Source: Flagellimonas meishanensis
Lineage (GTDB): Bacteria > Bacteroidota > Bacteroidia > Flavobacteriales > Flavobacteriaceae
Direction: 5' to 3'
DNA length: 64,000 bases
Assembly: GCF_019880545.1 (NCBI RefSeq)
Contig: NZ_JAINVW010000001.1
Span: 1 to 64,000, forward strand
The notes beneath the pieces are model-generated. The model had not been told where the DNA came from, did not search any database, and worked only from the letters and a program-made list of their open reading frames with translations. Each line of letters starts with the position of its first letter. Position 1 is the stretch's first letter. Both the position numbers and the translations under genes were made by a program. This document shows positions 1 through 64,000 of the stretch, one piece after another.

Positions 1-83
1 ATCCAGGTTTCCCGAAAAAAAATTGGCCTAAGGACCAAAAAATCACCCCGGAAAAACGCAAAGCTTTCCCAGCTAAGCGGGTG

Positions 84-115
84 CAAATATAATCATGTTA
101 TTTTTTACCGACAAA
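84..115 (-). promoter_or_regulatory. Bacteroidota-type promoter reading leftward out of the window
   Basis: Read on the minus strand there is TTTG (115-112), a 20-base gap, and TATATTTG (91-84), which fits the Bacteroidota pattern TTTG, about 17-23 bases, TAnnTTTG. Transcription would start near 78 and run leftward into a gene outside the window. The rest of 1-203 holds A/T runs and no gene that I can support. Confidence 0.55.
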
Positions 116-203
116 TAGTTTTGGGGCATTTTTTTTCAAAAAAAATTCCTTACAATGTAAGTCACTGTTTATCAATCCAAATCTTATTGGCATTAATGGA
201 ACT

Positions 204-2255
204 TTAAGAAAAGAAATTCCAAACCAGGCCAAAGCGAATCACAAAATCGCGATAGGGATAGTTTGGCGCTGAATAGTAGTTGGGCTCGGAGAAAATGGAA
301 TTGAGGTGTTCGGCCTTGAGGTATATCCTTGTCTGGCGTACCTTGGCATTGATAAAGACATCAATCAACGGATATGCCCCAAACTCTTCATTGTTCTGGA
401 TGTAAAATTCTCCCAAAAGAGGGTTGTAGGCATTCATATTATATGAGGTAAAGTATTTGAACGTAACCCCTGTTTGCAAAAACATGGCTTTTTTGAATAC
501 ATCGCTTGAAAAGTAAAGGGTGTTCCTTGTAAGCAATTGCGGAAGATTCAAAACATTCTCGTCTTGGGTGACCTCTTGATATAATAAGGTATTGGCCAAC
601 GCCCATTTTCTCCATTTAAATTCTTTGGTATATTTTACCCGAAGGTGATTAACCGTATTGGCTTGCTGGAAAGGCCTTACGAATGCCGTCTCCTGAAAGG
701 CATCGATTTGCTCCTGGGTAGCTGTGGAGGCAAAATAGGTGTAATTGTCGATAGCACTGTATTCGGCTTCCAGCAGGCCCAACCATTTTGAGTCAAGGCC
801 GAATTTAATGTTCTGTATCTGTTGCTTTTCAAAAGAATCGGCATTGAACCAGTTGAAATTCCTGTATTCACTCTGGTAGAGCAGATAGTTGAAATCGGGC
901 ATTCGGGATGATAGGTTTATCCCTGCCAGTATCTTATTGTTTTCATTGATTTGATATGAGGCCCGCGCATCCAGACTGTTGCCCGTGAGTGACCCGGAAA
1001 CTGTATAGTTTAAATCGCCATCTAGTGACAAGGGACCCACGGTTTTGGCATAGGTGCCATTTATTACGATTTCCTCACCCTCCAATTTGTTGGGTATGGT
1101 GCCCTCATCTGTAATCAATATACTGTTGAAAAAGTAATTGTAATTGTACAGTCCCACCCCGGCCGATATATTGCCCAACAATCGGTTTGAAAAAGAGAGG
1201 GTCCCTTTGTTGAACATGGTCTTGAGCCTTGCCCGGTCCTCTATGGGCACAAGAAATGGGTCTTCACCAAACGCGTCGTTCTGCGAAGTCTGTGTAAAAT
1301 CATAATACTTGGTCTCATACATAAATTCGTGGCCAATGCCGAGTGTGGTCGGATTGGGGTTCAACGAATCCTTCTTGCCCTTCAAAAATTTGAACTGTTG
1401 ATCCAAATAATACCGCTTTCCAAGAATTCTGGTATTGGCGTTCGTGTAGCGAACATCCACCCGAAACCTATCTTCAAATTCTCCTTCTTCGTCATTTTCA
1501 AACTGATCTCGATTCAACAATCCCCCATTTTCCTGCGCTTCCAAATCTTGTGCGGTTATATGCCCCCTAATGCTATATCTGTCGTTTTGGGTTATATAAT
1601 TAAAGGTAGTCCTAAAGTTTCCGGATTGGGTCTGCTCAAACCGATATTTCCCCAGGGAGCGAAATCCTTTATAGGCTATGGATGCATTGAATCTTTTGGA
1701 AAGGTTGAAGGTCAAAAGTGCATCCAAAAGTTGACCTTGTTCCAAGGTGGTCTTGAACATCAGCTCCGTCATAGGGGTGGCGACGCTGTAATAGTTTATG
1801 TCCTCTATTTCAAAATAGTTTGCATGTTTGGCAGTTGCCCCAAGCTTTGGATAGTATGGATTATTGGAGAAGGACCTTCCCAAAATGTTATATGGCTGCC
1901 CAATATTAGCAAAGGGCATCAATTCAAAATCGTCTTCCCTTATATAATTGTATTTGTACTCTTTTTGTATGGTAAGGGTGGTGTCAAGATACGTGGTGTC
2001 CCCGGCAAAAGAAATGATCTTGTAATCCTTTATGGTTGCTGTATCCTTTTTTGCGACCTTCTTTTCCCTGAATTGTTTGAATCTTCCTTCCCTGACTACC
2101 GAATCCAAGGCAGTGGAATCTTTTTTTATGACAACTAGAGAGTCGGCCACAACCACCTTGATGGAGTCCACTTCTTGCTGTGGGGGAAGCGAATCTTGCT
2201 GTGCTTGTAAAATCTGACCCAGAAAAAGAAGCAGGACAAAAAATAAAAACCTCAT
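204..2255 (-). CDS. putative outer-membrane porin (Porin_10 type)
   Basis: This is a 683-residue outer-membrane beta-barrel protein of the Bacteroidota putative-porin group. A signal peptide (residues 1-18, ending LQAQ) precedes a linker rich in Asp, Ser and Val. The remainder has alternating polar and aromatic residues and ends in Trp-Asn-Phe-Phe-Ser, as expected for beta-barrel insertion. The ATG at 2255 is preferred to one seven codons upstream because it places the hydrophobic signal directly at the N-terminus. It is divergent from rnhB. The substrate cannot be read from the sequence. It might instead be called a generic outer-membrane protein, but its length and layout suit the porin family. 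Confidence 0.8.
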   Translation of the reverse strand: MRFLFFVLLLFLGQILQAQQDSLPPQQEVDSIKVVVADSLVVIKKDSTALDSVVREGRFKQFREKKVAKKDTATIKDYKIISFAGDTTYLDTTLTIQKEYKYNYIREDDFELMPFANIGQPYNILGRSFSNNPYYPKLGATAKHANYFEIEDINYYSVATPMTELMFKTTLEQGQLLDALLTFNLSKRFNASIAYKGFRSLGKYRFEQTQSGNFRTTFNYITQNDRYSIRGHITAQDLEAQENGGLLNRDQFENDEEGEFEDRFRVDVRYTNANTRILGKRYYLDQQFKFLKGKKDSLNPNPTTLGIGHEFMYETKYYDFTQTSQNDAFGEDPFLVPIEDRARLKTMFNKGTLSFSNRLLGNISAGVGLYNYNYFFNSILITDEGTIPNKLEGEEIVINGTYAKTVGPLSLDGDLNYTVSGSLTGNSLDARASYQINENNKILAGINLSSRMPDFNYLLYQSEYRNFNWFNADSFEKQQIQNIKFGLDSKWLGLLEAEYSAIDNYTYFASTATQEQIDAFQETAFVRPFQQANTVNHLRVKYTKEFKWRKWALANTLLYQEVTQDENVLNLPQLLTRNTLYFSSDVFKKAMFLQTGVTFKYFTSYNMNAYNPLLGEFYIQNNEEFGAYPLIDVFINAKVRQTRIYLKAEHLNSIFSEPNYYSAPNYPYRDFVIRFGLVWNFFS

Positions 2256-2403
2256 TCCATGGTATTGGTCCGGCAAAGGTATAGGTTTTGTTTCTAAAGA
2301 AATGTGAAAAGTTCTTTTCCCGAAGCCATCTCCCCATTACATCAAGGTTTCCTAATTTTAGTGGCTAAAACTACAGCCCCATGGTTGTGGATGGGCATCT
2401 CAT

Positions 2404-3000
2404 ATGTTGAAAGAACGCTATAAATATCTGGATGAGGCTGGCACCGATGAGGCCGGAAGGGGCTGTTTGGCCGGACCAGTAACCGCAGCCGCCATCATAC
2501 TGCCCCAAAATTTTGGTCATCTGCTTCTAAACGACTCCAAACAACTATCTGAAGACAAACGGGACCTGTTGCGGCCCATTCTTGAAAAAGAAGCAATCTC
2601 CTTCTCCGTATGCCATGTTTTTCAGGAGGAGATAGATAAGATCAATATTTTGAACGCCTCTTTTTTGGCAATGCACAGGGCGTTGGATGCCCTGGAGCAA
2701 AGCCCAAGCTTCATATTGGTGGACGGCAATCGATTTAAGCCCTACCCGAATATCCACCACAAATGCATCATAAAAGGGGACGGAAAGTACCGGAGCATTG
2801 CCGCCGCTTCCATCTTGGCCAAAACCTATCGGGACGAATATATGCAGGCCATTCATGAGGAATTCCCCATGTACAATTGGAAAAAAAACAAGGGCTATCC
2901 CACAAAGGAGCACCGCGAGGCCATACGAAAGCATGGGTTGACCAAATACCATCGAAAAAGCTTCAGGCAACTTCCAGAACAATTGACCTTGGATATTTAA
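2404..3000 (+). CDS. rnhB: ribonuclease HII
   Basis: RNase HII cuts the RNA strand of RNA-DNA hybrids and starts removal of single ribonucleotides from DNA in the cytoplasm. The acidic motif DEAGRG lies at residues 15-20 and supplies the Asp and Glu metal ligands. A further Asp lies in LVDGNRF, and the block [17 protein letters not shown] is typical of the family. The length of 198 residues is normal for a full enzyme. Its 3' end carries the -33 box of a promoter for the next gene, so the downstream lipoprotein is probably expressed at least partly on its own. Confidence 0.95.
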
Positions 3001-3014
3001 AAATCCTAACTTTG
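2983..3014 (+). promoter_or_regulatory. promoter for the 3031 lipoprotein gene
   Basis: TTG (2983-2985), a 21-base gap and TAACTTTG (3007-3014) match the Bacteroidota -33/-7 pattern. The -33 element lies inside the last codons of rnhB. The expected start point near 3020 gives a 5' leader of only about ten bases before the ATG at 3031. Confidence 0.55.
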
Positions 3015-3030
3015 TTTCCAAACTTCAACA

Positions 3031-5487
3031 ATGAAATTTCGTGCACTGTTCTTCGCAACCGCGTTATTGATCATATCCTGCAAAAGGGAAACCGCTACCA
3101 AAGAATCATTACTGGGTCATTTGCCCCCCACACCGGCCATGATCGTGAAGATCACCAATCTTTCCAACTTCAAAAGTGAGCTTAAGAACAATGCTTTTTT
3201 GGAATCGACCAAAAATTTTGGCCTATACAAAGCCCTCAGGGAAGAGACCAACGCATTACAATATGCCAATACGGAAAACCCATGTCTTTTGGCAATATAT
3301 GAAATTGGGAAAGAGGACTACGCCATTGCCCTGATTGCCAAGGAATCACCAGATTTTTTCAGCGTTGGGCAGGCCACCAATAAGAAAATAGAAACGCTGG
3401 ACTACCAAAACAAACAGATCACAAAATATACCTTGGACGACAAAGAAATTTTTGGTTGGAAAAACGATGGGCATATCCTACTGAGCTCTTCCCAACTGCT
3501 CATGGAGAATATGGTGCGGACCAACAAGAGCAATCCGGTGGACCCAAGCCTGGAAAAGCTGCTGCAGACAGCGGCTCCTGGTAAATCGGCCACCCTTTTG
3601 CTGAACCTAGACAAGGATAGTTCCCTGTTTTCAAATGGAGAAACCGATAATCGGCAAAATCACCCTTTTTGCGAATGGGTTTCCCTGGACTTTACGGCCA
3701 ATTCTGATGCCATGCGGCTAAATGGGGTTGCCATGGCTTCGGACTCTACCAAGAGCTTCATCAATCTTTTTAAGGGAACCTCACCTTTGGTGGGCAAAAC
3801 GGCAACGGTGGCCCCTTTGAACTCTCAGGCCGTGGTTTCGTACACTTTTGATGACTATCAAGTGTTTGCACGTAACCAGAACACCTATCTGGATCGAGTG
3901 AAATCCGTGGATACCCTTTTTCAGACCATCGAGGAAGTTGGTTTGATATATCTTAATGGACAAAAGGCCGTACTGTTGCATTCCTTTGGCACCGAGGGCC
4001 TTTCGCAATTTTTGGAAAAAAACAGGACCGGCACACAAACGTATCAGGGAAGCGAAATTGGCACCTTGGGAAATGCCGACCTGATCAGCGAAGGTTTTGC
4101 CCCCCTGGTCCAAGATTTTAAATCCAATTGCTACACTATTCTTGAGAACAGCTTTGTATTTGCCGAAAACAAGGAACCATTGCAAACCATAATCAACAAT
4201 TACAGGAGTTCCTCCTCATTTGAAAACTCCCCCGTGTTCACCACGGCCAAGGCCCCCTTGGCCAATGCGTCCACCATGCTCCTGGTTTCCGATGCTTCTG
4301 GAATGGATTTTCTTGCGGAACAGGGGCTTTCTCCCAAGCTTTCAAACTCCATAAAGGAGGCCGATCTATCGGAATATACCTTTGCCTCCCAACTTGTTGC
4401 CGAAAACGATTTTGCCCATTTCAACCTGCTTGTTTCCAAAATTGGACGCACGGTTGAAAGTAACACCGTGACCCCTTTGTTCACACTGGAATTGGATACC
4501 GATCTGGCCATTGATCCCCAGTTTGTGAAAAACCACAGGACAAACAAGCAGGAAATTGTGGTGCAGGACCAGAACAACGTGCTATATCTCATTTCAACGG
4601 AAGGGAAGGTATTGTGGTCCAAACAGTTGGAAGGACGTATCCAAGGCCCAATAACCCAAGTGGATATTTACAAAAACGGGCGATTGCAATTGGCTTTTTG
4701 TACCAACAACCAATTTTTGCTCATCGACCGCAATGGTGAAGAAGTAGCTCCGTTCAAAATCAATTTTGAAGGGGGAAACTTGAATCCGTTGGCCGTGTTC
4801 GACTATGAGGGGAAAAAAGATTACCGGTTCGTGATTACGCAGGGCCGCAAGGTGTTCATGTACAATAATCGGGGCCAAAAGGTCAGTGGGTTCACCTTTA
4901 CGGAAGCCGAAAGTCCAATTATAAGGGCTCCCAAACACTTTAGGGTGGGCAACAAGGACTATATTGTGTTCCAACTGGAGAACGATGTACTCAAGATTTT
5001 GCACCGAGTGGGTAGGGAACGTATCAAAGTGGAAGAAAAAATTGACTTTTCCGGCAATGATGTCTTTCTATACCGAAACAAGATTTCCATGACCAACCAG
5101 AGGGGGGTGTTGCACCAAATAGACCCCAACGGAAAGCTCACGGCCACCAATTTCAATCTCAATGGAGACCATGGCATGTATGCCACCAGCAATACCCTGG
5201 CATTGATGAATGACAATATCCTGAGCATAAAGGGCAAAAAAGTGGAACTTGATCTTGGGGTCTACACCAAACCCAGAATCTTTTACATCTATGACAAAAT
5301 CTACGTCAGCGTTACGGATATCCAGGCCCAAAAAATCTACCTGTTCGACAGTCAGGCAGAACCGATTGCCAACTTTCCTGTTTTTGGCAGTTCCCTCATC
5401 GACCTAACGGACATGGACAACGACAAAAAATTGGAACTGGTGGCCAAAGACCAAGACAATTCTTTGATCGTTTACAAAATGAATTAA
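3031..5487 (+). CDS. large lipoprotein with C-terminal propeller-like repeats, function unknown
   Basis: I do not recognise a named family. The 818-residue protein starts with a lipoprotein signal (IISCKRE, acylated Cys at about 17), so it should be membrane-anchored outside the cytoplasm. Residues of roughly 30-450 form an uncharacterised region. From about 480 onward there are repeated motifs of the PQQ/beta-propeller kind, for example VLYLISTEGKVLW, FLLIDRNGEE, VFMYNNRGQKV and IYLFDSQAE, followed near the end by an Asp-rich LTDMDNDKKLELV segment like an FG-GAP/VCBS calcium motif. The promoter overlapping rnhB argues for separate control. A scaffold or binding role is an inference. Confidence 0.7.
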   Translation: MKFRALFFATALLIISCKRETATKESLLGHLPPTPAMIVKITNLSNFKSELKNNAFLESTKNFGLYKALREETNALQYANTENPCLLAIYEIGKEDYAIALIAKESPDFFSVGQATNKKIETLDYQNKQITKYTLDDKEIFGWKNDGHILLSSSQLLMENMVRTNKSNPVDPSLEKLLQTAAPGKSATLLLNLDKDSSLFSNGETDNRQNHPFCEWVSLDFTANSDAMRLNGVAMASDSTKSFINLFKGTSPLVGKTATVAPLNSQAVVSYTFDDYQVFARNQNTYLDRVKSVDTLFQTIEEVGLIYLNGQKAVLLHSFGTEGLSQFLEKNRTGTQTYQGSEIGTLGNADLISEGFAPLVQDFKSNCYTILENSFVFAENKEPLQTIINNYRSSSSFENSPVFTTAKAPLANASTMLLVSDASGMDFLAEQGLSPKLSNSIKEADLSEYTFASQLVAENDFAHFNLLVSKIGRTVESNTVTPLFTLELDTDLAIDPQFVKNHRTNKQEIVVQDQNNVLYLISTEGKVLWSKQLEGRIQGPITQVDIYKNGRLQLAFCTNNQFLLIDRNGEEVAPFKINFEGGNLNPLAVFDYEGKKDYRFVITQGRKVFMYNNRGQKVSGFTFTEAESPIIRAPKHFRVGNKDYIVFQLENDVLKILHRVGRERIKVEEKIDFSGNDVFLYRNKISMTNQRGVLHQIDPNGKLTATNFNLNGDHGMYATSNTLALMNDNILSIKGKKVELDLGVYTKPRIFYIYDKIYVSVTDIQAQKIYLFDSQAEPIANFPVFGSSLIDLTDMDNDKKLELVAKDQDNSLIVYKMN

Positions 5488-5617
5488 TAATCCCTGGACA
5501 ACTATTTATACAATCGTTTAAACCGACCACACAAATTTAAATTTGCCACTGGTTTCTTTTTGTAGATTGACGTGTTTATCCTTACCTTAAGGAACACTAA
5601 ATCAAAACACTACAGAA

Positions 5618-6952
5618 ATGAAAACCTCATCCCTCATTAAAATCTTTCTTTCCATTATTTTCATGTTTGGATTTGGGCTAAGTGCCAATGCCCAATTCCT
5701 TAAAAAACTGGCAAAAAAAGCTGAAAAAGCGGCAGAACGCACTGTAGAACGCCGGGTGGAGCGCGAAACTTCCGAGAAAACAGACCAAGCCTTGGACAGC
5801 ATCTTGGAACCAGGGTCTGGTGGCAAAAACAAGGCGCCGGGCACTGGAGGGTCCGATTCCCCATCAAGTGGTGGCAAATCTGACCAGGGCAATGACTCTA
5901 GTTCATCAAAAACAGACAATTCTTCTGGAGAAAAATCGATAGAAGTATATAGCAAGTTTGATTTTGTTCCAGGTGATGAAGTCATCTTTTTTGATGATTT
6001 TTCCAATGATTTTGTGGGTGATTTTCCATCCAAATGGGATACCAATAGTGGTGGAGAAATAGTGACCGTTGGCAATTCTCCGGAAAAATGGCTGGAATTG
6101 ATTCCCGGTTGGAACACCTATTACCTCCCTAATATTACCTCCCTGCCAGAAGATTATACCATCGAATTTGATATACTAACCGCTGGATTGGATGACAAAA
6201 CATCCTCGCAGGCCGGATTCCATATCATGCTCAGTGACGACCCAAAGTTCAAGGATGGCTCGCATTATACCGAAGTATGGCTCCCAGTGGGCCAATACGG
6301 TTCTTTTGATATCAGGGCCAAAAATTATAAGCAAGGAAAGGGAAGTGAAATCAATAGCGCCGTTAGGTCCGACATTCGAAAGGCCATTCTTAACCGCCCA
6401 CATATCTCCATTGCAGTCAATGGTCAACGATACCGGCTTTGGGTAAATGAGAGCAAATATGTGGACATCCCCCGTTTTATCCCAGAGGGAAGTGATCTCA
6501 AGAGTATCAAATTCAATGTAAATGGTCTAAAGGACGGCAAGGACCGAGTTTTCATATCCAACTTAAAAGTTGCCAAGGGCGGTGTGGACCTTAGGAGAAA
6601 ACTGCTTTCTGAGGGATCCGTCTCTACAAACGGGATATTGTTCGACAGTGGATCTGCCAACATTCAGCCACAATCGATGGGTATAATCCTTCAAATTTCC
6701 CAAGTGTTGAAACAGGAAACTAGCATGAACCTAAATATAGTTGGGCATACTGATGCCGATGGAAGTGATGAAGCTAACCTCAAATTGTCGAAGAGCCGGG
6801 CTGAAGCCGTAAAGAAAGTACTTGTTGATGTATATAGGATTGGCAGTGACCGTCTGCAGACCGACGGCAAAGGGGAATCTGAACCGGTTGCTGATAACAA
6901 TACCCCTGCCGGCAAGGCCAAAAACCGGAGGGTCGTTTTCAAAAGAATCTGA
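5618..6952 (+). CDS. OmpA-family protein with lectin-like middle domain
   Basis: The 444-residue secreted protein has a signal peptide (cleavage near ANAQ, about residue 26), a basic/acidic helical stretch (KKLAKKAEKAAERTVERR), and a low-complexity Gly/Ser/Asp linker at about 65-110. A beta-sandwich region begins at FVPGDEVIFFDDFSNDF and resembles LamG/DUF1080-like folds. The last ~110 residues are an OmpA peptidoglycan-binding domain, with ILFDSGSANI, the core NIVGHTDADG and the end motif KAKNRRVVF. It should link the outer membrane or a surface complex to peptidoglycan. Such OmpA proteins often sit near TapB-like genes in flavobacteria, and a TapB-like fragment lies at 11188-11301. Confidence 0.85.
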   Translation: MKTSSLIKIFLSIIFMFGFGLSANAQFLKKLAKKAEKAAERTVERRVERETSEKTDQALDSILEPGSGGKNKAPGTGGSDSPSSGGKSDQGNDSSSSKTDNSSGEKSIEVYSKFDFVPGDEVIFFDDFSNDFVGDFPSKWDTNSGGEIVTVGNSPEKWLELIPGWNTYYLPNITSLPEDYTIEFDILTAGLDDKTSSQAGFHIMLSDDPKFKDGSHYTEVWLPVGQYGSFDIRAKNYKQGKGSEINSAVRSDIRKAILNRPHISIAVNGQRYRLWVNESKYVDIPRFIPEGSDLKSIKFNVNGLKDGKDRVFISNLKVAKGGVDLRRKLLSEGSVSTNGILFDSGSANIQPQSMGIILQISQVLKQETSMNLNIVGHTDADGSDEANLKLSKSRAEAVKKVLVDVYRIGSDRLQTDGKGESEPVADNNTPAGKAKNRRVVFKRI

Positions 6953-6973
6953 GGTATTTCTATTTCAAATCCA

Positions 6974-8260
6974 ATGAAAAAAGCTAGCCCATTGTTCTTC
7001 TGCCTGTATTTTGTTTGCTTCGTAGGGTATACCCAGAGCAATCTCTTTTTCAATCCCAGTGAAGCATCTACAATAGACGAGGTGCAGATAGGGCCGAATA
7101 GGGTGGAGATAACCCCAGCCGACTTTGATCCGAACAATATCATTTCATTCGACAAAAAAATGGGGTTTTCTGCCCAGAACAGCTCTGGATGGGAAACCTC
7201 ATCCGAATTTTTGGTGAATACTGAAAAGGGGTACATGGGAATGGACAATGATATGTTGGAGCGCTTTACAGGCACCAATTTATCAAACGATAATTTCAAA
7301 GTTGAATACCGGGTCACGGCTACTAATGGAAAGACCTATTATTTTATTGAGATTGAGGATGAAAAATATGTCATGAACCGATTGCCTTTAAATGAAATAA
7401 GTGTTGACGAGACCAATATGTCCTTAAAAAAATTCAACCAAAACTTCTCAGATTCGGGCAACCAAAGGAACATCGGTGACCAAAGTTTTGAATCCAAGGA
7501 ATATTCATCAAGCAATCCCGACGGCAGCGAAGCGAAAGTATACATCTCGGAACAGGAGAATGTCTCGTTAAGTCCCTCAAACACTCCCAAGACCGTTGGG
7601 GTTTTTGGACTGGGTTATATCTATGCGGACAATAAGACCCAAATCGTGACCAGGGTAGAAACCAGCAACGGCATTGGTGAGCTGCAAAGAATACAGAATA
7701 CCAATGTGTCGTTCAACGGCAACGAATACAAAAAATACGAAGAAAAAGTAGCTGAGGAAGAGGAAGAAAAAAATGAAACCATAGAAGACGTTGCCCGTCA
7801 AAAAAGACAGAATATTTCCGAAATGCCCCGTCAACGAGCCGATATTGCCAATAAAGAGCTTGAAATTTTGGAAGTTGAAGAATCTATGCAGGAAAAGCGG
7901 AAAGAGGCCATGAACAAGTATTTGGAAGATGGTGCCCCAGCAGAACGCAATGCCGAATACAAGTTGGAAGGCTTTGACCCAAAAGACATGGTCAATGTGC
8001 AAAAATTGACCTGCGAAAAACGCATCCTCGAAATCAATAAGAGTTTGGACAGGATGAACCCCAGCAACGCAACTTATGGCAGGTTACAAAATGAGAAAAA
8101 TTGCCTCGAGGGCAAGATCATCGATTATAAAAATGCCGAAATGGAATTGGAGGCCATAAAAAATCGAAATGCCGATGATCCTCATAAAGGCAACGTAGAA
8201 AAAATGAACTACTTCTTCACAGAAGTGTCGCAGAACATCATGGCAAGGCCATGTAATTAA
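6974..8260 (+). CDS. secreted protein with C-terminal coiled coil, unknown function
   Basis: This gene starts 21 bases after the OmpA gene and is probably in the same operon. The 428-residue product has a signal peptide (about 1-20, ending GYTQ). A beta-rich N-terminal half contains YYFIEIEDEKYVMNRLP. A very acidic patch (VAEEEEEKNE, about 258-267) leads into long charged helices that look like coiled coil to the end. Cys residues near the C-terminus (LTCEKR, NCLEGK, RPCN) could form disulfides. A similar charged coiled-coil tail with Cys residues ends the 8419 protein, which suggests that the two may pair. I recognise no family. Confidence 0.65.
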   Translation: MKKASPLFFCLYFVCFVGYTQSNLFFNPSEASTIDEVQIGPNRVEITPADFDPNNIISFDKKMGFSAQNSSGWETSSEFLVNTEKGYMGMDNDMLERFTGTNLSNDNFKVEYRVTATNGKTYYFIEIEDEKYVMNRLPLNEISVDETNMSLKKFNQNFSDSGNQRNIGDQSFESKEYSSSNPDGSEAKVYISEQENVSLSPSNTPKTVGVFGLGYIYADNKTQIVTRVETSNGIGELQRIQNTNVSFNGNEYKKYEEKVAEEEEEKNETIEDVARQKRQNISEMPRQRADIANKELEILEVEESMQEKRKEAMNKYLEDGAPAERNAEYKLEGFDPKDMVNVQKLTCEKRILEINKSLDRMNPSNATYGRLQNEKNCLEGKIIDYKNAEMELEAIKNRNADDPHKGNVEKMNYFFTEVSQNIMARPCN

Positions 8261-8288
8261 ATTAGGGATATCATAGGTTAAGGATACC

Positions 8289-8324
8289 GCTCCCATGTAA
8301 GTTTCACTGAAACGGCTTGGGAGC
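8289..8324. other. nested hairpin between operon genes
   Basis: GCTCCCA (8289-8295) pairs with TGGGAGC (8318-8324), and GTTTC (8301-8305) pairs with GAAAC (8309-8313) inside it. No T-run follows, so it is not a standard terminator. It could stabilise the 3' end of the upstream mRNA or bind a protein. The surrounding 8261-8418 holds no gene that I can see. Confidence 0.35.
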
Positions 8325-8418
8325 TATTCTGAGATAAACATTGGTGTAAACCATCGTCAATAGCAAAAACAACATCAAATTGATCTTATCTCGTTTTCCA
8401 CCATTAAATCATCGCATT

Positions 8419-10671
8419 ATGAGAAACTGTTACATTTATTTCATCGTCGGAATCGTGTCCCTGTTGGGAGAATATACTTACTCACAGTCCTTAACGTGGG
8501 ATGTTTCCAGTTGTGAAGAACTAGACCTAAGGCCCGTTGAAAGTGTGGCCAATGTAGACATTCTTGGCTCCTTTTATGAAATTGAAGACCCAGACCAAAG
8601 AGGTTGTTGGGTACACCATCACCCAAATGGCGCTGACTTTGTGGTTACCCCGAAAATCTGGGGCCGGGTTCCAAACGATGCCAGAATAAAGCAAATCTAT
8701 GAAGCCATGGAAGCCCTTACCACTGCAAGGGAGGCCTATGGAAAATATGGGGACTTGAGCACCAATCTCTATTATATACTTGATGATGTCAGCAGGAGTC
8801 TTTTGGGTGAAGCTTTTTGGATCGTCAACAATAGCTGCTGGATGGTCTCTGGTGTCCCCAACGTCAGCCCGCTTTCGGCACAGCATAGGTTGCAAATTTA
8901 TACTCACGAAATCGGCCATTGTTTAATTATGGAAAACATGAACAATTTTTCAAGAAGTTATGATCTGAATAATTGGTTTGATGAAAGTGTGGCCGAATAC
9001 CTTTCTGCGCAAGCTTATCCAACTGCCGAATATGAACATGGTTGGTCCGTTGAGTTTCAATTTTCAGAACCATTCAGGCAACGCTATTCGGCCTACCCAC
9101 TCTGGCAAAAATATGTAGAAAAAGAGGGCGATGGAATGCTATTCCCCATGATGCAGTCCTTGGTCAATGCCCAAACCTTGGCCGAAAGGAGAAACATAAT
9201 GCGCAGTACTGGGTTCGATGCCATTTTGCACGACTTCTATTTTGATTTTTTCAGGCATAAAATATTGGATACTGGAAGCAATGTGCCCATTCCTGTCAAC
9301 ACGACCACCCTAAAATCGGTTACGATAAAGCTTGATCCAGACTCAAGAAGGTTGGGAATTGAACCTATGCCCATGGACAAGCTGAACGGATATAATCTGG
9401 TTATACCTCCCGGATACGATTTGGATATCAACCCAATGACTGGGCCTGCAGATGGGCTTCACCAATCCTTGATGCAAGGAACTGATTATCATATTGCCAA
9501 CTGGAATACCAAAAAAACAATCAAGGGCGATTGTGAAAACGATGTGTCCTTTCTAGTACTGTCCTCGCATTTGAACAACAAACCCCTTACCAATCTATAT
9601 TTTGACTATGCCCTGAGGAAAAAGGAAGAGAGTGACTGTTGCGATGAAACCATTTTAGGGGATTGTGACAAATGTTTGGCTCCCGTCGATGAGGAGAGTG
9701 CAATGAGCCCAAACCCAGTGGATAAAATAGACGGCGTCTTTAAATTTGACTACAAAATCGAGGCCTTGGTGAAGTTTCATATGGACATGAGCGATGTCAA
9801 CACAGAATATGCCCGAGGCAATCCCAACGAATTAATAATGGAGTACTATGTCAACTCCGCCGATGGTTCCATTTTGTTCCCTGGCGGTCCCACAGGATTC
9901 TTCAGCACTAACCTTCGAGGAGATATGAGCAAAGTGGATGCTTCCATTTGGTTGGCCAATGGCCAGATGGTCACCTATGGTTATGATGCCAACAACCGCC
10001 AAAAACGAGCCGCAACCCGCAAGATCAACCAAACCGCAGACCAGCGAATGGGCTCCGATTACCTCAATATGATGCAGTTTTTTAGGTCGTCGGCAGAATT
10101 GGCCGAACATCCCGATCCCATGCCGGCACATATAAAATGGAATAATATAACACAAGGCTATAAGGGAAAAATGATAGAAGGGCATACCGGTATCGAAAAT
10201 ACCTGGACGCTCTATTTTGACACGGAACCTACCCCTATCAAAACAACTTGCACCATGATGGGCTATATGGTAGGTGTGCTAAAAGATGTGCGGGAACAAA
10301 ACTGCAATCGTTTAATAGTATACAATAGAGTGGATATCGGAGGAGAGGGTTCTGGGGAAGCCATTGAAGCTGAACTTCGTGCCATAAGGCCCATGGGAAT
10401 GAATTTTGATGCCACCGATTATAAACCCATGTATCTTGGAGGAGAAAGAGGGACAGACATCAATACCAAAATGAAGAATTTTGAAGCACGCATGAAGCTC
10501 TTGCTCCAAGAAAAAGAAAGTCTAAAGGAAAGGAGAAGACGTTGTCCTTTGGATGTTTGTCGAGACCGCATTGATGCCCAACTCGAGAGCATAGATGAAG
10601 ATATAAAACGCCTTAATTGTGAAATTGCAAGGACCGTAGGTATGGAAGACATGCTGGATGACTGTAACTAG
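8419..10671 (+). CDS. secreted HExxH metalloprotease-like protein with C-terminal coiled coil
   Basis: The 750-residue protein starts at the ATG at 8419 rather than at an in-frame ATG 13 codons upstream, because the signal peptide (MRNCYIYFIVG...YSQ) begins there. A zinc-protease motif HEIGH lies at residues 163-167. WFDESVAEY follows, and Glu189 is 22 residues after the second His, which is the arrangement of gluzincin peptidases. The middle section contains paired Cys (DCCDET, CDKCL) and an uncharacterised domain from about 430. The tail (about 680-750) is a charged coiled coil with Cys residues (RRRRCPLDVCRDR, LNCEIAR). It is the third of four co-directional secreted-protein genes. The family is not recognised, and activity is inferred from the motif alone. 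Confidence 0.65.
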   Translation: MRNCYIYFIVGIVSLLGEYTYSQSLTWDVSSCEELDLRPVESVANVDILGSFYEIEDPDQRGCWVHHHPNGADFVVTPKIWGRVPNDARIKQIYEAMEALTTAREAYGKYGDLSTNLYYILDDVSRSLLGEAFWIVNNSCWMVSGVPNVSPLSAQHRLQIYTHEIGHCLIMENMNNFSRSYDLNNWFDESVAEYLSAQAYPTAEYEHGWSVEFQFSEPFRQRYSAYPLWQKYVEKEGDGMLFPMMQSLVNAQTLAERRNIMRSTGFDAILHDFYFDFFRHKILDTGSNVPIPVNTTTLKSVTIKLDPDSRRLGIEPMPMDKLNGYNLVIPPGYDLDINPMTGPADGLHQSLMQGTDYHIANWNTKKTIKGDCENDVSFLVLSSHLNNKPLTNLYFDYALRKKEESDCCDETILGDCDKCLAPVDEESAMSPNPVDKIDGVFKFDYKIEALVKFHMDMSDVNTEYARGNPNELIMEYYVNSADGSILFPGGPTGFFSTNLRGDMSKVDASIWLANGQMVTYGYDANNRQKRAATRKINQTADQRMGSDYLNMMQFFRSSAELAEHPDPMPAHIKWNNITQGYKGKMIEGHTGIENTWTLYFDTEPTPIKTTCTMMGYMVGVLKDVREQNCNRLIVYNRVDIGGEGSGEAIEAELRAIRPMGMNFDATDYKPMYLGGERGTDINTKMKNFEARMKLLLQEKESLKERRRRCPLDVCRDRIDAQLESIDEDIKRLNCEIARTVGMEDMLDDCN

Positions 10672-10696
10672 ATCGCCAAACTATAAATCCCACCGT

Positions 10697-11173
10697 ATGA
10701 AAAGAGAAATCACCATTGCCTTTATATCATTGATCGGGATACTTTCCCACGCCCAAGATCTGGAACTGGACGTTCATGTACTCCCAACCTCTGTATTGGG
10801 TGACCCAGCCCTGTTCAATATCACTGTCCGCAATATCGATCTAGAACCAGCTGAGGGCGTTGAGGTTCAAATAGAACTGAAAAAAGGATTGAAATTTTCC
10901 AGCTTTACGCCAAATAGTTTTGATTTTGATCCCGATACAGGCCATTGGAAGATTGGTAAAGTGGAGCGCCACAAGGCAATGATCTTGAGCATTATTGCCA
11001 ATTATGTTGCCAAAGAAAATGCCATTTTGGTGGCAGAAATAACCAAGAGCAACGGAATTGACCCCGACAGCACCCCAGGAAATGGCGTTGATACCAATGG
11101 AAATGGTAAAATAGTCAACGACAAAGACGATGAAGATGACGGGGATGCCGCCCAAATAGGGCCTTTCAAATAG
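10697..11173 (+). CDS. small secreted DUF11-like repeat protein
   Basis: The 158-residue product starts at the ATG at 10697, where the signal peptide begins (ending SHAQ, about residue 20). The body matches a single DUF11/CARDB-like Ig domain: VTVRNIDLEPAEGVEVQIE is close to the usual wording of that family. The C-terminus is rich in Asp and Gly (DPDSTPGNGVDTNGNGK, then DDEDDGDAA), typical of the calcium-binding linkers that follow DUF11 domains. Normally such domains occur in long repeat proteins, so a single-domain copy is unusual. It lies 25 bases after the metalloprotease-like gene and is likely cotranscribed. An accessory or binding role is an inference. Confidence 0.7.
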   Translation: MKREITIAFISLIGILSHAQDLELDVHVLPTSVLGDPALFNITVRNIDLEPAEGVEVQIELKKGLKFSSFTPNSFDFDPDTGHWKIGKVERHKAMILSIIANYVAKENAILVAEITKSNGIDPDSTPGNGVDTNGNGKIVNDKDDEDDGDAAQIGPFK

Positions 11174-11187
11174 TCAAAACACCTTGA

Positions 11188-11301
11188 CTCTGGGATTGTA
11201 TCCTCACCTCACATACCAAACAGTGGTTGGTAGAAGGTATCGGGATGATGAAATCCGAGGATTATGACCGTGATGGTGGCGCTTATCAGTTTCAGCCATG
11301 A
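11188..11301 (+). pseudogene. fragment resembling the C-terminus of a TapB-like secreted protein
   Basis: After an in-frame TGA (11185-11187) a 37-codon open stretch includes QWLVEGIGMMKSEDYDRDG and ends at TGA 11299-11301. It has no start codon that would make a complete protein. The wording (W-x-x-x-G-x-G-M-x-K-S-E-x-Y-D) resembles the conserved end of TapB/DUF3108-like proteins of Bacteroidota, which often neighbour OmpA genes like the one at 5618. I read it as the decayed remnant of a fifth gene of this cluster. The alternative is chance similarity in an intergenic region. Confidence 0.45.
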
Positions 11302-11392
11302 TTTTGGTACTGAATCATGCACGGAATTATTCGGCCCAAATCCGGCATTTGGACTTATATTTTGCTTTGCCATGCAATGAAATCATAATAAA

Positions 11393-12739
11393 TCATAGCC
11401 CGTATTGGCTGTCTTTTTTGAATCCTTTGCTCAGTTTATAAATTGATGAACAATGAATCGTTAAGTTTTCTCCATCATCTTTTGAAAACCATATCCATAG
11501 GTCGGCTCCTGGGGCATAGTAAAAACCAGAATCCAGTCTAAAGAGGCCAAAAGACTTACCGTTTACCTCAATTTCAAGTGTTCTATTGTCGTAACTAATT
11601 TGGGCAACCTGGTTTTCATCGAAATAGTAGCTGCCCGTAATTTCTTCATTTATAAATTCCAATGGCTGTGCCTTTTGCCAATCAGGCAAGCTGCCATCAT
11701 TCAAGTAATGATTTACATTTCTAACTATTGCTGGCCTAAGCCAATAATCCATATTGGTATTGGTCAAATGGACAATCGACCTTTTCTTGTCAATATCAAA
11801 ATAAATCATGGTATAGAACCCTTTCCAATCCCCTGTGAAGTGATACGTTCTTTGCCCGTCTGGATTATACCAATGAAGTATGTTGAACTCGCTCAATGAA
11901 CCTTTTGACTCAAATGCCATAGCTGAACTGTGCTTGGGGTACAGGGAATTTGAAAGGAAAGATCTGCTCCATTTTGATAGGTCTTCAGCCGAAAAAAACA
12001 AGTTGCAATCGCCATAGAAAGCTTCGAAATCTTCTGAATCAAATGCTTGTAAGGTATCTTTCTCTTTCCTGTAACCCACTGCACGATTTTTTGGTAGATC
12101 CTTTAATAGGGCAGGTCTAAGAAACCAATCATTTAAGCCAAGCGGTAAAGCAATATTTCTTTCAATGAATTCTTCGTATGAAGTATCCCCGATTTGTTCA
12201 ATCAGAAGGGCAAGAAGACGGTGGTTGAAACCATTGTACATAAATTGACTTCCTGGGGAGAATTCCAACTCAGGTGCATTTTGAACCAGAAAATCCAAAA
12301 ATGTCCCATTGGTTATGGGCTCGTTTTGCTGCGCACTTTCAAAAACGTAATCATCAGAAACGATTCCCGAAGTTTGTTCCAACAGATGGCGAATGGTAAT
12401 TGACGGATAAGGGAATTCCCCAATAAAGCTGTTCACTGGGGTATTTAGATCGATTTCCTTTGAGTCGGCGAGCATTAGCATTGTCAATGCGGTAAACGTC
12501 TTGGTAATTGAGCCGGTGTCCATTGATGTTGTGGTCTCAAAAGGAATTTGTAACTCAAAATTGGCATAACCGTACCCTCTGGATAGCACTATGCTGTCGC
12601 CCTCCGTGACAATAATGGCCCCATTGAAGAAGTCCATATCATGAAGCTGTAGAATTTGTTCCTCTAAACCAATTGTATCCGTATTTCTTTGGCAAGAAAT
12701 TAAAACGAACAAAATCAAGAAATAAACACGATATTTCAT
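11393..12739 (-). CDS. serine hydrolase, beta-lactamase class C / penicillin-binding-like lipoprotein
   Basis: The 448-residue lipoprotein (LISCQRN, acylated Cys16) belongs to the beta-lactamase/D-alanyl-D-alanine carboxypeptidase family of class C fold. The nucleophile motif SITK (within DTGSITKTF) is the SxxK signature, and HFTGDWKGF near residue 300 fits the third motif. The second motif, normally YxN, appears as YNG in MYNGFNHRLL, so the base-assisting residue may differ. A C-terminal beta domain follows. The gene stands alone between the TapB-like fragment and lipB. Substrates of this family range from peptidoglycan to small esters and cannot be assigned here. Confidence 0.8.
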   Translation of the reverse strand: MKYRVYFLILFVLISCQRNTDTIGLEEQILQLHDMDFFNGAIIVTEGDSIVLSRGYGYANFELQIPFETTTSMDTGSITKTFTALTMLMLADSKEIDLNTPVNSFIGEFPYPSITIRHLLEQTSGIVSDDYVFESAQQNEPITNGTFLDFLVQNAPELEFSPGSQFMYNGFNHRLLALLIEQIGDTSYEEFIERNIALPLGLNDWFLRPALLKDLPKNRAVGYRKEKDTLQAFDSEDFEAFYGDCNLFFSAEDLSKWSRSFLSNSLYPKHSSAMAFESKGSLSEFNILHWYNPDGQRTYHFTGDWKGFYTMIYFDIDKKRSIVHLTNTNMDYWLRPAIVRNVNHYLNDGSLPDWQKAQPLEFINEEITGSYYFDENQVAQISYDNRTLEIEVNGKSFGLFRLDSGFYYAPGADLWIWFSKDDGENLTIHCSSIYKLSKGFKKDSQYGL

Positions 12740-12881
12740 TTAAAAAATTGCAGCCAGCTAAAAGGATGTGGGTCCTTTCCAATGGTTTATATCCAACGCT
12801 AAGTGAAGTTAGCTTTTTCCTGTTAAAAATCCAGCTCGAGTTGAGGATGAACTTTAACTAATTGATGGTTGAAAACAAGGA

Positions 12882-13598
12882 CTACGCCTCGCTCTTTTGA
12901 TAAGTCAATTCCGCCTCAAAAAGTTGTTGAAAATGATGTTGCAACCTTCGTTTCACCTCATCCATGGCCACTTCCTTTTGTCCAAGTTCAACATTCAACG
13001 AAGTTACCGCCTTACCCCTGATCCCGCAGGGTATCATCAAATCAAAATAGCCTAAATCGGCATTCACGTTCAGGGCAAAACCGTGCATGGTCACCCAACG
13101 ACTGGCCCGAACCCCCATGGCACATATCTTTCGGGCGAAAGGGGTGCCCACATCCAGCCAAACGCCCGTTTCCCCTTGGGAACGCTCTGCTTTCAGGCCA
13201 TAATCAGCCAAGGTAAGGATTACCATTTCCTCCAAAAAACGCAGGTATTTGTGGATGTCGGTAAAAAAATTGTCGAGGTCCAAAATGGGATAGCCCACCA
13301 CCTGTCCAGGGCCGTGATAGGTAATATCACCACCGCGGTTGATCTTATAAAAGGTCGCACCTTTTTCTTGGAGCACTTTTTCATCCACCAATAAATTGGT
13401 GATGTCCCCACTCTTGCCCAAAGTATACACATGGGGATGTTCCACAAACAGAAAATGGTTGGGTGTTGTTATTTGGAGACCCTCCCTCCTATTCTTGATC
13501 TTTAAATCAACAATATCCTTGAACAGGGCTTCCTGATAGTCCCAAGTTTCCTTATAATCCTTGTAGCCTAAATCTTGGAGGGCAACTTTTTTGTTCAT
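12882..13598 (-). CDS. lipB: octanoyltransferase (lipoyl synthesis)
   Basis: LipB moves the octanoyl group from acyl carrier protein to lipoyl domains of pyruvate and 2-oxoglutarate dehydrogenases, the first step of endogenous lipoylation in the cytoplasm. The motif RGGDITYHGPGQVVGYPI is diagnostic, and ICAMGVRASRWVTMHGFALN with the downstream GIRGKAVTSL segment forms the rest of the active site. The length of 238 residues is normal. The ATG at 13598 is only four bases after a good -7 box, so the transcript probably has little or no leader. Confidence 0.95.
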   Translation of the reverse strand: MNKKVALQDLGYKDYKETWDYQEALFKDIVDLKIKNRREGLQITTPNHFLFVEHPHVYTLGKSGDITNLLVDEKVLQEKGATFYKINRGGDITYHGPGQVVGYPILDLDNFFTDIHKYLRFLEEMVILTLADYGLKAERSQGETGVWLDVGTPFARKICAMGVRASRWVTMHGFALNVNADLGYFDLMIPCGIRGKAVTSLNVELGQKEVAMDEVKRRLQHHFQQLFEAELTYQKSEA

Positions 13599-13602
13599 AC
13601 CG

Positions 13603-13630
13603 CAAAGATACGAAGTGCCAAGTGGTCCAA
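13603..13630 (-). promoter_or_regulatory. lipB promoter giving a near-leaderless mRNA
   Basis: On the minus strand TTG (13630-13628), a 17-base gap and TATCTTTG (13610-13603) match the Bacteroidota consensus. The lipB ATG is at 13598, so the start point expected 5-7 bases after the -7 box falls on or beside the start codon. The -33 box abuts the stop codon of the preceding gene. Confidence 0.6.
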
Positions 13631-14371
13631 CTAATCTTCCAGTTCCACTTTCAGGTCCAATGCTTTTGGATCTTTCAACACGTCCATAAAGTTCACTTCG
13701 TAAATGAGTGTTTTTCCATCGGCACTATAGGTCGCCTCTGCTATGGATGCCGATTTGACCCTTCTGGGAAAATGGTACTTTATGGTATACGTGGAACCGG
13801 AAAGGAACATGTCCGCCCCTTGCAAGCTGTCCAAACTTTGTTTGAAAAGTTCCTCATCCAATATTTTTGCCGTTCTGGTGAAAACGCCATCCTCAAAATT
13901 GTAGTTGACCTCGGTGGGATGCTCTTCCATGGGTTTTGGTGTCGGTTGGTCCGGATTGCTGCCAGGGGTTAGGGCACTGGCCTCCTGAAAGGTATTGAAG
14001 GCATCGTTAACCTCGGCAATCTGCCTGAACTCGCTGGAAAGATTAAACTTCATCATCTTCTCCTCGGGATTCATGAGCATGTGCAGGGTAAAGGGTTCCA
14101 ATTTCTTCAATTTGGCCTGCTCTTCCTCAGATAATTGCGCAATGCTGTCCTTGTTCGCCTCCAGAAAATCCTTGAAATAGATAAGCGAGTCCACAGGTTT
14201 TTCATTGGTTTTTTGCATTTCTTCCCCGGCCATTGCCATGAGTTCGGAACCGTCAAAAAAGATTGAAAGTCTTCCGGAACCGTCTTCTTGCAGATGTATC
14301 TCTTCTGTAAAATTGCATGCGGAAAATAGGGCCAGGAGCAAGGACATGGCCAAGATTTGGATTCTTTTCAT
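13631..14371 (-). CDS. uncharacterised lipoprotein
   Basis: The 246-residue product begins with a lipoprotein signal (LFSACNFTEE, acylated Cys19). What follows (HLQEDGSGRLSIFFDGSELM) is a pattern seen in secreted flavobacterial proteins of unknown function, with a helical Glu/Lys-rich middle, a Pro-rich linker (NPDQPTPKPMEEHP) and a beta-rich C-terminal part containing TYTIKYHFPRRV. I cannot name a family. The gene follows the YqaE/Pmp3-like gene by 25 bases on the same strand, so the two are probably cotranscribed. Location at the inner or outer membrane is likely from the lipobox; a role is not visible. Confidence 0.65.
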   Translation of the reverse strand: MKRIQILAMSLLLALFSACNFTEEIHLQEDGSGRLSIFFDGSELMAMAGEEMQKTNEKPVDSLIYFKDFLEANKDSIAQLSEEEQAKLKKLEPFTLHMLMNPEEKMMKFNLSSEFRQIAEVNDAFNTFQEASALTPGSNPDQPTPKPMEEHPTEVNYNFEDGVFTRTAKILDEELFKQSLDSLQGADMFLSGSTYTIKYHFPRRVKSASIAEATYSADGKTLIYEVNFMDVLKDPKALDLKVELED

Positions 14372-14396
14372 TGGTATTGCTTTAGTTCGTATTGTT

Positions 14397-14537
14397 CAAA
14401 ATGACCAGCGCCCCAATAACACCGGGCACCCATCCACAAAACGTTAAAAGTAATACAATAAGGAAAGACCCACAACCTTTTCCGATAACGGACAAGGGTG
14501 GAAATAGTATGGCGAGAAGCACTCTCCAGAAACTCAT
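14397..14537 (-). CDS. YqaE/Pmp3-family small membrane protein
   Basis: A 46-codon gene is read on the minus strand from ATG 14537 to TGA 14397. The product has two hydrophobic segments: an N-terminal one with the family's LLAILFPPLSV signature, and LIVLLLTFCGWVPGVIGALV at the C-terminus, separated by a Gly/Cys turn (GKGCGS). This matches the YqaE/Pmp3 (PMP3/Lti6) family of about 50-residue inner-membrane proteins linked to stress and membrane potential. The protein ends in Ile-Val-like hydrophobic residues with no tail. Confidence 0.85.
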
Positions 14538-14629
14538 GCGATTACATTTGATTGATGATGTCCATTAGTTGCCCATTTTTGCAATTTGTTACGCAAAACC
14601 TTTATTTTTAGCTTGTTTTTTAGTTTTAC

Positions 14630-15679
14630 ATGCGGTTTCATTTCTTTTTGTACCTACTTATGAACGCGCCTTTGCTTTTTGGGCAATACCAATTTGCAGG
14701 CGAGGTTTCCATGGCCCATTCGGGAAAGCCGGTGTATCTCTCCTTGGTTGAAGATTATCGGAAATCATCTCGGATCTACATTGATCAGATCATCCAAAGA
14801 ACCTTGGTGGATTCCTTGGGCCATTTTCAGTTTGAAGGGGACCATCTTTTGGATGGGAACCGTATTTACCGAATTCATTTGGACCATTGTTCCGAAGGAA
14901 TGGGGAGTGGTCATTTTTTGGGAGAATGCGGCAACAGTGAGCGTGTTTTGTTCATAGCCAGTAATCGCGACACCCTTTATTTTCCCACTTCTTTTGAAGA
15001 CCAATCCCTTTGCACCATCATATCCACCAATCCCAAGGCCTCCCTTCTTTTAGAGGTTGATGCATTATTGGAGGAAATGGCCTTCACTTTTATGGACTTT
15101 CCGAGTGGAGCCAACAAAAAGCTCAATCTTAGAAAATGGTTCGCCACCTTACAGCAATTCAGTGCCCAATCCGGTGAACCCCTTGCTGAGCTCTATATCT
15201 ATGATTTTCTTTCGGACAAAAGGAATGAAACTTTTAGTTTTTATCTCCAAGATCTCGCAGGAAACGCGTTTTATGATTCACTTTCAAACCGTCTTGAGTC
15301 TTCTTATCCGAACACCGACTTTACCAAACAATATGAAGCCGAAATTGCCACAGATAAACAATTGGCTTCCTTTTCCGGGGACAAATCCATCAATTGGAAC
15401 TGGATTTTGGCCACTCTGCTTTTTCTGTCATTGGGTGCAAATGTGTATTGGCTGATTTCCCAAAAGCGAAGCATTTCAAGAAAGAGCAACGCGCAATGGC
15501 AAAAACTGACCCCCCAAGAACAAAAAATTGTGGAACATATCATTGCTGACAAAAGCAACAAAGAGATTGCAGCCTCACTTTTTGTAAGCCACAGCACTGT
15601 CAAAACCCACATCAACAACCTCTATAAAAAGTTGGAGGTTTCCTCGCGGGAAGAGATAGAGACTCTTTTCAAGAAATAA
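14630..15679 (+). CDS. membrane-anchored LuxR-type transcriptional regulator
   Basis: The 349-residue protein couples a secreted sensor half to a DNA-binding half. A signal-like segment (1-18) is followed by about 230 extracytoplasmic residues beginning FAGEVSMAHSGKPVYLSL, a beta domain reminiscent of DUF4369. One membrane helix (WILATLLFLSLGANVYWLI, about residues 260-280) leads to a LuxR/GerE helix-turn-helix: LTPQEQKIVEHII, KSNKEIAASLFVSHSTVKTH, INNLYKKLEV. The domain order suggests that the regulator acts on DNA from the membrane after sensing an outside signal. There is no kinase or receiver domain. Its targets are unknown. Confidence 0.85.
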   Translation: MRFHFFLYLLMNAPLLFGQYQFAGEVSMAHSGKPVYLSLVEDYRKSSRIYIDQIIQRTLVDSLGHFQFEGDHLLDGNRIYRIHLDHCSEGMGSGHFLGECGNSERVLFIASNRDTLYFPTSFEDQSLCTIISTNPKASLLLEVDALLEEMAFTFMDFPSGANKKLNLRKWFATLQQFSAQSGEPLAELYIYDFLSDKRNETFSFYLQDLAGNAFYDSLSNRLESSYPNTDFTKQYEAEIATDKQLASFSGDKSINWNWILATLLFLSLGANVYWLISQKRSISRKSNAQWQKLTPQEQKIVEHIIADKSNKEIAASLFVSHSTVKTHINNLYKKLEVSSREEIETLFKK

Positions 15680-15778
15680 AAATCAACCCGGGGTCTAGTC
15701 CCCATTTCCATCGGCCCAAATCCGTTTTGCGAATTCTTTTTATTGATTTTCGGTCCAAAACCATAAAACCGTAAAATC

Positions 15779-16321
15779 ATGAAGCACTTTGTAATTGCAT
15801 TGGCCACGCTGTGCGTAGGTATCACATTTTCACAAGAATTCAACAAGGAAATCACACAAGATGATGGCAGCAAGTTCTTGGTAGGGCAAATCAATCTTGA
15901 AGGTCTTGCGACCGAACCTTATGCCATTTGGTTCCAACAGGGATTTGAAACCTATCAGGTTGACCAAAACCTGGTCACCCTTTTCCAAAGAAAATTGGGC
16001 CAATATCATATCAAACTTTTTCTGGGCACGTGGTGCGGGGACAGTAAACGGGAAACACCCAGATTCATCAAAATATTGAAAGCGGCCAACTTCCCCATGG
16101 AGCAATTGGAAATAATTGCCCTCGACAGGCGAAAGGATCATTACAAAAAAAGCCCCACCGGTGAAGAAAAAGGCTTGAACATTATCAAGGTGCCCACCAT
16201 GGTATTCTTTAAAAAAGGAAAAGAAACCAACCGGATTGTGGAAAGTCCGATTGAAACCTTGGAAGAGGATATGGCCCAAATAGTCCATAAAAAGCCCTAC
16301 GTGCCCAATTATGCCCAATAA
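15779..16321 (+). CDS. secreted thioredoxin-like protein with one active-site cysteine
   Basis: The 180-residue protein has a signal peptide (ending ITFSQ, about 19) and a thioredoxin fold: LFLGTWCGDSKRETPRFIKI carries the active site and KVPTMVFFKKG the cis-proline loop. The active site reads Cys-Gly-Asp-Ser, so the second cysteine of the usual CxxC is Ser. This makes it a monothiol protein, better suited to forming mixed disulfides or binding than to full dithiol reduction. It should act outside the cytoplasm. A strong terminator follows directly, so it ends its transcript before lysS. Confidence 0.8.
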   Translation: MKHFVIALATLCVGITFSQEFNKEITQDDGSKFLVGQINLEGLATEPYAIWFQQGFETYQVDQNLVTLFQRKLGQYHIKLFLGTWCGDSKRETPRFIKILKAANFPMEQLEIIALDRRKDHYKKSPTGEEKGLNIIKVPTMVFFKKGKETNRIVESPIETLEEDMAQIVHKKPYVPNYAQ

Positions 16322-16340
16322 CGTATAGCAAGACAGGAAA

Positions 16341-16380
16341 TTAAAGCGCAAAAGTGTAATTTTGCGCTTTAATTTTTTTT
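16341..16380 (+). terminator. strong intrinsic terminator of the thioredoxin-like gene
   Basis: A perfect 13-bp stem (16341-16353 with 16360-16372, loop GTGTAA) is followed by eight T (16373-16380). It ends six bases before the lysS ATG. A -7 promoter box for lysS appears to lie within the same hairpin. Confidence 0.85.
16357..16364 (+). promoter_or_regulatory. possible lysS -7 box inside the terminator hairpin
   Basis: TAATTTTG fits TAnnTTTG and lies across the loop and descending arm of the terminator. A start point near 16370 would leave a leader of about 17 bases before the lysS ATG at 16387. I see no clear -33 TTTG at the right distance, so this remains tentative. Confidence 0.4.
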
Positions 16381-16386
16381 CAGCCC

Positions 16387-18078
16387 ATGCAACTATCGGA
16401 ACAAGAAATCATTCGAAGGGAAAAATTGACCAAGTTAAAGGCAATGGGAATAAATCCCTATCCTGCTGCCCTATATCCTGTTGATGCTACTTCCAAAAGC
16501 ATCAAGGACAATTTTGAAGAAGGCAAGGATGTAATCATTTCAGGTAGATTGATGTCCCGAAGGATTCAGGGCAAAGCGTCCTTTGCAGAGCTTCAGGATA
16601 GCAATGGTCGTATCCAAGTATATTTTAATAGGGATGAAATATGTCCTGGAGAGGACAAGACCTTGTACAACGAGGTCTACAAAAAACTACTTGATATTGG
16701 CGACATCATAGGCATAGAAGGGACACTTTTCCAGACCCAAGTGGGTGAAAAAACCGTAATGGTGAAAAATTTCACCCTGCTGAGCAAAGCATTGCGACCA
16801 CTGCCCTTGCCCAAAGTGGATGCCGAAGGAAAGGTGTACGATGAATTCAACGACCCCGAGCTTCGCTACCGACAACGTTATGTGGATTTGGTGGTAAATC
16901 CTGCTGTGAAAGATACATTCATCAAAAGGACCAAAATCACCAATAGTATTCGTGAATTTTACAACAATATGGGGTATTTAGAGGTGGAGACGCCAATTTT
17001 ACAGCCCATTCCAGGAGGTGCCGCTGCCCGTCCCTTTGTTACCCACCATAACGCCCTGAACATGCCGCTCTATTTGCGTATTGCGAACGAACTGTACTTG
17101 AAACGATTGATTGTTGGTGGTTTTGATGGAGTCTACGAATTTTCGAAGGATTTCCGCAATGAAGGTATGGACCGTACACACAATCCAGAATTCACGGTGA
17201 TGGAGCTATATGTGGCCTACAAGGACTACAATTGGATGATGGACACCACAGAAAAACTCCTTGAAAAAGTCGCCATCGATGCCACTGGAGCCACTAAGGT
17301 CAAGGTTGGGAAGCACGAAATCGAGTTCAAGGCGCCTTATCCAAGGGTACCCATTTTAGAAGCCATTAAGACCCATACTGGGTACGATGTAGCTGGTATG
17401 GATGAGAGCCAATTGAGGGATATTGCCCAAAAATTGGGTATTGTGGTGGATGAAACCATGGGCGTGGGCAAGCTTATCGACGAGATTTTTGGTGAAAAAT
17501 GTGAGCATCATTATATACAGCCCACTTTCATCATCGATTATCCAAAAGAAATGAGCCCGCTGACCAAAGAGCACCGAACAAATCCTTCACTTACGGAGCG
17601 TTTTGAACTTATGGTCAATGGCAAGGAACTGGCCAACGCCTATTCCGAGCTGAACGACCCCATCGACCAAAGGGAACGTTTTGAAGATCAACTCCGACTT
17701 TCAGAAAAAGGGGATGATGAGGCCATGTTCATTGATCAAGACTTTTTACGTGCCCTTGAATATGGTATGCCCCCTACTTCGGGAATTGGTATTGGGATAG
17801 ATCGCTTAGTAATGCTATTGACCAACAATTCCTCCATACAGGAAGTGCTTTTCTTTCCACAAATGCGACCAGAAAAGAAGGCTGTGGAGCTAACAGAGGA
17901 GGAAAAAACCATCATGGACATCCTAAAACGAGCAGGTGAAATGCCCCTTTCTGAACTTAAGGAAAAGACTGGGCTAAGTGGGAAGAAATGGGACAAAAGC
18001 ACAAAGAACCTCTCAAAATTGGGGCTGTTCCAAGCCGAAAAACGGGAGGATGGTCTTTTTGCGCTTGCGAAACAGTAA
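16387..18078 (+). CDS. lysS: lysyl-tRNA synthetase (class II)
   Basis: LysS charges tRNA-Lys with lysine. The N-terminal anticodon-binding OB domain contains [20 protein letters not shown]. Class II motif 1 is near [15 protein letters not shown], motif 2 near [19 protein letters not shown], and motif 3 is [19 protein letters not shown]. The length of 563 residues exceeds the roughly 500 usual in proteobacteria because of a C-terminal tail (from about residue 500, [20 protein letters not shown]) resembling a winged helix, as found in other Bacteroidota LysS. The gene starts just downstream of a terminator, so it should have its own promoter. Confidence 0.97.
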
Positions 18079-18464
18079 CCCAAAAGATATTTTCACTTTT
18101 ACCATATCTTCTTATCTAAGACCCTAGATCAAGCTTCCTTAAATCAGGTTTGGTTTTGGTACGGTATTCTTATAAGTAGGCGTTTCCAAGAACACTTCGC
18201 CGACAAGGAATATGGCCATCGAGATGAGCAGCACTCTCGCCTATTTTATTCAATGTTTTTTCCGGAACGTTCCCAAAAATTGTCGCAAATAATTTGGAAC
18301 AGGGCACAATAATTTTAGGTCTTCACCAAAGGTGAAGATATTGAATTCTCAAAAAAATGCCCTATTAAATAAAAATCAATACCTTAGGGATGTAAAAATT
18401 ATAAAATTTGAATTTATTTAACAATTTTTATGATTTTCACACATGAACCTAACTCTTAAATAAT
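18079..18464. other. 386-base leader region of the TonB receptor gene, with a hairpin at 18320-18338
   Basis: No gene is visible. TCTTCACC (18320-18327), a three-base loop and GGTGAAGA (18331-18338) form a perfect 8-bp hairpin without a T-run. From 18360 to 18460 the sequence becomes very AT-rich, as is common just before TonB receptor genes. I could not place a clean TAnnTTTG box. The hairpin may be an operator or a leader structure. Confidence 0.4.
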
Positions 18465-21323
18465 ATGAACATGAAAAAAAATGTACTTACGCTTTTTTTA
18501 GGCTTGTTAATTTCTTTTACCGCCGTGGCACAAGAAGTATCGGGAACTGTCTATGATGACCAAAACCAACCCTTACCTGGAGTTTCCATTTTACTAAAAG
18601 GAACCACCACGGGTGTGATTACAGATTTTGATGGCAATTTCACCATTGAGGCCGATCAAGGGGATACGCTGGTATTTTCCTATGTCGGTTTTAACACAGT
18701 GGAGAGAGCAGTCACTGGCAGTACGCTCGATGTAACCTTACAAGCTGGCCTGGCTTTGGAGAATGTTGTGGTAGTGGGCTCCCGTAATGTAAATCGAACA
18801 GCTACTGACACGCCTGTGCCCGTCGATGTTTTGGACGTTACGGAACTGGTACTGTCCACCCCTCAAGTAACCGTTGAAGAAATTTTGAACTATGCCGCGC
18901 CATCCTTTACCTCAAACCCACAAACCATTTCTGATGGTACAGATCACATAGCGCCTGCAGCGCTAAGAGGACTTGGCCCAGACCAAGTACTGGTGTTGAT
19001 CAACGGTAAGCGCAGACATAAAACGGGATTGGTCAATGTAAACGGAACGTTTGGTCGTGGAAGTGTCGGAACCGATTTGACCACGATTCCATCGAATTCC
19101 ATTTCAAGAATTGAAATTCTGAGAGACGGAGCTGCCGCACAGTATGGTTCCGACGCCATTGCGGGAGTCATCAATATTGTTCTAAGGCGAAATGTAAACG
19201 AGCTTCAAGTGGACCTGGCCACCGGTGCCAATTTCACTAGCGAAAGTAGCCCTGAAAAAGAAATCGATGGCGAACAGGTGAACCTTGGACTCAATTATGG
19301 GCTGCCAATTGGGGATAATGGCGGTTTCGTGAACTTTACCGGTAGTTTTAATTACAGGGGATGGACCAATAGAATGCTTGAATGGGAAGGACAGATATTC
19401 AATTCTTACAATTCAATTGAAAGGGTTGCCGCCGCGGATGGTTATGATACTTCTTTGCTTTTGGATGATGATTTGGCCGATATTTTTCAATATGCCGGTG
19501 CTGCTGGGGTAACCTTGACCGGGAGTGAAACCAAAGAGGATCTTCAGGGCATATTGAATGCCGATGTAACAGAGTCGGAACTGACCGCAAGAAATTTAGA
19601 AAGAAGTGATTTCAATATGAGGGTAGGGCAATCTGAATTAAGAGGTGCACAGTTCTTTGCCAATCTGTCAATTCCTCTGGGAGAAAACCTTGAACTGTAC
19701 GGTTTTGGGGGCTTTAGTTTTAAAAATGGTAATGCTGCTGGTTTTTATCGTCTGCCATTTCAGTCGAGGGCATATTCCCCAGCGTACATCAATGGTTTTA
19801 GGCCAGAGATCAATTCAAGTATTACCGATCAATCCGCCGCATTTGGTATTCGGGGCAAACTGGGAGATTGGAATGTCGATTTCAGCAATTCCTATGGAAA
19901 GAATGCTTTCTTGTATAGGGTGACCAATTCGAATAATGCGTCCCTCGCCAATTCCACGCCTTTTGAGGCCGATTCTGGTGGTTTCAATTATAATGAGAAT
20001 ACTACCAATTTTGACATGAGCCAGTTCTTTGAAGATATTATGTCTGGGCTAAACATTGCTTTTGGTGCGGAATATCGTGTGGAAAACTATGCCATAGTTG
20101 CCGGTGAAGAAGCCTCTTACGCGCAGTACAATACGCTCGGTAACGTTCACGACCCGACAGATCCAAATTCCGTTGTGCCCACCGACTTTTTTGGCAGTTC
20201 CAGGCCAGGGGGCATTCAGGTGTTCCCTGGATTTAAACCCGATAACGAAGTGGATGCTTTTAGAAACTCCATTGCGGGCTATTTTGATGTTGAAGCGGAT
20301 TTCACGGACTCCTTCTTGGTGAGTGGAGCCGTTCGCTATGAAAATTTCTCCGATTTTGGTGGTACTGTCAATTTCAAATTGGCGTCAAGGATCAAAGCAT
20401 CCGAGAACTTTAATATCCGTGGAGGTCTTCAAACAGGGTTTAGGGCCCCCTCGTTGCACCAAATTCATTTTAACTCAACTTCCACTCTTTTTGTGGATGG
20501 CGTACCGAACGAAGTGGGTATTTTTTCAAACACCTCCAGGGTAGCTCGATTATTGGGTATCCAAGAGCTCAAAGAGGAAACTTCATTTGGCGTTACCGCA
20601 GGATTCACTGCCCGAGTGCCAAGTGCAAACCTCAAATTTACAGTTGATGGATTTCTTGTAAATATTGATGACAGGGTTGTGCTCACAGGGCAATTTGATG
20701 ACGGGGGCAATGCCGAATTGGCAACGTTATTTGCTCAGGCCAATGCCACACAAGCTGCATTTTTTGCCAATTCTGTGGATACAGAAACCAAAGGGTTGGA
20801 TATCGTAATAGATCATAACGCCGCCATTTCCAGCAATATGTCGTTGACCAATACGTTGGCCTTCACCCTTTCGGAGACCAGTGTTGAAAATGTGAAAGTG
20901 CCGACCGCCGTTGCGAACGCAGGGTTGAGCGATACCTATTTTGACCCGACCAGCAGGATTTTTCTTGAGTCGGCGGTACCTACTACCAAAGGAAATCTTT
21001 CACACAACCTTCGGGTTGGTGATAATTGGAATTTCTTTTTGCGAAACAGCTATTTTGGGGAAGTAGAGGAGGCAACAAATAACGATGATCCGACGGTAGA
21101 TACTACCTTTGGGGCTAAAATAATCACAGATTTAACTGTAGGCTATAACTTTTCACCTAACTTCAGGTTGACCGTTGGGGCAAATAATCTGTTGGATGTC
21201 TATCCTGATGAAAACGATCCCGCTTTCAGATCGGATGGTAGGTTCATCTATTCCAGAAGATCTGTCCAATTTGGAACCAATGGTAGGTATCTTTTTGGCC
21301 GATTGACCTTCAAGATCAACTAA
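18465..21323 (+). CDS. TonB-dependent outer-membrane receptor
   Basis: The 952-residue receptor has a signal peptide (ending TAVAQ, about 23). Next comes a carboxypeptidase-regulatory-like domain (VSGTVYDDQNQPLPGVSILL to VFSYVGF, about 25-95), a plug domain (VVVVGSRNVNRTATDTPVPV; GPDQVLVLINGKRRHKTGLV), and a beta-barrel ending GRYLFGRLTFKIN. It should import a substrate too large for porins, driven by TonB-ExbBD. No SusD-like partner follows, so it is not a SusCD pair and the substrate is not evident. It is preceded by a long AT-rich leader and followed by its own terminator. Confidence 0.92.
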   Translation: MNMKKNVLTLFLGLLISFTAVAQEVSGTVYDDQNQPLPGVSILLKGTTTGVITDFDGNFTIEADQGDTLVFSYVGFNTVERAVTGSTLDVTLQAGLALENVVVVGSRNVNRTATDTPVPVDVLDVTELVLSTPQVTVEEILNYAAPSFTSNPQTISDGTDHIAPAALRGLGPDQVLVLINGKRRHKTGLVNVNGTFGRGSVGTDLTTIPSNSISRIEILRDGAAAQYGSDAIAGVINIVLRRNVNELQVDLATGANFTSESSPEKEIDGEQVNLGLNYGLPIGDNGGFVNFTGSFNYRGWTNRMLEWEGQIFNSYNSIERVAAADGYDTSLLLDDDLADIFQYAGAAGVTLTGSETKEDLQGILNADVTESELTARNLERSDFNMRVGQSELRGAQFFANLSIPLGENLELYGFGGFSFKNGNAAGFYRLPFQSRAYSPAYINGFRPEINSSITDQSAAFGIRGKLGDWNVDFSNSYGKNAFLYRVTNSNNASLANSTPFEADSGGFNYNENTTNFDMSQFFEDIMSGLNIAFGAEYRVENYAIVAGEEASYAQYNTLGNVHDPTDPNSVVPTDFFGSSRPGGIQVFPGFKPDNEVDAFRNSIAGYFDVEADFTDSFLVSGAVRYENFSDFGGTVNFKLASRIKASENFNIRGGLQTGFRAPSLHQIHFNSTSTLFVDGVPNEVGIFSNTSRVARLLGIQELKEETSFGVTAGFTARVPSANLKFTVDGFLVNIDDRVVLTGQFDDGGNAELATLFAQANATQAAFFANSVDTETKGLDIVIDHNAAISSNMSLTNTLAFTLSETSVENVKVPTAVANAGLSDTYFDPTSRIFLESAVPTTKGNLSHNLRVGDNWNFFLRNSYFGEVEEATNNDDPTVDTTFGAKIITDLTVGYNFSPNFRLTVGANNLLDVYPDENDPAFRSDGRFIYSRRSVQFGTNGRYLFGRLTFKIN

Positions 21324-21355
21324 CAACATATCAGTTTTCAATTTATGTAAATAAG

Positions 21356-21383
21356 GAAGCTCCTCTTTTGGAGCTTCTTTTTT
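21356..21383 (+). terminator. intrinsic terminator of the TonB receptor gene
   Basis: GAAGCTCC (21356-21363) and GGAGCTTC (21370-21377) enclose a six-base loop and are followed by a T-run to 21383. The next gene starts at 21400, so read-through is likely to be limited. Confidence 0.85.
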
Positions 21384-21399
21384 AATTTGAAATGACATC

Positions 21400-22674
21400 A
21401 TGATAAAGATAAACAGCCAAATATCGAATCTTAAGCCCTCCGCTACATTGGCAATCAACCAAAAGGTTAAGCAATTGCGCGATCAAGGCCATACCATATA
21501 TCATTTTGGTTTCGGACAGTCACCCTTTGGCGTCCACCCAAAAATTGTGGATGCACTAATGGCGCATGCGGATAACAACAATTACCTTCCATCCACAGGA
21601 TTGCCACAGCTCAGACAAAACATTTCCTGCTACCTAAAGAAGTATCATGGCGTTACCGCCGACCCCAACTACATTTACATTGGCCCTGGGAGTAAAGAGT
21701 TGTTATATCAAACCATTTTGATGCTTGAGGGAATCTTTTTGATTCCACAGGGAAGTTGGGTAAGCTATCTTCCGCAAATAAAATCAAAGGGGGGAGAGTT
21801 TGCAATTTTGAAAACATACTTTGAAAACAATTACAAAATCACGGCATTAAGCCTATCAAACTATTGTAGGGTCAACCCCACGGGGCAAAAAACCTTGATT
21901 CTAAATTCGCCAAATAATCCCACCGGTGCCGTGTATTCTCCCGAAGAGCTAAAATCGCTGTCAGAAGTATGTGAAGAACACAATATAATTGTGCTATCCG
22001 ATGAAATCTATTCCCTGTTGAATTTTCAAAATGGCAGGTCTGCCAGCATTGGTGAATATTACCCCAAAAAGACCATATTATTTGGAGGCCTTAGCAAGAT
22101 TTTTTCCGCTGGGGGATACAGGCTGGGGTTTATGGCCTTACCAGCGGAACTCGAATTTACACATCAAAACTTCAGCTCCCTGTTCAGTGAAACCTTTAGT
22201 GCAGTGGCATCACCTATTCAACATGCAGCTTGTGAAGCCTTCTCATTAGACAAGGAGGTTCTAATGGGCATAAGCAACAACACCAAAATACTAAAGGCTA
22301 TCGGCAAGTATGTATTTGATAAGTTAATGGCCATTGGTGTCAAATGTACACAGCCCCAAGGAGGTTTTTACTTTATGATCGATTTTGAAAAGTACCGAGC
22401 CGGTTTTGCAAAAAAACAGCTATTTACAAGTGAGGAAATTGCAAACTATCTCTTGGAAAAAAGGGGGATTGCCTTATTGCCAGGGACAGATTTTTACTTT
22501 GAAGGCCATGTACTGAACTTTCGTTTGGCCTATGTTGATTTTGATGGAAGCATTGCTGCTCAAGGCCTCATAAAAAATCATGTGTTGGACGAGTCTTTTA
22601 TCCAGGAATATTGTCCAAACATTTTTCATGGTGTAGAACGGCTGATATCACTCCTCGGTGAAATGGAAACTTGA
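21400..22674 (+). CDS. PLP-dependent aminotransferase class I/II
   Basis: The 424-residue cytoplasmic enzyme is a fold-type I aminotransferase. LNSPNNPTGAVYS holds the conserved Asn that contacts the cofactor, LSDEIYSLLNF the Asp-x-x-Tyr pair, and GGLSKIFSAGGYRLGF the Schiff-base Lys followed by Arg. NFRLAYVDFDG near the end contains the carboxylate-binding Arg. The layout suits aspartate/aromatic aminotransferases of the I-gamma group. The substrate cannot be decided from sequence alone. Separated from the receptor gene by a terminator, it may share transcription with the downstream symporter. Confidence 0.85.
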   Translation: MIKINSQISNLKPSATLAINQKVKQLRDQGHTIYHFGFGQSPFGVHPKIVDALMAHADNNNYLPSTGLPQLRQNISCYLKKYHGVTADPNYIYIGPGSKELLYQTILMLEGIFLIPQGSWVSYLPQIKSKGGEFAILKTYFENNYKITALSLSNYCRVNPTGQKTLILNSPNNPTGAVYSPEELKSLSEVCEEHNIIVLSDEIYSLLNFQNGRSASIGEYYPKKTILFGGLSKIFSAGGYRLGFMALPAELEFTHQNFSSLFSETFSAVASPIQHAACEAFSLDKEVLMGISNNTKILKAIGKYVFDKLMAIGVKCTQPQGGFYFMIDFEKYRAGFAKKQLFTSEEIANYLLEKRGIALLPGTDFYFEGHVLNFRLAYVDFDGSIAAQGLIKNHVLDESFIQEYCPNIFHGVERLISLLGEMET

Positions 22675-22748
22675 TGCACGAAGAATAAAGGGTTTTTGGC
22701 CATAAAAAGCATCCCAAACAATTAAAAAAACAAAAAGGAGGGTATTTC

Positions 22749-22772
22749 ATGCGTTTGTTGATTTTTAAATGA
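22749..22772 (+). promoter_or_regulatory. seven-codon upstream ORF overlapping the symporter start
   Basis: An ATG at 22749, about seven bases after the AG-rich run AAAAAGGAGGG, opens a reading frame encoding MRLLIFK. Its TGA (22770-22772) overlaps the ATG of the symporter gene (22769) as ATGA. A purine-rich ribosome site this strong is unusual in Bacteroidota. The layout suggests translational coupling between a leader peptide and the symporter. If the symporter instead starts at ATG 22802, the uORF would simply lie upstream. Confidence 0.4.
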
Positions 22773-24232
22773 TCGGCAAAACCCTTAGCTTAGAATTCGA
22801 TATGGACGTAAGCAAACAATTGGGCCTTGTTCTAGGCCCCATCGCTTTTCTGATTCTGGTCAACCTGCCGATAGAACTCGTTTCGGAAAAAGGAGATGCC
22901 GTTATTTCGGTCGCCGTTTGGATGCTCATCTGGTGGATCACAGAGGCGGTATCCATCTCCGTGACGGCCTTACTGCCCCTTTTGTTGCTGCCACTACTGA
23001 AAATTTTGCCCATTGCCGAAGTTGGCGCGAACTATGGAAGCCCGATTATCTTCTTGTTTTTTGGTGGGTTTGTCATGGCCCTCGCCTTGGAAAAAGTAAA
23101 CCTGCACCGAAGGATTGCTTTGAACATAATACGGTTGACAGGCACCACTCCGAACAAGGTCGTACTTGGGTTTATGATTGCCACAGCATCCTTGAGCATG
23201 TGGATCAGCAATACGGCAAGTACTGTGGTGATGCTCCCCATTGCCCTTTCGGTAATCAATCTGCTTATCGATGATGAGGATGGTTTTACCAAGAATGACC
23301 AAAACTTTGCGCTCAGTGTCATGCTGGGCATTGCTTTTTCTGCCAATGCAGGAGGCATTGCCACAGTGATAGGAACCCCCCCGAACTCCGTTTTGATAGG
23401 CCTTCTGGAAAACGAGTACAATACAGAAATCTCATTTTTGAGATGGATGACCATAGGTCTGCCATTTTCCATAGTCATGATCGGCATGTGCTACGTTGTA
23501 TTGGTAAAATGGATGTATCCAAATCGGGGACTGACCTTCAATGCCTCAAAAGAAGTCATCCATGCCGAATTGGAAAAACTTGGGCCTACCTCGGGTAAGG
23601 AAAAGATGGTACTTACCATTTTCGTAATCACTGTATTCCTTTGGATTTTCAGGACACTGATCAATGCGCTTTTCCCGGCTTTGGGGCTAACCGATACGAT
23701 GATAAGTATGTTTGCGGCCATTGCCCTGTTCTCGATACCCTACAACATCAAAAAAGGAGATTTCATTGTAGAATGGAGAGATACTTCCAGACTGGCCTGG
23801 GGGATACTGATACTGTTTGGTGGGGGATTGGCACTGGCACAAGGTATGAGTTCCAGTGGCATAGTGGACATGGTGGCCAATGCCATCGCCCAGAGTGAAA
23901 TAAGTATCCTAGTTACCGCGACACTGCTCATTGGCTTAATGCTTTTTATGACGGAACTGATGAGCAACGTGGCCTTGATTGCTGTTCTTGCCCCCGTGGT
24001 GGCGGGTATTGCCCTTGGATTGGGGATTCCAATTCTTTATTTGCTCATTCCCGTTACCATTGCAAGTAGCTGTGCGTTTATGTTGCCCATGGCCACGCCA
24101 CCCAATGCCATTGTCTTTGCCAGCGGCTATATCAAAATAGCGCAAATGGCCAAAGTCGGTATCATTTTAAACCTCATTGCCGTGGGGCTGCTTATTTTGG
24201 CATTCCAATTTATTATACCGCTGTTGTTCTAA
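22769..24232 (+). CDS. SLC13/DASS-family sodium-coupled anion symporter
   Basis: The 487-residue inner-membrane transporter has about a dozen hydrophobic segments. Diagnostic motifs are WWITEAVSISVTALLPLLLL near the N-terminus and two clamshell loops, SNTASTVVMLPIALSV and the later TELMSNVALIAVLAPV. PMATPPNAIVFASGYI matches the family signature that gave DASS transporters their name. Substrates are usually dicarboxylates, citrate or sulfate; the sequence does not settle which. An alternative ATG lies 11 codons in (22802). It is followed by a hairpin shared with the converging repeat-protein gene. Confidence 0.88.
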   Translation: MIGKTLSLEFDMDVSKQLGLVLGPIAFLILVNLPIELVSEKGDAVISVAVWMLIWWITEAVSISVTALLPLLLLPLLKILPIAEVGANYGSPIIFLFFGGFVMALALEKVNLHRRIALNIIRLTGTTPNKVVLGFMIATASLSMWISNTASTVVMLPIALSVINLLIDDEDGFTKNDQNFALSVMLGIAFSANAGGIATVIGTPPNSVLIGLLENEYNTEISFLRWMTIGLPFSIVMIGMCYVVLVKWMYPNRGLTFNASKEVIHAELEKLGPTSGKEKMVLTIFVITVFLWIFRTLINALFPALGLTDTMISMFAAIALFSIPYNIKKGDFIVEWRDTSRLAWGILILFGGGLALAQGMSSSGIVDMVANAIAQSEISILVTATLLIGLMLFMTELMSNVALIAVLAPVVAGIALGLGIPILYLLIPVTIASSCAFMLPMATPPNAIVFASGYIKIAQMAKVGIILNLIAVGLLILAFQFIIPLLF

Positions 24233-24238
24233 AAATAA

Positions 24239-24264
24239 ATGGCCCTTCCGGTTGGAAGGGCCAT
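24239..24264. terminator. bidirectional terminator between convergent genes
   Basis: ATGGCCCTTCC (24239-24249) and GGAAGGGCCAT (24254-24264) form a perfect 11-bp stem around a four-base loop. On the minus strand a T-rich tail (complement of AAAAATAAAT) follows, so it ends the gene at 24314. It also lies seven bases after the symporter stop codon. Confidence 0.75.
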
Positions 24265-24270
24265 TGATAA

Positions 24271-24288
24271 ACTAACTAACTCAAAAAA
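24271..24288 (-). repeat. conserved 3' element, copy 1
   Basis: The 18-base string ACTAACTAACTCAAAAAA occurs here and again, unchanged, at 24918-24935. Each copy lies between the stop codon of an acidic repeat-protein gene and that gene's terminator hairpin. Confidence 0.7.
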
Positions 24289-24313
24289 AAGTAAGAAACT
24301 AACTTAACTCAAC

Positions 24314-24616
24314 TTATTCTGCGTAGGGATTAAAATCCTTCGGAAGGAATTCCTTGGTTTCAAACCCCAGCTCTATCTCATCGCAAAGATCCATAAAGTT
24401 TATTGCCGATAGTGAAAACTGTCCTTGATATGGATCAAAGTTTTCCGGTAGATATTTGGAGGTATCAAATCCCAGTTCCAAGCTGTGGTCCTCCTCAATA
24501 AACTCGATGCTCTGTACATCCAGATCCTGTGCTGTTTTGCTAATATCGTTTGCATGGGCAGTAACTCCGACAAGGGCGGTGAAAACTGCTGTTAGTGCAT
24601 AATTTCTGTAGGTCAT
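24314..24616 (-). CDS. small secreted acidic protein with two YLPxxF-PY repeats
   Basis: This 100-residue protein has a signal peptide (1-22, ending AHA). The mature part holds two copies of a roughly 35-residue repeat. Copy one includes IEFIEEDHSLELGFDTSKYL and ENFDPY; copy two includes INFMDLCDEIELGFETKEFL and KDFNPY. Each repeat is a short hydrophobic-acidic strand, Glu/Leu-Gly-Phe, then Tyr/Phe-Leu-Pro and Phe-Asp-Pro-Tyr. It is a short paralogue of the 24965 protein on the same strand 348 bases away. I know no characterised family. Acidity and export suggest cation or surface binding, which is an inference. Confidence 0.75.
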   Translation of the reverse strand: MTYRNYALTAVFTALVGVTAHANDISKTAQDLDVQSIEFIEEDHSLELGFDTSKYLPENFDPYQGQFSLSAINFMDLCDEIELGFETKEFLPKDFNPYAE

Positions 24617-24641
24617 AACGGTCGTTTTTTAATTGTTTATA

Positions 24642-24649
24642 CAAATGTA
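24642..24649 (-). promoter_or_regulatory. -7 box for the 24314 repeat-protein gene
   Basis: On the minus strand TACATTTG fits TAnnTTTG. It ends 25 bases before the ATG at 24616. No -33 TTTG sits at the standard distance; the nearest TTG is about 25 bases upstream. Confidence 0.4.
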
Positions 24650-24888
24650 CAACCAGAAAATGCTAAGATTATTACAATTAGATTTTTGTTAACGTTCTGT
24701 AGGAAATTACTCAAAAATCAAGTTTGTAATCCTTTGTGCAAAACATTGAAAAGGCAATGATCCCAGATGACAAATTTTACTGGATTATCAATTTTCAAAT
24801 TCCTTTTTTACCAAGTACACTTGGTCGATTTTAGTGTTATTTTTTTGTTAACGAAGCTATTGCAAAGACCAGAAAATGTGTGAAACTA

Positions 24889-24917
24889 AAAAGACCCTCC
24901 TTTGGAGGGCCTTTTCG
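24889..24917 (-). terminator. terminator of the 24965 repeat-protein gene
   Basis: On the minus strand GGCCCTCC, AAA, GGAGGGTC is followed by TTTTTAG. It lies directly after the 18-base 3' element, the same order seen behind the paralogue at 24314. Confidence 0.75.
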
Positions 24918-24935
24918 ACTAACTAACTCAAAAAA
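24918..24935 (-). repeat. conserved 3' element, copy 2
   Basis: This string is identical to 24271-24288 (ACTAACTAACTCAAAAAA on the plus strand) and lies between the stop codon at 24965 and the terminator hairpin. The match outside coding sequence supports duplication of the gene together with its 3' end. Confidence 0.7.
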
Positions 24936-24964
24936 TTTGTAAAATGAAAACTAATGCATCCTAC

Positions 24965-25699
24965 TTAGTTTGACTCCATATAGGGGTCAAAATTTTCTGG
25001 GAGATACGCACTGGCATCAAAACCCAAATCTATTTCTTCATCCTCCATATAGTTGAAGGAAGCTACATCCAATACGCTGGTATACGGATCAAAACCTTTT
25101 GGCAGGTAATAGCTGCTATCAAGACCCATCTCCAATTCCACATCTTCCTCTATATAAGGAATGGCACTTAGGTCCACGTATACCTCATAGGGTGAAAACC
25201 CTTCTGGAAGATAGTCCTTGGTATTGAAACCCAGTTCCAAATCCTCTTCCTCCATAAAGTTGATGGCACTTACTTCCACAATCTGCGTATGGGCATCAAA
25301 GTTTTCCGGAAGGTAATCCCCACTATTGAACCCAAGGTCCAGTTCAACTTCATTTTCAAGGTATATGATGGAATTCAAATCAAAATAGGTGGTATAGGGA
25401 TTAAAGCCCTCGGGCAAGTAATCGGAAGTGTCAAAACCAAGGTTTATTTCCGAATCTTCCTCTATAAACACTATTTCATCCAAACTCAGCTCATATTCTC
25501 CTTCTTTTACCTCATGGCAAAGATTTGAATTTTGCTCTCCAGCCTCAGCATTGATGTACAATGTTGTGCTGCTGTTCTCAAACCTGACAGCGGATTCCAT
25601 ATCGTCTTGTAAAATGGGTGCCGCCGCATTTTGTTGGTCATTGGCTACGGCGGGACTACTTAATAGTACACATCCGTAAATCAGTAATAACTTGTTCAT
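24965..25699 (-). CDS. secreted acidic protein with five tandem YLPxxF repeats
   Basis: The 244-residue protein has a signal peptide (1-19, ending AVA) and a short unique region, then five tandem repeats of 34-35 residues from about 71 to the end. Tyr-Leu-Pro falls at 94-96, 129-131, 163-165, 198-200 and 232-234, which shows the period directly. Each unit carries an acidic strand (for example IVFIEEDSEINLGF), Gly-Phe-Asp/Asn, Tyr-Leu-Pro-Glu and Phe-Asp-Pro-Tyr. The mature chain is strongly acidic with few Lys or Arg. I recognise no described domain. Its short paralogue is next door. A calcium- or surface-binding solenoid is possible but unproven. Confidence 0.78.
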   Translation of the reverse strand: MNKLLLIYGCVLLSSPAVANDQQNAAAPILQDDMESAVRFENSSTTLYINAEAGEQNSNLCHEVKEGEYELSLDEIVFIEEDSEINLGFDTSDYLPEGFNPYTTYFDLNSIIYLENEVELDLGFNSGDYLPENFDAHTQIVEVSAINFMEEEDLELGFNTKDYLPEGFSPYEVYVDLSAIPYIEEDVELEMGLDSSYYLPKGFDPYTSVLDVASFNYMEDEEIDLGFDASAYLPENFDPYMESN

Positions 25700-26178
25700 T
25701 TTTTGATTGAATTTTTGATTGATGATATATGCTTATAAGACGGTGGAAAAACACAATTGTTACACCTTTTTGGTTTTTTTTAGGAAAAGTATATCGTCCC
25801 TGAGACCAGCAATAGATGGGGTTTTCGTTGGAAGTGTCAGTAAAACGCAGGACTCCCAAAGGTTGATTCCCCTGTGGAAAAAAAGGTGCCTTAATAATTA
25901 TTTAACAGTTGATTTTGTTCCTTTTGGGCTTTCTTCATGGTCCCAAATCCCGATCTAAGATCAAAAAAAGGGCCTAAAAATTCTTAAAAACCACTTTTGG
26001 CCCAACCCATATGCCATAGCATTCCGCCCCCACTCGATTCATTTTGGCGCCAAACCATGCTTTTGGTCGATTATACCACGCCTTTTATCTGACACACATC
26101 TAAAAAGTGTCCTTACGCAACATATCGTGTGTATTGAAAAACGGTTTGCCTAATTTAGTAATACCAAATCTCAATATC
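25700..26178. other. intergenic region between divergent genes
   Basis: No convincing gene is present. The short open frames here lack usual codon patterns. There is a GGGCC/GGCCC inverted pair near 25971-26005, AT-rich promoter-like stretches on both sides, and no clear TAnnTTTG box. Confidence 0.4.
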
Positions 26179-26370
26179 ATGACCTATAAAATCAAAAGCC
26201 TTATCTACTTTTCGTGTTTTTTGACTGCCAGCTTCGCATACTATATTATTGAAAAGCACGACGAATTCCAAAATCAAATGCAGTCCAAAACCTATGTGGA
26301 GGCGGAATTCAAGGATATGGAAATCCCTTTGGAAGAGGAGGCTACCGATTTGGTCTTGGAACGCAAATAG
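26179..26370 (+). CDS. 63-residue single-pass membrane protein
   Basis: The start at 26179 is preferred to an in-frame codon 24 triplets upstream because a hydrophobic segment (LIYFSCFLTASFAYYII, about 7-23) then lies at the N-terminus. It is followed by a short acidic tail (EAEFKDMEIPLEEEATDL). No family is recognised. It lies about 100 bases before a Spy-like gene on the same strand and may be cotranscribed. A small membrane-linked stress or adaptor role is only a guess. Confidence 0.5.
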   Translation: MTYKIKSLIYFSCFLTASFAYYIIEKHDEFQNQMQSKTYVEAEFKDMEIPLEEEATDLVLERK

Positions 26371-26475
26371 TTCCTTTTCACTGCCTTTGTTAAAACCCTT
26401 ATAAATAATCGGATGGAGGTTAAACCATCCGTCGTGGCCCGTGTCCAATAATCGAATCATTAAAAATCAAAACAT

Positions 26476-26922
26476 ATGAAACGATTGGCAGTATTGCTGG
26501 TTCTTTTGACCACTTTGGGAGCCCTGGGTCAAAGGAATGAAGGGCACCGTATGGGAAAAGGACCTTCAAGGGACATGACCCCGGAACAGATGGCAACCTT
26601 GCAGACCAAAAGATTGATCTTGGCCCTGGACCTTACCCAGACCCAACAAGATCAGGTCATGGAGTTAAATTTGGAAGAAGCCGAACATCGTAAGGCGCAT
26701 TGGGAAGAGATGAAGGCAAAAAAAGAAAGCGGTGCGTGGAAAAACCCCACACCCGAACAGCGGTTTGAAATGGAAAATGCCCGTTTGGACCGTCAGATTG
26801 TACATCAACAAAGGATGAAACAGGTGCTTACTGAAGATCAGTATAATACCTGGAAAAAAATGAGGCTACATAAATCCGTACACGGTAAAAAGAAAATGCA
26901 GGAGAGCGAAAGAAGAGGATAG
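26476..26922 (+). CDS. Spy/CpxP-like periplasmic helical protein
   Basis: The 148-residue exported protein has a signal peptide (ending LGALGQ, about 19). DMTPEQMATLQTKRLILALD and LTQTQQDQVMEL follow, matching the LTxxQ pattern of Spy/CpxP proteins, with a second near-copy at the end (QRMKQVLTEDQYNTWKKM). These proteins are small helical dimers that bind unfolded proteins or metals and often accompany envelope-stress sensors. The C-terminus is strongly basic. A solid terminator follows. Confidence 0.7.
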   Translation: MKRLAVLLVLLTTLGALGQRNEGHRMGKGPSRDMTPEQMATLQTKRLILALDLTQTQQDQVMELNLEEAEHRKAHWEEMKAKKESGAWKNPTPEQRFEMENARLDRQIVHQQRMKQVLTEDQYNTWKKMRLHKSVHGKKKMQESERRG

Positions 26923-26941
26923 CGTGTTTTTTGTTGATTTA

Positions 26942-26978
26942 GAAGTCACACCAGCCATGGGTGTGGCTTCTTTTTTTT
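26942..26978 (+). terminator. intrinsic terminator of the Spy-like gene
   Basis: GAAGTCACACC (26942-26952) and GGTGTGGCTTC (26960-26970) form an 11-base stem with one G-T pair and are followed by eight T. It insulates the operator region of the satD-like gene. Confidence 0.85.
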
Positions 26979-26994
26979 GATTCACATCAAAATT

Positions 26995-27068
26995 ATCTGT
27001 AAAAAAGCAGATTTTTAATATTATCTGTAAATAAACAGATATTTTTAATTATCTTTGTTTCAGCAGAT
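26995..27068. promoter_or_regulatory. three 18-bp operator-like inverted repeats at a 28-bp period
   Basis: The sites begin at 26995, 27023 and 27051, exactly 28 bases apart. Site 2 (27023-27040) is a perfect ATCTGT-N6-ACAGAT. Site 1 (26995-27012) is ATCTGT-N6-GCAGAT. Site 3 (27051-27068) is ATCTTT-N6-GCAGAT. Site 3 overlaps the -7 box at 27050-27057, so a protein bound there should block the polymerase. They end 23 bases before the SatD-like gene, whose C-terminal helix-turn-helix makes autoregulation plausible. Confidence 0.7.
27050..27057 (+). promoter_or_regulatory. -7 box of the satD-like operon
   Basis: TATCTTTG matches TAnnTTTG exactly. It lies across the left half of operator site 3 and 35 bases before the ATG at 27092. 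The -33 region falls within or next to site 2. Confidence 0.6.
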
Positions 27069-27091
27069 TTTCAAAACAGTCCATAACGACC

Positions 27092-27691
27092 ATGGTTGCC
27101 ATAATCACCGGGGATATCAAAAATTCAACAGCGCACAACGCTTCCAAATGGCTGCCCTTGCTGAAAGGGGCATTGAGCCATTACGGCCGGGAACCTTTTC
27201 AATGGGAAGTGTATCGGGGTGATAGTTTTCAACTGGAAACCACTCCCGAAAAAGCCCTTGAAGCCGGTATTTACATTAAAGCATGCATCAAACAATTGCG
27301 AAATATCGATGTCCGCATGGCTATTGGGCTCGGCCAAAAAACATATGCCGCCAAAAAAATAACGGAATCCAATGGAGAGGCCTTTGTAAACTCTGGAAAA
27401 TGTTTTGAAGGGCTGAAGAAGCAGAATCTGGCCATAAAGTCGCCAAACAAAAAATTTGACGACCACATCAACCTGCTCTTGGAACTGGCCCTATTGACCA
27501 TGGACCACTGGACCCCTGCCATCGCCAAAACCGTGGTGAATACCATAGAAAATCCTTCCATGAACCAACGGGAACTGGCATCCATCCTGAACAAATCCCA
27601 AGGCAACATCAGTGAGGAGTTGAGCAAGGCCGGTTTTGATGAAATCAAAAAAATGATGCAATTTTACCAAACCCAACTCCAAAATCTATGA
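27092..27691 (+). CDS. SatD-family protein with C-terminal helix-turn-helix
   Basis: The 199-residue cytoplasmic protein opens with VAIITGDIKNSTAHNASKWL, typical of the SatD family and reminiscent of the start of nucleotide-cyclase-like folds. GDSFQLE and RMAIGLG follow. The last 60 residues contain NQRELASILNKSQGNISEEL, a clear winged-helix/MarR-like recognition segment. Its stop overlaps the start of a DUF3307 membrane-protein gene by four bases. The SatD-DUF3307 pairing recurs in other bacteria, where its role is poorly defined. The triple operator upstream suggests that it regulates its own operon. Confidence 0.8.
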   Translation: MVAIITGDIKNSTAHNASKWLPLLKGALSHYGREPFQWEVYRGDSFQLETTPEKALEAGIYIKACIKQLRNIDVRMAIGLGQKTYAAKKITESNGEAFVNSGKCFEGLKKQNLAIKSPNKKFDDHINLLLELALLTMDHWTPAIAKTVVNTIENPSMNQRELASILNKSQGNISEELSKAGFDEIKKMMQFYQTQLQNL

Positions 27692-28419
27692 CACTTCTCG
27701 CCCTAAAACTTATCCTTGCCCATTTTATCGGGGATTTTGCGCTACAACCACGCCATTGGGTGGAGCATAAATTGGAAAAAAAATGGAAATCCAAGTATTT
27801 ATATTGGCATATCGGAGTTCACTTGCTCCTCCTTCTGTTACTGCTTCAATTTAAATACCTGGGGCCTGTCGCTATAATAATCGTCACCCATTATTTGATT
27901 GATCTGGGTAAATTGGCCTTTACCAACGAGAAAAACTACAGATGGTTATTCGTCTTGGACCAAATACTTCATTTGCTGGTATTGGCAGCCGTCTTGTACT
28001 GGGTCACACCCTTTGAAATTGATTTCAATGTACTCTTTGGAGAAAAAAACTTGCTGTTGATCACTTTTTTGGTGTTTGTCACCTTTGTATGTGGTATCAT
28101 CATGCGGATGTTTCTCGCTCCCTATATTGATGAAATTGCCAAAGAAGATGAATCCGCCGAGGGCGGTTCGCTCAAAAATGCCGGCAAATACATTGGTATG
28201 TTGGAGCGACTTTTTGTCTTCGGATTCATCCTGTTGCAGCAATGGTCGGCCATTGGATTATTGATCACCGCAAAGTCCGTTTTTCGATTTGGGGACCTCA
28301 ATAAGGGAAAAAACCGTAAGCTCACCGAATATGTGCTCATCGGCACTTTGTTGAGCTTTGGCTTGGCAATACTCTCCGGGATGGCCTATCAATATTTAAT
28401 GGAATCTATTCAAAATTAA
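27688..28419 (+). CDS. DUF3307 membrane protein, SatD partner
   Basis: The 243-residue protein begins LLALKLILAHFIGDFALQPRH, the DUF3307 signature (hydrophobic helix, then GDF-x-LQ). It contains several more membrane segments: LLLLLLLLQFKYLGPVAIII, LLVLAAVLYWV, LITFLVFVTFVCGIIMRMF and VLIGTLLSFGLAILSGMAYQ. THYLIDLGK in the second segment is conserved in the family. ATGA overlap with the satD-like gene implies coupled translation. Because one partner binds DNA and the other sits in the membrane, a membrane-to-transcription signalling pair is an attractive inference. Confidence 0.8.
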   Translation: MTLLALKLILAHFIGDFALQPRHWVEHKLEKKWKSKYLYWHIGVHLLLLLLLLQFKYLGPVAIIIVTHYLIDLGKLAFTNEKNYRWLFVLDQILHLLVLAAVLYWVTPFEIDFNVLFGEKNLLLITFLVFVTFVCGIIMRMFLAPYIDEIAKEDESAEGGSLKNAGKYIGMLERLFVFGFILLQQWSAIGLLITAKSVFRFGDLNKGKNRKLTEYVLIGTLLSFGLAILSGMAYQYLMESIQN

Positions 28420-28569
28420 CATGATACTTGCCTGATTCTTAGAAATTTGGATTAGCTTAGTGCTAATTCCCTCCTATTTTTTCAAAAAACAATCGTTCCC
28501 CAAAAAAATTCCCAAACTAAAAGGTTTGGAAAATTACAAATGGACCAATGGTCGTTAATCCAATTTGTC

Positions 28570-29907
28570 ATGAAAAATCCAATTCAACCTTCAGCAGTTT
28601 ATTTATTAATTACTTTTTTGCTGCTCTGTAATTGTTCAGAAAAGAAGATAGATATAAACGAATACCATGCTGAAATTATAAGTGCTTGGAACCAAAAAAT
28701 TATGGATATCGCAGTTGCGGAAGATGGTCTTTCCACCTTAAAAGGCTTAAGGACTGCCTCAATGGCCCACTTGGCCATGCACGATGTTTTGAACACCATT
28801 ACTCCCAAATACGCTCAATATGCCCACAATAATCAAAAATCGACTGCCAATCCCATAGCATCGGTAGCCTATGCCGCATATACCGTTGCGGTGGACCAAT
28901 ATCCGGATAAAGAGAAAGAACTGGGAGAAGAACTGAATATCTGGATAGCAAACATTTCGGAAAAAGAAAAAACAGAAGCTCGGGAACTTGGCGAGATGGC
29001 TGCAAATATGCTACTTACCATGCGCTCCGATGATGGGTGGGGCGATGAAGCGGAATATGCATGGCATCCTATGGCCCCTGGGGTCTACGCGGAGTTCAAT
29101 GAACACAGTGGGACACCTGAAGGGTTCATTTTTGGCTCTGGATGGGCCAAGGCAAAAACATTCATGCTGCCAACACAGGATCACTTTAGATCGCCCCCTC
29201 CCCCAGACATAATGAGTGAGGCCTATACCAAGGCATTCAATGAGGTCAAGGAACTGGGAAGCACGGAAAGCATGACCAGGACCGCCGACCAGACACATTT
29301 GGCCATGTGGTGGAAAGATTTTGTAGAAAACTCACATAATCGACTGGCAAGGCAACTAGTGGAAAAGGAGCAATTGAATCTATGGGAAGTGGCACGATTA
29401 TTTGCATTGCTCAATATAACGGTTTACGATGCCTATATCAGTGTTTTCAACAATAAATTCCATTACAACCACTGGAGACCATATACCGCCATCCGATGGG
29501 CAGAAAATGACGGAAATCCCGATACGGAGGCAGATACACTATGGAACAATCTGCATCAACACACTTATCCTTTCCCATCCTACCCCTCTGCCCATGGAAC
29601 TGCGAGCACAGCGGCAATGACCATTTTGTCAAACACCTTGGGCAAGGGTGACTCATATTCCTTTACCATGACAACACCAGAAGTCGACAAAGCCGGACTA
29701 TTTTCAGAAAAAATAAAAATGGACCCTCCCACACGTTCTTTCAACAGTTTCTCCGAGGCAGGCATGGAAGCGTCCATGTCCAGGGTTTATTTGGGAATTC
29801 ATTTTAGATATGATTCTGAGGAGGGATTTATATTGGGAAAAAAGATTGGGGAGTTTGCATCTCAAGGTTTTCTTAAACCCATGGGCCAAAATAAAAGCGG
29901 ATCCTAA
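28570..29907 (+). CDS. vanadium-dependent haloperoxidase / PAP2-type lipoprotein
   Basis: The 445-residue lipoprotein (LLLCNCSEKK) carries all three PAP2/vanadium-haloperoxidase motifs: Lys296-x6-Arg303-Pro304 (KFHYNHWRP), YPSAHG with Ser340 and His342-Gly343, and Ser404-Arg405-x5-His411-x3-Asp415 (SRVYLGIHFRYD). These residues bind phosphate or vanadate, with His as the catalytic base. Members act either as phosphatases or as halide-oxidising enzymes, and which one applies cannot be told here. The ATG at 28570 puts the lipoprotein signal at the N-terminus and is preferred to the one ten codons upstream. Confidence 0.88.
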   Translation: MKNPIQPSAVYLLITFLLLCNCSEKKIDINEYHAEIISAWNQKIMDIAVAEDGLSTLKGLRTASMAHLAMHDVLNTITPKYAQYAHNNQKSTANPIASVAYAAYTVAVDQYPDKEKELGEELNIWIANISEKEKTEARELGEMAANMLLTMRSDDGWGDEAEYAWHPMAPGVYAEFNEHSGTPEGFIFGSGWAKAKTFMLPTQDHFRSPPPPDIMSEAYTKAFNEVKELGSTESMTRTADQTHLAMWWKDFVENSHNRLARQLVEKEQLNLWEVARLFALLNITVYDAYISVFNNKFHYNHWRPYTAIRWAENDGNPDTEADTLWNNLHQHTYPFPSYPSAHGTASTAAMTILSNTLGKGDSYSFTMTTPEVDKAGLFSEKIKMDPPTRSFNSFSEAGMEASMSRVYLGIHFRYDSEEGFILGKKIGEFASQGFLKPMGQNKSGS

Positions 29908-29930
29908 AGATCCGCTTTCTCTGTTTTTTG
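29894..29930 (+). terminator. terminator overlapping the end of the PAP2 gene
   Basis: AAAGCGGATC (29894-29903) pairs with GATCCGCTTT (29909-29918), and the TAA stop of the PAP2 gene (29905-29907) lies in the loop. A T-rich tail follows. The last codons of the gene therefore form half of its own terminator. The convergent 29945 gene may use the same structure. Confidence 0.75.
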
Positions 29931-29944
29931 ATTGATGATAAACT

Positions 29945-30781
29945 CTAGGAAGTAACCGGCTGATTCCAAACCCCGGTAGTAGCGGTTTCCTTCACGTAAT
30001 CTGAAAAGTCGATAGGTTTTCTGCCCAACACCTTTTCAACATCTCCAGTGATAACCTGATTTTTGGGATTGTCCAAAACCTCAGTGAACAAATAATCGAT
30101 CAACCAAACGTAATCCTCAGGGACACCCTGCTCTCTGAGCATTTTTGTGTATGCTGGCAATGCAATGGGGGTGAAGGCAATCTCCCTGCCCGTGGCCTGT
30201 TCAATTTCCTTTACAATTTCTGCAAAGGTCAAAAAACGAGGACCGGTCAATTCATATATGTTACCATTGTGTTCATCATTCAACAGAGCTTCGGCGGCTA
30301 CCGCAGCAATATCCCGGGCATCCACATAAGGAACTTGGGCATTGGCCTTAGGAAGTGCTACAAATCCATGTTGAATGGGCTCCAAAAAGAAACTTTCGCT
30401 AAAATTCTGGTTGAACCAACTGGCCCTGACAATGGTGTAATCCAAACCAGAGTTGATGACCACCTGCTCAGAGAGCTCCGCCTCTCGCTCACCTTTCCCC
30501 GAAAGCAAAACCAGTTTCTTTACTTTTTGTCGTATTGCCTCCTTGGTTAACCCTTCTATGGCCTCCAAGGCCCCGGGTACCGCCAAATCGGGTTGAAACG
30601 TGATGTAGACCGCATCCATTCCCTCCAGTGCTTTGGACCAGGTTTCTTGATTGTCCCAATCAAATGCCGGGTTCTGACTTCTTGAACCAATGCGGACATT
30701 ATGACCCTTTTGGTTTAAAATTTCGACCACTCTTTTACCGGTCTTTCCTGTTCCGCCGATTACTAATACATTTTTTCTCAT
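29945..30781 (-). CDS. NmrA-like NAD(P)-binding oxidoreductase
   Basis: The 278-residue cytoplasmic protein begins with a Rossmann dinucleotide motif, VIGGTGKTGKRVVEIL. SRSQNP follows the second strand, which suggests NADP binding. The Asp-Ala-Val-Tyr segment (GMDAVYITFQPD), IVRASWFNQNFSE and YVDARDIAAVAAEAL are typical of the NmrA/NAD(P)H-azoreductase-like atypical short-chain reductases. It heads a leftward group with two small membrane-protein genes. The substrate is not predictable; some relatives are sensors rather than enzymes. Confidence 0.85.
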   Translation of the reverse strand: MRKNVLVIGGTGKTGKRVVEILNQKGHNVRIGSRSQNPAFDWDNQETWSKALEGMDAVYITFQPDLAVPGALEAIEGLTKEAIRQKVKKLVLLSGKGEREAELSEQVVINSGLDYTIVRASWFNQNFSESFFLEPIQHGFVALPKANAQVPYVDARDIAAVAAEALLNDEHNGNIYELTGPRFLTFAEIVKEIEQATGREIAFTPIALPAYTKMLREQGVPEDYVWLIDYLFTEVLDNPKNQVITGDVEKVLGRKPIDFSDYVKETATTGVWNQPVTS

Positions 30782-30817
30782 GATTTTAAATTTTTGATGT
30801 TATTATTTATGTGTTGC

Positions 30818-31309
30818 TTATTTTCCAATTCCCGCAATGAGCAATAGCGTAAATGAGATGGTTGCCGATACCACTCGAATCCTATGAAACTGATTCCACG
30901 GTTGTTCAAACTTTTCCCTGAGCGAAGCCAATTGCTGAGCCGAACTATTGATCAAATCCGTTTTATCCAGTACTTGGTTCAAGGGAACATTGCCAAAAAC
31001 CGTGATGAGCACTACGCCTACAAAGTAGATTGCTACCGCAGCGGTCACCAACCAGAAGTGGGTTGGGGTTATACCTCGATTCATGAAGACCATGGCAATT
31101 CCTATTAAAGAAGACCCCATAAAGACCAAGAAGAATAAAGGATTTTCTATGCTACGGTTCATTTTTTGAAAGGCCTGCAGGTAACCCATCTCGTCCAATT
31201 GTCCAATGCCAGGCGTTACGGTGTTTCCCCAGGTGAAACATAGTCCGGCTACCAAACCAAACAAAAGTGTTGTGATCAAAAGTGAAATGTTGCTTGTTGT
31301 GAATTCCAT
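30818..31309 (-). CDS. DUF1772-like four-helix membrane protein
   Basis: The 163-residue protein has four hydrophobic segments: ISLLITTLLFGLVAGLCFTW, NPLFFLVFMGSSLIGIAMVF, FWLVTAAVAIYFVGVVLITV and ATISFTLLLIAGIG. FTWGNTVTPGIGQLDE and FGNVPLNQVLDK match the anthrone-oxygenase-like DUF1772 family. It lies between an NmrA-like reductase and another membrane protein on the same strand, an arrangement common in Bacteroidota. The biochemical role of these small integral proteins is not settled. Confidence 0.7.
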   Translation of the reverse strand: MEFTTSNISLLITTLLFGLVAGLCFTWGNTVTPGIGQLDEMGYLQAFQKMNRSIENPLFFLVFMGSSLIGIAMVFMNRGITPTHFWLVTAAVAIYFVGVVLITVFGNVPLNQVLDKTDLINSSAQQLASLREKFEQPWNQFHRIRVVSATISFTLLLIAGIGK

Positions 31310-31329
31310 AATGAATGCTTTTTATGTGA

Positions 31330-31728
31330 TTAAACTGACTTGCGTGATTTGGTATAAACCCTTGCATACCAATACAATGTTGTGGTGGCAATGAATTCCA
31401 ACCCTATCAACCAGAAACCCATGTCCGTAAAAAAATCGTAGTGGTTTCCACCGTTGGGTATTACCAGAAAGGGCACGGTGATCAAAGCATCCAAAGTGGC
31501 AGCAACCAGAAAGAAGGTCTGTCCAATCCAGTACCCATGAGTGCGATTATCTTTCTTATAATAAAACTTGGACCCAAACCACACTAAGGGCATCACGATG
31601 ACAAACAGTGCCAAATTGGCTTGCTGCTGGGCATCCTCCAAAATGCTTATCAGAAAAGACAGGGAATAAAAACTTACCCCTAATGCCCAGATGACCGTTC
31701 CTATACCTATTGCTCTTACGATTTTCAT
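31330..31728 (-). CDS. four-helix membrane protein of unknown function
   Basis: With the start at ATG 31728 (13 codons inside the longest frame) the product is 132 residues, beginning MKIVRAIGIGTVIWALGVSF. Four membrane segments follow, with short loops (KFYYKKDNRTHG, NGGNHYDF). I recognise no named family. It is 20 bases upstream of the DUF1772-like gene and should be in one operon with it and the NmrA-like reductase. It is divergent from the cyclase gene, and the gap between them holds a 21-base tandem repeat. Confidence 0.55.
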   Translation of the reverse strand: MKIVRAIGIGTVIWALGVSFYSLSFLISILEDAQQQANLALFVIVMPLVWFGSKFYYKKDNRTHGYWIGQTFFLVAATLDALITVPFLVIPNGGNHYDFFTDMGFWLIGLEFIATTTLYWYARVYTKSRKSV

Positions 31729-31786
31729 GCTATCTGATATTTTCGTTACTGAATGATTACAGGACAAAACTAGGTTGACTCCATCG

Positions 31787-31836
31787 GGAAGATTTGTTTG
31801 AAATGGAGGAAGATTTGTTCGAAAAGGATACCTTTG
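31787..31836 (+). promoter_or_regulatory. 21-bp tandem repeat and -7 box before the cyclase gene
   Basis: GGAAGATTTGTTTGAAA (31787-31803) is repeated with one change as GGAAGATTTGTTCGAAA (31808-31824), a 21-base spacing of two helical turns. TACCTTTG (31829-31836), a TAnnTTTG box, follows and is six bases from the ATG at 31843. The pair looks like an activator or repressor site for the divergent promoters. A -33 box at normal spacing is not clear. Confidence 0.45.
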
Positions 31837-31842
31837 AAATCG

Positions 31843-32901
31843 ATGGCAATCTCATTCTTTCATGGCCGCAGATGGCGGATCGTACGTTTCTATTGTGTCG
31901 GGTGGACCTTGGCCTTCGTGTTTCTCAGTATTGTGAGAGGGGTAGGCACCAAGGAGTTGGGAAGCTTACAGTTCGATTTTGAGTCCAGTATGATGATCTC
32001 CGTTACCTTAGGTCCGATAATGGGCTTGGTATCTGGTTTTGCTCAGATTTTCGTAGAAGAGCGTATTTATGGGCACATCTCCATTCAACGGCTATTGTTG
32101 CTGCGCTTTTTGTATTCCATTCTATTTATCGTTTTCTTGACCTTTCTGGCTTATTGGGTGTACCAATTGTACTTTGGCACCTCCATTGATTTTTTGACCT
32201 TTGCCTTTGATACGGGCAGTGGGGCCATCTATTTTTATGTGATTTCCATGGACCTGATGCTAACTGTATTGCACCAGGTAAACCTGATGTTGGGCGAGGG
32301 AAACCTTCGCAAATTGATACGGGGACGATTTTATACCCCACGGGAAGAGCGACGCATCTTTATGTTTCTAGATCTGCAATCCTCCACGGAACTGGCAGAA
32401 CGTCTGGGCCATATCAGGTATAGCAAGCTGGTCCAGGATTGTTTCAATGATTTGGGCCTAGCCCTTCAAGATAAGACCGAGATCTATCAATACGTTGGCG
32501 ATGAGGCCGTGCTCACTTGGGAGTTCAAAAAGGGGACACAAAATCAGAAATGCCTCAAGACATTCTACAATTTCAAACAACAATTGAAAAAAAAGGAGGC
32601 CTATTATCAGAAAGAATACGGTTGTGTGCCATTCTTCAAGGCAGGAATGCACTACGGCACTGTAACAGCCACTGAGGTGGGCCGCTATAAAAAAGAAATT
32701 GCCTACCATGGTGATGCCCTGAACACAACGGCTCGAATTCAAGACCAATGCAACCCTTTGGGCAGCGAACTGCTGATATCAAAGGAAATGAAAATCCAAC
32801 TTCAGGAAGACGGCTTCATCTTTGAACCTAAAGGAAACGTTCCCCTAAAGGGGAAAAAGGAAAAAGTCGCCATTTATTCCGTGGTCCCCCATGCGGATTG
32901 A
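31843..32901 (+). CDS. membrane-bound class III adenylate/guanylate cyclase
   Basis: The 352-residue protein has an N-terminal membrane region of about four helices, then a class III nucleotide cyclase catalytic domain (about 165-350). FMFLDLQSSTELAERLG and YQYVGDEAVLTWEF hold the two metal-binding Asp residues. YHGDALNTTARIQDQC holds the Asn and Arg that stabilise the transition state, so it is probably active. The long frame opens with TTG at 31798, but the first ATG at 31843, just after a -7 box, is the better start. The substrate (ATP or GTP) is unclear. The next gene, convergent, is an AraC regulator. Confidence 0.85.
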   Translation: MAISFFHGRRWRIVRFYCVGWTLAFVFLSIVRGVGTKELGSLQFDFESSMMISVTLGPIMGLVSGFAQIFVEERIYGHISIQRLLLLRFLYSILFIVFLTFLAYWVYQLYFGTSIDFLTFAFDTGSGAIYFYVISMDLMLTVLHQVNLMLGEGNLRKLIRGRFYTPREERRIFMFLDLQSSTELAERLGHIRYSKLVQDCFNDLGLALQDKTEIYQYVGDEAVLTWEFKKGTQNQKCLKTFYNFKQQLKKKEAYYQKEYGCVPFFKAGMHYGTVTATEVGRYKKEIAYHGDALNTTARIQDQCNPLGSELLISKEMKIQLQEDGFIFEPKGNVPLKGKKEKVAIYSVVPHAD

Positions 32902-32904
32902 AAA

Positions 32905-33762
32905 TTAGCGGCGTATCTCGCTGGGCCGGAAGCCAAACTTTTTGGAAAAGGCGTTCGAGAAAGAACTTAAACTGTCGTAGCCCACATGCCAAGCAGCCTC
33001 CTGGACCGAGGCCTCTTCATTCCGCAACAGTTCATGGGCCTTTTTTAATCGCTCGTTCTGCAAGTATTTGAAAACAGGTACACCGAACGCCTGTTTAAAG
33101 TTCTTTTTCAATTTGAAACTGTTGAGGCCAATTTGAAGGGAAAGCTCCGACAAGGAAGGCGGATTGTCCAGATTATTGGACAAAATCTCCTTGGCGGTTT
33201 CCAACTTTTCCCGTTCGGAAGTTTTCATGGTATCCGTACTCATCATGGCCAACTGACCAAAAAAGTGGGACAGCAAGGCGGTAATCTGACTGCGGAAAAA
33301 CATCATTTTCGTTTTGCCTTCATATTGGTTATTGAAGATTTGGTTCACAATCGATTGCATCTCTGGGGTCATAAAAAACCGCGGCCCCTCCACATAGTTA
33401 TCGGATGGATTCACCAGTTGCTCCAAAAGTTCAGAAAAAAGCTCTCCCTCGGCATTCGGCAATTTCTCCAAATTTCGGGGTGAGGTGGCGATTACGATAC
33501 ATTCCAAAGGTTTGTTGGGAGAAACGGTATGCTCGGCTTCAACCGTTTCATCTGCAAAAAAAGACAGGGCCAAGCCTTTGGTATTGCGATACTTTTGCTC
33601 CTTATCAGCATATTTCATCGCCAGTTCCACATTTCCTGATCCATAAAAAGCTACGGCAATTACGGGTTCATCAAACCAGCAAGAATCGGTGATCACTTTG
33701 TCCGCATTGGCTTCCTCAACCAGTATAATAAAATCATTGATGTTGATAACGTCTCGGGTCAT
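32905..33762 (-). CDS. AraC-family transcriptional regulator
   Basis: The 285-residue protein ends in the two-helix-turn-helix AraC domain: NPPSLSELSLQIGLNSFKLK, FKQAFGVPVFKYLQNERLKK, AHELLRNEEASVQEAAWHVG, then YDSLSSFSNAFSKKFGFRPS. The N-terminal half (about 1-165) is unlike the sugar-binding cupin and contains SFFADETVEAEHTVSPNKP and FMTPEMQSIVNQIF. This form is typical of flavobacterial AraC regulators near TonB receptors and iron genes. It sits 100 bases from the DUF6607 gene on the same strand, with a terminator between, and may control the haem/iron locus. Confidence 0.88.
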   Translation of the reverse strand: MTRDVININDFIILVEEANADKVITDSCWFDEPVIAVAFYGSGNVELAMKYADKEQKYRNTKGLALSFFADETVEAEHTVSPNKPLECIVIATSPRNLEKLPNAEGELFSELLEQLVNPSDNYVEGPRFFMTPEMQSIVNQIFNNQYEGKTKMMFFRSQITALLSHFFGQLAMMSTDTMKTSEREKLETAKEILSNNLDNPPSLSELSLQIGLNSFKLKKNFKQAFGVPVFKYLQNERLKKAHELLRNEEASVQEAAWHVGYDSLSSFSNAFSKKFGFRPSEIRR

Positions 33763-33811
33763 GCCTTGAAGTTAATCAAATTTGAAAAAAGTTCCAGATC
33801 AGATCATATTA

Positions 33812-33843
33812 CAAAACAAAAAAGGCCGTGAAAAATCACGGCC
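33812..33843 (-). terminator. terminator of the DUF6607 gene
   Basis: On the minus strand GGCCGTGA, TTTT, TCACGGCC (33843-33824) is followed by the T-rich complement of 33812-33823. It separates the DUF6607 gene from the AraC regulator. Confidence 0.8.
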
Positions 33844-33863
33844 CTTCCTAATAGCTTATCCTT

Positions 33864-34790
33864 TTATTTGACCATAACCTGACTGGATTCAGCTTTATCT
33901 GCCACAAAGCGGTTAAGGACTTTGAGCACCTCCTCACTTTTGGCTCCCTCTCCCTCCAAAGCATGTAGGTATGTATAGAGTGGCTTGTCATCCACTTTTT
34001 TCAACAAGGTCAAATCGCCTTCGCGATCATACACTTGATTCCATGCCGTGCGGACCTCAGCCCAGAAATCCTTGTGTCCTTGCCACCAGTCCAATGCAAT
34101 TTGACATTTTTGCGCATCCACTTTTTTGTAGATGTTCATTCCTTTTTCCTGGGCCAATAAAACATCCTCTCCCGTTTCATTTCTTACAATTTTGTCATTG
34201 TCCTGCTCATGCACCCATCCGTAGGAGGTGATTTCGTGATGATTGCCACGCTTCATTACATTATAATCACTTCGTTTGGAATACTCCCTACGGGGCAATG
34301 GGGAATCACTTTTGTTTTCCCAATAATGTTTGCCATCCACATGCACCCACGATGAAGAACCGGAGTATCGAGGGCTATCATCCACCTGATACACTTTTTG
34401 GGTCCATTGCCCTTGCACCTTATCCGCAGGCAAGGAGCTAAAGGTCCAGGTGTTGTCCTGATCATAATGGAACACCTTGGCATTCTCATAGATCCAATCT
34501 TGGCGCCAATGTTTGATCACTGAACTGTCGTTAATGACCAATAAATGTTGGATGGATACTTTGTCATCTTCGTTTACAATGGGCAATGCCAACTCCAAGG
34601 CAGAAGCGGTGTAGTCGGGTTTTTTTTCATACTCGGCATCCGGAGCGAAGGTTTCGGTGTACTTAAAGGTAATCTCGTAGCAGCCGCACATATCGTTGAT
34701 GGCCTTCCTATCCAGTTCCTTATTGTTTTGGGCCTCCGAAACATAAAATGTTCCCAGGGCGATGGCTAAAATCAGACTTGTTTTCTTCAT
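33864..34790 (-). CDS. secreted DUF6607-family protein
   Basis: The 308-residue exported protein has a signal peptide (ending SEAQ, about 20). CGCYEITFKYTETFAPDAEY and ALPIVNEDDKVSIQHLLVI follow, then several Trp-rich strands (IKHWRQDWIYEN, DNTWTFSSLP) and GNHHEITSYGWVHEQDND. This fits the DUF6607 family of Bacteroidota. It is transcribed away from the TonB receptor across a promoter region with a shared iron-type inverted repeat, so the two are likely co-regulated. An accessory role in haem or iron acquisition is inferred from context only. Confidence 0.78.
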   Translation of the reverse strand: MKKTSLILAIALGTFYVSEAQNNKELDRKAINDMCGCYEITFKYTETFAPDAEYEKKPDYTASALELALPIVNEDDKVSIQHLLVINDSSVIKHWRQDWIYENAKVFHYDQDNTWTFSSLPADKVQGQWTQKVYQVDDSPRYSGSSSWVHVDGKHYWENKSDSPLPRREYSKRSDYNVMKRGNHHEITSYGWVHEQDNDKIVRNETGEDVLLAQEKGMNIYKKVDAQKCQIALDWWQGHKDFWAEVRTAWNQVYDREGDLTLLKKVDDKPLYTYLHALEGEGAKSEEVLKVLNRFVADKAESSQVMVK

Positions 34791-34842
34791 AATGGTAGTG
34801 AATCAGATGTGTTTAAAAAATTGAAATAAATAATATTGTTTT

Positions 34843-34890
34843 TATTTAGATTGATTAAAAATAAATATATATTTGTCGCAAATCTAAATA
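34843..34890. promoter_or_regulatory. Fur-like inverted repeat between DUF6607 and the TonB receptor
   Basis: TATTTAGATT (34843-34852) and AATCTAAATA (34881-34890) are perfect 10-base inverted copies 28 bases apart, and a third half-site GTCTAAATAA follows in the first codons of the receptor gene. ATTTAGA-type half-sites resemble iron (Fur) operators of Bacteroidota. The arms flank the receptor's -7 box, so a bound repressor could shut both divergent promoters. Confidence 0.6.
34868..34875 (+). promoter_or_regulatory. -7 box of the haem receptor operon
   Basis: TATATTTG matches TAnnTTTG and ends 18 bases before the ATG at 34894. It lies between the two arms of the inverted repeat, the expected place for an iron-controlled promoter. 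Confidence 0.6.
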
Positions 34891-34893
34891 AGA

Positions 34894-36993
34894 ATGAGTC
34901 TAAATAAAAATAATTTTCTGATTATTTTTTTCGTTTTTAATGCCCTTGCCACCTTAGGCCAAGAAAAAGCAGCCAACGACTCCATTCTAACCGAAAATTT
35001 GGATGAAGTGGTGGTCACGGCCACGCGCACGGTACGCCAACTCTCCTCCCTACCCCTTCCCGTGACCTTGATTCCCAAAGAACAGATTTCCCGTTCCGGA
35101 GTAACACGGTTGAATGAGATCCTGAACGAACAGACTGGAATTGTAATGACTCCGGATGTGACCATTGGTGGTGGCGAAGGGGTTCAGATTCAAGGCATCG
35201 CTTCCGATTATGTTATGGTGTTGATTGATGGGGTACCCGTGGTGGGCAGAAGCTCGGGAAATTTGGATTTGAGCCGTTTTGCCATCGGCAACATCAAACA
35301 AATTGAAGTGGTCAAAGGGCCATCCTCCAGTCTTTTTGGTTCAGAAGCACTGGGCGGGGTCATCAATATCATCACCGAGCGACCGAATTCCGATAAAATC
35401 ACAGGACAAATCTCTCATCGGGCAGCCTCTTTCAACAATCAGAACAGTACCATCAGCCTTAACCAAAGAAAAGGGAAACTGGGCTATTCTGTTTTTGTGG
35501 ACCGTTTGAGTACCGATGGCTTCGACCTTACCCCAAATCAAGAGGGGCAGACCGTGAATCCCTTTTTCAATTACACCTTGAATGGAAGGCTATATTTTAA
35601 TGTCTCCGAAAACCTAAAGGCATTTGCCTCGGGACGCTATTTTTTACAGGATTTTGACATCCCTTCGGGCACCAGTGAGGAGCGGGACGGCAATCTACAT
35701 TTGCGATTGGACCATAAGCTTACCGACAAGTCCCGTTTTGAATACGAATTCTACTATACCAATTACATCACCAACGAGCAAACCGTAGATCCCATTAATG
35801 ATGAAATCCTGCTCGACAACGATTTTGACCAAAAACTCTTTCGCCCCGAAGTACGTTTTAACCATGCCTTCCGTCCCAAAAATACCTTGACCCTTGGAGG
35901 CGGCTATAATTTGGAAACGCTGAATCGTTCCCTGTTTGCGGATGAGATTACCTTCAACTCCCAATATGTGTTTGCCCAATATGATTTTAGGCTTTTGGAC
36001 AAACTCAACATCATCGCCGGGGCCCGTTTTGACAACCACAGCGAATATAATTCACAATTGAGCCCGAAACTATCTGCCCGTTACGATTTGAATCCACATT
36101 GGGCCATAAAAGGTTCGGTGGGCAGTGGTTTTAAGGCCCCAGATTTTAGACAGCTCTATTTGGATTTCACCAATGCGTCGGGAGGTGGCTATTCCGTGTT
36201 TGGCAAAGAAGTGGAAGCCGAGGGCATCCGAAGATTGCAGGCCAACGATGAAGTGGCCAACTTGGCCGTGAACCCCAATGACCTTGGTGAGCCCTTGGAT
36301 GCCGAGAGTTCGGTAGGCATCAATTTGGGTGTGGGCTTCAAAAAAGGAAAATTGCGCAGTGACCTGAATTTCTTCCGCAACGACTTCGAAAATCTGATTG
36401 ACACTCGCATTTTGGCTGCCAAGACCAATGGACAAAACGTTTTTGGTTACATCAACCGGGAAAGTGTGTACACCCAAGGGCTGGAAGTGGACCTACAATA
36501 TAAGGCGTTTGAAAATCTAAATCTTTCCGCAGGCTATCAATTGCTCTATGCGTTCGATAAGGATAAGGAGGATGCCGTGGAGAATGGAGAGGTCTTTGGG
36601 CGCGATCCCGAAACCTTGGAAACCATCCGTCTGGAGCGCAGCGATTACTTCGGTTTGGAAAACCGTTCCCGGCATACTTTAAACTTCAAGGCATTTTACG
36701 AAGTGCCGGAATGGGGTGCCAATGCGAACCTGCGCGTCGTGTACCGCAGTCGGTTTGGACTTGCCGACCGTAATGGGAACGATGTGCTGGACGAATTGGA
36801 CAATTCCTTTGTGGATGGCTACGCCTTGGTAAACCTTTCCTTCGGAAAGACATTTTACGAACATTATCAATTGCAATTGGGGGCCAATAACTTGTTGGAT
36901 TTCCAAGGATCAAATCCATTGGCCACCCAGGACAACGAACAATTGATCAATCCCGGAATACAACTTTTTGCAAGACTCAATATTCAATTTTAA
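34894..36993 (+). CDS. TonB-dependent receptor, probably for haem or iron
   Basis: The 699-residue outer-membrane receptor has a signal peptide (ending ATLGQ, about 23). The plug begins LDEVVVTATRTVRQLSSLPL and includes VMVLIDGVPVVGRSSGN and GPSSSLFGSEALGGVINIIT. A beta-barrel follows (LSPKLSARYDLNPHWAIKGS, GFKAPDFRQLYLD) and ends LFARLNIQF. It lacks the regulatory-like N-terminal domain of the 18465 receptor. An HmuY-like lipoprotein follows 13 bases downstream, and a Fur-like site precedes it, so haem uptake is the best guess. It may be the HmuR counterpart, but the substrate is not proven. Confidence 0.88.
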   Translation: MSLNKNNFLIIFFVFNALATLGQEKAANDSILTENLDEVVVTATRTVRQLSSLPLPVTLIPKEQISRSGVTRLNEILNEQTGIVMTPDVTIGGGEGVQIQGIASDYVMVLIDGVPVVGRSSGNLDLSRFAIGNIKQIEVVKGPSSSLFGSEALGGVINIITERPNSDKITGQISHRAASFNNQNSTISLNQRKGKLGYSVFVDRLSTDGFDLTPNQEGQTVNPFFNYTLNGRLYFNVSENLKAFASGRYFLQDFDIPSGTSEERDGNLHLRLDHKLTDKSRFEYEFYYTNYITNEQTVDPINDEILLDNDFDQKLFRPEVRFNHAFRPKNTLTLGGGYNLETLNRSLFADEITFNSQYVFAQYDFRLLDKLNIIAGARFDNHSEYNSQLSPKLSARYDLNPHWAIKGSVGSGFKAPDFRQLYLDFTNASGGGYSVFGKEVEAEGIRRLQANDEVANLAVNPNDLGEPLDAESSVGINLGVGFKKGKLRSDLNFFRNDFENLIDTRILAAKTNGQNVFGYINRESVYTQGLEVDLQYKAFENLNLSAGYQLLYAFDKDKEDAVENGEVFGRDPETLETIRLERSDYFGLENRSRHTLNFKAFYEVPEWGANANLRVVYRSRFGLADRNGNDVLDELDNSFVDGYALVNLSFGKTFYEHYQLQLGANNLLDFQGSNPLATQDNEQLINPGIQLFARLNIQF

Positions 36994-37005
36994 AATCACC
37001 ATTAC

Positions 37006-37884
37006 ATGAAAACTACCTTGAAACTATTCAGCCTATGTACTTTACTGTTCGCCTTTATGGCCTGTAGCGATGACGACGGGGATACCGTTGCGGAATTTAC
37101 CGTGACCGCCATCACGCCGGACTCAGGAACCGTGGGCAGCGAAATAACCATCACCGGAACCAATTTTCCTGATGTTTCTGCCATCAACTTGACATTCGGT
37201 GGCGTACCGGCGACCATAAACTCAGCGACCAGGACCCAACTAGTGGTAACGGTGCCCACAGGCGCTACCTCGGGAGCAGTGACCATATCCGCCAATGGAT
37301 TTACGAAGGATGCCACCACTTCATTCACGGTTTTGGCCAATGTCGTGAGTGGTAACATTGAAAATCTGGAAGCCCCACAAACAGGAAGCCAAGGGGAACC
37401 CGCAGGCGGACCCTTTACCAAGTTCAGTTTTGAAACGGGAGCCGTAACCGATAGCGATACCGAATGGGACATCGCCTTTCGCGGGACCACCATAGCCGTG
37501 AACGGTGGCACCGTAACGGGAACCAACGATGAACCCGAACGAAACGGAAACGGGGGCGCGACCATCGAAACGGGATTGTTCACCGAGGTAACCTCAGCTG
37601 CTGGACTCACTTTTGACGTGGATGCCGATGGGGCTTTTGCCATCCCGACCGGAAGCGGCGAAGGTTGGTACAACTACAATCCCGCTACGTTTACCCTAAG
37701 CCCAGTCCCTGGGCGGGTGTTGGTGTTCCGCACCCATGATGGCAAATACGCCAAGGTGGAGATTTTAAGCTATTACCGGGATGCACCAGCAGTACCCGAC
37801 CCATTTATGGATGAGTCCCGGGTGTATACGTTCAACTATGTGTACAACCCCAATGCTGGAGAAACCAGTTTAGCCGCCAACTAA
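37006..37884 (+). CDS. IPT/TIG-domain HmuY-like lipoprotein
   Basis: The 292-residue lipoprotein has a lipobox Cys at residue 20 followed by SDDDGD, an acidic run like the surface-export signal of flavobacterial lipoproteins. Residues of about 28-108 are an IPT/TIG immunoglobulin-like domain (VTAITPDSGTVGSEITITGT). The remainder resembles HmuY: NIENLEAP, SDTEWDIAFRGTTIAVNGGT and FRTHDGKYAKVEILSYYRD. HmuY takes haem from host carriers and passes it to its TonB receptor, which is encoded just upstream. The His ligands of Porphyromonas HmuY cannot be assigned here. Confidence 0.82.
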   Translation: MKTTLKLFSLCTLLFAFMACSDDDGDTVAEFTVTAITPDSGTVGSEITITGTNFPDVSAINLTFGGVPATINSATRTQLVVTVPTGATSGAVTISANGFTKDATTSFTVLANVVSGNIENLEAPQTGSQGEPAGGPFTKFSFETGAVTDSDTEWDIAFRGTTIAVNGGTVTGTNDEPERNGNGGATIETGLFTEVTSAAGLTFDVDADGAFAIPTGSGEGWYNYNPATFTLSPVPGRVLVFRTHDGKYAKVEILSYYRDAPAVPDPFMDESRVYTFNYVYNPNAGETSLAAN

Positions 37885-37885
37885 G

Positions 37886-38332
37886 ATGAAAGCGATCAGC
37901 ATACTCTTTATCGTGTTCCGTTTGGTTTTGGGTGGCTTTATGATCTATGGCGGCATTCAAAAGTTCCAAAAACCCATTCCATCACCCGTAGAAGTGGTGG
38001 AAAAGGCTGAAAAGTTCACTTCGCCCGAAAAGGAAAGCACCCTACAGAAAATTTTGTACATCAGTGGGGCGAAGCAGACCGGCTATTTTTGGCAGGTATT
38101 GGGCATTTGCGAGCTATTGTTTGGCCTGTTGCTCATTTTGCAGGGCAGCAGTTTTGTAGGCGCGGTGTTCTTGTTGCCCATCACCTTGCACATTTTCCTG
38201 TTCCACTTGTTTTTGGAACGGGACGAGCTGGGCGAACTGCTCCAGACCGGAGGTCTGTTTCTCATCAACATATTGTTGGTGTTGAAAGAAAAAAGGAAGT
38301 GGCAACACCTCTTATGGATCAAACCGATTTAG
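37886..38332 (+). CDS. DoxX-like small membrane protein
   Basis: The 148-residue protein has four hydrophobic segments: ISILFIVFRLVLGGFMIYGG, YFWQVLGICELLFGLLLILQ, VGAVFLLPITLHIFLFHLFL and GGLFLINILLVL. GGIQKF directly after helix 1 is a DoxX/SURF4-like hallmark. It begins one base after the HmuY-like stop codon, so it is translationally linked to the haem operon. A role in haem or redox handling is suggested by context alone. Confidence 0.72.
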   Translation: MKAISILFIVFRLVLGGFMIYGGIQKFQKPIPSPVEVVEKAEKFTSPEKESTLQKILYISGAKQTGYFWQVLGICELLFGLLLILQGSSFVGAVFLLPITLHIFLFHLFLERDELGELLQTGGLFLINILLVLKEKRKWQHLLWIKPI

Positions 38333-38360
38333 TTTCGATTTTTTAGCTAGTTAGTTGAAA

Positions 38361-38389
38361 GACGGGGCTTTGGCCCCGTCTTTTTTTTT
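38361..38389 (+). terminator. terminator of the haem uptake operon
   Basis: GACGGGGC (38361-38368) and GCCCCGTC (38373-38380) with a four-base loop are followed by nine T. The stop codon of the convergent DUF1348-like gene abuts it. Confidence 0.85.
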
Positions 38390-38807
38390 ATTTCAACTTC
38401 CGTTCACTTTCCAAAATGGGCACATCATTGATGCTGGCATAGCGCTTTTTCATCAAACCATTTTTGTCAAATTCCCAATTTTCGTTGCCATAAGCGCGAA
38501 ACCACTCGCCCTGTTTATTTTGATATTCATACTCAAATCGGACAGCAATCCGGTCGTCGCCATGCGCCCAATATTCCTTTTTCAGTTTATAGTTTAGCTC
38601 ACTTTGCCATTTCTCGGTCAAGAATTGCTGAATCGCCTCGCGACCATTAACGAATTGCGAACGATTGCGCCATTCGCTGTCCACCGTATAGGCCTGCGAC
38701 ACTTTTACGGGGTCTTGGCTGTTCCAGGCATCTTCTGCCAGTTGTATTTTTTGTTGGGCCGTTTCCAAGGTAAAGGGAGGTATCGGGTGTTTTATTTCTT
38801 GATCCAT
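38388..38807 (-). CDS. DUF1348/NTF2-like protein
   Basis: The 139-residue cytoplasmic protein matches the DUF1348 group of SnoaL/NTF2-like folds: [60 protein letters not shown] and [20 protein letters not shown]. The NTF2 cone has a pocket often used for small-molecule binding or isomerisation. No signal peptide is present. It stands alone between convergent and divergent neighbours. Confidence 0.85.
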
Positions 38808-38964
38808 AGTTGTGCTGTTTACAAACTATGTCGGAAACGAATGCAAAACACTACACTCAAAAATGAGCGCCCGGTTTTATCCATTCCATTTCTTTTAACT
38901 ATCTTGTCGTCAGTTTCTTTCCCCCGCTTTTATAAAAGCTCCCCCCTAAAACAGATAGCCGATT

Positions 38965-39696
38965 ATGAGCAAATACAAAACCCTCCACCTATGGATGCTT
39001 CTTCCCATGGTGTTGATGCAATTTGGAATTTTTAGGGATTATTGGGGTGATTTTACGGACAACGCCTGGTCCGTGCACATCCATTATTGGACCGGAACCC
39101 TTTGGTACCTCTACCTGATTTTGCAACCGTACTATGCCACCCACGGCAAGTTGGACAAACACCGCACCAACGGAATTATTGGTATGTTCTTGGCCGGAGG
39201 GGTATGCATTACCGCGTTGAGCATGCTGCACCGTGATATTGTAAATGCCGACCTTTCTGCAGAACTCGGGGAACAATTTGGACCTTTTGGACCCTGGTTT
39301 TTTATGGGCGTAGCTGCCGTGGAGATTGTAATGATTACCGCCTTTGGCTTTGCCGTGATTATGAGCATCATTAAACGCAAAAGTCTGGAAGATCATGCCT
39401 GGTGGTTGATCAGTACGGTCTTTATCATTATGATGCCCGCATTGGGGCGTGGCATACAGAATGTGTTTGTGTTGATACATCTAGAAGATTGGCCCAATAT
39501 AGACATTATGGCTCCGGTCTACTTGACCCAGGCGCTGATCATTGCGCTGATCCTCTTGGCCGCCTGGAAATACCAAAAACTAAAACACCCAGCCACCTAT
39601 TTAGCCGTTTTGGTAAACGTCTACACCTGCTTTTTGGAACCCTTGGGCCGCTCCGAAGCCGTCGATACCTTTTTACGCTATATCATCAAAGGCTAG
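38965..39696 (+). CDS. seven-helix membrane protein (DUF2306-like)
   Basis: The 243-residue product has about seven hydrophobic segments, among them WTGTLWYLYLILQPYYATHG, GMFLAGGVCITALSMLHRDI, EIVMITAFGFAVIMSIIKRK and WWLISTVFIIMMPALGRGIQ. His residues near helix ends (HIHYWTG, KHRTNG, LEDHAWW) recall the DUF2306/cytochrome-like small membrane proteins of flavobacteria. The preceding 157 bases contain TATCTTG, a weak -7-like string that also occurs before the 59357 gene. The function is unknown. Confidence 0.65.
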   Translation: MSKYKTLHLWMLLPMVLMQFGIFRDYWGDFTDNAWSVHIHYWTGTLWYLYLILQPYYATHGKLDKHRTNGIIGMFLAGGVCITALSMLHRDIVNADLSAELGEQFGPFGPWFFMGVAAVEIVMITAFGFAVIMSIIKRKSLEDHAWWLISTVFIIMMPALGRGIQNVFVLIHLEDWPNIDIMAPVYLTQALIIALILLAAWKYQKLKHPATYLAVLVNVYTCFLEPLGRSEAVDTFLRYIIKG

Positions 39697-40079
39697 AATT
39701 CTCTCACATTGTCCAATGATAATTGTTCAATGTTTATTGGCCATTGCCCATTGATTATTGACCATTGCTCATTGCTTACTGGTCATTGTAAATTGTACAA
39801 AACCCCCAGTTTTTTTAAGGTTTTTGTGCAATAAAAAAAGGGTGGTATTTGGTATTTTAGGATTCTTCCCCAACAGACCTTAACCCTTACCCCTTATTGG
39901 ATTAAAAGGATGATGAAATGTGTCGATTGCATGCCAATATGGGCATATAATAATGTACCTATGATGATATGAATAAGTTGGTATTAATTATGAAAGCAAA
40001 ACTAGTATTCTACAAATCACCTATTGTTCAGTGTTAACTGAATTAATTTCAAAGCTATTAACCATTAAAACCAAACCAA
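39697..40079. other. 383-base gap before the AT-rich cassette island
   Basis: No gene is visible. 39707-39799 holds degenerate repeats of CATTG/CCATTG. The remainder is increasingly AT-rich and leads into the 40080 gene. I see no attC-like site here, so the left edge of the island is not marked by one. Confidence 0.5.
39707..39799. repeat. degenerate CATTG-rich direct repeats
   Basis: Units such as GGCCATTGCCCATTG, GACCATTGCTCATTG and GGTCATTGTAAATTG recur every 10-18 bases over about 90 bases. The pattern is too irregular for CRISPR and has no coding frame. It may have arisen by slippage or be a protein-binding array. Confidence 0.5.
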
Positions 40080-40943
40080 ATGAAAACAAAAAACATTTTT
40101 TTATTCGTATTTGCCATTTTATTTTCTTCTTGCAATAGTGGCAGAAATCTATTCAAACCATATGGTTCTTGGATAACTGCAAATTCTAATGAATCCTACC
40201 AATTAAGAAAAGCACCTGGGGACAACACTGATATTAGAGTACGAAGAATATCATCTCAAAACTTTCCATATTCTTTTTACAAGCAAATAGACAACGATTC
40301 CATATTTAAATTTGAGAAAATTGCAGGAGAAAATAATCTTTTATCGATGGAATTTGAAACCGAAGATAAAGGCTATTTCAAGGTGGGTAGTAACGTTGAA
40401 CTTGCCTATAGAATGGAGAAAAAAGAGGAGCCATCGGAAGAATTGCTAAACGAGGCAATTGCGAGAGAGGTTAAACGAAGATATCCACTTATGTTTAAAA
40501 ATTTTAATAGCGGCAAAATCAATGGCAATGCATGGCGGTTTGAAAACTGTGACATTAAATTGAGTAAAACGGGAATTATTTCAATAAGTGGCAGACAAAA
40601 AGTTAGTCGTTGCACTGGATTTACAGGAAGAGTAGTTGCTATCTTATTGGATGAACAAGGAAATGAGTTAGGCAGAGCGTTTTTTAAAGGACAAGGAATT
40701 GACCCAAAATCATTTTGTAAATCAAGAACCAAAGGTTATAATGACGCCTTGAATTTTAGTAACTCAATGACACCTAAAGAATTGAGTGAATTAATTGTTG
40801 GAACTTATAGAATTCAACTATATGCAGAAAGGTCGGGCTCAGGTGGTCAAAGAATAACAAAGGTTGTACAGAATTTGAGCAAAATTTCGGACGATTTAGC
40901 AAATATTGGTGCAAATGTCCAAAAAATATACAGTTATTTCTAA
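40080..40943 (+). CDS. AT-rich lipoprotein gene, first of the cassette island
   Basis: The 287-residue lipoprotein (ILFSSCNSGRN, acylated Cys18) has a middle region with KRRYPLMFKNFNSG and a beta-rich stretch GIISISGRQKVSRCTGFTGR. The C-terminus (RITKVVQNLSKISDDLANIG) is helical. I recognise no family. The base composition is clearly more AT-rich than hemL or the haem operon. It is followed by an attC-like inverted repeat and two further AT-rich genes in the same direction, which suggests arrival as a cassette or by horizontal transfer. Confidence 0.6.
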   Translation: MKTKNIFLFVFAILFSSCNSGRNLFKPYGSWITANSNESYQLRKAPGDNTDIRVRRISSQNFPYSFYKQIDNDSIFKFEKIAGENNLLSMEFETEDKGYFKVGSNVELAYRMEKKEEPSEELLNEAIAREVKRRYPLMFKNFNSGKINGNAWRFENCDIKLSKTGIISISGRQKVSRCTGFTGRVVAILLDEQGNELGRAFFKGQGIDPKSFCKSRTKGYNDALNFSNSMTPKELSELIVGTYRIQLYAERSGSGGQRITKVVQNLSKISDDLANIGANVQKIYSYF

Positions 40944-40961
40944 TTACATTCAAATAAATAA

Positions 40962-41023
40962 CTAATGCCAACATTAGCTATGATTAATTGCTCAGTCACT
41001 ACTCATGGCCGAGACCGTTGGTG
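40962..41023 (+). repeat. attC-like inverted repeat, site 1
   Basis: The site begins with TGCCAAC (40966-40972) just after a stop codon and ends at CCGTTGGTG (41015-41023) just before the next start, the order expected of R'' and R' boxes. Between them GCTATGATTAATTGC and the complement of GTCACTACTCATGGC can pair with several G-T pairs. The right half is nearly identical to that of site 2. No integrase gene is visible in the window. Confidence 0.6.
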
Positions 41024-41037
41024 ATATTTAAAAACTG

Positions 41038-41820
41038 ATGATAGATATTTATAAGTACATCTTTGAAATTCCACTATATCAAAAAGTCGAATTGCAATCT
41101 GATGATAAAATCAGTGAAATTGAAGAGTTTATAAACGGTTCATTCAAAATTGATGCCTACAACCCAAGTTTAAAAGAGAATACCACTTATCAAGTTTCTA
41201 CTGTTCCAAAAAGAAAGCAGTTCACGCAATTAGGGACTTATACGGACTATTATACACATTCGATTAAATGTGTTAGGACTGGAGAAGAGTTTAGAGCTTA
41301 TTCTTTCTTCAATGGAGACGCTGGAACTCTTCAAAAAATTGGACAATTTAAATCTATTGCGGATTTTCATATATCACAGATTAAACAATATAAATCAGTT
41401 CTCTCAAAAGAGAAACTTAAAGAATTCACTCGTGCAATTGGACTTGCCGCCAATGGTGTAGGAATAGGTTCATTTGTGTATCTAAGAAGAGTTTTTGAGA
41501 CACTACTTGAGGAGGCTCATCAAAAAGCGCAAAAGGGAGAAGGATGGAATGAAGAAGACTACGCTAATTCTAGAGTTTCAGAAAGAATAAAATTATTGGA
41601 AAGTTTCCTGCCAAGTTTCCTTGTGGAAAATAAAGAACTTTATGGAATTATGAGTAAAGGTGTTCATAACCTAGAAGAAAATGAATGTTTAGCCTATTAT
41701 GATACTGTTAAATCAGGTATTGAGATTATTTTAGATGAAAAAGTTGAGGAATTAGAAAAACTAGAAAAAATCGAGAAAGCTAAAAAACAAATTGCGGCTT
41801 TAAACTCGAAATTAAAATAA
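41038..41820 (+). CDS. uncharacterised cassette-island protein
   Basis: The 260-residue cytoplasmic protein has no signal peptide. The N-terminal half includes YKYIFEIPLYQKVELQSDD and KCVRTGEEFRAYSFFNGDAG. The C-terminal half is helical, with FVYLRRVFETLLEEAHQKAQ, RIKLLESFLPSFLVENKELY and MSKGVHNLEENECLAYYDTV, and ends in a charged coil (KVEELEKLEKIEKAKKQI). This C-terminal pattern recurs in scattered bacterial proteins, some of them linked to phage defence, but I cannot assign a function. Both ends abut attC-like repeats, so it has the form of a single-gene cassette. Confidence 0.6.
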   Translation: MIDIYKYIFEIPLYQKVELQSDDKISEIEEFINGSFKIDAYNPSLKENTTYQVSTVPKRKQFTQLGTYTDYYTHSIKCVRTGEEFRAYSFFNGDAGTLQKIGQFKSIADFHISQIKQYKSVLSKEKLKEFTRAIGLAANGVGIGSFVYLRRVFETLLEEAHQKAQKGEGWNEEDYANSRVSERIKLLESFLPSFLVENKELYGIMSKGVHNLEENECLAYYDTVKSGIEIILDEKVEELEKLEKIEKAKKQIAALNSKLK

Positions 41821-41821
41821 A

Positions 41822-41957
41822 ACTAATGCCAACAATGGCTATAAGTAATTACTTGTTCTCACCTACCTCTGAAAATACTCCCAGATTTTCAGTTTAGTGT
41901 GTACTTGCTAAGTTAAGTGCAAACCCACGCAACTACTCATAGCCGAGACCGTTGTGT
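41822..41957 (+). repeat. attC-like inverted repeat, site 2
   Basis: TGCCAAC (41827-41833) follows the stop codon by a few bases, and CCGTTGTG (41949-41956) lies just before the next gene. GGCTATAAGTAATTAC pairs with the complement of GCAACTACTCATAGCC. The outer ends match site 1 closely, while the 70-80 base centre is unrelated and longer. Conserved ends with variable centres are the hallmark of integron attC sites. Confidence 0.62.
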
Positions 41958-41970
41958 CCAATTCAAATAA

Positions 41971-42813
41971 ATGAGAAAATTACCCTCTAAATTATACCAC
42001 TATTGTTCTGTTAAGAGTTTATTTAACATTCTTAACTCTAAGTCAATTTGGTTATCCAATAGTAACCAAATGAATGATGCGGAGGAATCGACTTGGATTG
42101 AACAGTATTTTGATTTAATCAAGGTAGTATTCAAAGAAAGAAAATATAAAAAATATTTAGAAGATGCCTTTAATACTTACGAGTGGAATAGGCTTAACCC
42201 TTTCATTTTCTGTCTCTCTGAAAAACGAGATTCATTGAGCCAATGGAGGGCATATTCAGCTGACGGAAAAGGTGTATGCATAGGATTTTCAACCAAAGCT
42301 CTTAAAATTAAGAAAGATTCGCCTTGGCCAAATATAAATGCCAACCACACAATTGGTCTTCTGCCCATAGAATATAGCGTGAGAAATCAGAAAAGAAAAG
42401 TTGAACAAGAAGCGATAGATTTCAAAAAAATATATGATGACCGACAAGAAGAACTATGGAAAGTATCAAGTGCTTTTCTTGGTATGTCATTGTCATCTTT
42501 AGCTCTAACTTTTAAAAATCCTACTTTTTCAGAGGAAAGGGAATGGAGAATAATTCATACACCTACGGAAAGTGGATATGAAGAGGAGTCAGAAACTGAA
42601 AAGAGAATGTCTGAGTTAAGATTCCGAGTTTCAAATGATAACATAATTACCTATCATCAATATGATTTGAGTAAATTATTTGACTCTAAGTTAATACCCG
42701 AAATAGTTTTAGGACCAAAATCAAAAATAGATATTCGAGAATTAGAGCAATTTTTACAATCAAAAAGCTTAAGTAAGACCAAAATTCTATTGTCCGAGTC
42801 GACTTATAGATAA
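41971..42813 (+). CDS. DUF2971-family protein
   Basis: The 280-residue cytoplasmic protein begins LPSKLYHYCSVKSLFNILNS and KSIWLSNSNQMNDAEESTWI, then FCLSEKRDSLSQWRAYSADG and KGVCIGFSTKAL, the diagnostic order of the DUF2971 family. EEREWRIIHTPTESGYEEES and PEIVLGPKSKIDI complete the fold. DUF2971 proteins are widely scattered and often found on mobile elements or in defence-rich islands; their activity is not established. It lies directly after attC-like site 2 and shares the AT-rich composition of its two upstream neighbours. Confidence 0.85.
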   Translation: MRKLPSKLYHYCSVKSLFNILNSKSIWLSNSNQMNDAEESTWIEQYFDLIKVVFKERKYKKYLEDAFNTYEWNRLNPFIFCLSEKRDSLSQWRAYSADGKGVCIGFSTKALKIKKDSPWPNINANHTIGLLPIEYSVRNQKRKVEQEAIDFKKIYDDRQEELWKVSSAFLGMSLSSLALTFKNPTFSEEREWRIIHTPTESGYEEESETEKRMSELRFRVSNDNIITYHQYDLSKLFDSKLIPEIVLGPKSKIDIRELEQFLQSKSLSKTKILLSESTYR

Positions 42814-42828
42814 AAAACTACGCCCCCA

Positions 42829-42850
42829 CCCGCCAGAATCCTTCTGGTGG
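42829..42850. other. hairpin between DUF2971 and hemL genes
   Basis: CCGCCAGAA and TTCTGGTGG form a 9-base stem with one G-T pair and a short loop. On the minus strand a T-rich stretch follows after some 12 bases, so it may help end hemL. It does not resemble the two attC-like sites. Confidence 0.35.
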
Positions 42851-42871
42851 CAATAACAATTCCCCGGGCAT

Positions 42872-44161
42872 CTAATTACGCCATTGAAATATAGTTTTCA
42901 CCGCCTCAATCGTCCTGTCCAAATCCGCATAGCTTAAGGCATCATTCAAAAAGTAGCTTTCAAAAGCGGAGGGTGGTAAATACACCCCGTTTTCCAACAT
43001 CCCGTGGAAGTATTTTTTAAAGGTATCGTTATTGCCTTTGGCCGAGGAGGCAAAATCCACCACAGGTTCCTCTGTAAAATGCACCGAGATCATACTGCCA
43101 AAGCGGTTGATCTGGTGGGTCACCCCTTTTTCGGTCAACACTTGGGCAATGCCTTTATGCAGGTATTCCGTTTTTTCGGCCAAGCTGGTAAATACCTCAG
43201 GTCGGTTGTTAAGTTCGGTCAGCATAGCCAGTCCAGCACTCATGGCCAAAGGGTTGCCACTTAAGGTCCCCGCTTGGTATACGGGCCCCTCTGGGGCCAA
43301 ATGCGCCATAATTTCGGCTTTGGCGGCAAAAGCGCCCACGGGCAGTCCGCCCCCAATCACTTTGCCAAACATCACCATATCGGCATCAATGCCCAAGGCT
43401 TCCTGCGCACCACCCTTGCCCAATCGAAATCCGGTCATCACCTCGTCAAAAAGCAGCAAAATGCCTTCTTGGGTGCAAAGTTTCCGCAAACCGTGGATAA
43501 ATTCATCGGTAGGGATGATACAACCCATATTTCCGGCCACGGGTTCCAAAATTAGGGCGGCGATTTCCCCTTTGTTGGCTTCCACCAAGGTTTTTACGCT
43601 CTCCAAATCGTTATAATTGGCCAAGAGGGTGTCCTTGGCCGTGCCTTGGGTCACCCCGGGACTGTTGGGACTGCCAAAGGTCACCGCACCACTCCCCGCT
43701 TGGATCAAAAACGCATCCGCATGGCCGTGGTAGCAGCCCGCAAACTTGATGATCTTGTCCTTGCCCGTGTACCCGCGCGCGAGGCGCACCGCACTCATAC
43801 AGGCTTCGGTACCGCTGTTTACAAAGCGTATTTTGTCAATATTCGGCACCATGGAAACGGCCAACTTCGCCAATTCGGTCTCAATTTCGGTCGGCATACC
43901 AAAGGAAGTGCCCTTTTTGGCCTTTTCCACCACGGCATTGATCACGGGTTCGTAGGCATGACCGAGAATCAGCGGTCCCCAAGAAGCGATATAGTCGATG
44001 AGTTGGTTGCCGTCCACATCGTAGAGGTAGGCTCCTTTGGCCTCCTTTACAAAAATGGGGTCGCCCCCCACCGCCTTGAACGCACGTACCGGCGAATTGA
44101 CCCCTCCGGGGATGTATTTTTTGGCTTCAGCGAACAAGGCGCTGCTTCGTTGGTAGATCAT
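42872..44161 (-). CDS. hemL: glutamate-1-semialdehyde 2,1-aminomutase
   Basis: HemL converts glutamate-1-semialdehyde to 5-aminolevulinate, the tetrapyrrole precursor, using PLP. The 429-residue protein starts [20 protein letters not shown] and contains [20 protein letters not shown] and [35 protein letters not shown] precedes [15 protein letters not shown], where the Schiff-base Lys lies. The length is standard. It is preceded upstream by three 90-base hairpin repeats. Confidence 0.95.
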
Positions 44162-44180
44162 ATGGTATTTGTATTCAATT

Positions 44181-44425
44181 TGTCATTCCGCACTTGATGC
44201 GGAATCCACGGTGCGATGCTGGATTCCTGCTTTCGCAGGAATGACATTTCATTCCAATTCATTTTCAATTTGTCATTCCGCACCTGATGCGGAATCCACG
44301 GTATGATGCTGGATTCCTGCTTTCGCAGGAATGACACTTTATTCCAATTCATTTTCAATTTGTCATTCCGCACTTGATGTGGAATCCACGGTACGATGAT
44401 GGATTCCTGCTTTCGCAGGAATGAC
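44181..44425. repeat. three tandem 90-bp hairpin repeats
   Basis: Copies start at 44181, 44271 and 44361. Each has TGTCATTCCGCAC...TGATG-GGAATCC and GGATTCCTGCTTTCGCAGGA plus ATGACA, so that TGTCATTCC pairs with GGAATGACA at the ends of about 65 bases. An AT-rich 25-base spacer separates copies. Because 90 is a multiple of three the array creates a long spurious minus-strand frame. Similar hairpins are known as dispersed, non-coding repeats in many bacteria. Confidence 0.85.
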
Positions 44426-44428
44426 ATT

Positions 44429-45247
44429 TTACTTTGCTTTCTCCCTTCGGATGTTCAACTCCTGTCCAACGGAAATGGTGTTGCCGTCCAAATTGTTCAA
44501 CTGTTTCAATTCCTCCACCGAAACGGCATATTTTCTGGATAGGGCATAGAGCGTATCCCCTTTGGCCACCACATGGGTAAACACTTCATATTCCTTGGGT
44601 TGGCGCACCACCTCAACGCCACCTCCACGCACTACATCCTCATCGTAGCGGTCCAATCCATAGCGCTCGATAATGGATATGAGTTTTTCTGGGTATCGGC
44701 GGTCCGTTGCGTAGCCGGCCTGCCGCAAGCCGTGGGCCCATTTTTTGTAATCGTCCCGTCGGTAGTTGAACAAAAAGGCATAGCGTGACCGGGTGGACAG
44801 GAAAACACTGTGATCGCGGAAGGAATACATGGGGTGGTTGTACTTTCGGAAGCACTCTCCCTTTTCGTCATCATCGTGGTAGGCATATTCGCCCTCCCAT
44901 CCGGTATGGCATTTGATGCCAAAGTGGTTGTTGGTCTTCAAGGTGAGCTCGCCACGGCCCGAACCGCTTTCCAAAATACCCTGGGCTAAGGTAATGCTCG
45001 CTGGGATTCCGTAGGCCCGCATCTCTTGCTGGGCAATTTCGGCAAAGGTTTCGATATATTCCTCCGTACTGGCAATCGGAAATTTTACAAACCGTTCCGA
45101 GTCTTTCGGTTGCGTGGCGGTTTCATTGGTCGAGTTGTCGCTGTGGGTCCTGTCCACCTCATTTGTCCGCTGGTTGACGGTCCTTTTCTTTGAGCCGCAG
45201 CCCGTTAACAGCAACGCCACTATAATTGCAAATCCTAATTGCTTCAT
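44429..45247 (-). CDS. glucosaminidase-domain lipoprotein with LysM
   Basis: The 272-residue lipoprotein (ALLLTGCGSKKR) cleaves or binds peptidoglycan at the cell envelope. The glucosaminidase domain starts about residue 60: ASITLAQGILESGSGRGELT holds the likely catalytic Glu, followed by NNHFGIKCHTGWEG and GLRQAGYATDRRYPEKLISI. A single LysM module ends the protein (VVAKGDTLYALSRKYAVSVE...LNNLDGNTISVGQELNI). Its start overlaps the stop codon of the ACC-deaminase-like gene by four bases, so the pair is cotranscribed. Confidence 0.9.
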   Translation of the reverse strand: MKQLGFAIIVALLLTGCGSKKRTVNQRTNEVDRTHSDNSTNETATQPKDSERFVKFPIASTEEYIETFAEIAQQEMRAYGIPASITLAQGILESGSGRGELTLKTNNHFGIKCHTGWEGEYAYHDDDEKGECFRKYNHPMYSFRDHSVFLSTRSRYAFLFNYRRDDYKKWAHGLRQAGYATDRRYPEKLISIIERYGLDRYDEDVVRGGGVEVVRQPKEYEVFTHVVAKGDTLYALSRKYAVSVEELKQLNNLDGNTISVGQELNIRREKAK

Positions 45248-46152
45248 CCTATGTCCAATAACGGTAAGTTCTTCTTTTTAAATACCTGGTTCATGCCTGT
45301 TATCCCTTGCAATCCCCCGGTATGAATAGCCAAAATTTGGGTTCCTTTGGAAAAAAAATCCTGCTTTATGAGTTCAAAAATACCAAAAAGCAGCTTTCCT
45401 GTGTAGATGGGATCCAGTGGAATGCCTGTATTTTTTTTAAAGGTGTTGATGAAATGGACCAAATCGGCATCTATCTTGGCGTATCCCCCAAAATGAAAAT
45501 CGGTGATGGGTTGCCACGGTTTGCCGTTCGTCAGTTTTTGAATTGTTTCTTTCAAAAAATCCCCTTTCAAGGCCGAAAATCCCAACACTTGTTGATGGGG
45601 TTTGGCGCTATTGATGAGTCCCGCCACCGTGCCTCCCGTCCCCACACTGCAACAAATTACATCAAACTTTGCATCAGCTTCGGTCAAGATTTCTTCGCAG
45701 CCCTTCACGGCCAAGGTGTTGGTACCGCCTTCGGGCAATACATAAAAATTCCCGTAGTGCGCTTTCCATGCATTCAGGAAAGATGGTTCACTTTTTTTAC
45801 GATAGCGGCTTCGTGACACAAAATGTAACTGCATCCCATGTTTATGGGCCAAACTCAACGTCGGATTCGATGGCCAAGTATCTTCCAACTCTTCCCCACG
45901 AATGATTCCGACGGTCCGAAAGCCTTTTTCATGTCCTGCACAGGCCACGGCCGCAATATGGTTGGAAAACGCCCCACCAAAGGTGAGCAAGGTGGTGCGC
46001 CCCATTTTTTGGGCCTCAAGAAGGTTGTACGCAAGTTTTCGGTATTTGTTCCCAGAAATCAACGGATGGATGGTATCCTCCCTTTTGATGCACAGGGTCA
46101 CACCCTTGTCTTGCAGCAAGGCTACATCCACATATTGGTTCGGAATGTTCAA
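45244..46152 (-). CDS. ACC deaminase / D-cysteine desulfhydrase-like PLP enzyme
   Basis: The 302-residue enzyme is of the tryptophan-synthase-beta PLP fold. HPLISGNKYRKLAYNL holds the Schiff-base Lys, LTFGGAFSNHIAAVA the conserved Ser-Asn-His, and CCSVGTGGTVAGLI the phosphate loop. These suit 1-aminocyclopropane-1-carboxylate deaminase/D-cysteine desulfhydrase relatives; which reaction it performs is not decided by the motifs seen. No ATG is available near the N-terminus: the frame opens with TTG at 46152, or GTG at 46131. It is coupled to the glucosaminidase gene. Confidence 0.87.
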   Translation of the reverse strand: MNIPNQYVDVALLQDKGVTLCIKREDTIHPLISGNKYRKLAYNLLEAQKMGRTTLLTFGGAFSNHIAAVACAGHEKGFRTVGIIRGEELEDTWPSNPTLSLAHKHGMQLHFVSRSRYRKKSEPSFLNAWKAHYGNFYVLPEGGTNTLAVKGCEEILTEADAKFDVICCSVGTGGTVAGLINSAKPHQQVLGFSALKGDFLKETIQKLTNGKPWQPITDFHFGGYAKIDADLVHFINTFKKNTGIPLDPIYTGKLLFGIFELIKQDFFSKGTQILAIHTGGLQGITGMNQVFKKKNLPLLDIG

Positions 46153-46161
46153 AGTATTGGC

Positions 46162-46491
46162 TTATCGCGTCAAATAGTCCAAAAACCCAAAGGTTTTTCG
46201 CTGCGAAAGATACACCATATCCCTTTCATGGGCATAGGCCTCGCGTTCAAAACTGATGTTCTGGTAGGCACGGTAGCTGTCCAAATAGAGTAGGGTCCTA
46301 AACAGCCATTCCAAAATATACCATATATAAAAAGGTACGATCAGCAATTCCCGCTGTTGTTTTAGGTGGATGCGCTCATGGTTGATCAGCACCTCATCCG
46401 TCTTCAGGGAATCTTCCTTAAGAATGATAAAGGGCCACAAAGACAGGCCAACGTAGTTTTTGTAGAAAAAGTGTTTAAAGACTAAAATCAC
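46162..46491 (-). CDS. small HExxH membrane protein, possible zinc peptidase
   Basis: The 109-residue product (GTG start at 46491) has HERIH at residues 38-42, preceded by LINHERIHLKQQREL, and later FEREAYAHER (about 81-90), which could supply a third zinc ligand. A membrane segment (LIVPFYIWYILEWLF) lies between. The pattern recalls the M56/BlaR1 peptidase core in miniature. It ends ten bases before the ACC-deaminase-like gene. Whether it is a working peptidase or a remnant of a larger M56 protein is open. Confidence 0.65.
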   Translation of the reverse strand: MILVFKHFFYKNYVGLSLWPFIILKEDSLKTDEVLINHERIHLKQQRELLIVPFYIWYILEWLFRTLLYLDSYRAYQNISFEREAYAHERDMVYLSQRKTFGFLDYLTR

Positions 46492-46662
46492 TCAGGCTAG
46501 CTAATTTTGATTCTAATATAACAGGAATTGAAACAGAAAATTGGGTGCTTTCGATAATAATAATGACATATTCGGTGAACAACCCATTCCATGGATAATT
46601 ATAAAAAAGTGGGGGGATTACCAGAATAGCTTAACTTTAATGGACGAATAGGGTTCGTATAG

Positions 46663-46824
46663 ATGAAAGAACAGATTCCCCTGGAAGCGGGTGATTTTTA
46701 TTTTTCCGAGGAGGGATATCGGGTATTCACAGCGCAGTATCTGCTCAAAAGGGGATATTGCTGTGAAAGCGGCTGTAGGCATTGCCCCTATGGTTTTGAC
46801 ATAAAGACAAGCACTACAAAATAG
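46663..46824 (+). CDS. DUF5522-family small cysteine-rich protein
   Basis: A 53-codon gene runs from ATG 46663 to TAG 46822-46824. It contains YLLKRGYCCESGCRHCPYGF, a four-cysteine cluster typical of DUF5522 proteins, plus an N-terminal FYFSEEGYRVFTA. The cysteines could bind zinc or an iron-sulfur cluster. A TAnnTTTA string about 20 bases upstream may be its promoter. Confidence 0.8.
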   Translation: MKEQIPLEAGDFYFSEEGYRVFTAQYLLKRGYCCESGCRHCPYGFDIKTSTTK

Positions 46825-46887
46825 ACCTTCTTCGGCATAATATTTGTGGTTGAATCAGGGTTACCTCAACACATAAAAAAAAGAACT

Positions 46888-47463
46888 ATGAAAAACGTAA
46901 AACTATTCTCCCTGTCCGTTTTGGCCATTGCCTTTTTGGCTTCGTGTGCCTCGGTCCGTGTAATCTCCGATTATGACCAGAAAGCGGATTTCAACGCTTA
47001 CAAGAGCTATGCCTTTTACAAAACGGGCATTGACAAGGCAGAAATATCCGATTTGGACAAAAAACGGATTCTAAGGGCCATCGATAATGAACTGAACACC
47101 AGAGGTTTTGTAAAATCGGAGCAACCTGATGTACTGATAAGCATTTTCACCAAGGAACGCGAGCGTGTTGACGTATACAACAACAACTTCGGATGGGGTT
47201 GGGGCTGGGGAGGCTTCTACAACCCGTGGGTTTGGGGTCCAGGCTGGGGCTGGGGTTGGGGTCCCGATGTAAGCACACGCACCGAGGGCTCACTTTATAT
47301 TGATGTGATCGATGCCAAAACCAAGGAGTTGGTATGGCAGGGACGTGGTGTGGGCACCTTGAACAATACCAGCAATATTGAAAGGAAGGAACAGCGCATT
47401 CGGGAGTTTGTATCCCAAATATTGAAGGACTACCCTCCGAACACCGCAGTAGCCGTAAACTAA
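46888..47463 (+). CDS. DUF4136 lipoprotein with Gly/Trp-rich insertion
   Basis: The 191-residue lipoprotein starts at ATG 46888 where the signal peptide begins (AFLASCASVRV, acylated Cys18). The DUF4136 domain includes VRVISDYDQKADFNAYKSYA, ILRAIDNELNTRGFVKSEQP and SLYIDVIDAKTKELVWQGRG. Between these blocks lies a low-complexity stretch of about 25 residues made almost only of Gly, Trp, Asn, Phe and Pro (such as FGWGWGWGGFYNPW). DUF4136 lipoproteins are abundant in the envelope but of unknown function. A terminator follows closely. Confidence 0.85.
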   Translation: MKNVKLFSLSVLAIAFLASCASVRVISDYDQKADFNAYKSYAFYKTGIDKAEISDLDKKRILRAIDNELNTRGFVKSEQPDVLISIFTKERERVDVYNNNFGWGWGWGGFYNPWVWGPGWGWGWGPDVSTRTEGSLYIDVIDAKTKELVWQGRGVGTLNNTSNIERKEQRIREFVSQILKDYPPNTAVAVN

Positions 47464-47472
47464 AAAATAACG

Positions 47473-47494
47473 ACCGCCCTTTGGGCGGTTTTTT
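47473..47494 (+). terminator. terminator of the DUF4136 gene
   Basis: ACCGCCC, TTT, GGGCGGT is followed by TTTTT. It separates the lipoprotein gene from phenylalanine hydroxylase. Confidence 0.85.
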
Positions 47495-47566
47495 GTTCGC
47501 CATATCCAATGTGCCATAGAAATGCGCAAACGGTTTCGTACCTTTATGCAACCAAAAAAAGGTATA

Positions 47567-49318
47567 ATGAAGTACGAGTCGAATCCCATTTTGGACAAAC
47601 TGCCCAAGCATTTAAAGCAATATATCAAACCACAGAACTACGATGCGTATTCCGCCATTGACCAAGCGGTGTGGCGTTATGTGATGCGAAAAAATGTGGA
47701 TTACCTTAGCCGGGTTGCCCATGAATCCTATGTGGAAGGGTTGAAAAAAACAGGGATTTCCATCGACCATATTCCCAATATGTATGGTATGAACCGTATT
47801 TTAAAGGAAATCGGTTGGGCCGCGGTAGCCGTGGATGGCTTTATCCCCCCATCAGCGTTTATGGAATTCCAGGCCTATAATGTGTTGGTCATTGCCTCGG
47901 ACATACGCCAGCTTGAAAATATTGAGTACACTCCGGCCCCGGACATCATCCATGAGGGTGCGGGCCATGCGCCCATCATTGCAAATCCAGAATATGCGGA
48001 GTATTTGAGGCGTTTTGGGGAAATAGGCAGTAAGGCCATTTCCAGTGCCAAGGATTATGAACTGTATGATGCGGTTCGCCACCTTTCCATAATCAAAGAA
48101 GCACACGGTACGCCCCTGGTGGAAATTGAAAAAGCTGAAAAGCATGTTGAGGAGCTTCAGAACAACATGGGCAAGCCCAGTGAGATGGCCCTGATTCGAA
48201 ATTTGCACTGGTGGACGGTTGAATACGGCCTTATCGGAACCGTGGATAATCCAAAAATCTATGGTGCGGGGTTGCTTTCCTCCATTGGCGAGAGCACTTG
48301 GTGCATGACGGACAAGGTGAAAAAGATTCCCTATTCCATAGAAGCGGCTCATACGGAATTTGACATTACCAAGCCGCAACCACAATTGTTCGTTACGCCA
48401 GATTTTGCCTTTTTGAGTCAGGTTTTGGAAGATTTTGCAAACACCATGGCCTTGCGGACCGGCGGACTGTCCGGAGTTAAAAAACTGATTGAATCGCAGG
48501 CCCTGGGCACCCTTGAATTGAGTACAGGAATCCAGATTTCGGGAGTTTTCAGCAATGTCATCGAACATGGAGGCAGACCCGTTTATATACAATCCGATGG
48601 ACCGACTGCATTGGCCTACAGGGAAAAAGAGCTTGTCGGGCACGGCACCCTGTCGCATTCCGACGGTTTTGGTATGCCCATTGGCAAACTGAAGGGGATC
48701 AACTTGGCCATTGAGGACATGGGCCCCAGAGATCTCAGGGCCTACAATATTTATGAATCAGAGCGTGTGTCGTTGGAGTTTGAAGGCGGTGTGAAAGTGG
48801 AAGGAAAAATTGTTACGGGCACTAGAAACCTTATGGGCAAGATTATCCTGATCACATTTGAGGATTGCACCGTTACCCATGATGGTAAGACCTTGTTTGA
48901 ACCCGACTGGGGACTTTACCACATGGCCGTGGGACAACAAGTGGTCTCTGCTTACAACGGCCCTGCTGACCTGCAAAGTTTTGATTTGATGACCCATCGG
49001 TTGACCGAAACTACCATAAAATCCAAGAAAAATACGGAAAGGCTGCAATTGGAAGCCTATTACAAACAAGTACGCGACTTTAGAGAGGGCAAGAACACCA
49101 CCATCTCTAGAAATAAAGTATTTCAGGAAATAAAGGTTAAGCATCCTGAAGACTGGTTGCTTTCCGTGGAGTTGTACGAACTGGCTAAAAAGGACGACAA
49201 CAAAGAATATCAAAAAGAGATTTTGGAACACCTGGAATCGGTAAAGTTGAACAATCCCAAAGTGGGGCATTTGATTGATGACGGTATTCAATTGGTGAAT
49301 GAAACTCTAGTGAGCTAA
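47567..49318 (+). CDS. phenylalanine 4-monooxygenase with long C-terminal extension
   Basis: The 583-residue enzyme hydroxylates phenylalanine to tyrosine with iron and a pterin. HEGAGH at 129-134 supplies two His ligands, and Glu219 in WWTVEYGL is the likely third. FIPPSAFMEFQAYNVLVIAS is also typical of the family. The ATG at 47567 is chosen because a -7-like TACCTTTA (47539-47546) lies between it and the earlier in-frame ATG at 47522. Bacterial enzymes are usually about 260-300 residues, so roughly 250 extra residues at the C-terminus are of unknown role. It converges on an M61-like peptidase gene. Confidence 0.9.
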   Translation: MKYESNPILDKLPKHLKQYIKPQNYDAYSAIDQAVWRYVMRKNVDYLSRVAHESYVEGLKKTGISIDHIPNMYGMNRILKEIGWAAVAVDGFIPPSAFMEFQAYNVLVIASDIRQLENIEYTPAPDIIHEGAGHAPIIANPEYAEYLRRFGEIGSKAISSAKDYELYDAVRHLSIIKEAHGTPLVEIEKAEKHVEELQNNMGKPSEMALIRNLHWWTVEYGLIGTVDNPKIYGAGLLSSIGESTWCMTDKVKKIPYSIEAAHTEFDITKPQPQLFVTPDFAFLSQVLEDFANTMALRTGGLSGVKKLIESQALGTLELSTGIQISGVFSNVIEHGGRPVYIQSDGPTALAYREKELVGHGTLSHSDGFGMPIGKLKGINLAIEDMGPRDLRAYNIYESERVSLEFEGGVKVEGKIVTGTRNLMGKIILITFEDCTVTHDGKTLFEPDWGLYHMAVGQQVVSAYNGPADLQSFDLMTHRLTETTIKSKKNTERLQLEAYYKQVRDFREGKNTTISRNKVFQEIKVKHPEDWLLSVELYELAKKDDNKEYQKEILEHLESVKLNNPKVGHLIDDGIQLVNETLVS

Positions 49319-50997
49319 AATCCAAATAGTTTCAGATTGTTTTGGGTCAGTTGCAATTGGGGCACTCTTGCTTTTTTTGTGGGAAAGTATTCAATTTTTA
49401 GGAATGTCCCTTTGCGTGTTATGCCCAAATTAACTTTGTGGTCCATTTGACCATACCAGATGCTCTGTGAAACCATTTCATCCCCGTTGCGCAATCCTGC
49501 TTTCCAAGCATTGCCCTCTGAATCTACATTGACAATGGTTTTCTTATCCTCAGCAAACTGGAATCCCAGATGATACATGTTGCTCTCTGGAACGTAATCA
49601 AGTTCCAGCTCATCAAACAATTTAGCAAGATTGATTTTTTTGCCTTCAATGATATGCTTTTCAAAGAAATCTTCAAAACCACGGCCCCAGTAAGGTGTAA
49701 TCTGTTGCACGAAGTAACCATGGTTCATTTTTTGCCCCAAACGCGAAGCATCCGAAAAAATTTTCTGCATTACGGTGTCCAAGCTTACTTGACCCTCTGA
49801 CCGCTGTTTTATTTTCTGATCTAAACAAAAAGCGAAAATAGCACCCCTGTAGTAGGGTAACTTCGAATAATCGAAGTTGGTCCAAAAATTGTCATAGTTT
49901 ATTTCGGAATTCGGCACTTCAACCACTGGCGACGAGAACAACTCCCGAATGGTGCGATTGATTTCGTTGATATAGAAATTGCCATCCAATCCATTAATAT
50001 TGTTTCTTGAAATGTTTTTAAAGGTGTAGTATTCCGTGAAACCTTCACTAAACCAATATTGCTCTTCCTCATTATCATTTTTAATCGTATGCCCTATCCA
50101 ATTGTGCATCAACTCATGGTTGAACAAATACACTATTTGATCCATGCTTGTAAACCTATTATTGGAAACTGAAGTGGCAAATGAGTTGGTAAGTCCAGTG
50201 CCCTGAAAACTACTCCCATCATTCTGTGGGAAGGGTTGCATGATCACCGTAAAGTACTCCTGGGTATGATCGTTCCAAAAATTCCGTTGGCAGGTCAATG
50301 TCTGTTTTAGGACAACCAATACCGCTTCTTCCTGAAACGGGACCCAATCTCCCCGTGTGGCCAAACTGATTGTATTCCCCTTTATGCTATCCCTTAAGAC
50401 CCTGAAATCTCCTCCCACAAAAATTGCGCTGCCAAATTCTTCTTTTTTAATCTTCTCCATGTGCTGCTGGCGTTCCTGACTTCCAAAACTGTTGTGGATG
50501 GTGTACCTATTATCCATATCCAACCAGTTTAGGGTTATACTTAGCTCTGGACCCATGTTTTTGGGCACCATGAACATATTGTGGGAAAAAATATGGAAAT
50601 ATTCGGGTGTTATGATAGGTCTATAAATCTTTCGGGATGAGACATCGTCTTCAAAATCTTGTTTCAATTGGTATTCAAACTCCAATTCCTTGATTTTTTT
50701 AGGATATTTCAATACAATCCACCCACTATCACTATTTTTTTGAATAGTTCCCTCAAAGTTGACCATTTGCATAGCATACAGACTATTATGCAGTTCGTTT
50801 TGACCCCATGCATCATTCGGAAACTCCAAAATGGTCATTCCATTTGCATCAGCAGGAAACCTCATGTTAATTTTTACCAGTGGAATACTATCCTTCAACA
50901 AATGCGAAATTTCATATTGGATTCCTGAGTCTTTTGTTTCACATGCATAGAAGACTACGGAAGAAATGAAAACCAGTAGCCCTTTTTTGAAAATCAT
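49315..50997 (-). CDS. M61-like gluzincin peptidase lipoprotein with PDZ-like C-terminus
   Basis: The 560-residue protein has a lipoprotein signal (VVFYACETKD). A beta-rich N-terminal domain precedes a zinc-peptidase motif HELMH at 294-298, followed by YWFSEGFTEYY with Glu318, 20 residues after the second His, as in M1/M61 gluzincins. The end (YHLGFQFAEDKKTIVNVDSE, AWKAGLRNGDEMVSQSI) is PDZ-like. It should act in the periplasm or at the surface. It ends the leftward run from alaS, and its stop codon overlaps that of phenylalanine hydroxylase. Confidence 0.83.
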   Translation of the reverse strand: MIFKKGLLVFISSVVFYACETKDSGIQYEISHLLKDSIPLVKINMRFPADANGMTILEFPNDAWGQNELHNSLYAMQMVNFEGTIQKNSDSGWIVLKYPKKIKELEFEYQLKQDFEDDVSSRKIYRPIITPEYFHIFSHNMFMVPKNMGPELSITLNWLDMDNRYTIHNSFGSQERQQHMEKIKKEEFGSAIFVGGDFRVLRDSIKGNTISLATRGDWVPFQEEAVLVVLKQTLTCQRNFWNDHTQEYFTVIMQPFPQNDGSSFQGTGLTNSFATSVSNNRFTSMDQIVYLFNHELMHNWIGHTIKNDNEEEQYWFSEGFTEYYTFKNISRNNINGLDGNFYINEINRTIRELFSSPVVEVPNSEINYDNFWTNFDYSKLPYYRGAIFAFCLDQKIKQRSEGQVSLDTVMQKIFSDASRLGQKMNHGYFVQQITPYWGRGFEDFFEKHIIEGKKINLAKLFDELELDYVPESNMYHLGFQFAEDKKTIVNVDSEGNAWKAGLRNGDEMVSQSIWYGQMDHKVNLGITRKGTFLKIEYFPTKKARVPQLQLTQNNLKLFGF

Positions 50998-51046
50998 AGG
51001 AACAAGAATTTTTCAAAAGACGATATCGCCCAGTAAATGTTGCAAA

Positions 51047-51661
51047 TCAATTCAAAATTTCCTGAAGATCCCGATATTCTTCAACAGTTCTTTCTTTATA
51101 GGTCAGCTCCCAACCCAACGTGTTTATCAACACATAAATCCGGGCAAGTTCACTTACCAATCGATTTTCAGCATTGGACTTTAGCGAAGATGCTTCCACC
51201 TTTCGCATAAGCGAGGCAACAACATTTCGCTTTATGGCATTATAATCCTTGGCACTGAAAGGATTGAGGTAATCCGCAGTTACATCGTAGTATTCAAAAT
51301 CGGGGTTGATTTTGATTTCAGGTTCCGGAATTTTTGTGATATGCACCTTTTTTTGTGCTTCATCTATTTCATATTCCACTAAAGATAAATCATATCCAAC
51401 GGTGACCTCCGCATTCACAACCACCAAAGCCTTTTTGTCCGCAGTGACCAGATCACCAAACAATTTCTTCGAATCCTTATAATTGTACACTTCGGAAAAA
51501 TGTCCTTCGGTCACGATCAATTTGGATACGTTTTTAAGTTCCTGTTGAATGAGCATCGAATTTTCACGAAGTATTGCCCTTTCATTTTGTTCCGACGAGC
51601 AAGATTTATAGATCAATACGGACGCCAGAGCAATCAAGGCTCCGGCCAATACTTTTTTCAT
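51047..51661 (-). CDS. DUF4230 protein
   Basis: The 204-residue product starts at ATG 51661, one codon inside a GTG that overlaps the GSCFA stop codon. An N-terminal hydrophobic anchor (VLAGALIALASVLIYKSCSS) is followed by the DUF4230 domain: LIQQELKNVSKLIVTEGHFS, VVNAEVTVGYDLSLVEYEID and KKVHITKIPEPEIKINPDFE. The Cys in KSCSS could be a lipobox, but the spacing is loose. The role is unknown. It sits between GSCFA and the M61-like peptidase gene in one operon. Confidence 0.83.
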   Translation of the reverse strand: MKKVLAGALIALASVLIYKSCSSEQNERAILRENSMLIQQELKNVSKLIVTEGHFSEVYNYKDSKKLFGDLVTADKKALVVVNAEVTVGYDLSLVEYEIDEAQKKVHITKIPEPEIKINPDFEYYDVTADYLNPFSAKDYNAIKRNVVASLMRKVEASSLKSNAENRLVSELARIYVLINTLGWELTYKERTVEEYRDLQEILN

Positions 51662-51663
51662 CA

Positions 51664-52620
51664 CTAAAATTTTACGAAAGGTAACTTTTCTTGAAGATAT
51701 GCAATTTTAGTTCGAAGTGCTTCCTGGAATTTTTGATGTTGCTTGGATTCTGGGTTAAAAGGTCGGTGTTGCAATCCTTTTTGAATGTGGGCCACATCAT
51801 CCATCATTTCGTAAACATCAGGATTTATCCATGTCGATTTGAACCTCTCCCAAATATAGTCCACAGCCAATTCATTGGGATGCACCAAATCCTTTTCATA
51901 AAATCGGTAGTCCCTCAACTCATCCATCATGATTTCGTAAGCTGGGAAGTAAAAAAGATTTCTCGACTGTTCCCGAAAAGACAATACTGAATGAACAGCA
52001 GTGATAAGATGGGATTTGCTTTGCTGATTTTGCACAAAACCATCTTTTAGATGGCGGACCGGGGATATCGTAAAAATAAACTGTGCATGAGGGTTGATTT
52101 CTTCTACACTTTTGATGATGTTTTCCAAACTCACCTTGATGGTTTCGACGGTAAGTAGTTTTTTGGAAAATTCGTTTGGCGGCACTTTGTGGCAATTTGC
52201 AACAGTATTGCCAGTGGCAACATGGTCATACACCCATGCTGTTCCCAGAGTAATGACGATATGGGTGGCATTTTGCAACCATTCGCGGGTCAGACGAAGA
52301 CCCCTGTTCAATTTTTCAAGGAGTTCCTCTTGGGTTTTGCCCCGGATATCGGAATGTGCATCGAAACAGTACCAAATGCCATCCCGTTCGAAAACCTCGC
52401 TCTGTTGGTACTTGGAATCATGGAGTGCCCTATGGATCAATGTGTCTATGGCAAGTGGATGAAATAAAATGCCAAAGGAATTTTGCAGGGTCTGGAATTT
52501 GAAGTAATCTAACTTCGAACCCATATTTTCCACAAAACAGGAGCCCAACAAAAGTAATTTGCTTTGATAATCTATTGGATTTTCTGCTTTTTGTAGCGGA
52601 ACACAGGTTTGGAGTTTCAT
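51664..52620 (-). CDS. GSCFA-domain protein
   Basis: The 318-residue protein carries the name motif GSCFVENMGSKLDYFKFQTL near residue 27 and NSFGILFHPLAI. HIVITLGTAWVYDHVATGNT, FIFTISPVRHLKDGFVQNQQ and LVHPNELAVDYIWERF complete the SGNH-like hydrolase fold: a Gly-Asp/Ser-like block, then a His near the end. It is probably a cytoplasmic or periplasm-facing esterase, but no signal peptide is clear. In flavobacteria this gene commonly follows alaS, as here with one gene in between. Confidence 0.9.
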   Translation of the reverse strand: MKLQTCVPLQKAENPIDYQSKLLLLGSCFVENMGSKLDYFKFQTLQNSFGILFHPLAIDTLIHRALHDSKYQQSEVFERDGIWYCFDAHSDIRGKTQEELLEKLNRGLRLTREWLQNATHIVITLGTAWVYDHVATGNTVANCHKVPPNEFSKKLLTVETIKVSLENIIKSVEEINPHAQFIFTISPVRHLKDGFVQNQQSKSHLITAVHSVLSFREQSRNLFYFPAYEIMMDELRDYRFYEKDLVHPNELAVDYIWERFKSTWINPDVYEMMDDVAHIQKGLQHRPFNPESKQHQKFQEALRTKIAYLQEKLPFVKF

Positions 52621-52635
52621 GCCAGCATGGATTTG

Positions 52636-53292
52636 CTATTTGCAGTTGTCGATGCTCTCGAGCATGTTCTTGTACTGTCGTTCCAGTTGTTCTTCCAATT
52701 GGTGCAACAAACTCAAAACATGAATAAGACCATCGATATTTTTATCCCGGAGTGCATCGGTGGCGTTCCTGATTTCGTTTCTGACCAATTCTTGGGTATT
52801 GTAAAGTGCCTGAAGCTGATACAGACAGTCGTATCCAAACTCATGAAAGATACCGGTGGATTTTGAAATATCCCAGGCAATACTGCTCATCTCGGTGACT
52901 TCTAAATTGATGGAGGTATCCATATCGTAGCGATAAAGCCCATTTTCTGCCGGAATCGAATCCACCTTTCCTATAAATTCAGGAAATGTCCGGATAAGTT
53001 GTTGGATTTCCTCCGGAGGTACCAGTAGTTCGCCATGCTTTTCTTTCAATCTCCCTATTTCAGAATAAAAAGCGGGTATTTTTTGATTTTGGGCACTGTT
53101 TTCGACGAGTTCTTCCAGATTGGCCTCAATTTCGCCCTTAATCTTGTTCAGCGCAATCTCCTTATCTTTTTGAATCACTTTGGAATTATTCCAATCGTTG
53201 AACCAAATGGCCAAGTTGATGCCCACAAAAAGCAGGAGTATTTCTCCGACTATATATTTCCAATTGAGGGTCTTTGTTTTGAAAAAACTCAT
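52636..53292 (-). CDS. DUF6090-family membrane protein
   Basis: The 218-residue protein has an N-terminal membrane helix, [20 protein letters not shown], followed by [20 protein letters not shown], the DUF6090 signature. The remaining residues are mostly helical and acidic ([20 protein letters not shown]), probably outside the cytoplasm. It overlaps alaS by four bases (ATGA), so translation is coupled. Members are abundant in flavobacteria, often in tandem, and have no known function. Confidence 0.82.
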
Positions 53293-55961
53293 TTTTCCAC
53301 GGTTGCGCTTACGATATCCTTGGCATGGGCAAGGGCAGCTTCAATGCCTGAAGGATTTTTACCTCCTGCGGTAGCAAAGAAAGGCTGTCCACCGCCACCA
53401 CCTTGGATGTGTTTTCCAAGCTCCCTTACAATGTTTCCCGCATGTAAACCACTGTTGGACGCCAATTCCTTGGAAATGTAACAAGAGAGCAAGGCTTTTC
53501 CTTCGGTTTCGGCCGCAAGAAGCAGGAACAGGTTGGAAACCTGTCCGCCCATTTCATAGGCCAAATCCTTGATGCCACCAGCATCCAAATCCACTTTTTT
53601 GGCCAAGAATTGAATTCCGTTGATTTCCTTCAGCTCTCCTATCAATTCATTTTTAAGGCCTTTGGCCTTGTCTTTCAACAACTGCTCCACTTGTTTGCGA
53701 AGGGCCGTATTTTCATCCTGAAGGCTTTCCACCGCTTTCACAGGGTCCTTGGCATTGTTCAACAAATCCTTGATTTCGAACAACATGCGGTTATTTTGAA
53801 AGTAAAATTCCTTGACGGCATCGGAGGTTATGGCCTCGATTCTTCGAATTCCGGCAGCCACAGCGCCCTCGGAAACAATCTTGAAATGCCAAATGTCGCC
53901 TGTGTTCTTCACATGCGTGCCCCCGCATAATTCAATGGAGTGTCCAAAACGAACGGTTCGCACGGTATCGCCATATTTTTCACCAAAAAGTGCCATAGCG
54001 CCTTGCTCCAAAGCCTCCTTCATGGGCAAGTTTCTATTTTCTTCCAAGGGCAACTGTCCTTCTATTCGGGCGTTGACAAAATTCTCCACCTTGCGTAGTT
54101 CCTCGGTGCTGAGTTTGGAAAAATGGGAAAAATCGAACCGCAAATATTTGGAATGCACCGCAGAACCTTTCTGTTCCACATGGTCCCCCAAAACTTCACG
54201 AAGGGCCTGGTGCAATAAATGCGTAGCGGTATGGTTGCAGGCCGTCCTCCAACGTTGTTTTTCGTCCACAACAGCTTTGAAAGTTCCCGAAACATCTTTG
54301 GGCAACGAAGCCGCAAAATGCACTATTTCGTTGTTCTCCTTTTTGGTGTCCACAATATAGGTGACATCACCATTGGTAGATTCCAGATAGCCTTTATCGC
54401 CCACTTGGCCTCCTCCCTCAGCATAGAAAGGAGTCAAATTGAAAACCAACTGGTACTGTTCCCCTTCTTTTTTACTGGTTACTTTGCGATATTTTACCAG
54501 TTTCACACGGGCTTCCAACGTGTCGTAGCCCACAAATTCTTGCTCAGTGTTTTTTAGGAGAATGTGCCAATCGCCTTTGGAGACTTCTGATGCAGATCGA
54601 GAACGGTCTTTTTGTTTCTCCATCAACTCATTAAATCCTTCAACATTAACTTCTAAACCATTTTCAGAAGCTATCAGTTGAGTTAAGTCTAACGGGAATC
54701 CACAAGTATCATAAAGATAAAAGGCCATACCACCCGTAATCATTGCTTTTTCACTTTCAACTTTGGCCTTTAACCTTTGGTCTTCCATGACCTTAATGGT
54801 TTCAATTTGAGCTTGAAGTTGATTCATTCCAAAGTCAATGGTTCTTAAGAAAGAGCTTTCTTCTTCTTTGATCACATTTTCAATCAACTGACGCTGATCG
54901 CGAAGTTCTGGAAAACTGTCGCCCATAACCTCGCCCAAGACTTTCGCAAGGCGATATATGAACGGTTTCTTGGTGTTGAGAAAGGTGAATCCATAGCGGA
55001 TTGCCCGGCGAAGGATGCGACGAATCACATAACCAGCTCCGGTATTGCTTGGCAATTGGCCATCAGCAATCGAGAAAGCCACCGCTCGAATATGATCGGC
55101 AACCACGCGAATGGCGATATCGGTTTTTTCGTCCTTCCCGTACTTGCTTCCGGTTATAATCTCTATTTCCCGAATGAGCGGAGTAAAAATATCCGTGTCG
55201 TAATTGGACTTAACCCCTTGCAAAGCCATGCACAGTCGTTCAAAACCCATGCCCGTATCCACGTGCTTTTCGGGGAGGTTTTCCAAGCTCCCATCCGCTT
55301 TGCGGTTATATTGCATGAATACAAGGTTCCAAATCTCTACCACTTCTGGATGGTCCTTGTTGACCAACGACGCCCCTGAAATTGCCTCCTTCTCCTCTTT
55401 GGACCTCAAGTCAACATGGATTTCGGAACAGGGACCACAGGGACCTTGGTCGCCCATTTCCCAAAAGTTGTCCTTTTTGCTTCCCATGATGATTCGGTCC
55501 TTGGGCACAATTGCTTTCCAAAGGTCGAAGGCCTCTTTGTCCATCTCCAGCTTATCCGCATCATCACTTCCCTCAAAGACTGAAACGTACAGACTGTCCT
55601 TATCTATTTTATATACATCGGTAAGCAGTTCCCAGGCCCAAGCAATGGCCTCTTTTTTGAAATAGTCCCCAAAACTCCAATTGCCCAACATCTCGAACAT
55701 GGTATGGTGGTAGGTGTCCTTACCCACCTCTTCCAAATCGTTGTGCTTCCCGCTTACACGCAAACACTTTTGGGTATCGGCAATCCGTTTTGCCTTGGAT
55801 TCCGTATTTCCCAAAAAAAACTCCTTGAACTGATTCATCCCGGCATTGGTGAACATGAGGGTAGGGTCATCTTTGATGACCATGGGCGCAGAAGGAACTA
55901 TTTTGTGCCCCTTCCCTTTAAAAAAGTCTAAAAATTGGGCTCTGATTTCTCGGGATGTCAT
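53289..55961 (-). CDS. alaS: alanyl-tRNA synthetase
   Basis: AlaS charges tRNA-Ala and edits mischarged Ser or Gly. The 890-residue protein shows the class II core with [15 protein letters not shown], the editing-domain zinc motifs [11 protein letters not shown] and CGGTH, and the C-terminal DHHA1 domain ending in a glycine-rich [19 protein letters not shown]. The length is normal. It heads the leftward operon with DUF6090, GSCFA, DUF4230 and the M61-like peptidase, and is divergent from the M23 peptidase gene. Confidence 0.97.
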
Positions 55962-56021
55962 CGGAAATGCAAGGGTTTTATTAAAATTAACACTTTAAGC
56001 AAAACAATTTTTATATTTGTT

Positions 56022-56029
56022 TGTTTTGT
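56022..56029 (+). promoter_or_regulatory. -7 box before the M23 peptidase operon
   Basis: TATATTTG matches TAnnTTTG and lies 37 bases before the ATG at 56066. A -33 element is weak (CTTTAAG near 55993-55999). Confidence 0.5.
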
Positions 56030-56065
56030 TAAAAAGAGTGAGCAAAAATAGGATAAAATCCCTTC

Positions 56066-57043
56066 ATGTCTAAAGTTAAGTACTATTACGACCCGGATAC
56101 CCTTTCCTATAGGAAAATAGAGCCCAAAAAGTCCAAAAAGTATAGGAATCTGTTCTTGTTTCTTTCAGGTTCCGCATTGTTCGGATTCTTGGGACTCATT
56201 ATCCTTTTGAACACCAGTTGGCTGAACACACCCAGGGAGCTTTCCCTGGCAAGGGAGGTACAAAACTACGAACTGCAGTTTGAGATTATCAACAAAAAGA
56301 TGGAACAGATGGAGCAGGTTTTGGCCAACATCGAAGACCGGGACAACAACATTTATCGATTGTATTTTGAGGCCAATCCCATTCCGGAAGAGCAACGACG
56401 TGCAGGTTTTGGTGGGGTGAACCGCTATAAATCCCTGGATGGGTTCAACAATTCAGAAATTATCATCGACGCCTCAAAGCGCTTGGATATCATACAGAAG
56501 CAAATGGTCATCCAGTCAAAATCGTTGGATGAAATTGCAAAATTGGCCGAGGAAAAGGAAAAACTACTGGCCTCCATTCCAGCTATACAACCCGTCCGAA
56601 ATGAAGATTTGACCCGGATGGCATCCGGTTACGGTTGGCGTTCCGACCCATTTACAAAGGCCAGGAAAATGCACTGGGGCATGGACTTTACGGCGCCACG
56701 GGGCATTCCCATATATGCCACCGGGGATGGTAAGATAACACGGGCGGACAATGGTTCCTCCGGCTATGGAAAACACATCAGAATTGACCACGGCTACGGA
56801 TACATGACACTTTACGCCCATTTGAGCAAATACAACGTGAGCGTGGGCCAAAAAGTGAAACGAGGTGACCTTATCGGTTTTGTGGGCAACACAGGGCGTT
56901 CTGAAGCACCCCACTTGCACTACGAGGTATGGAAGGATGAAGAGCGCATCAACCCTATTAACTTCTACTACGGAAGTTTGACGGCAGAAGAGTTTGAAAA
57001 CATGCTCAAGTTTGCCAACCAAGAGAACCAATCCCTCGATTAA
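56066..57043 (+). CDS. M23-family peptidase
   Basis: The 325-residue protein has one membrane helix (FLFLSGSALFGFLGLIILLN, about 30-50), a coiled-coil region (LQFEIINKKMEQMEQVLANI) and a LytM/M23 domain at about 185-310. HWGMDFTAPRGIPIYATGDG contains the His and Asp zinc ligands, and later GHVGN-like and HLHYEVWKDEERINPI provide the HxH. It should cut or remodel peptidoglycan in the periplasm, or act as an amidase activator like EnvC. Its stop codon overlaps the start of a MerR gene by one base. Confidence 0.9.
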   Translation: MSKVKYYYDPDTLSYRKIEPKKSKKYRNLFLFLSGSALFGFLGLIILLNTSWLNTPRELSLAREVQNYELQFEIINKKMEQMEQVLANIEDRDNNIYRLYFEANPIPEEQRRAGFGGVNRYKSLDGFNNSEIIIDASKRLDIIQKQMVIQSKSLDEIAKLAEEKEKLLASIPAIQPVRNEDLTRMASGYGWRSDPFTKARKMHWGMDFTAPRGIPIYATGDGKITRADNGSSGYGKHIRIDHGYGYMTLYAHLSKYNVSVGQKVKRGDLIGFVGNTGRSEAPHLHYEVWKDEERINPINFYYGSLTAEEFENMLKFANQENQSLD

Positions 57044-57372
57044 TGCACGTAGATCTTCCCGAAAAACGATATTACGGCATAGGAGAAGTTGCCAAAGCCT
57101 TTGGGGTCAACACCTCCCTTATCCGATTTTGGGAAAAGGAATTTGACGAGCTCCAACCTAAAAAAAATGCCAAGGGAAACCGAAAGTTCACACCACAGGA
57201 CATCAAAAACCTGCAATTGATCTACCATTTGGTAAAAGAACGTGGGTTTACCCTTGAAGGCGCCAAAATCCATTTGAAGGAAGAAAAACAAAAAACACTC
57301 TCCAAGTTTGAGGTGATAAGCAAACTTCAAAAGGTGAGGGCCGAACTCCTCAAAATCAAAGACGAACTCTAA
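57043..57372 (+). CDS. MerR-family transcriptional regulator
   Basis: The 109-residue protein has an N-terminal MerR winged helix: KRYYGIGEVAKAFGVNTSLI, RFWEKEFDELQPKKNAKGNR and KFTPQDIKNLQLIYHLVKER. The C-terminal third is a short coiled coil (EVISKLQKVRAELLKIKDEL) that should mediate dimers. No metal- or drug-binding domain is present, as in the compact MerR proteins of Bacteroidota. It overlaps the M23 gene by one base, and LemA follows. Confidence 0.9.
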   Translation: MHVDLPEKRYYGIGEVAKAFGVNTSLIRFWEKEFDELQPKKNAKGNRKFTPQDIKNLQLIYHLVKERGFTLEGAKIHLKEEKQKTLSKFEVISKLQKVRAELLKIKDEL

Positions 57373-57390
57373 CAACTTAAATAAACGAAA

Positions 57391-57990
57391 ATGAAAAAAG
57401 GGATAATTGCAATAATCATACTTATTGTATTGGCCGTAATACTTGGAGGTTGGTACGTGCGAACCAACAACACCCTTGTTGATATGAAAGGACAGGCCAC
57501 CAAACAATGGGCCAACGTGGAGAGCTCCTATCAGCGAAGGAGCGACCTTATCGGGAATTTGGTGAAAACCGTTCAAGGTGCCGCGGATTTTGAACGTGGT
57601 ACCCTTACCGATGTCATTGAAGCACGGGCAAAGGCAACTTCCACCACAATTGATGCAAACAATATCACCGCGGAACAGTTGGCGGAATTCCAACAGGCAC
57701 AAACCGGCCTTTCTTCAGCCCTCTCCCGGCTTTTGGTAACGGTGGAACGATACCCTGACCTAAAGGCCAACCAAAACTTTTTGGAACTGCAATCGCAATT
57801 GGAGGGAACAGAAAACCGTATCAATGTGGAACGGAACCGTTTCAACAATCTGGCCGGGGAGTACAACATCAAAATTGAAAAAATCCCGACCAACATCATT
57901 GCCAGTATTGCCAATTTTGATCCCATCGCACTGTTCAGCTCCAATCCCGGTTCGGAAGATGCCCCCGAGGTCAACTTTGATTTTGAATGA
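57391..57990 (+). CDS. lemA: LemA-family membrane protein
   Basis: The 199-residue protein has an N-terminal membrane helix (IIAIIILIVLAVILGGWYV) and the long helical LemA domain: LVDMKGQATKQWANVESSYQ, RRSDLIGNLVKTVQGAADFE, LSSALSRLLVTVERYPDLKA and ENRINVERNRFNNLAGEYNI. The protein is anchored with its domain outside. LemA and TPM genes (next two) form a common cluster in Bacteroidota. The molecular role is not known. It shares four bases with the following gene. Confidence 0.92.
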   Translation: MKKGIIAIIILIVLAVILGGWYVRTNNTLVDMKGQATKQWANVESSYQRRSDLIGNLVKTVQGAADFERGTLTDVIEARAKATSTTIDANNITAEQLAEFQQAQTGLSSALSRLLVTVERYPDLKANQNFLELQSQLEGTENRINVERNRFNNLAGEYNIKIEKIPTNIIASIANFDPIALFSSNPGSEDAPEVNFDFE

Positions 57991-58430
57991 TCATGTCGCA
58001 CGTAGAGGAATTTCTTAGCCCGGCGGAAGAACAGGAGATTATTGAGGCCATCATCCAGGCGGAAAAGAATACGTCAGGTGAAATCCGTGTGCACATTGAG
58101 GCCACCGCCAAAATTGACCATTTCAGCAGGGCCCAACAACTCTTTCATCTTTTGAAAATGGACAACACCAAGGATGCGAACGGGGTTTTGATCTATGTGG
58201 CCGTGGATGACAAAAAATTCGTCATTTATGGGGACACCGGCATCGATAATGTGGTACCTAAAGGATTTTGGGACTCCACAAAGGATGTGATTGCCACCCA
58301 TTTTAAGCAAGGAAAATTTAAACTAGGCATTACCGAGGGCATTTTAAGGGCAGGCAAGGAGTTAGAGGACCACTTTCCATGGAACCACAATGACACCAAC
58401 GAGCTGAGCGATGCCATATCCAAAGGTTAG
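57987..58430 (+). CDS. TPM-domain protein, short form
   Basis: The 147-residue protein has no signal peptide: VEEFLSPAEEQEIIEAIIQA leads into the TPM domain, with EKNTSGEIRVHIEATAKIDH, GVLIYVAVDDKKFVIYGDTG and IDNVVPKGFWDSTKDVIATH. TPM domains are about 130-residue mixed alpha/beta units also known from photosystem repair and envelope proteins. It overlaps lemA by four bases and the next gene by twenty, so all three are tightly coupled in translation. Confidence 0.88.
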   Translation: MIMSHVEEFLSPAEEQEIIEAIIQAEKNTSGEIRVHIEATAKIDHFSRAQQLFHLLKMDNTKDANGVLIYVAVDDKKFVIYGDTGIDNVVPKGFWDSTKDVIATHFKQGKFKLGITEGILRAGKELEDHFPWNHNDTNELSDAISKG

Positions 58431-59193
58431 TTTTCTTGTTGCCTTACTGTTCACTTCAATAGCTTGGGGGCAGTTTACCATACCCGAAAAACCCGATAGA
58501 CAGACCAGCGTCTACGACTATGTAAACCTGTTGTCCAATGCACAGCACAGTGCGCTGGAGCAGAAATTGATCCGATATTCCGATAGCACCTCTACCCAAA
58601 TTGTGGTGGCTATAATCAGTTCCACCGAAGGTGAGAACATAAACTATCTTGGAGCGCAATGGGGGCAAAAATGGGGCATTGGCCAAGAAAACAAGGACAA
58701 TGGTGTGCTTATACTGTTGGCCAAGGACGACCGCAGAATTGCCATCAACACGGGTTACGGGGTAGAAGGGGCACTTACCGACATCATGTCCAAGCGCATT
58801 ATCGAGTCTGTGATTATCCCCGAGTTCAAGAAAGGGGATTACTATCAAGGGCTTAACCAAGGGGCGGATGCCATTTTCAGGGTGCTCACCGGCGAGTTTA
58901 AAGAGGAGCGCACCTTTAATGACGGCTCCCAGTTTTCCAAAAAGATCTTTTTCCTTATCCTCATCTTTATCATTATTATGATCATTCTTTCCCGAAAAAA
59001 TAAAAATAACCGTGGCGGCAAGGGAGGAAGACACAGAGGGCCTGACATTTGGGATATGATCATCCTGAGCAACATGGGCAGAAGCTCCGGTTCTTCAGGT
59101 GGTTTTGGCAGTGGTAGTTTTGGCGGCGGTGGTTTCAGTGGTGGCTTTGGCGGAGGCAGTTTTGGCGGGGGTGGTGCCTCTGGAGGGTGGTAG
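58411..59193 (+). CDS. TPM-domain protein with Gly/Ser-rich tail
   Basis: The 260-residue protein has a signal peptide (ending SIAWGQ, about 20) and a TPM domain: RQTSVYDYVNLLSNAQHSAL, DSTSTQIVVAIISSTEGENI, LILLAKDDRRIAINTGYGVE and VIIPEFKKGDYYQGLNQGAD. A membrane helix (FFLILIFIIIMIILS) follows, then a tail made largely of Gly, Ser and Phe (SGGFGSGSFGGGGFSG). It is membrane-anchored with its TPM domain outside. It resembles YgcG-type proteins. The tail's role is unknown. Confidence 0.9.
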   Translation: MPYPKVSFLVALLFTSIAWGQFTIPEKPDRQTSVYDYVNLLSNAQHSALEQKLIRYSDSTSTQIVVAIISSTEGENINYLGAQWGQKWGIGQENKDNGVLILLAKDDRRIAINTGYGVEGALTDIMSKRIIESVIIPEFKKGDYYQGLNQGADAIFRVLTGEFKEERTFNDGSQFSKKIFFLILIFIIIMIILSRKNKNNRGGKGGRHRGPDIWDMIILSNMGRSSGSSGGFGSGSFGGGGFSGGFGGGSFGGGGASGGW

Positions 59194-59356
59194 ACCATCG
59201 ATTTCCAATCCTAAATATTTCCCAACGTTACATCCCTTTCCAATCTTGCATACGTAAATCTAAACACCCCATCCATGAACTTTGGAACCCTTCCTATCCA
59301 TTTTTAACTATCTTGGTTATGGTTAAAATTTAGTTTAATTAATTCGCCTTTTCAGT

Positions 59357-62300
59357 ATGTCGCGGTCCTTCAAAGCACTTTTTGTTTCCTTTCTGATGTT
59401 AATTGTTTCCTGCAAGCAAAAAGGGGACACCACCGAAACCGATAATCTTTTCAAGTTTAAGGATTACATCAGTTACCATACCCACGGAAAACAAAGTGTG
59501 GCATCTCCTATAACCATCACCCTGGCCCAACAACTCGACCAGTTTGAGCTTACCCAAGAACTACCCAATGATTATCTCAAAATTTCACCCAAAATCGAAG
59601 GAAAACTTATCTTGGAGAACAAAAGAGAGCTCACTTTTCAACCTTCAGAGTTTTTACAACCCGATACCGAGTATACCGTTACACTGTCACTCCACAAGCT
59701 TTTTGAAGATATTGAACGGGAATTCAAAAAATATACCTTCAGTTTCAAGACCCTTGCGCCCGATTTCAAAATCAATCTCGGAAACTTACAATCCTACAGC
59801 AAGGATTGGCAATATTTAACCGGTACCCTGGATGCTTCCGACATACTGGACGCATCAAAAATACAAAGTGTACTCTCCGTTAAACAAGGTGATAAAAGCA
59901 TTCCCATAAAATGGGACAACGCTTCGGGGCATGCCCAATATTTCAGCTTTAAAATTGACAGCATTTCCCGAAAAACGGAGGATAGTGAACTTGATATACA
60001 ATGGAATGGAAAGAAATTGGGCATAGCGAATGATGGCTCCGAAAAATATCCCATCCCAGGTAAGAACAAATTCGTTATCGTGGATGTGAAAACCTCGTCC
60101 GCGCCCGATGCGGTGCTCACCCTGAACTTTTCAGAACCCTTAAAACAGAACCAAAACCTAAACGGTCTGGTTACCATAGAAAATGCAGAAAGTCTGCGCT
60201 ATGAGATAAATGGCAATGTGCTGAAGGTGTACCCATCCAACAGGATTCTGGGCGAAGTAAGGATAAGTGCCTTCGAGGGCATCAAAAGCGAGTATGGCTT
60301 CACATTGAAAAAGACCTTTACAGAACTGGTATCCTTTGAACAAATGAAACCCAGTGTGCGACTTATTTCCAAAGGAACGATCTTGCCCAATGCCACTTCC
60401 ACACCCATCTATTTTGAAACGGTGAACCTTTCCGCAGTTGAAGTAAGGGTAATTCAGGTTTTTGAGGACAATATGCTGCAATACCTGCAAAATAACAGCC
60501 TTACACCAGCCTATGATCCAGATTTTAGGCCCGTGGGACGAAGGGTCGCCTACAAAGTGATCCCATTGACCGAGAGAACTGATGAGAACAGCAGTTATTG
60601 GAAGGCCCATGCCCTGGACCTATCCAAATTGATCAAGATAAGTCCCGGGTCACTGTATCGCGTGGAATTCAGTTTTAAGAAAGAGCACACCACCTATGCC
60701 TGCGATGATTCTACCGAAGATGAGCAGAATACTGGAGATTATACCACCATGGATTCCGAACAGGAAACCTTGGAGGAGCGCTATTGGGACAACGAAATCT
60801 ATTACTGGCGAAATTACGACTATAATTGGCAGGAAAGGGACAACCCGTGCCACCAGGCCTACTACAACTACGATAGGATTGCAGCAACAAATCTTTTGGG
60901 AAGCGATTTGGGCCTGATTGTCAAAAAGGGGAACAATCGATCCTATCATTTTACTGCCACCAATCTCTTGAGCACAAAACCAGAAGCCAACACCTCCATA
61001 AAACTGTATGATTATCAGCAGCAAATGTTGGCAGAGGTGACCACAGATGCCTCTGGCTTTGCCCTATATGATGGAGAAAAAAATATAGCCTTTGCCGTGG
61101 CCGAAAAGAACGGCAGCTTTGCTTATGCCAAATTGATGGATGGAAATGCACTTTCCCTTAGCAAGTTCGATGTGTCTGGCGAAGAGCTGCAAAGTGGGCT
61201 ACAAGGTTTCATCTATACCGAAAGGGGAGTGCACCGCCCAGGAGATTTAATCCATCTTACATTTGTGCTTGATGATAAGGGAAATCCGCTTCCCAAGGAC
61301 CATCCCGTGGCCTTGGAGGTGAGTGATTCCAGGGGCAAGCTGGTACAGCGCAACGTGATTACCGAAAATGAAGTGCCGGTATCGGATGGCCTTTATGCCA
61401 AGAAGGATGGAAAATTCTATTATTTTCCAATCCCCACCAAATCCAGTGACCCCACGGGAAGTTGGAACGCCAAAATTGTTGTCGGGGGCGCCCAATTCAA
61501 CAAAAGTTTGAAGGTGGCCGCCATAAAACCGAATAGGTTAAAGGTGGACTTCCAATTTGAAGACGAAGTCCTGAGGGCCAATGTCAACAACCAGGGAAAA
61601 GCTATGGTACAATGGCTGCATGGAGCCCCGGCCCGCAATCTAAAAATTGATATCAATGCCACACTGAACCAGACCACCAATGCCTTTCCCAAATTCAAGG
61701 ATTATGTTTTTCAAGATCCTGTTTACACCTTCAATGAGACAGAACTGCAGTGGATCTCATCGAAATTGGATGGTGAGGGCGTACTTGACATCAATGAAAA
61801 AATACCGGTCAGTGGCAAGGCCCCTGGAATGCTCCAGGCTACTTTTACCACCAAGGTCTTTGAGGGCGGCGGTGATTTTTCCATCGACGTATTCACCAAA
61901 AAGGTGGCACCTTTCACCCATTTTGTAGGCCTCAGGTCACCCAAAGCAAGGCAATATGGCTCATTTTTGACCGATGAAAACACCACTTTTGATATCGCCA
62001 CCGTTGATGCCCAGGGAAATCCATCCGGGAATCGCAAACTAAAGGTGCAGGTGTTCAAGATTGAATGGAGATGGTGGTGGAACCGGGGATACGATAACCT
62101 CTCCCGATACGAAAATGCCACGGTCCACCGTCCGTTCAAGGAAATGGAAATTACCTCGGCGGGCAATGGAACGGCCAATTTCAGCATAAATGTCCCAGAT
62201 GAGGAAGGAGGTCGGTTCCTTGTACGTGTGATCGATGAGGCTTCGGGCCATGCTACTGGGCGTACGGCCTATTTCTATCGTAATTGGTGGAAAAGGCCAG

Positions 62301-64000
62301 CTTCAGAGGACAATGAAAGTTCCAAGATACTCGTGTTCTCGGCAGATAAGGAAAAATATAGGCTTGGCGAGCAAGCCATTGTGACCTTTCCTTCGGATCG
62401 TGGTGGGCGGGCACTCATCAGCATCGAAAACGGTACAGAAGTGCTTTCACAACAATGGGTGGAGACCTCGGCCAAGGAAACCAGGGCCACCATCCCGATA
62501 ACCGCTGCAATGGCTCCCAATGCCTACATCAACATTTCGTTGCTTCAACCGCATGGTCAGGTGGTGAACGATTTGCCCATTCGACTGTATGGCGTAGTCC
62601 CACTTTTGGTGGAAAACCCAGCAACCATCCTGAAACCCCAACTTGCTATGCCGGATGTTCTGGAACCGGAAAAATCTTTTAAAGTGACCGTATCAGAGTC
62701 CAACAAAAAATCTATGACCTACACCTTGGCCATTGTGGATGAAGGTCTACTGGATTTGACCCGATTCAAAACACCGGATATCCACAGTTCCTTTTACGCT
62801 AGGCAAGCGCTTGGCGTAAAGACCTTCGATATTTTTGATGATGTCATGGGGGCCTATTCCATAAGTGTTGATAATATTTACGCCATCGGGGGTGGTGGTA
62901 TTGGTGAAGGCGCCAAGAATCGAAAGGCGCAGCGTTTTAAACCTGTGGTCACCTATTTGGGTCCGTTTACCCTCAAAGCAGGCGAAAAAGCATCCCATAC
63001 CATTGATATGCCAAACTATGTCGGTTCCGTACGCACCATGGTAGTTGCTGGAAATCAACAAAGTGCCTACGGGAATACCGATAAAACCACTCCGGTCCGG
63101 AAACCGTTGATGGTGTTGACCTCCATCCCTCGAAAACTTTCCCCAGGGGAAAAGGTGACCATCCCTGTCACCGTTTTTGCCATGGAACCCAAGGTGAAGA
63201 ACGTTAAGGTTTCCATTGATGCGGGAAAAGCCTTGGAACCTCTCGGCGAAACCTCAAAAAGTATCACTTTCAATACCGTGGGAGAGCAGATTGTCAATTT
63301 TGACTTTAAGGTCAATCCGGCATCGGCCTATCAAACCATCAAGGTAACTGCTACTGGTGGGGGGGAGCGTGCCAGCAGTGAAACGGAAGTCGATGTGGAA
63401 AACCCAAATCCAATTACTACAAAAAGTACTTTGTACACCATTGATGCCAACGGTTCGCAGACCATTCCGTTTGAAGCTTTTGGAACCTCGGGAACCAACG
63501 AGGCATTCATTGAGTTTTCCACACTTCCACCAATGGATTTTTCAAAACGTATGGACTATCTGCTGCGTTATCCCCACGGATGTGTGGAGCAAACCACATC
63601 GGCAGCTTTTCCCCAGTTATTTTTAGCGGATGTGCTGGACATCACTTTCGACAAGAAAAAGGATGTTGAGAAAAACATCAAGGCAGCGATAAGAAGATTA
63701 GGGGATTTTCAAGCGCCAAATGGAGGGTTAACCTACTGGCCTGGATATGGGAATGCAGATGATTGGAGTACCTCGTACGCAGGCCATTTTATGTTGGAGG
63801 CAAGACAGAAGGGCTATCAACTGCCTTTGACTTTCTTGGGCAACTGGTTGAAATATCAGAAAAATAGGGCCCGCCAATGGAGCAATCAGGGTACCGGCTA
63901 CAACGACGACATTTCGCAAGCGTACCGCCTGTATACCTTGGCACTTGCCCAGCAACCTGAGTTAGCCGCCATGAACCGTCTGAGGGAATCGAAAAACCTG
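59357..64000 (+). CDS. alpha-2-macroglobulin-family protein, 3' end beyond the window
   Basis: The frame opens at ATG 59357 and stays open to the last base, giving at least 1548 residues. It starts with a lipoprotein signal (LIVSCKQKGD). Repeated macroglobulin Ig-like domains follow (for example FIYTERGVHRPGDLIHLTFV and LLDLTRFKTPDIHSSFYAR). The thioester motif CVEQ falls at residues 1409-1412 in YPHGCVEQTTSAAF. Bacterial alpha-2-macroglobulins trap proteases in the periplasm or at the surface. An aromatic/acidic insertion near 475-500 (IYYWRNYDYNWQERDN) is unusual. The C-terminus is not seen. Confidence 0.92.
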   Translation, partial: MSRSFKALFVSFLMLIVSCKQKGDTTETDNLFKFKDYISYHTHGKQSVASPITITLAQQLDQFELTQELPNDYLKISPKIEGKLILENKRELTFQPSEFLQPDTEYTVTLSLHKLFEDIEREFKKYTFSFKTLAPDFKINLGNLQSYSKDWQYLTGTLDASDILDASKIQSVLSVKQGDKSIPIKWDNASGHAQYFSFKIDSISRKTEDSELDIQWNGKKLGIANDGSEKYPIPGKNKFVIVDVKTSSAPDAVLTLNFSEPLKQNQNLNGLVTIENAESLRYEINGNVLKVYPSNRILGEVRISAFEGIKSEYGFTLKKTFTELVSFEQMKPSVRLISKGTILPNATSTPIYFETVNLSAVEVRVIQVFEDNMLQYLQNNSLTPAYDPDFRPVGRRVAYKVIPLTERTDENSSYWKAHALDLSKLIKISPGSLYRVEFSFKKEHTTYACDDSTEDEQNTGDYTTMDSEQETLEERYWDNEIYYWRNYDYNWQERDNPCHQAYYNYDRIAATNLLGSDLGLIVKKGNNRSYHFTATNLLSTKPEANTSIKLYDYQQQMLAEVTTDASGFALYDGEKNIAFAVAEKNGSFAYAKLMDGNALSLSKFDVSGEELQSGLQGFIYTERGVHRPGDLIHLTFVLDDKGNPLPKDHPVALEVSDSRGKLVQRNVITENEVPVSDGLYAKKDGKFYYFPIPTKSSDPTGSWNAKIVVGGAQFNKSLKVAAIKPNRLKVDFQFEDEVLRANVNNQGKAMVQWLHGAPARNLKIDINATLNQTTNAFPKFKDYVFQDPVYTFNETELQWISSKLDGEGVLDINEKIPVSGKAPGMLQATFTTKVFEGGGDFSIDVFTKKVAPFTHFVGLRSPKARQYGSFLTDENTTFDIATVDAQGNPSGNRKLKVQVFKIEWRWWWNRGYDNLSRYENATVHRPFKEMEITSAGNGTANFSINVPDEEGGRFLVRVIDEASGHATGRTAYFYRNWWKRPASEDNESSKILVFSADKEKYRLGEQAIVTFPSDRGGRALISIENGTEVLSQQWVETSAKETRATIPITAAMAPNAYINISLLQPHGQVVNDLPIRLYGVVPLLVENPATILKPQLAMPDVLEPEKSFKVTVSESNKKSMTYTLAIVDEGLLDLTRFKTPDIHSSFYARQALGVKTFDIFDDVMGAYSISVDNIYAIGGGGIGEGAKNRKAQRFKPVVTYLGPFTLKAGEKASHTIDMPNYVGSVRTMVVAGNQQSAYGNTDKTTPVRKPLMVLTSIPRKLSPGEKVTIPVTVFAMEPKVKNVKVSIDAGKALEPLGETSKSITFNTVGEQIVNFDFKVNPASAYQTIKVTATGGGERASSETEVDVENPNPITTKSTLYTIDANGSQTIPFEAFGTSGTNEAFIEFSTLPPMDFSKRMDYLLRYPHGCVEQTTSAAFPQLFLADVLDITFDKKKDVEKNIKAAIRRLGDFQAPNGGLTYWPGYGNADDWSTSYAGHFMLEARQKGYQLPLTFLGNWLKYQKNRARQWSNQGTGYNDDISQAYRLYTLALAQQPELAAMNRLRESKNL

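What the first reader, a model, noticed from the sequence alone, without database searches (positions are those of the whole stretch)
24314..25699. Paralogous secreted acidic proteins built from 34-35-residue YLPxxF-(D/N)PY repeats
Two adjacent genes encode exported, strongly acidic proteins made of two and five tandem copies of one unit: an acidic hydrophobic strand, Leu-Gly-Phe-Asp, Tyr-Leu-Pro-Glu, Phe-Asp-Pro-Tyr. In the longer protein Tyr-Leu-Pro falls at residues 94, 129, 163, 198 and 232. I know of no described domain with this pattern. Neighbouring copies of different repeat number suggest expansion by recombination. The regular acid residues suggest metal binding or an adhesive solenoid, which is an inference.
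Basis: partly seen in the sequence, partly recalled or inferred. Interest (0 to 1): 0.8.

Follow-up and report, generated by a model that had tools for sequence, protein, structure and literature searches.

The report
Acidic repeat proteins wired to envelope-stress switches
Two neighbouring genes in a flavobacterium encode exported, very acidic proteins built from one 34-35-residue repeat of an undescribed family, and the switches in front of these genes and their relatives suggest they are made to order when the cell envelope is stressed.

Summary
In detail: genes at 24314-24616 and 24965-25699 (minus strand) encode signal-peptide-bearing acidic proteins of two and five repeats. No Pfam, NCBIfam or PDB family matches. 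Relatives occur in 105 of 397 Flavobacteriaceae genomes; sampled searches gave only one weak match outside that family. The repeats are old: units are 32-53% identical within the protein, 76-88% to the same-numbered unit of Allomuricauda ochracea.

The new information is regulatory. The long gene sits behind a conserved ECF-sigma-type promoter (32 of 33 genes), found elsewhere before DUF456, DUF4870 and MacB-type ABC genes. Diverged relatives lie beside a LytS kinase and LytTR regulator (19 of 30 kinase loci); a YpdB-like tandem site stands before the repeat gene (8 of 9 matches in 11 genomes). Best explanation: a stress-induced exported polyanionic repeat protein that buffers cationic or membrane-active agents, or unfolded envelope proteins. 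Regulation is inferred from sequence; the biochemical role is a proposal. Metal-binding or adhesive solenoid is not supported: structure predictions were low-confidence, mostly coil.

The parts
24965..25699 (-). Long gene: 244-aa exported acidic protein, five repeat units (Tyr-Leu-Pro at residues 94, 129, 163, 198, 232)
   Evidence: relatives
24314..24616 (-). Short gene: 100-aa exported acidic paralogue, two repeat units
25734..25764 (-). ECF-type promoter of the long gene, TGTAACA-N15-CGTCTTATA; the exact GTAAC-N17-GTCTTAT form occurs once in the genome
24648..24675 (-). Promoter-like element of the short gene, GTAATAA-N15-GTTGTA, followed by TACATTTG
   Evidence: score 11 of 13; 24 of 38 short or three-unit genes score 11 or more
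24880..24922 (-). Stretch holding a hairpin with a T tract after the long gene: probable terminator, so the two genes are probably separate transcription units
   Evidence: -19.4 kcal/mol, z -5.97; not listed by the consensus scan
24238..24265 (-). Terminator-like hairpin after the short gene
   Evidence: -22.1 kcal/mol, z -6.53
22769..24232 (+). Convergent DASS-family anion symporter, conserved neighbour (48 of 63 loci)
26476..26922 (+). DUF4890 (Spy-like) small exported protein, conserved divergent neighbour (44 of 63 loci)

Best explanation
A family of exported, strongly acidic tandem-repeat proteins, seen only in Flavobacteriaceae so far, that serves as a stand-alone output of cell-envelope signalling. 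Supported by sequence: export signal; two to five conserved units; own promoter and own terminator-like hairpin for each window gene; an ECF-sigma-type promoter on the main (long) gene; in other lineages a neighbouring LytS/LytTR pair and a tandem LytTR-type site in front of the repeat gene and hardly anywhere else. Inferred: the ECF regulon is an envelope-stress regulon, because its other members are MacB-type ABC transporters and DUF456, DUF4870 and VTT membrane proteins; on stress the protein is exported to the periplasm or surface, where its regularly spaced acidic blocks and YLPxxFDPY hydrophobic turns act as a polyanionic buffer that binds cationic, membrane-active agents or unfolded envelope proteins.
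For: Promoter TGTAACA-N15-(C/A)GTC 61-100 nt before the start: 32 of 33 main-locus genes score 9 or more of 11, shuffles about 1 of 33 (the motif was first seen by eye in the window, one of the 33). The exception, L057, lies inside an OEP-HlyD-ABC-MacB gene row. Strict pattern: 71 matches in 52 of 149 genomes against 2 for the reversed control; of the 30 of 71 held as loci I read the downstream gene as repeat gene in 6, DUF456 in 5, DUF4870 in 3, ABC ATPase with a MacB-type permease next in 3, VTT in 1, and other genes or no clear ORF in 12 (one DUF456, DUF4870, ABC and VTT example confirmed). In the window's genome a one-mismatch site lies 68 nt before an ABC gene that is 79% identical to an exact-site target elsewhere. 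LytS/LytTR: 19 of 30 loci of one kinase group carry the acidic gene upstream, 12 clear and 7 degenerate, judged by eye. GTCGTTTCAC-N11-GTCGTTTCAC: 9 matches in 8 of 11 genomes, 8 of them before the repeat gene, 5 control matches; the layout matches YpdB, GGCATTTCAT-N11-GGCATTTCAT, a regulator with one direct target (passages of PMC4847170). Acidity: median net charge -0.20 per residue in 86 genes, the window's two included, highest pI 4.46 (first 22 residues taken off as signal).
Against: No expression or protein data. In the window's genome one-mismatch promoter hits are not enriched (12, the exact one included, against 34 control), so its wider regulon is not shown. Of 21 loci examined among 26 sigma-family matches there, none carries a full copy of the motif (best 18 of 22, L192), so the sigma factor is unidentified. 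The window's genome lacks the dedicated kinase (best match E 1.4e-44), so the LytTR evidence concerns relatives; two kinase-linked genomes (G104, G225) gave no site match, and 11 of 30 kinase loci do not show the acidic gene, one of them cut by a contig end. Of 53 other repeat genes only 7 carry the ECF-like pair at 9 or more (shuffles 2.65); the short gene has a different element. Buffering of cationic agents rests on charge and regulation alone; binding was not tested.
Confidence: 0.42

Rival explanations
1. Feedback or accessory signalling protein: the exported repeat protein is sensed by, or restrains, its own signalling system (four-TM LytS kinase, or the anti-sigma of the ECF factor), in the way CpxP is said to do for CpxA (recalled).
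For: In the kinase group the repeat gene is next to the kinase and holds 8 of the 9 site matches in 11 genomes; the one kinase examined has about four hydrophobic stretches in its first 146 residues and no large periplasmic domain (L094), so a partner protein could supply specificity.
Against: 10 of 30 kinase loci lack the acidic gene and one is cut off, several with a lipoprotein in its place; a kinase of this group is next to the repeat gene in only 6 of 63 loci; the E. coli systems with one target sense pyruvate and switch on a transporter, so a single target need not be feedback.
Confidence: 0.22
2. Calcium- or metal-binding, or adhesive, repeat solenoid on the cell surface.
For: Regular acidic residues, export signal, tandem units.
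Against: No RTX motif by reading; no sorting or binding domain found by Pfam or NCBIfam; structure predictions are low-confidence and mostly coil; charge-hydropathy values fall on the disordered side (long 0.227 against a boundary of 0.105, short 0.192 against 0.073).
Confidence: 0.15
3. Inhibitor, chaperone or substrate of the divergently encoded DUF5118/5117/4953 met-zincin protease.
For: The protease is a neighbour in 31 of 63 loci, 23 times immediately divergent (Pfam of one example).
Against: The whole region is syntenic and unrelated genes are conserved more often (symporter in 48 of 63); the protease gene is absent beside the repeat genes in the window and in A. ochracea L033 while the repeat genes stay.
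Confidence: 0.08

Closest known systems
Spy/CpxP periplasmic stress proteins (recalled)
   Same: Small exported proteins made as outputs of envelope-stress signalling; a DUF4890 (Spy-like) gene is a conserved neighbour.
   Different: No Pfam match to them; acidic tandem repeats rather than an all-helical cradle; different regulators.
YpdA/YpdB and BtsS/BtsR LytS/LytTR circuits of E. coli
   Same: LytS-type kinase plus LytTR regulator; two 10-nt direct repeats with an 11-nt spacer (YpdB); one apparent target.
   Different: Target is an exported acidic repeat protein next to the kinase, not a transporter; the signal is unknown; applies to relatives, not to the window genome.
Bacillus sigma-W-type envelope regulons (recalled)
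   Same: ECF-type promoter in front of membrane proteins and ABC transporters.
   Different: Different phylum; sigma factor and signal unidentified; I know of no described regulon that holds the repeat protein.
RTX and other calcium-binding repeat proteins (recalled)
   Same: Acidic, exported, tandem repeats.
   Different: 34-35-residue unit without the glycine-rich nonapeptide; no beta-roll in the (weak) predictions.

Membership tests
Any described protein family (Pfam, NCBIfam, PDB) | Score over a curated cut-off, or significant profile match | tested here: not met
   Window proteins: no Pfam match, two NCBIfam matches far below cut-off. 45 two-unit segments: no Pfam family matched by more than 2 members, best E 0.0025. 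PDB profile: best E 0.47. Six relatives: only L105 passes a cut-off (DUF1684, 29.4 against 25 bits) with no single stretch passing.
ECF-sigma regulon member | Conserved -35/-10 pair with fixed spacing upstream of orthologues | tested here: met
   32 of 33 main-locus genes; 71 against 2 control matches in 149 genomes
ECF-sigma regulon member | Loss of expression without the sigma factor | not testable with these tools
   Sigma factor not identified
YpdB-type LytTR single-target circuit (kinase-linked relatives) | LytS kinase and LytTR regulator encoded together | tested here: met
   His_kinase PF06580 and LytTR PF04397 in L094; kinase and regulator genes follow the repeat gene in L074, L087, L094, L105, L107 (a 65-aa opposite-strand ORF overlaps in L087) and the kinase alone was called in L099
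YpdB-type LytTR single-target circuit (kinase-linked relatives) | Two direct repeats, 11-13 nt spacer, in the target promoter and few other places | tested here: met
   13 of 19 repeat-linked loci score 15 or more of 20 within 1200 nt, shuffles 0.3%; 8 of 9 matches in 11 genomes at the repeat gene, none in G104 and G225
YpdB-type LytTR single-target circuit (window genes themselves) | Dedicated kinase and tandem site | tested here: not met
   Kinase of this group absent from G000; no match in G000 with 11-nt spacer and up to 3 mismatches; 33 main-locus long genes score 10-13 of 20. The window's short gene has one 15-of-20 match with a 10-nt spacer at -273, at the end of the long gene's terminator hairpin, taken as chance.
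Spy/CpxP | Pfam-level sequence relationship | tested here: not met
   No match
RTX calcium-binding proteins | GGxGxDxUx nonapeptides (recalled) | tested here: not met
   No GG in either window protein (read)

The most novel reading that the evidence does not exclude
A previously unnamed class of exported polyanionic repeat proteins that Flavobacteriaceae have placed under at least three different regulatory codes (an ECF promoter, a YpdB-like LytTR site, and a third GCAATAA-N15-GTTATA element), in two of them as almost the only site-bearing gene of the genomes searched: a stand-alone envelope-protection module in which the number of units sets capacity, comparable in role to Spy/CpxP but unrelated to them.
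Probability: 0.3. Interest if true: 0.75.

Novelty: new variant of a known kind. Interest (0 to 1): 0.6.

Why it matters
If right, it gives a function-directed handle on an unannotated protein family found in about a quarter of the Flavobacteriaceae genomes sampled (105 of 397), and shows that some of these bacteria devote a whole signalling system to a single exported acidic protein. The promoter codes found here make the regulators and the inducing stress directly testable, in a phylum whose envelope-stress responses are, to my knowledge, poorly mapped.

Tried and rejected
Recent recombinational expansion: rejected for this genome. Mobile or phage origin: no match in plasmids, phages or viral contigs, and the locus is syntenic across much of the family. 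A third match in the own genome, 930293-930442 (E 0.0026), lies in a PLD/helicase-like reading frame by my reading and was set aside as chance. PDB profile hits were E 0.47 and up, three superantigen-like sequences: chance. DUF1684 in L105: sub-threshold stretches added up. Known RNA element: three Rfam matches, all far below their gathering scores. Structure: two AlphaFold2 jobs gave low confidence, so no fold search was run. Literature searches (listings and starts of abstracts only, apart from passages of PMC4847170 and PMC5552118) showed nothing that describes these proteins; they were few, by keyword, and cover only the open library. Identifying the ECF sigma factor by autoregulation failed. 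The promoter motifs were picked by eye from the same sequences and tested against mononucleotide shuffles, which flatters them; the genome-wide counts with reversed controls are the better test. For the third element that test is weak by count: 14 matches in 13 genomes against 12 control, but 11 of the 14 lie before the repeat gene (positions compared). Those 13 genomes were chosen because their three-unit genes had, mostly, already shown the element.

Full report
WHAT IS THERE. Two minus-strand genes, 24314-24616 (100 aa) and 24965-25699 (244 aa), encode proteins with signal peptides (by reading) and two and five copies of a 34-35-residue unit, consensus about DxxxIxYIExExxxxLGFDTxxYLPxGFDPY. 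Leu-Pro and Phe of YLPxxF are invariant in the 45 two-unit segments aligned; segments were chosen by a YLP-type pattern, so this is partly by construction. The proteins are extremely acidic (net -51 in 224 residues; -15 in 78). In 62 of 86 genes, the window's two included, the protein ends within 8 residues of the last recognised unit.

IT IS A REAL, UNDESCRIBED FAMILY. No family in Pfam, NCBIfam or the PDB matches significantly; of six relatives scanned, only L105 passes a cut-off (DUF1684, no single stretch passing). The long protein finds relatives in 105 of 397 Flavobacteriaceae genomes, 69 of 237 genera. A two-unit profile matched 12 of 296 genomes sampled from the order and 7 of 296 from the phylum; all were in the same family except one weak match (G545, E 8.7e-4). 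Those samples hold many members of the family itself, so absence elsewhere is likely but thinly tested. No match in plasmids, phages or viral contigs. The nearest named relative, of three found, is in Allomuricauda ochracea, 78% identical. Repeat-region dN/dS against it is 0.095.

AGE OF THE REPEATS. Within the window protein, units are 32-53% identical; each is 76-88% identical to the same-numbered unit of A. ochracea. Over 11 five-unit proteins the same-numbered unit is the best match in only 117 of 275 comparisons (55 expected by chance), so positional identity fades across genera; near-identical units in one genus (L009) show some homogenisation.

NEIGHBOURHOOD. I took DNA around 60 places in 51 genomes, plus three named loci and the window (64 loci); 63 carried a gene meeting my two-unit rule (L081 did not). 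Some genomes give two or three loci. The main locus is syntenic: DASS symporter in 48 of 63, DUF4890 (Spy-like) gene in 44, met-zincin protease in 31. In the window and A. ochracea the protease is missing beside it. The long and short genes are separated by a strong hairpin (z -5.97; not listed by the scan) and each has its own upstream element, so they are probably separate units.

PROMOTER OF THE LONG GENE. A pair TGTAACA-N15-(C/A)GTC, continued as TTAT in most, lies 61-100 nt before the start. Among 33 main-locus genes, 32 score 9 or more of 11; shuffles give about 1 of 33. Among 53 other repeat genes, 7 do (shuffles 2.65). This is the form of ECF-sigma promoters (recalled). The exact core occurs once in the window's genome, at this gene. 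Across 149 genomes of the family, the strict form gives 71 matches in 52 genomes against 2 for the reversed pattern. Of the 30 loci held I read: repeat gene 6, DUF456 5, DUF4870 3, ABC ATPase with MacB-type permease 3, VTT 1; the remaining 12 are other genes or no clear ORF. One DUF456, DUF4870, ABC and VTT example was confirmed with Pfam. In the window's genome, one-mismatch hits are not enriched (12 against 34 control), but one lies 68 nt before an ABC gene that is 79% identical to an exact-site target elsewhere. Such a regulon looks like envelope stress; that step is inference. In one relative (L057) the repeat gene lies in a row of OEP, HlyD, ABC and MacB genes and lacks the promoter.

KINASE-LINKED RELATIVES. 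Five loci show repeat gene, LytS kinase (342-345 aa) and LytTR regulator (253-254 aa) in a row; a sixth, L099, shows the kinase (Pfam of L094). Searching 299 genomes with one kinase gave a high-scoring group set off by a drop in score (no tree was built); of its 30 best loci, 19 have the acidic gene upstream (12 clear, 7 degenerate, two of these without YLP), 10 do not, and one is cut by a contig end. Before many of these repeat genes stands GTCGTTTCAC-N11-GTCGTTTCAC: 13 of 19 loci score 15 or more of 20 within 1200 nt, shuffles 0.3%; 5 of 10 kinase loci without the repeat gene also reach 15. In 11 genomes searched with up to 3 mismatches, 8 had a match, 9 matches in all, 8 of them before the repeat gene; the reversed control gave 5; the kinase-linked genomes G104 and G225, and G000, gave none. 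The layout equals that of E. coli YpdB, whose only direct target is yhjX (PMC4847170, passages). The window's genome has neither this kinase nor this site.

THIRD ELEMENT. Short and three-unit genes share GCAATAA-N15-GTTATA: 24 of 38 score 11 or more of 13, shuffles about 2%, main-locus genes 0 of 33. In 13 genomes chosen for their three-unit genes, the strict form gives 14 matches, 11 before the repeat gene; the reversed control gives 12, so the other 3 are no more than chance.

STRUCTURE. AlphaFold2 gave mean pLDDT 29.3 for the long protein (4 rows) and 60.3, pTM 0.18, for a 72-residue two-unit segment of the short one (20 rows), nearly all coil with short turns at YLP. Charge-hydropathy puts both on the disordered side. 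With so few rows this is inconclusive.

HOW IT PROBABLY WORKS. Shown by sequence: export signal, acidity, conserved units, conserved promoters. Inferred: induction by envelope stress, and a polyanionic buffer or holdase role outside the cytoplasm. The main rival is a feedback role on its own signalling system.

Noticed in passing
window 24000-26000; G000 contig 1: The main locus lies about 10-37 kb from a contig end in many assemblies, the window's included (coordinates), as if at a fixed distance from a repeated element such as an rRNA operon; not tested.
   Followed up: no
window 25837-25861 (minus strand): A conserved stretch, about CTTTGGGAGTxCTGCGTTTTACTGA, lies upstream of the ECF promoter in eight aligned relatives; no Rfam match at that place, meaning unknown.
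   Followed up: partly
L128-L131, L135, L137-L139, L142, L144: Kinase-group loci without the acidic gene; several carry a lipoprotein instead (one tested, L130, had no Pfam match), and 5 of 10 have a similar tandem site upstream, as if the output gene had been swapped.
   Followed up: partly
window 26179-26367: Small membrane-anchored ORF (MTYKIKSLIYF...), no Pfam match; similar ORFs form a cluster in 15 of 63 loci (the window's copy was not called by the script and is matched by eye).
   Followed up: partly
L057:4709-13418: In one relative a repeat gene sits in a row of outer-membrane efflux, HlyD, ABC, DUF2807 and MacB genes, with a sigma-54 activator gene divergent upstream.
   Followed up: partly
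L034, L035, L059, L060 and seven other loci: A leucine-rich-repeat exported protein near the repeat genes in 11 of 63 loci, directly after them in 9 (Pfam of L059).
   Followed up: no
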